Below, one piece after another: positions 1 to 14,553 of a stretch of DNA of 14,553 bases. Position 1 is the stretch's first letter. The number at the start of each line of letters is the position of its first letter. The DNA is taken from positions 1 through 14,553 of the forward strand of contig CALHQN010000052.1 in the NCBI GenBank assembly GCA_938036585.1, written 5' to 3'. A program made the translations under genes and the position numbers. The notes below the pieces were generated by a model, which worked only from the letters and a program-made list of their open reading frames with translations, ran no database searches and was not told the origin of the DNA. This DNA is from an uncultured Campylobacter sp. GTDB lineage: Bacteria; Campylobacterota; Campylobacteria; Campylobacterales; Campylobacteraceae.

Positions 1-1080
1 GAGCCGCTTCAGACCGGCCTTAAGGCGATTGACGCGCTAGTGCCGATCGGCCGCGGACAGCGCGAGCTCATCATCGGCGACCGCCAAACCGGTAAAACCA
101 CCGTCGCTGTTGATACCATCATCAATCAAAAGGGCCAGGACGTCGTTTGTATCTATGTAGCGATCGGTCAGAAGCAATCCACCGTCGCGCAAGTCGTTAA
201 AAAGCTTGAAGAATACGGCGCGATGGATTATACGATCGTTGTCGCCGCAAACGCTAGCGAAGCGGCTGCGCTTCAATATCTAGCGCCTTATTCGGGCTGC
301 ACTATGGGCGAGTATTTCAGAGATAACTCTCGCCACGCGCTTATCATCTACGATGATCTTAGCAAGCACGCGGTTGCTTATCGCGAGATGTCGCTTATCT
401 TGCGCCGTCCACCGGGACGCGAGGCGTATCCTGGCGATGTATTTTATTTACACTCCCGTTTGCTTGAGCGCGCTAGCAAGCTAAGCGATGCATTGGGCGC
501 AGGCAGCCTAACGGCGCTTCCTATCATCGAGACGCAGGCGGGCGACGTTTCGGCATATATCCCTACAAACGTCATCTCAATCACCGACGGTCAAATTTTC
601 CTAGAATCGGGCCTATTTAACTCGGGAATTCGTCCTGCGATCAACGTGGGTCTTTCCGTTAGTCGCGTCGGCGGTTCTGCGCAGATTAAGGCGATCAAAA
701 AGGTTTCGGGAACCTTGCGTCTGGATCTTGCTCAATACCGCGAGCTTCAGGCTTTTGCGCAGTTTGCGAGTGATTTGGATGAGAGTAGCCGTAAGCAGCT
801 GGATCGCGGACAAAGAATGGTCGAAATTTTAAAGCAGCCTCCTTACTCGCCGCTTCCGGTCGAAAATCAAGTGGTCATCATCTTCGCGGGAAGCCGCGGA
901 TTTTTGGACGACATACCTGCAAGCTCGATCGGTAAATTTGAAGCCGAGCTCTATCCGTATATCGAGGCAAAATATCCTGAAATTTTTGAAGAGATCAGAA
1001 GCAAAAAGACCCTCGAAAAAGATCTGGAAGAAAATTTAATCAAGGCGTTAAATGACTTTAAAGCGACGTTTGCCGCTTAA
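1..1080 (+). CDS. atpA: F1F0 ATP synthase subunit alpha, 5' end missing
   Basis: This is the non-catalytic nucleotide-binding alpha subunit of the cytoplasmic F1 sector. The reading frame is open from base 1 (E-P-L-Q-T-G...), so the gene begins upstream. The 359 residues present are the C-terminal part of a protein usually about 500 residues long; roughly the first 140 (the N-terminal beta-barrel and the start of the nucleotide domain) are lacking. The Walker A motif GDRQTGKT lies at residues 26-33 of the fragment, the Walker B-like stretch [12 protein letters not shown] near residue 115, and the arginine-finger segment [10 protein letters not shown] near residue 220. The helical C-terminal domain ends at a TAA stop. 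A GTG codon at 40 lies inside the conserved core and is not a real start. atpG follows after 12 nt, so the two are co-transcribed. The family assignment is certain. Confidence 0.97.
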
Positions 1081-1092
1081 AAGGGCTAAATT

Positions 1093-3413
<2,321 letters not shown>

Positions 3414-3422
3414 GAATTTGCG

Positions 3423-3827
3423 ATGAAAGAATTTTTGCTTTTAGATATCGTTACGCCCGAAGGGATGGTCTTTTCGGGTGAAGTTAAATCCGTCCAGCTA
3501 CCAGGTATCACCGGCGAGCTAGGCGTTTTGCCTGGGCATGCGAGCCTGCTAACGGGACTTAAAGATAAAAGCGAAGGCGGAGTCGTCGAGATCGTGGATA
3601 GAGATGGCAAAAAGCAGCTTGTTTTGGTAAACGATGGATTTTTGGAAGTGGATGAGGAAAAAACCACTATCTTGGCTACTCAAGCCGTAGCTATCGGCGG
3701 CGATAGCGAAAATGCGGTCGCGAAGTCTTTGCAGCGAGCCAAGGATATGCTTGCATCAATCAGCTCGGATGCGGCAAATTCTGCGGCGATTATGGCTAGA
3801 GTAGACGAATTCGCAAGGCAAAGTTAA
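3423..3827 (+). CDS. atpC: F1F0 ATP synthase subunit epsilon
   Basis: Epsilon sits at the foot of the gamma shaft and regulates ATP hydrolysis. The 134 residues fit the family. The first 85 or so form the beta-sandwich domain, with the recognisable VTPEGMVFSGEVKSVQLPG and GELGVLPGHASL segments. The remainder (SENAVAKSLQRAKDMLA onward) is the helical C-terminal part. The start is an ATG 9 nt after atpD. The stop is 2 nt from the next start codon, so the atp transcript runs directly into the Tol genes without a terminator. This arrangement is also known from C. jejuni. Confidence 0.95.
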   Translation: MKEFLLLDIVTPEGMVFSGEVKSVQLPGITGELGVLPGHASLLTGLKDKSEGGVVEIVDRDGKKQLVLVNDGFLEVDEEKTTILATQAVAIGGDSENAVAKSLQRAKDMLASISSDAANSAAIMARVDEFARQS

Positions 3828-3829
3828 GT

Positions 3830-4405
3830 ATGTTAGATTTAATTTTAAGTTATTTTACAAGAAGCACGTTTATTACGATATTCGTGCTTTCTTGGTTATC
3901 CATCTATTTTATCGTTACCGTTACGATCTTAGTTTCCAGATACGTGGGTCTTAGCGCATGGCAGCATCGTGAAGCTAAGGCGCTAGAATCCCTTTTAATG
4001 GGCGGCAGGATTTCGCTCTCCGGCTCCATCTTTCAAAAGATAAACACAGAAAAAATTTCAAAAGAGGCTCTCGCTATTTATAAGGGCAAGGCAGAGCGAG
4101 ATTCCACCAGTGGACTTACGTGGCTATCCATCATCGCTTCTACATCGCCTTTTATCGGGCTATTCGGTACGGTCGTTAGTATCCTGGATACCTTTTCGAA
4201 GCTCGGCGGCGGAAATTCCGGCATAGAGACTATCGCTCCTGCGATCAGCGAGGCGCTAGTTGCTACCGGATGCGGAATTTTCGTAGCGATCCCAGCATAT
4301 ACTTTTAGCCTGCTTATCAAACGCAAAGCCTACGAAGTGATGAGTATCATCAGCCGTACGGCAGATATTTTGCTATTTAAAGCAAACACCGGAAAAGCTA
4401 TTTAA
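3830..4405 (+). CDS. tolQ: TolQ/ExbB-type proton channel subunit
   Basis: This inner-membrane protein belongs to the MotA/TolQ/ExbB family. It forms a proton channel with the TolR/ExbD partner and energises TolA or TonB. In 191 residues there are three likely membrane helices at about 13-35, 97-121 and 143-163, with a cytoplasmic loop between the first and second. The family signatures are clear: SPFIGLFGTVVSIL (105-118) in helix 2 and EALVATGCGIFVAIPA (141-156) in helix 3, including the conserved Thr at 146. Annotation pipelines often call this gene exbB in Campylobacter. I favour a TolQ role because tolA, tolB and pal follow. It starts 2 nt after atpC without a strong ribosome binding site and overlaps the next gene by 1 nt (TAATG), which suggests coupled translation. 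Confidence 0.9.
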   Translation: MLDLILSYFTRSTFITIFVLSWLSIYFIVTVTILVSRYVGLSAWQHREAKALESLLMGGRISLSGSIFQKINTEKISKEALAIYKGKAERDSTSGLTWLSIIASTSPFIGLFGTVVSILDTFSKLGGGNSGIETIAPAISEALVATGCGIFVAIPAYTFSLLIKRKAYEVMSIISRTADILLFKANTGKAI

Positions 4406-4803
4406 TGTATAATTTCGATGAAAATCCAGAGCTTAATATCACGCCGCTTGTTGATATCATGCTCGTTCTGCTGGCGATTTTGATGGTTGCGCAAACGGCG
4501 ATAATCTACGACGAAAAGATCGAGTTGCCTAGTGGATCAAAAGCGCAGGTCTCACAGAATACGGCGGAATTTTTACTGGTTCGTATAGGCGAAGATCGCA
4601 AAGTCTATATCGATCAAAGCTCGATGAGCCTAGCGGAATTGCCAGACAATCTCGTGCTCATCAAAGGCACGGGCAAGTATAGCTTAGACAAGCCCGTTTT
4701 CATCCAAGCCGATAAAAGGCTTATTTACGACGACGTTATGTTTGTTTTAAAGACCTTAAAACAAGCGGGTTTTACGAAAGTCGCACTTCAAACAAATGGC
4801 TAA
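4405..4803 (+). CDS. tolR: TolR/ExbD-type proton channel subunit
   Basis: TolR/ExbD proteins have one membrane helix and a periplasmic domain that can contact peptidoglycan; they complete the proton channel with TolQ. The 132-residue product begins with a short cytoplasmic segment and then NITPLVDIMLVLLAILMV (11-28), in which Asp17 is the conserved proton-carrying residue of the family. The remainder (about 32-132) is a periplasmic ExbD/TolR domain. The start overlaps the tolQ stop by 1 nt and the last 8 nt overlap the tolA start, so the three genes form a translationally coupled set. The gene is often labelled exbD; the context supports TolR function. Confidence 0.9.
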   Translation: MYNFDENPELNITPLVDIMLVLLAILMVAQTAIIYDEKIELPSGSKAQVSQNTAEFLLVRIGEDRKVYIDQSSMSLAELPDNLVLIKGTGKYSLDKPVFIQADKRLIYDDVMFVLKTLKQAGFTKVALQTNG

Positions 4804-5776
4804 TTATTCAAATTTTACGGGGGTTAAATACGATAATTTCAAATCGTTTTTAATTGCCCTTTTTGCCTATTGGCTGGTGATTTTTGTTCTTTTATATCAA
4901 ATTTCAAAGCCGCAGGAAAAATTTAAAAAATATACTGACAATCCCAACGATTATATGGATGTTACTTTTGATTTCGAAATAGATGATAAACTTCCGTCCG
5001 CGCCTGAAATCGCTAAAGAAACAAAGCAAGGTGAGTTTGACAATAAGAATGTGAAGGACGTGCCGGAGGATAAAATTAAGACTACGGCGCAAGTAGTTCC
5101 GCCGCCTCCGGTGCAGGAAAAGCCGAAAGAGCCCGAAAAGCCGAAGGAAGAGCCGAAGACGGAACCTAAAAAGGACGAGCCTAAAGCTGAGCCCAAAAAA
5201 GAGGAGCCCAAGCCCGAGCCTAAGTTGGAAGATAAACCTTCCGAAAAAGTAGTAGAGAAAAAAGAGGAAGCTAAGCCGGAGCCGAAAAAAGAGGAAAAAC
5301 CGAGCTTGAGCGATCTTTTTTCGGATACGACTAAGGACAATAAAAAGCTTGAGGAAAGCGCCAAGGCTAGCGACGCGGTTCAGAGCAATAAAAAGTCCGA
5401 TAAAGAAACCGCCACTTCTAGCGCCAAGGACAAAGCGGCGTCTAAAAATGCCGTCGTTAAATCCGAAAAGCTTGGCGGCAGGACTCAAAGGACGGGCGAG
5501 TACAACGCCTATTACGGCGCGATAGAAAAGAAGCTTCAGGTTTTATGGAGTAGGTACGTAGCGACCACGAAAGATGATGCGACGATTAAGATAATTTTCG
5601 GTGCAGACGGACGGATCGTGGATTATAAAATCATCGAGCTGGGCAGAGAGACGGAATTTAACCAGAAACTGCGAGATTTTTTAGATAATCTATCGACCCA
5701 GAGCTTCCCGAAGTCTCCCGACGGAGCATCGCATGAGATCGAGACTAAGATGTCCGACGTGATGAAGTCGAATTAG
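4796..5776 (+). CDS. tolA: TolA-type energy transducer
   Basis: This protein spans the periplasm, takes energy from TolQ/TolR and acts on TolB-Pal at the outer membrane. The 326 residues show a short cytoplasmic N-terminus, one membrane anchor at about 16-36, and an acidic periplasmic stretch. A rigid Pro/Lys/Glu-rich segment follows at 100-170, then a charged low-complexity segment (about 175-230), and finally a folded TolA/TonB-like C-terminal domain at about 235-326 (AYYGAIEKKLQVLW, FGADGRIVDYKIIELGR). Sequence similarity to enterobacterial TolA is weak, so the name rests on architecture and position between tolR and tolB. The start overlaps the tolR end by 8 nt. The last 90 or so residues have a second, damaged copy just downstream (5795-6183). 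Confidence 0.85.
   Translation: MANYSNFTGVKYDNFKSFLIALFAYWLVIFVLLYQISKPQEKFKKYTDNPNDYMDVTFDFEIDDKLPSAPEIAKETKQGEFDNKNVKDVPEDKIKTTAQVVPPPPVQEKPKEPEKPKEEPKTEPKKDEPKAEPKKEEPKPEPKLEDKPSEKVVEKKEEAKPEPKKEEKPSLSDLFSDTTKDNKKLEESAKASDAVQSNKKSDKETATSSAKDKAASKNAVVKSEKLGGRTQRTGEYNAYYGAIEKKLQVLWSRYVATTKDDATIKIIFGADGRIVDYKIIELGRETEFNQKLRDFLDNLSTQSFPKSPDGASHEIETKMSDVMKSN
5093..5305 (+). repeat. Low-complexity Pro/Lys/Glu codon repeat in tolA
   Basis: This stretch encodes TolA residues 100-170, built from irregular repeats of EPKK, EKPK and KEEPK units. Such extended Pro/Lys/Glu segments are typical of TonB/TolA-type proteins that must bridge the periplasm. The bias also creates long open frames on the opposite strand that are not genes. 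The repeats are imperfect at DNA level, but the tract could still vary in length between strains. Confidence 0.7.
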
Positions 5777-6247
5777 AATTTTATAAGGAAAAGAGTGAAA
5801 AAACTTTTTAGTATTTTTGTGTTTTGCTGTATGCTTTTTGCAGAAGATGTGGATTCTGCTAAAAATTCTACCTCTTCAAATTTAAACATCGAAATTCAAA
5901 ATTCTAAATTAAAGGCTTATTACGAGAGATTGCAAAAAAGCTGGAAAATCTATGGCTAAAACAAGATCCTACCACTAACGATAGCGCGATGATTGAGGTT
6001 ACTTTCGGCGCAGACGGACGAGTAACGGATTATAAAATCATCGAGCTAGGGCGCGATATAAAATTTAATCAAAAGCTTAATGATTTTTTAAAAGGGCTTT
6101 CAGAGCAAAATTTTTCAAAATCACCGGATAATAAACCTCATAAACTTAATATGAGATTATCCGAGATTATGAAATCAAATTAAATTTAAAGGAGAAAAGA
6201 TGAAAAAACTGCTTATGATTCTTGCATTTTGCGGCAGCCTTTTTGCC
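5504..6247 (+). repeat. Tandem duplication across the tolA-tolB junction
   Basis: Two diverged copies lie head to tail. Copy 1 is about 5504-5842: the end of tolA, a short spacer, and the signal peptide of the duplicate. Copy 2 is about 5912-6247: the duplicate domain, a spacer, and the signal peptide of tolB. The AYY codons start at 5507 and 5915 and the stop codons at 5774 and 6181. The two intervals are therefore 267 and 266 nt, differing by exactly one base. The spacers from stop to start codon are 21 and 19 nt and similar in sequence. The two signal peptides are both 16 residues and share 10 of them. Over the last 64 residues I count 38 identities without gaps. One tandem duplication of about 407 bp explains all of this. 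Confidence 0.8.
5795..6183 (+). pseudogene. Secreted TolA C-terminal domain duplicate, frameshifted
   Basis: The GTG at 5795, preceded by AAGGAAAAGA, opens a frame for MKKLFSIFVFCCMLFA, a typical signal peptide, then a 24-residue linker and AYYERLQK. It then stops early at TAA 5957-5959. One extra A in the run of six at about 5934-5939 would continue it as QKKLENLWLKQD into FGADGRVTDYKIIELGR and on to the TAA at 6181-6183. That gives about 129 residues that align with the TolA C-terminal domain without further gaps. The intended product looks like a soluble periplasmic TolA/TonB-C domain without membrane anchor or Pro-rich bridge. The copy is more AT-rich than tolA, which fits weaker selection. 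A sequencing error, true decay or strain-level frame switching are all possible. An ATG at 5989 in the downstream frame has no ribosome binding site. Confidence 0.72.
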
Positions 6248-7447
6248 GTGGATGCGACGATGTCTATCGTGAACGAAGGGGTAAATTTACCTAAAATCGT
6301 CGTTCAAGACGCATCAAACATTCCAAATTCGGAATTTAGCAATAAATTCTTTAAACTGATGGTGGGCGACCTAAAGGTCGGCGCTACTTTCGAGGTCAGC
6401 GACGAGTATCTACAAAGCAGCTATGATGCGGACGCTTCCGGCAATCTCGGCTCTAGCGGCGCCGCTCTTATCGTGCGCTACGCGGTAAGCGAGAAAAGCT
6501 CGCCGATGAGCCTAAAAGCCAAAGTGCTTGAGGCAAACAGCGGCAGGGTAATGTATGAGAAGAGCTTTACGCTTTCAAATGCTGAAAAGTATCCGTTTTT
6601 AGCGCATATGGCGGTATCTGAGATCGTCAAACAGCTAGGGTATTCAAACGTCGATTGGATGAAGGAGATGATTCTGCTATCGCGCTATACTTCGACGCGC
6701 GAGAGTGAGATCATGGTCGCGGATTATACGCTTACCTATCAGCAGGTAGTGCTTCGCGGCGGATTAAATATCTTCCCTAAATGGGCAAGCGTGGCGCAGA
6801 ATGAATTTTATTACACCTACTACGTCAATAAAAACACGCCCGCTATCTATAAATTTAATCTATCCAACGGCAGCAAGAGTAAAATTTTTACCGGCCACGG
6901 TATGACGATCGCATCGGATGTCAGCGCAGACGGTAGAAAGCTTCTCATTACAAACGCACCTAAAGATCAACCCGACGTGTATGTTTATGATATAGCTTCG
7001 GGCTCCGCTAAACAGGTCACAAACTATCCCGGCATCGACGTAAATGGAAATTTCATCGACGGCGATTCGCGTATAGCGTTTGTTAGCGATCGTTTGGGCT
7101 ATCCGAACGTATTTGCTACCAGCGTAAACGGCGGAAACGTAGAGCAGCTCGTATATCACGGCAAAAACAATAACTCCATCAGCACCAACGGCAACTATAT
7201 TACTTATTCCAGTCGCGACGGCGGAGGCGGATTCAATATCTATTTAATCTCCACCAAAACCGATATGATACGCCAGCTAACAGCCAGCGGAAAAAATATG
7301 TTTCCTAGATTTTCCAGCGACGGCGGTAGCATCATGTTCATCAAGCAGGACGGCGGCGGCAGTTCGGTAGGCATTATCAGAGTTAATGAGAATAAAAGCT
7401 TCCAATTTCCGTTAAGAATCGGTAAAATTCAGTCCGTTGATTGGTAA
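6200..7447 (+). CDS. tolB: Tol-Pal system beta-propeller protein TolB
   Basis: TolB is a periplasmic protein that binds Pal and TolA and helps keep the outer membrane attached during division. The 415 residues begin with a cleavable signal peptide (MKKLLMILAFCGSLFA). An N-terminal alpha/beta domain follows at about 20-165, then a beta-propeller to the end. The propeller blades are visible as PD40-type repeats such as SADGRKLLIT, NYITYSSRDGGG and RFSSDGGSIMFI. The length is close to that of other Campylobacter TolB proteins. The ATG has a strong AAAGGAG site 6 nt upstream. The signal peptide is the sister of the one on the damaged duplicate just upstream. pal follows after 54 nt. Confidence 0.93.
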   Translation: MKKLLMILAFCGSLFAVDATMSIVNEGVNLPKIVVQDASNIPNSEFSNKFFKLMVGDLKVGATFEVSDEYLQSSYDADASGNLGSSGAALIVRYAVSEKSSPMSLKAKVLEANSGRVMYEKSFTLSNAEKYPFLAHMAVSEIVKQLGYSNVDWMKEMILLSRYTSTRESEIMVADYTLTYQQVVLRGGLNIFPKWASVAQNEFYYTYYVNKNTPAIYKFNLSNGSKSKIFTGHGMTIASDVSADGRKLLITNAPKDQPDVYVYDIASGSAKQVTNYPGIDVNGNFIDGDSRIAFVSDRLGYPNVFATSVNGGNVEQLVYHGKNNNSISTNGNYITYSSRDGGGGFNIYLISTKTDMIRQLTASGKNMFPRFSSDGGSIMFIKQDGGGSSVGIIRVNENKSFQFPLRIGKIQSVDW

Positions 7448-7467
7448 AATATTAAAAAACTCTATGA

Positions 7468-7473
7468 TATAAT
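7468..7473 (+). promoter_or_regulatory. Probable sigma-70 -10 box before pal
   Basis: A consensus TATAAT, within GATATAATGACTTCA, lies 28 nt before the pal start in the only AT-rich gap of the Tol block. Campylobacter sigma-70 promoters depend mainly on the -10 box and lack a firm -35 element, and none is obvious here. This would let the abundant lipoprotein Pal be made at a higher level than the upstream genes. It is predicted from sequence only. Confidence 0.6.
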
Positions 7474-7501
7474 GACTTCAATTTTTTTGAAAGGATAGGA
7501 A

Positions 7502-7975
7502 ATGAAACATTTAGTTTTATCTTCGATAGCAGTTGCTGCTCTATTATTGAGCGGTTGTTCTAAAAAAACTCCAGAGGTTGATTCTTCAAACTCAAATAAT
7601 GGAGACAGACTAGCTGCTTTGGCCGCTCAGATCCAAAGCGAGGTAGGCACAGTTTATTTCGACTTTGATAAATTTAATATTAGAGCCGATCAACAAGGCA
7701 CAATCAATAACAATGCAGCTCTATTCAACCAAGCAGGCGCAGAGGCTCTAACTGTTAAAGTTGAGGGTAACTGCGACGAGTGGGGTTCTGACGAGTACAA
7801 CTACGCTCTTGGTCTAAAGAGGGCTACTGCAGCTAAAGATGCATTGGTTGCTCAAGGCGTAAGCGAGGGCAGAATTTCCGTAGTAAGCTACGGCGAGAGC
7901 AACATGGTTTGCACAGAGCATTCTAAAGAGTGCGATGCTCAAAATAGACGCGACGAATTCAAAGTTGGTTTCTAA
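7502..7975 (+). CDS. pal: Peptidoglycan-associated lipoprotein Pal
   Basis: Pal is anchored in the outer membrane by lipid and binds peptidoglycan; TolB and TolA control its position. The C. jejuni counterpart is the antigen Omp18. The 157-residue product has a lipobox LLSGC with the lipidated Cys at 19, a short Ser/Asn linker, and an OmpA-like domain at about 50-157. Key segments are VYFDFDKFNIR, VEGNCDEWGSDEYNYALGLKRA (Asp92 in the position of the diaminopimelate-binding Asp of the family) and SYGESN, then NRRDEF near the end. Cys91, Cys137 and Cys144 lie in the periplasmic domain and could allow a disulfide. A site AAGGA lies 6 nt before the ATG, with a likely promoter further upstream. 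Confidence 0.95.
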   Translation: MKHLVLSSIAVAALLLSGCSKKTPEVDSSNSNNGDRLAALAAQIQSEVGTVYFDFDKFNIRADQQGTINNNAALFNQAGAEALTVKVEGNCDEWGSDEYNYALGLKRATAAKDALVAQGVSEGRISVVSYGESNMVCTEHSKECDAQNRRDEFKVGF

Positions 7976-7976
7976 T

Positions 7977-8795
7977 TTGAAATTTAAAAATTTCACGGTG
8001 GTAGCTCTTTTGGGAGCTGCCACCTTTTTAAATGCCGAAACTTCCGCATTTAGCGCAGGCAGTATCGATTCCGGCAGCTCTTATGGGCTTACCGAGAATG
8101 AGCAGGTATTGCGCGACAACCGCAAGCGTATAAGCGAGATGCAGTCTAGCGTTGATAGTACTCGCGAGAGCGTAGAAGGCTTGCGTACCGTGCTTGAAGG
8201 CACTAACTCCCAAATTTCAAAACTTGAAAGTAGAGTGGCGGATCTGGAAATTCGTGCTACCGGCAAAAGCCAAGGCAGCAGCGAGCTAGATCAGATGAAA
8301 CGAGATATCGCTACTATAAAAGCTCAAATCGCAGAGATCAATAAAAAATTAGGCAGCGGCGGCAGCGTAAAAAAAAACGCTGAATTAGACGCAGCCACTG
8401 CTCCGGCTCCCGCTAGCACAAAAACAGATTCCGATTTTAAATCAAAAGATCAGGCTTCGGTGCTGAAAGAGGCCGACGCTTTATATGCTAAAAAAGACTA
8501 TTCCGGCGCAAAAGAGCGCTACACCTATCTAGTATCCAAAAATTACAAGCCAGCGAAGGCAAACTATATGCTGGGCGAAATTTCATATTTTTCCGGCTCA
8601 TACGCAGAAGCGATAAACTATTACAAAAAGAGCATCTCGCACAACGAGAGCCAAGACTACACCCCAAAACTTCTTTATCACACCGCGATCAGCTTCGATA
8701 AGATCGGCGATAAAGACAGCGCAGATAAATTCTACAAAGCGCTAAAGGCTTCATATCCGGACTCCAAAGAAGCCAAAGCTGCGCCCACTAGATAA
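7977..8795 (+). CDS. cpoB: Tol-Pal associated coiled-coil/TPR protein CpoB (YbgF)
   Basis: CpoB is a periplasmic protein that links Tol-Pal function with septal peptidoglycan synthesis in E. coli. Starting from the TTG at 7977, just after the pal stop, the 272 residues begin with a compact signal peptide (MKFKNFTVVALLGAATFLNA). A coiled coil follows at about 40-126, then an Ala/Pro/Thr linker and TPR repeats at about 158-265 (EADALYAKKDYSGAKERY, NYMLGEISYFSGSYAEAINYYKK). An in-frame ATG at 7935 overlaps pal by 41 nt and would add 14 residues before the signal peptide. I prefer 7977 because it gives a normal Lys-plus-hydrophobic leader, but no start has a strong ribosome binding site. Position after pal supports the assignment. 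Confidence 0.88.
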   Translation: MKFKNFTVVALLGAATFLNAETSAFSAGSIDSGSSYGLTENEQVLRDNRKRISEMQSSVDSTRESVEGLRTVLEGTNSQISKLESRVADLEIRATGKSQGSSELDQMKRDIATIKAQIAEINKKLGSGGSVKKNAELDAATAPAPASTKTDSDFKSKDQASVLKEADALYAKKDYSGAKERYTYLVSKNYKPAKANYMLGEISYFSGSYAEAINYYKKSISHNESQDYTPKLLYHTAISFDKIGDKDSADKFYKALKASYPDSKEAKAAPTR

Positions 8796-8844
8796 CCTAA
8801 ATTTAAATACAAACTCAAAATAAAATTCTAAACAGGAGAAAACT

Positions 8845-9492
8845 ATGGCTAACAACCGAGTTATAAAGATGCATTATGAGCTAAAGGACGGCAAAACCGG
8901 CGAAATTTTAGAGTCAAATTTAAACTCCGACCCGATCGCCTTTCTTAGCGGCAAAGATCAAATCATCCAAAAGCTGGAAGATGAAATTTTAAATCTACAA
9001 GCGGGCGAGAGCAAAACAGTTCGCATAAGCCCGAGCGACGGGGTCGGCGAGTATAGAGAAGACGCTGTGCAGATCCTGCCTAAAGAGCAGTTTGCGGGCA
9101 TTGATCTGGTCGTCGGTATGGAGCTTTTCGGCCAGGCGGAGGACGGCGCGACTACCCGCGTGAGCGTCAAAGCTATCGGCGAGCAGGACGTTACCATCGA
9201 CTTTAACCATCCATTTGCGGGTAAGGAGCTGGAATTTAACGTAAAAATCGTCGAGAATCGCGAAGCGACGGCGGACGAAATTCTTACCGGCCAGCCGGAG
9301 GGTGCTCACAGCTGCGGCTGCGGACATAATCATCACGAGGGGCACGAGTGCTGCGGCGGACACGGACACGATCACGCAGAGGATCACGAGTGTTGCGGAG
9401 GCCATGGGCATGCAGACGGTCATGAATGCTGCGGAGGTCACGATCACGGGAAAGATCACGAGTGCTGCGGCGGGCACCACCACGAGCATTAG
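8845..9492 (+). CDS. slyD: SlyD-type FKBP peptidyl-prolyl isomerase with Cys/His metal tail
   Basis: SlyD proteins are cytoplasmic prolyl isomerases and chaperones; their His/Cys-rich tails bind nickel or zinc and can serve metal delivery to hydrogenase or urease. In 215 residues the FKBP domain is split (about 1-70 and 120-145) around an insert-in-flap chaperone domain (about 70-120). The conserved GVGEYREDAVQ and NHPFAGKELEF segments are visible. From residue 155 the tail is extreme: four HECCGGH units at 167, 181, 193 and 205 within GHDHAEDH-like spacers, ending in HHHEH. The ATG at 8845 has an AGGAG site 6 nt upstream. A 49-nt AT-rich gap separates it from cpoB and holds a weak TAAAAT (8821) that may be a promoter. 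fabD follows after 9 nt. Confidence 0.93.
   Translation: MANNRVIKMHYELKDGKTGEILESNLNSDPIAFLSGKDQIIQKLEDEILNLQAGESKTVRISPSDGVGEYREDAVQILPKEQFAGIDLVVGMELFGQAEDGATTRVSVKAIGEQDVTIDFNHPFAGKELEFNVKIVENREATADEILTGQPEGAHSCGCGHNHHEGHECCGGHGHDHAEDHECCGGHGHADGHECCGGHDHGKDHECCGGHHHEH
9343..9489 (+). repeat. In-frame tandem repeat encoding HECCGGH units of SlyD
   Basis: Four copies of a 21-bp block with consensus CAYGARTGYTGCGGHGGNCA recur at spacings of 42, 36 and 36 bp, all multiples of three. Copies differ mainly at third codon positions, so the peptide is kept while the DNA drifts. This points to old unit duplication under selection for the metal-binding peptide. Confidence 0.8.
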
Positions 9493-9501
9493 GACTTTTT
9501 T

Positions 9502-10446
9502 ATGAAATTTGCTTTTATCTGCCCGGGGCAGGGCTGCCAAAGCGTAGGCATGGGCAGGGAGTTTTATGAGAACTCCGATCCTGCGCGCGCGCTTTTGGAT
9601 GAGGCTTCAAGTTTTACCGACATCGATTTTAAAAATTTACTGTTTGAGCCTGGCGATAAGCTCGACGTTTCGGAATTTACGCAACCCGCGATTGCATTAA
9701 ATTCTATGATGGCGCTTGCGGCGCTGCAAGAAAGAGCGGATCAAGAAAAGATTAGCATCGCTCCGCAGTTTTTGCTCGGCCATTCGCTGGGCGAATTTAG
9801 CGCGCTAAGCGCCGCCGGAGCGATTGAGCCTAAAGAGATGCTAAAGCTAGTAAATATTCGCGGCAGGCTAATGCAGAGCGCCTGCGAGGGTAAGGGTGCT
9901 GGAATGATGGTGATCTTGGCTCTTGCCGACGAGGCGGTTGAAAAAATTTGCGCGGATGCGACAAGCGCAGGCAAGCAGGTTTGGGCGGCGAATTATAACT
10001 GCGACGGGCAGATCGTAGTCGCGGGCAAAAAAGATGATCTCGCAGCACTCGAGGGCGAGTTTAAAGCCGCGGGTGCAAAGCGCGCAATGCTACTGAATAT
10101 GAGCGTCGCGAGCCACTGCCCGATGCTAGGGAGTGCTAGCGACGAGCTTTTGGAATTTTTGCGCCCTGCGTTAAAAGAGAGCTTTGCTCCAGTCGTTGCT
10201 AACGCCACGGCGCGCGCGTATAGGACAAAATCCGAAGCGCTAGAGCTGCTGAAAGCCCAGCTTATCGGCCCTGTGCTTTACAAGCAAAGCATCAAAAGTT
10301 ACGAGGGCGAGGCGGACTGCTTCGTCGAGTTCGGCGCAGCGGTTTTAAAAGGGATAAACAAAAAGATCACACAAAAGCCGACCTTCAGCATCACGGATCT
10401 TGCGAGCCTAGACGAGTTTGTAAAATTTGCAAAGGAGAATGGATGA
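9502..10446 (+). CDS. fabD: Malonyl-CoA:ACP transacylase
   Basis: FabD moves the malonyl group from CoA to acyl carrier protein, the entry step of type II fatty acid synthesis in the cytoplasm. The 314 residues match the family length. The oxyanion motif PGQGCQ is at 8-13 and the nucleophile elbow GHSLGE at 93-98, with the catalytic Ser95. Arg120 in NIRGRLMQ fits the malonyl-carboxylate-binding Arg, and His205 in SVASHCPM completes the catalytic pair. The start is an ATG 9 nt after slyD with AGGA upstream. The end overlaps mtnN by ATGA. All catalytic residues are intact. Confidence 0.96.
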   Translation: MKFAFICPGQGCQSVGMGREFYENSDPARALLDEASSFTDIDFKNLLFEPGDKLDVSEFTQPAIALNSMMALAALQERADQEKISIAPQFLLGHSLGEFSALSAAGAIEPKEMLKLVNIRGRLMQSACEGKGAGMMVILALADEAVEKICADATSAGKQVWAANYNCDGQIVVAGKKDDLAALEGEFKAAGAKRAMLLNMSVASHCPMLGSASDELLEFLRPALKESFAPVVANATARAYRTKSEALELLKAQLIGPVLYKQSIKSYEGEADCFVEFGAAVLKGINKKITQKPTFSITDLASLDEFVKFAKENG

Positions 10447-11141
10447 AAGTTGCGATCTTAGGCGCCATGCCCGAAGAGATCGAGCCGCTGCTATCTGCGC
10501 TGCGCGAGCGGGGTGTGAGCGTGGAGGCTGTGGAGCACGCGAATAATAAATTCTACGCCGCTAAGCTTAACGGCCACGATCTCGTGATCGCGTATTCGAA
10601 GATCGGCAAGGTAAATTCCGCCCTGACCGCTACGGTTATGATCGAGAGATTCGGCGCGCGCGCGCTCATTTTTACGGGCGTCGCGGGAGCTTTGAAGCGC
10701 GGCATTAAGATCGGCGAAATTTTATACGCTACCTCGCTCGTGCAGCACGATCTGGACATCACGGCGTTTGGGCATCCGCACGGATTCGTGCCGGGAAGTA
10801 AAATTTCGGTTCAAACCGACGCGAAGCTAAATTCTATCGCGCAAAGCGTCGCCGAACAGCTAGGCATCACGCTAAAATCGGGCGTCATCGCTAGCGGCGA
10901 TCAGTTCGTAAGCGGTGAGGAGCGCAAGAGCTGGATCGAGCGGACGTTTGACGCGAGCGCTGTCGAGATGGAGGGGGCAAGCGTGGCGCAGGTGTGCGAC
11001 GCACTGGGCGTGCCGTTTTGCATACTGCGCGCGATAAGCGACGAGGCGGGACACAAAGCCGAGTTCGATTTTGACGAGTTTATGGTAAAAAGCGCGCAGA
11101 CGAGCGCAAATTTTGTCCTAAAAATGATCGAAAGGTTATGA
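10443..11141 (+). CDS. mtnN: 5'-methylthioadenosine/S-adenosylhomocysteine nucleosidase
   Basis: This enzyme (also called Pfs or MTAN) removes adenine from methylthioadenosine and S-adenosylhomocysteine, clearing methylation by-products and feeding autoinducer-2 formation. In Campylobacter and Helicobacter the family also cleaves 6-amino-6-deoxyfutalosine in the futalosine route to menaquinone. The 232 residues fit the family. The start is MKVAILGAMPEEIEPLL with Glu12, and the ribose-binding AVEMEGAS lies at 173-180 with Glu177. The catalytic Asp is at 200 in LRAISDEAG. AAAGGAG lies 5 nt before the ATG, which overlaps the fabD stop; the end overlaps the next start by ATGA. GC content is notably high in this part of the run. 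Confidence 0.95.
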   Translation: MKVAILGAMPEEIEPLLSALRERGVSVEAVEHANNKFYAAKLNGHDLVIAYSKIGKVNSALTATVMIERFGARALIFTGVAGALKRGIKIGEILYATSLVQHDLDITAFGHPHGFVPGSKISVQTDAKLNSIAQSVAEQLGITLKSGVIASGDQFVSGEERKSWIERTFDASAVEMEGASVAQVCDALGVPFCILRAISDEAGHKAEFDFDEFMVKSAQTSANFVLKMIERL

Positions 11142-11887
11142 TAAACCTCTCCAAAAAGCTACTTCGCCGCGTCGGACAAACCAACGCCAAATATAAGATG
11201 TTCGAGCGCGGCGATAAAATTTTACTAGCTCTTAGCGGCGGCAAGGACAGCATGAGCTTGGCGCACGTACTGAAGTACTTCCAAAGCGTAAGCCCGCTAG
11301 ATTGGGAGTTTCGAGCCGTCACCGTCACCTACGGTATCGGCGAGGATCTGCGCGAGATAAGCGCCCATTTTAAAGAGCACGAGATCCCCTACGAGATAAT
11401 CGATACTAAAATTTTTGAATTCGGTAAAGAAAAAATCCGCGCGAATACCACGTTTTGCAGCTTTTGCTCGCGCATGAGGCGCGGATACATCTACTCCTAC
11501 GCGCTTGAGCACGGCTTTAATAAGATCGCCATCGCCCACCACCTCGACGACGCCGCGGAGAGCTTTTTTATGAATTTCACCTTCAACGGCGCGCTTCGCA
11601 CCCTAGCTCCGCGCTACGTCGCCGAAAACGGGCTTGTGATTATCCGTCCGTTCATTCTCACGCGCGAGCGCCAAATCGCCGCCTGTGCCAGAGATAACGA
11701 GCTTCCGATAATGCGCGAGGAGGAGGTCTGCCCCGCGAGGCAATACGGCGGCAAGGAGCCCACTGCGCGCGCCGCTACGAAGGAGCTTTTGGTGCAGTAC
11801 GAAAAGGCCCATCCGAGGTTTTTTATCAGCCTGCAAGCCGCCTTCGCCAACATCCACGAAGAGACCTTTTTCGAGCCTAAATTTTAA
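11138..11887 (+). CDS. ttcA: TtcA-like PP-loop ATPase, probable tRNA thiolation enzyme
   Basis: TtcA uses an iron-sulfur cluster and ATP to make 2-thiocytidine at position 32 of some tRNAs. The 249-residue product has the PP-loop SGGKDS at 33-38, the CxxC of the family at Cys107 and Cys110 (CSFCSRMRRG), AHHLDDAAESFFMN at 133-146, and a third Cys at 198 (EEEVCPA). In E. coli TtcA, Cys119, Cys122 and Cys222 hold the cluster, and the three cysteines here fit those positions. The second Cys of the E. coli C-terminal CxxC is absent here. The protein is shorter than E. coli TtcA (about 310 residues), so a related thiolation role is possible. The start overlaps mtnN by ATGA, and its stop codon lies inside a 14-bp AT palindrome. 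Confidence 0.8.
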   Translation: MINLSKKLLRRVGQTNAKYKMFERGDKILLALSGGKDSMSLAHVLKYFQSVSPLDWEFRAVTVTYGIGEDLREISAHFKEHEIPYEIIDTKIFEFGKEKIRANTTFCSFCSRMRRGYIYSYALEHGFNKIAIAHHLDDAAESFFMNFTFNGALRTLAPRYVAENGLVIIRPFILTRERQIAACARDNELPIMREEEVCPARQYGGKEPTARAATKELLVQYEKAHPRFFISLQAAFANIHEETFFEPKF

Positions 11888-11893
11888 AATTTT

Positions 11894-12213
11894 AAGCGGT
11901 TTGCACTCCCTCGCTCAAACGAATTCAAAGCGCGCAGTTCTTGCGATAACATTAGTTTCGTACGCCTAGTTCGATTTTTTTTGGCTTGAATGAGCCTGAC
12001 GCACGCAGAGCGGTTGTCTTTCCCTGTGCTCGAACGGGTCGCGAGCCGTAGCGCGAGCGGTTGAATCACTGTGTTTAAATTGCAGCACAAGCGATTGCGC
12101 TTCTGCATCTAAGTTGTGCGCGAGCCGCGGCGAATAGTTATCCCCCCTGCGTCCAAACTACGCGCACGAGCTTAGGCTGTGCGCACGAGCGGTTATACCC
12201 GCTGCGCCCGAGG
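11894..12213 (+). repeat. Degenerate GC-rich repeat family, about 28 bp
   Basis: A block with the pattern GAGCGGTT, a few variable bases, then CCCTGYGCTCGAACG recurs at about 11894, 12007, 12055, 12187 and, more weakly, within 12122-12158 (GTTATCCCCCCTGCGTCCAA). Spacing is irregular at about 45-115 bp. Between copies the words GCGCGAGC, GCACGAGC and GAGTAGCGCG return. Copies are diverged and were aligned by eye, so borders are approximate. Confidence 0.45.
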
Positions 12214-12363
12214 GCTGCGAGTAGCGCGGGTTCTGCCGCCTGTATCTACTTTTGCAAAACAGCTGCGGCTACTTTCGGCGCCGCACTTTCGTCTTGCTCG
12301 GATGTCGCCCGTGTCCAAGCGAGCTTTACGGGCGAGCGTTAAGGGGCTTGCAAAGTTTGCGCG

Positions 12364-12580
12364 AAAGATAGTTGTAGAAATTCTATCTCAAAAAATGCTT
12401 TAGAAATTTAATCCCGTAAAATTTTAAAATTTTATCGGAGGCTTCCTTTTGGGCTGTAGGTGCGGACTCGATCGCCGTGCGCCGTAAATTTAAACCGCTC
12501 GCCCGCTCCGCTAAAGATAGTTTTAGAAATTTATTCCGCAAAATGTTTCTAAAATTTTACCTCACAAAATTTCAAAATTT
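12364..12580 (+). repeat. Direct repeat pair of about 70 bp
   Basis: Copy 1 (12364-12433) and copy 2 (12513-12580) both begin AAAGATAGTT and share TAGAAATT, then AAAATG, a CCCGTAAAATTTT/CCTCACAAAATTT block and a final AAAATTTT. Starts are 149 bp apart. Small indels and substitutions separate them, so the duplication is old. Copy 2 runs into the 24-bp array that follows. Confidence 0.6.
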
Positions 12581-12690
12581 TAACGAAGCCGAGTTCAAAA
12601 TTCCGACGGAGCTAAATTTTAAAATTTCAAAGCAAGCGAATTTTAAAATTTAGCAAAGCCGAATTCTGAAATTTTATCGTAGCCAAATTT
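12557..12690 (+). repeat. Degenerate tandem array, period 23-24 bp
   Basis: Units start near 12557, 12580, 12603, 12627, 12651 and 12674 (lengths 23, 23, 24, 24, 23, and a partial 17). The approximate consensus is a variable TNANCRAAGCC half followed by GAATTTTAAAATT. The period is not a multiple of three throughout, and no reading frame runs across, so it is not a coding repeat. Units are too diverged and adjacent to each other to be a CRISPR array. Confidence 0.6.
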
Positions 12691-12905
12691 CCGCTCTCAT
12701 TCCATAAACGTTACCTTTTGAAATTTCGCCGCTCGCGCCGGCTTAAATTTCACGCGGCTTCAAAACTCCTCAAACCCTCCGCTGTCGCGCGCGCAGATTA
12801 AATTTTAAAATTTCGCGGGCGCTGCATTGCTTCTCAAATTTACACACCGCAAAATTTTAACCGATTTTCGCTCCGAAATTTATGCCGCATTAACCACCGC
12901 GGATA

Positions 12906-12938
12906 TATAATAGCAAATGTCATATTTCACGTAAGGAG
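12906..12938 (+). promoter_or_regulatory. Promoter -10 box and ribosome binding site of the aldehyde dehydrogenase gene
   Basis: TATAAT at 12906-12911, within GGATATATAATAGC, is a consensus -10 box 32 nt before the start codon. AAGGAG at 12933-12938 lies 5 nt before the ATG at 12944. Together they indicate separate, well-translated expression of this gene. No clear -35 box is seen, as is usual in Campylobacter. Confidence 0.65.
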
Positions 12939-12943
12939 TAAGC

Positions 12944-14410
12944 ATGGCTACAATCCAACCAAGCTATAAGCTTTTCATCGACGGCGAGTTTATGGGTGCC
13001 GAAGGCGGCGCGAACCTAGACGTTTTTAATCCCGCTACCGGCGAGAAAATTTCAAAGATCGCAGATGCTAGCAAGGCGGACGTCGATAAAGCGGTCGCCG
13101 CAGCCCGCAAGGCATTTGAGAGCTTCCGTCGCACCAGCGTTTATGAGCGCAGCGCGCTGCTAAATAAGATCGCCGACGTCCTGGAGCAAAACGCCGAGTT
13201 CATCGCCACCGTAGAGACTATCGACAACGGCAAACCGATCCGCGAGACGCGCGCGGTCGACGTAGCGTGGTCGATCGAGCATTTCCGCTATTTTGCGGGC
13301 GTGATTTTGGGCGAGGAGGGCAGCGCGAATATGCTAAAAGAGCGCTATTTATCCGTCGTTTTGCGCGAGCCGATCGGCGTAGTAGGACAGATCGTGCCGT
13401 GGAATTTCCCGTTTTTGATGGCTGCGTGGAAGCTCGCTCCGCTGATTGCTGCGGGCGATACGTGCGTGTTTAAGCCAAGCTCCGAGACCAGCCTTAGCAT
13501 TTTGGAGTTCATCCGCCTAATCGCGCCGCTGCTTCCAAAGGGCATCATCAACGTCGTAACCGGCAAGGGAAGCAAAGCAGGCGAGTTCGTCCGCACCCAC
13601 AAAGGGCTTGACAAGCTCGCGTTTACGGGCTCTACCGAGGTCGGCAGAGGCATCGCGCTAGCCGCGGCGCAAAAGATCATCCCCGCTACGCTTGAGCTTG
13701 GCGGCAAGAGCGCAAATATCATCTTTGATGATTGCGATTTCGACGTTGCGATCGACGGCGTGCAGCTGGGAATTCTTTTCAACCAAGGTCAGGTCTGCTG
13801 CGCGGGAAGTAGGATCTTCGTGCAGGAGGGCATATACGATAAATTCGTACCGGCGCTCGTGGAGAAATTTAAGCGCATTAAGGTGGGCGATCCGCTCGAT
13901 CCAAACACCCAGATGGGATGCCAGATCAACAAAAAGCAAGCCGATAAAATTTTAGAGTACGTAAAAATCGGCGTAGAGGAAGGCGCTAAGATCGCCGTGG
14001 GCGGCAAGCGACATAGCGCGGGAGAGGCTTTCGTCGAGCCTACGCTACTCGTAGACGTGCGCAACGACATGCGCGTGGCGCAGGAGGAGATCTTCGGCCC
14101 TGTGGGCGTCGTGATTAAATTTAAAGATCAAGACGAGCTCGTCCGTATGGCAAACGATAGCCTCTACGGACTAGGCGGCGCCGTATTTACGCGCGACATC
14201 GCAAAAGCGCTCACGGTCGCACGTCTGCTTGAGACGGGTCGCGTGTGGGTCAATACCTACAACCAGATCCACGCCGGCGCGCCGTTTGGTGGCTACAAAG
14301 AATCGGGCATCGGTCGCGAGACGCACAAGATGATCTTGGAGCACTACACACAGACCAAAAACATCTACATCGACACGATCTCCAAACCGAGCGGCTTTTA
14401 CGAGCAGTAA
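12944..14410 (+). CDS. NAD(P)-dependent aldehyde dehydrogenase
   Basis: The product oxidises an aldehyde to its carboxylic acid with NAD(P) in the cytoplasm; the natural substrate cannot be told from the sequence. The 488 residues match the family. PWNFP is at 152-156 with Asn154 of the oxyanion hole, and the cofactor Lys is at 177 (FKPS). GSTEVG is at 229-234, the general base Glu251 in ELGGKS, and the catalytic Cys285 in FNQGQVCCAGSR. EEIFGPV is at 381-387, and the C-terminal part carries the usual NTYNQIHAGAPFGGYKESGIGRE. A second Cys (286) directly follows the nucleophile, as in some other family members. The gene stands alone: own -10 box, AAGGAG, and a strong terminator 26 nt after the stop. 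A role in detoxification or in acetaldehyde, lactaldehyde or betaine aldehyde use is possible. Confidence 0.93.
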   Translation: MATIQPSYKLFIDGEFMGAEGGANLDVFNPATGEKISKIADASKADVDKAVAAARKAFESFRRTSVYERSALLNKIADVLEQNAEFIATVETIDNGKPIRETRAVDVAWSIEHFRYFAGVILGEEGSANMLKERYLSVVLREPIGVVGQIVPWNFPFLMAAWKLAPLIAAGDTCVFKPSSETSLSILEFIRLIAPLLPKGIINVVTGKGSKAGEFVRTHKGLDKLAFTGSTEVGRGIALAAAQKIIPATLELGGKSANIIFDDCDFDVAIDGVQLGILFNQGQVCCAGSRIFVQEGIYDKFVPALVEKFKRIKVGDPLDPNTQMGCQINKKQADKILEYVKIGVEEGAKIAVGGKRHSAGEAFVEPTLLVDVRNDMRVAQEEIFGPVGVVIKFKDQDELVRMANDSLYGLGGAVFTRDIAKALTVARLLETGRVWVNTYNQIHAGAPFGGYKESGIGRETHKMILEHYTQTKNIYIDTISKPSGFYEQ

Positions 14411-14436
14411 GGCTTAGCGCGGTATCTCGGGCTACG

Positions 14437-14472
14437 TTTCGGGCGGTTTGCGCCGCCCGAAATTTTATTTTG
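14437..14472 (+). terminator. Rho-independent terminator of the aldehyde dehydrogenase gene
   Basis: A perfect 10-bp stem (TTTCGGGCGG paired with CCGCCCGAAA) encloses a 6-nt loop TTTGCG and is followed by TTTTATTTTG. The stem lies 26 nt after the stop codon. This is the only clear intrinsic terminator in the window. Confidence 0.9.
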
Positions 14473-14553
14473 CTTGACTCGATTGCGTATTTAGTTTTAA
14501 GACTGCTTTGGTTTAGATAAAATCCCTATATTCGATATTTTTATCACTCATTA
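14473..14553. other. Right-hand end, intergenic; possible weak promoter
   Basis: This AT-rich stretch after the terminator has no gene. TAAAAT at 14518-14523 within TTTAGATAAAATCCC resembles a Campylobacter -10 box and may serve a gene beyond the window. A TTGACT at 14474 is too far upstream to be its -35 element. Confidence 0.3.

What the first reader, a model, noticed from the sequence alone, without database searches (positions are those of the whole stretch)
5504..6247. Chimeric gene born from a tandem duplication: TolB signal peptide fused to the TolA C-terminal domain
The segment between tolA and tolB encodes a TolB-like 16-residue signal peptide joined to a copy of the last 90 or so residues of TolA. 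A single tandem duplication of about 407 bp, starting inside tolA and ending just after the tolB signal sequence, would give exactly this order. The geometry fits: 267 versus 266 nt from the AYY codons to the stop, spacers of 21 and 19 nt, 10 of 16 shared signal-peptide residues (35 of 48 bases), and 38 of 64 shared domain residues. The result would be a free periplasmic TolA domain III lacking the anchor and bridge. It could compete with TolA for TolB or Pal, or act as a decoy for toxins or phages that use TolA. The origin is read from the sequence; the function is inference.
Basis: partly seen in the sequence, partly recalled or inferred. Interest (0 to 1): 0.72.

Follow-up and report, generated by a model that had tools for sequence, protein, structure and literature searches.

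The report
Broken secreted TolA-domain duplicate gene
An old tandem duplication in one Campylobacter lineage joined a TolB-like export signal to a copy of the last domain of TolA, giving a small exported protein that is intact and fast-evolving in relatives but broken by a frameshift in this window; it may act as a free competitor or decoy for whatever grips TolA.

The parts
3830..4405 (+). tolQ-like gene (context)
   Evidence: open frame; named from position and sequence (recalled), no domain search made for this frame
4405..4803 (+). tolR-like gene (context)
   Evidence: Pfam ExbD PF02472, 94.9 bits
4796..5776 (+). tolA, full length, 326 aa
   Evidence: Pfam TonB_2 PF13103 at residues 236-315, 31.3 bits, cut-off 22; named tolA from position and architecture (recalled)
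5504..5776 (+). tolA domain III, source of the duplicate
   Evidence: 175 of 271 bases shared with 5912-6183
5795..5842 (+). TolB-like signal peptide of the extra gene (GTG start)
   Evidence: spacer+leader 49 of 63 bases shared with tolB; leader comparison
5843..5911 (+). linker of the extra gene, dN/dS about 1 (1.08, 95% bootstrap 0.27-4.07)
5912..6183 (+). copy of TolA domain III; frame changes near 5923-5926, frame 0 ends at the stop 5957-5959
6200..7447 (+). tolB, with its own signal peptide 6200-6247
   Evidence: open frame; Pfam PD40 repeats
7502..7975 (+). pal-like lipoprotein gene (context)
   Evidence: open frame; named from sequence and position (recalled)

Best explanation
In the lineage of C. 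gracilis and its unnamed relatives, a tandem duplication running from inside tolA (just before the last 90 or so codons) to just past the tolB signal sequence placed a new gene between tolA and tolB: TolB-like leader, short linker, TolA domain III. Shown: homology, position, lineage restriction in the genomes searched, an intact version in relatives, selection on the domain, a predicted TolA-III/TonB-type fold, and a broken frame in this window. Inferred: the intact product is exported and soluble, because it lacks TolA's membrane anchor and bridge, and offers the beta-sheet edge that TolB's N-terminus, phage g3p or colicin N use on TolA. It would act as a free, motor-uncoupled TolA-III that either soaks up parasite proteins (decoy) or trims Tol activity by competing for TolB. 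I lean slightly to the decoy because the domain's dN/dS is about ten times that of TolA's own domain (0.47 against 0.04) while the frame is open in relatives. My split for function: decoy 0.35, TolB competitor or modulator 0.30, little or no function with relaxed constraint 0.30, other 0.05. In the window the gene has been lost by a frameshift (or the base is missing only in the assembly), which fits a dispensable accessory role.
Confidence: 0.6

Rival explanations
1. Free competitor for TolB: the exported domain binds TolB's N-terminus without being tied to the motor, lowering or tuning Tol-Pal force and so outer-membrane tightness or vesicle release.
For: Operon slot beside tolB; TolA-III-type fold; signal-directed TolA-III in E. 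coli raises release of an exported protein (PMC6195910, passages); GTG start in window and G010 could keep the dose low.
Against: The last strand is the least conserved element (type B against TolA 1 of 9, type A against type B 2 of 9), though strand addition depends on backbone more than side chains; the domain's dN/dS is about ten times TolA's. [quoted passage not shown]
Confidence: 0.3
2. Nearly functionless leftover: an old duplicate under weak constraint that is decaying; the window shows the end state.
For: Broken in the window; a second truncated type-B piece, departing elsewhere, in another uncultured Campylobacter, P0168; dN/dS 0.47, linker about 1.
Against: Domain pN below pS, p = 0.009; 47 related proteins, 40 of them 127-131 aa, although that collection and its length limit favour open frames; leader nearly identical across types A and B.
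Confidence: 0.3
3. The frame break in the window is a sequencing or assembly error and the gene is intact there.
For: A single-base difference; the closest protein P0156 is open through this place; no reads could be examined.
Against: The tolQ, tolR, tolA, tolB and pal frames of the window are open, so errors are not common there; another disrupted type-B relative exists.
Confidence: 0.25
4. The extra gene was acquired separately (another TonB/TolA C-terminal domain or lateral transfer) and only resembles tolA by descent of the family.
For: The domain differs from the own TolA at 37 of 85 residues.
Against: Clade of copies with gracilis-type TolA at 99/83 excluding the nearest outgroup TolA; shared spacer and leader with tolB; no second match in the other 149 family genomes.
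Confidence: 0.08

Closest known systems
TolA domain III (E. coli, V. cholerae, P. aeruginosa; PDB 1tol, 2x9a, 4g7x, 1lr0, 3qdr)
   Different: Known TolA-III is the end of an anchored, motor-coupled protein; here it is a separate protein with its own export signal and no bridge or anchor
Engineered periplasmic TolA-III (ribose-binding-protein signal fused to TolA-III, used to release periplasmic protein; PMC6195910, passages read)
   Same: Same architecture: signal sequence plus TolA-III
   Different: Man-made and overproduced; the Campylobacter gene is natural, sits in the tol gene cluster and has evolved under selection
TonB C-terminal domain proteins (Pfam TonB_2, PF13103)
   Same: Intact copies are mostly marked PF13103 in the collection's table; TonB-CTD chains follow TolA-III closely in fold comparison
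   Different: The PF13103 matches listed for 200 phylum genomes (189 with a match) sit in frames of 180 aa or more (list cut, G010's rows not shown); the copy is 131 aa

Membership tests
TolA (full protein) | N-terminal membrane anchor and long bridge domain | tested here: not met
   The extra gene has a short leader and about 25 linker residues before the domain
TolA (full protein) | C-terminal domain III homologous to TolA | tested here: met
   175 of 271 bases with tolA; 48 of 85 residues; TolA-III leads the fold comparison of the intact relative P0121
TolA (full protein) | Binding of TolB N-terminus | not testable with these tools
   Needs purified protein
Pfam TonB_2 PF13103 | Score over the curated cut-off | tested here: inconclusive
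   Window's open 64-aa piece 15.8 bits against cut-off 22, with an unrelated family (Mat89Bb, 15.4 bits) at a lower E-value; 46 of 47 relatives are marked PF13103 in the collection's precomputed table
Exported periplasmic protein | Sec signal peptide | tested here: inconclusive
   Leader resembles TolB's at DNA and protein level; no signal-peptide predictor was run
Pseudogene (in this window) | Reading frame interrupted relative to intact homologues | tested here: met
   Stop at 5957-5959 and frame change, while P0121 and P0156 are open; a sequencing error cannot be excluded

The most novel reading that the evidence does not exclude
A naturally evolved, secreted TolA-III decoy: a tandem duplication built in one step an exported copy of the cell's own toxin and phage port, which then diverged quickly into at least two types (A and B) with mosaic forms (P0155, P0156) under pressure from Tol-using bacteriocins or phages.
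Probability: 0.2. Interest if true: 0.8.

Novelty: new variant of a known kind. Interest (0 to 1): 0.5.

Why it matters
It is a compact, readable case of a gene born from a tandem duplication that supplied both an export signal and a domain. If the intact form is a free TolA-III, it is a natural counterpart of a laboratory construct that disturbs the envelope. It would make testable whether bacteria use detached pieces of their own force transducer to tune the envelope or to foil Tol-using bacteriocins and phages. None of the listings of my paper searches (titles and abstract starts) showed a description of it; subscription papers are mostly not in that library.

Tried and rejected
Phage or viral source: no DNA match of 4405-7975 in 50,697 phage records and no relative of P0162 in viral contigs; unsupported. 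TolB's TolA-binding N-terminus carried along in the linker: in eight comparisons 778 to 1979 of 2000 shuffles were as good; the best ungapped one had 3.9% of shuffles as good; at DNA level 684 and 124 of 1000; not supported. Linker from TolA upstream sequence: of four protein comparisons 1, 47, 93 and 342 of 2000 shuffles were as good, helped by the domain's own first residues that I left in; DNA 22 of 1000; undecided. Raised diversity of TolA's own domain: 0.084 against 0.072 in the rest over 78 rows; not supported. Own promoter or terminator: no listed site lies between tolA and tolB, and numbers in 3300-8000 are at chance. RNA elements and tRNAs: none in the window. Programmed frameshift: judged from the sequence only; I saw no in-phase slippery heptamer, and the A run there has six bases; not tested further. 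PDB sequence search: only chance hits, no TolA. The leader at protein level is not decisive. Intact counts are biased: the collection holds predicted proteins and the search keeps 0.55-1.75 times the query length, so broken copies are under-counted. The family search used one query and left 64 of 150 genomes without any match, so a far-diverged copy could be missed. Co-inheritance of copy type with TolA type could not be tested for want of DNA.

Full report
What is in the sequence. The window carries tolQ, tolR, tolA, tolB and pal in order (open frames; Pfam for tolR, tolA and tolB; tolQ and pal named from position and recall). Between tolA (stop ending at 5776) and tolB (ATG at 6200) lies a GTG-started frame at 5795. 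It begins with a 16-residue leader like TolB's, and 5912-6183 is a copy of the end of tolA. The domain parts share 175 of 271 aligned bases (z 17.5, 0 of 500 shuffles); spacer plus leader share 49 of 63 (z 7.6, 0 of 500); the spacer alone is weaker (2 of 500).

The frame is broken. Translating from 5795 gives 54 codons and a stop at 5957-5959; the TolA-like part continues in another frame up to 6183. Set against the intact relative P0156, the change lies just after the AYY codons, near 5923-5926. Intact copies exist in relatives; I read the two pieces apart and did not mend them. Whether the break is real or a sequencing error cannot be told without reads.

Is the leader really TolB's? In 20 stretches of 20 kb plus 14.6 kb of genome G010 a simple filter gave 52 signal-peptide-like starts, one of them the copy itself. 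Over 66 nt (18 upstream plus leader) G010's copy scores 22 with tolB and at most 10 with the 51 others (mean -8.3, sd 8.7). For the window's copy, tolB scores 29; of the 52 only G010's own copy scored higher (44), the next 10. At protein level the margin is small: 48 against 40 and 38 in G010, 47 against 42 and 42 in the window. A TolB origin is likely, not proven.

Relatives. No genome is held for the window. A TolB search gave 38 loci. The genus of G001, as the tool groups it, held 14 genomes, all with tolB. Only G010, 94% identical in TolB, has an extra frame: 131 residues, open, 18 nt after tolA and 15 nt before tolB. In the other 13 the tolA-tolB gap is -1 to 59 nt. G010 is probably C. 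gracilis: its product equals P0121, which a source names so, and its contig has nearly the length given for P0121's longest contig (2,281,652 and 2,281,730); this is inference. A search with P0162 in 150 genomes of the family matched 86; G010 alone gave two matches (the copy and its TolA), and the matches of the other 85 lie in frames of 224-330 residues. A search for PF13103 in 200 genomes of the phylum matched 189; the listed matches lie in frames of 180 residues or more, but the list was cut and does not show G010's, so it does not exclude small frames elsewhere.

Protein collection. The intact copy of G010 found 47 proteins, all at E 4e-27 or better, 40 of them 127-131 aa long. By tree and alignment they fall into type A (like C. 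gracilis) and type B (P0155-P0167, nearer the window's copy); leaders are nearly identical while linkers and domains differ (16 of the 47 read, 26 aligned, 38 in the tree). P0156 is type B with a type A-like end, and P0155 is type B with a TolA-like end, which hints at recombination or assembly mixing. The window's first piece found one protein, P0168, a 59-residue type B leader and linker that departs at another place (longest contig 40,428 bases).

History and selection. In a tree of 115 domain rows (110 different, 95 columns; many forks unresolved, bootstrap not settled) the copies and the gracilis-type TolA domains form one clade (99/83) without the nearest outgroup TolA. The copies need two changes, type B lying nearer TolA (90/58); one origin is not ruled out. 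Copy and own tolA domain are saturated at synonymous sites (41 of 53 in the window, 45 of 57 in G010), so the event is old. Between window and G010, dN/dS is 0.04 for the tolA domain and for tolB, 0.47 (0.22-0.89; p = 0.009 for pN against pS) for the copy's domain, 1.08 (0.27-4.07) for its linker and 0.27 (0 to 1.26) for its leader. The domain is thus kept, but loosely. By DNA identity the copy is the most divergent coding stretch of the tol region (domain 65%, against 83% for the tolA domain, tolQ 83%, tolR 85%, tolB 88%, pal 92%).

Structure. AlphaFold models of the intact P0162 and P0121 have mean pLDDT 80.5 and 76.1, with a confident domain of order helix-strand-strand-helix-strand and an uncertain leader and linker. 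In Foldseek against the PDB no match reached E 0.001; the first are H. pylori TonB-CTD (2.3e-3) and E. coli TolA with g3p of phage IF1 (6.6e-3) for P0162, and the same TolA chain (2.3e-3) for P0121, followed by other TolA and TonB domains. VIA-align, run on P0121 only, lists 1tol 8.6, 2x9a 8.4, 4g7x 7.7, 1lr0 7.4 and 3qdr 7.4, all TolA domain III, then H. pylori TonB-CTD, also 7.4; folds other than TolA/TonB reach at most 5.1. Rows within 1 are ties, so TolA-III over TonB is a lean; the sequence kinship with tolA settles it. The profile search of PDB sequences found no TolA.

How it may work. From passages read: TolB's N-terminus and phage g3p bind one edge strand of TolA-III, colicin A another side (PMC7391070); colicin N and g3p compete with TolB (PMC4339652); [quoted passage not shown] TolA-III exported in E. 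coli raised release of an exported protein (PMC6195910; its authors call it a pore). A free domain could therefore compete for TolB or catch parasites. The last strand is the least conserved element (type A against type B 2 of 9, type B against TolA 1 of 9, type A against TolA 4 of 9), which I read as slightly favouring a decoy over a plain TolB competitor; relaxed constraint would look much the same. None of these functions was tested.

Verdict. An old, lineage-limited tandem duplication is well supported as the origin; the gene is broken in this window as sequenced; the function is open. The listings of the paper searches showed no description of such a gene by title or abstract start.

Noticed in passing
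window 4796-5420: The first 236 codons of tolA are 96% identical to G010 (dS 0.17) while tolQ, tolR and the tolA domain have dS 1.15-1.27 and tolB 0.7: a likely recombined tract.
   Followed up: partly
P0155, P0156 (proteins): Mosaic copy proteins joining type B to a TolA-like or type A-like end: gene conversion or assembly mixing.
   Followed up: partly
P0168 (protein): A second disrupted type-B piece, departing at a place different from the window's.
   Followed up: no
window 9302-9492: Repeated His/Cys-rich tail (HECCGGHGH-like units) of the SlyD-like protein, with length differences against G010.
   Followed up: no
window 11888-12943: About 1 kb with no frame over 74 aa, poorly conserved against G010 in part, with large gaps; no tRNA or Rfam family.
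   Followed up: partly
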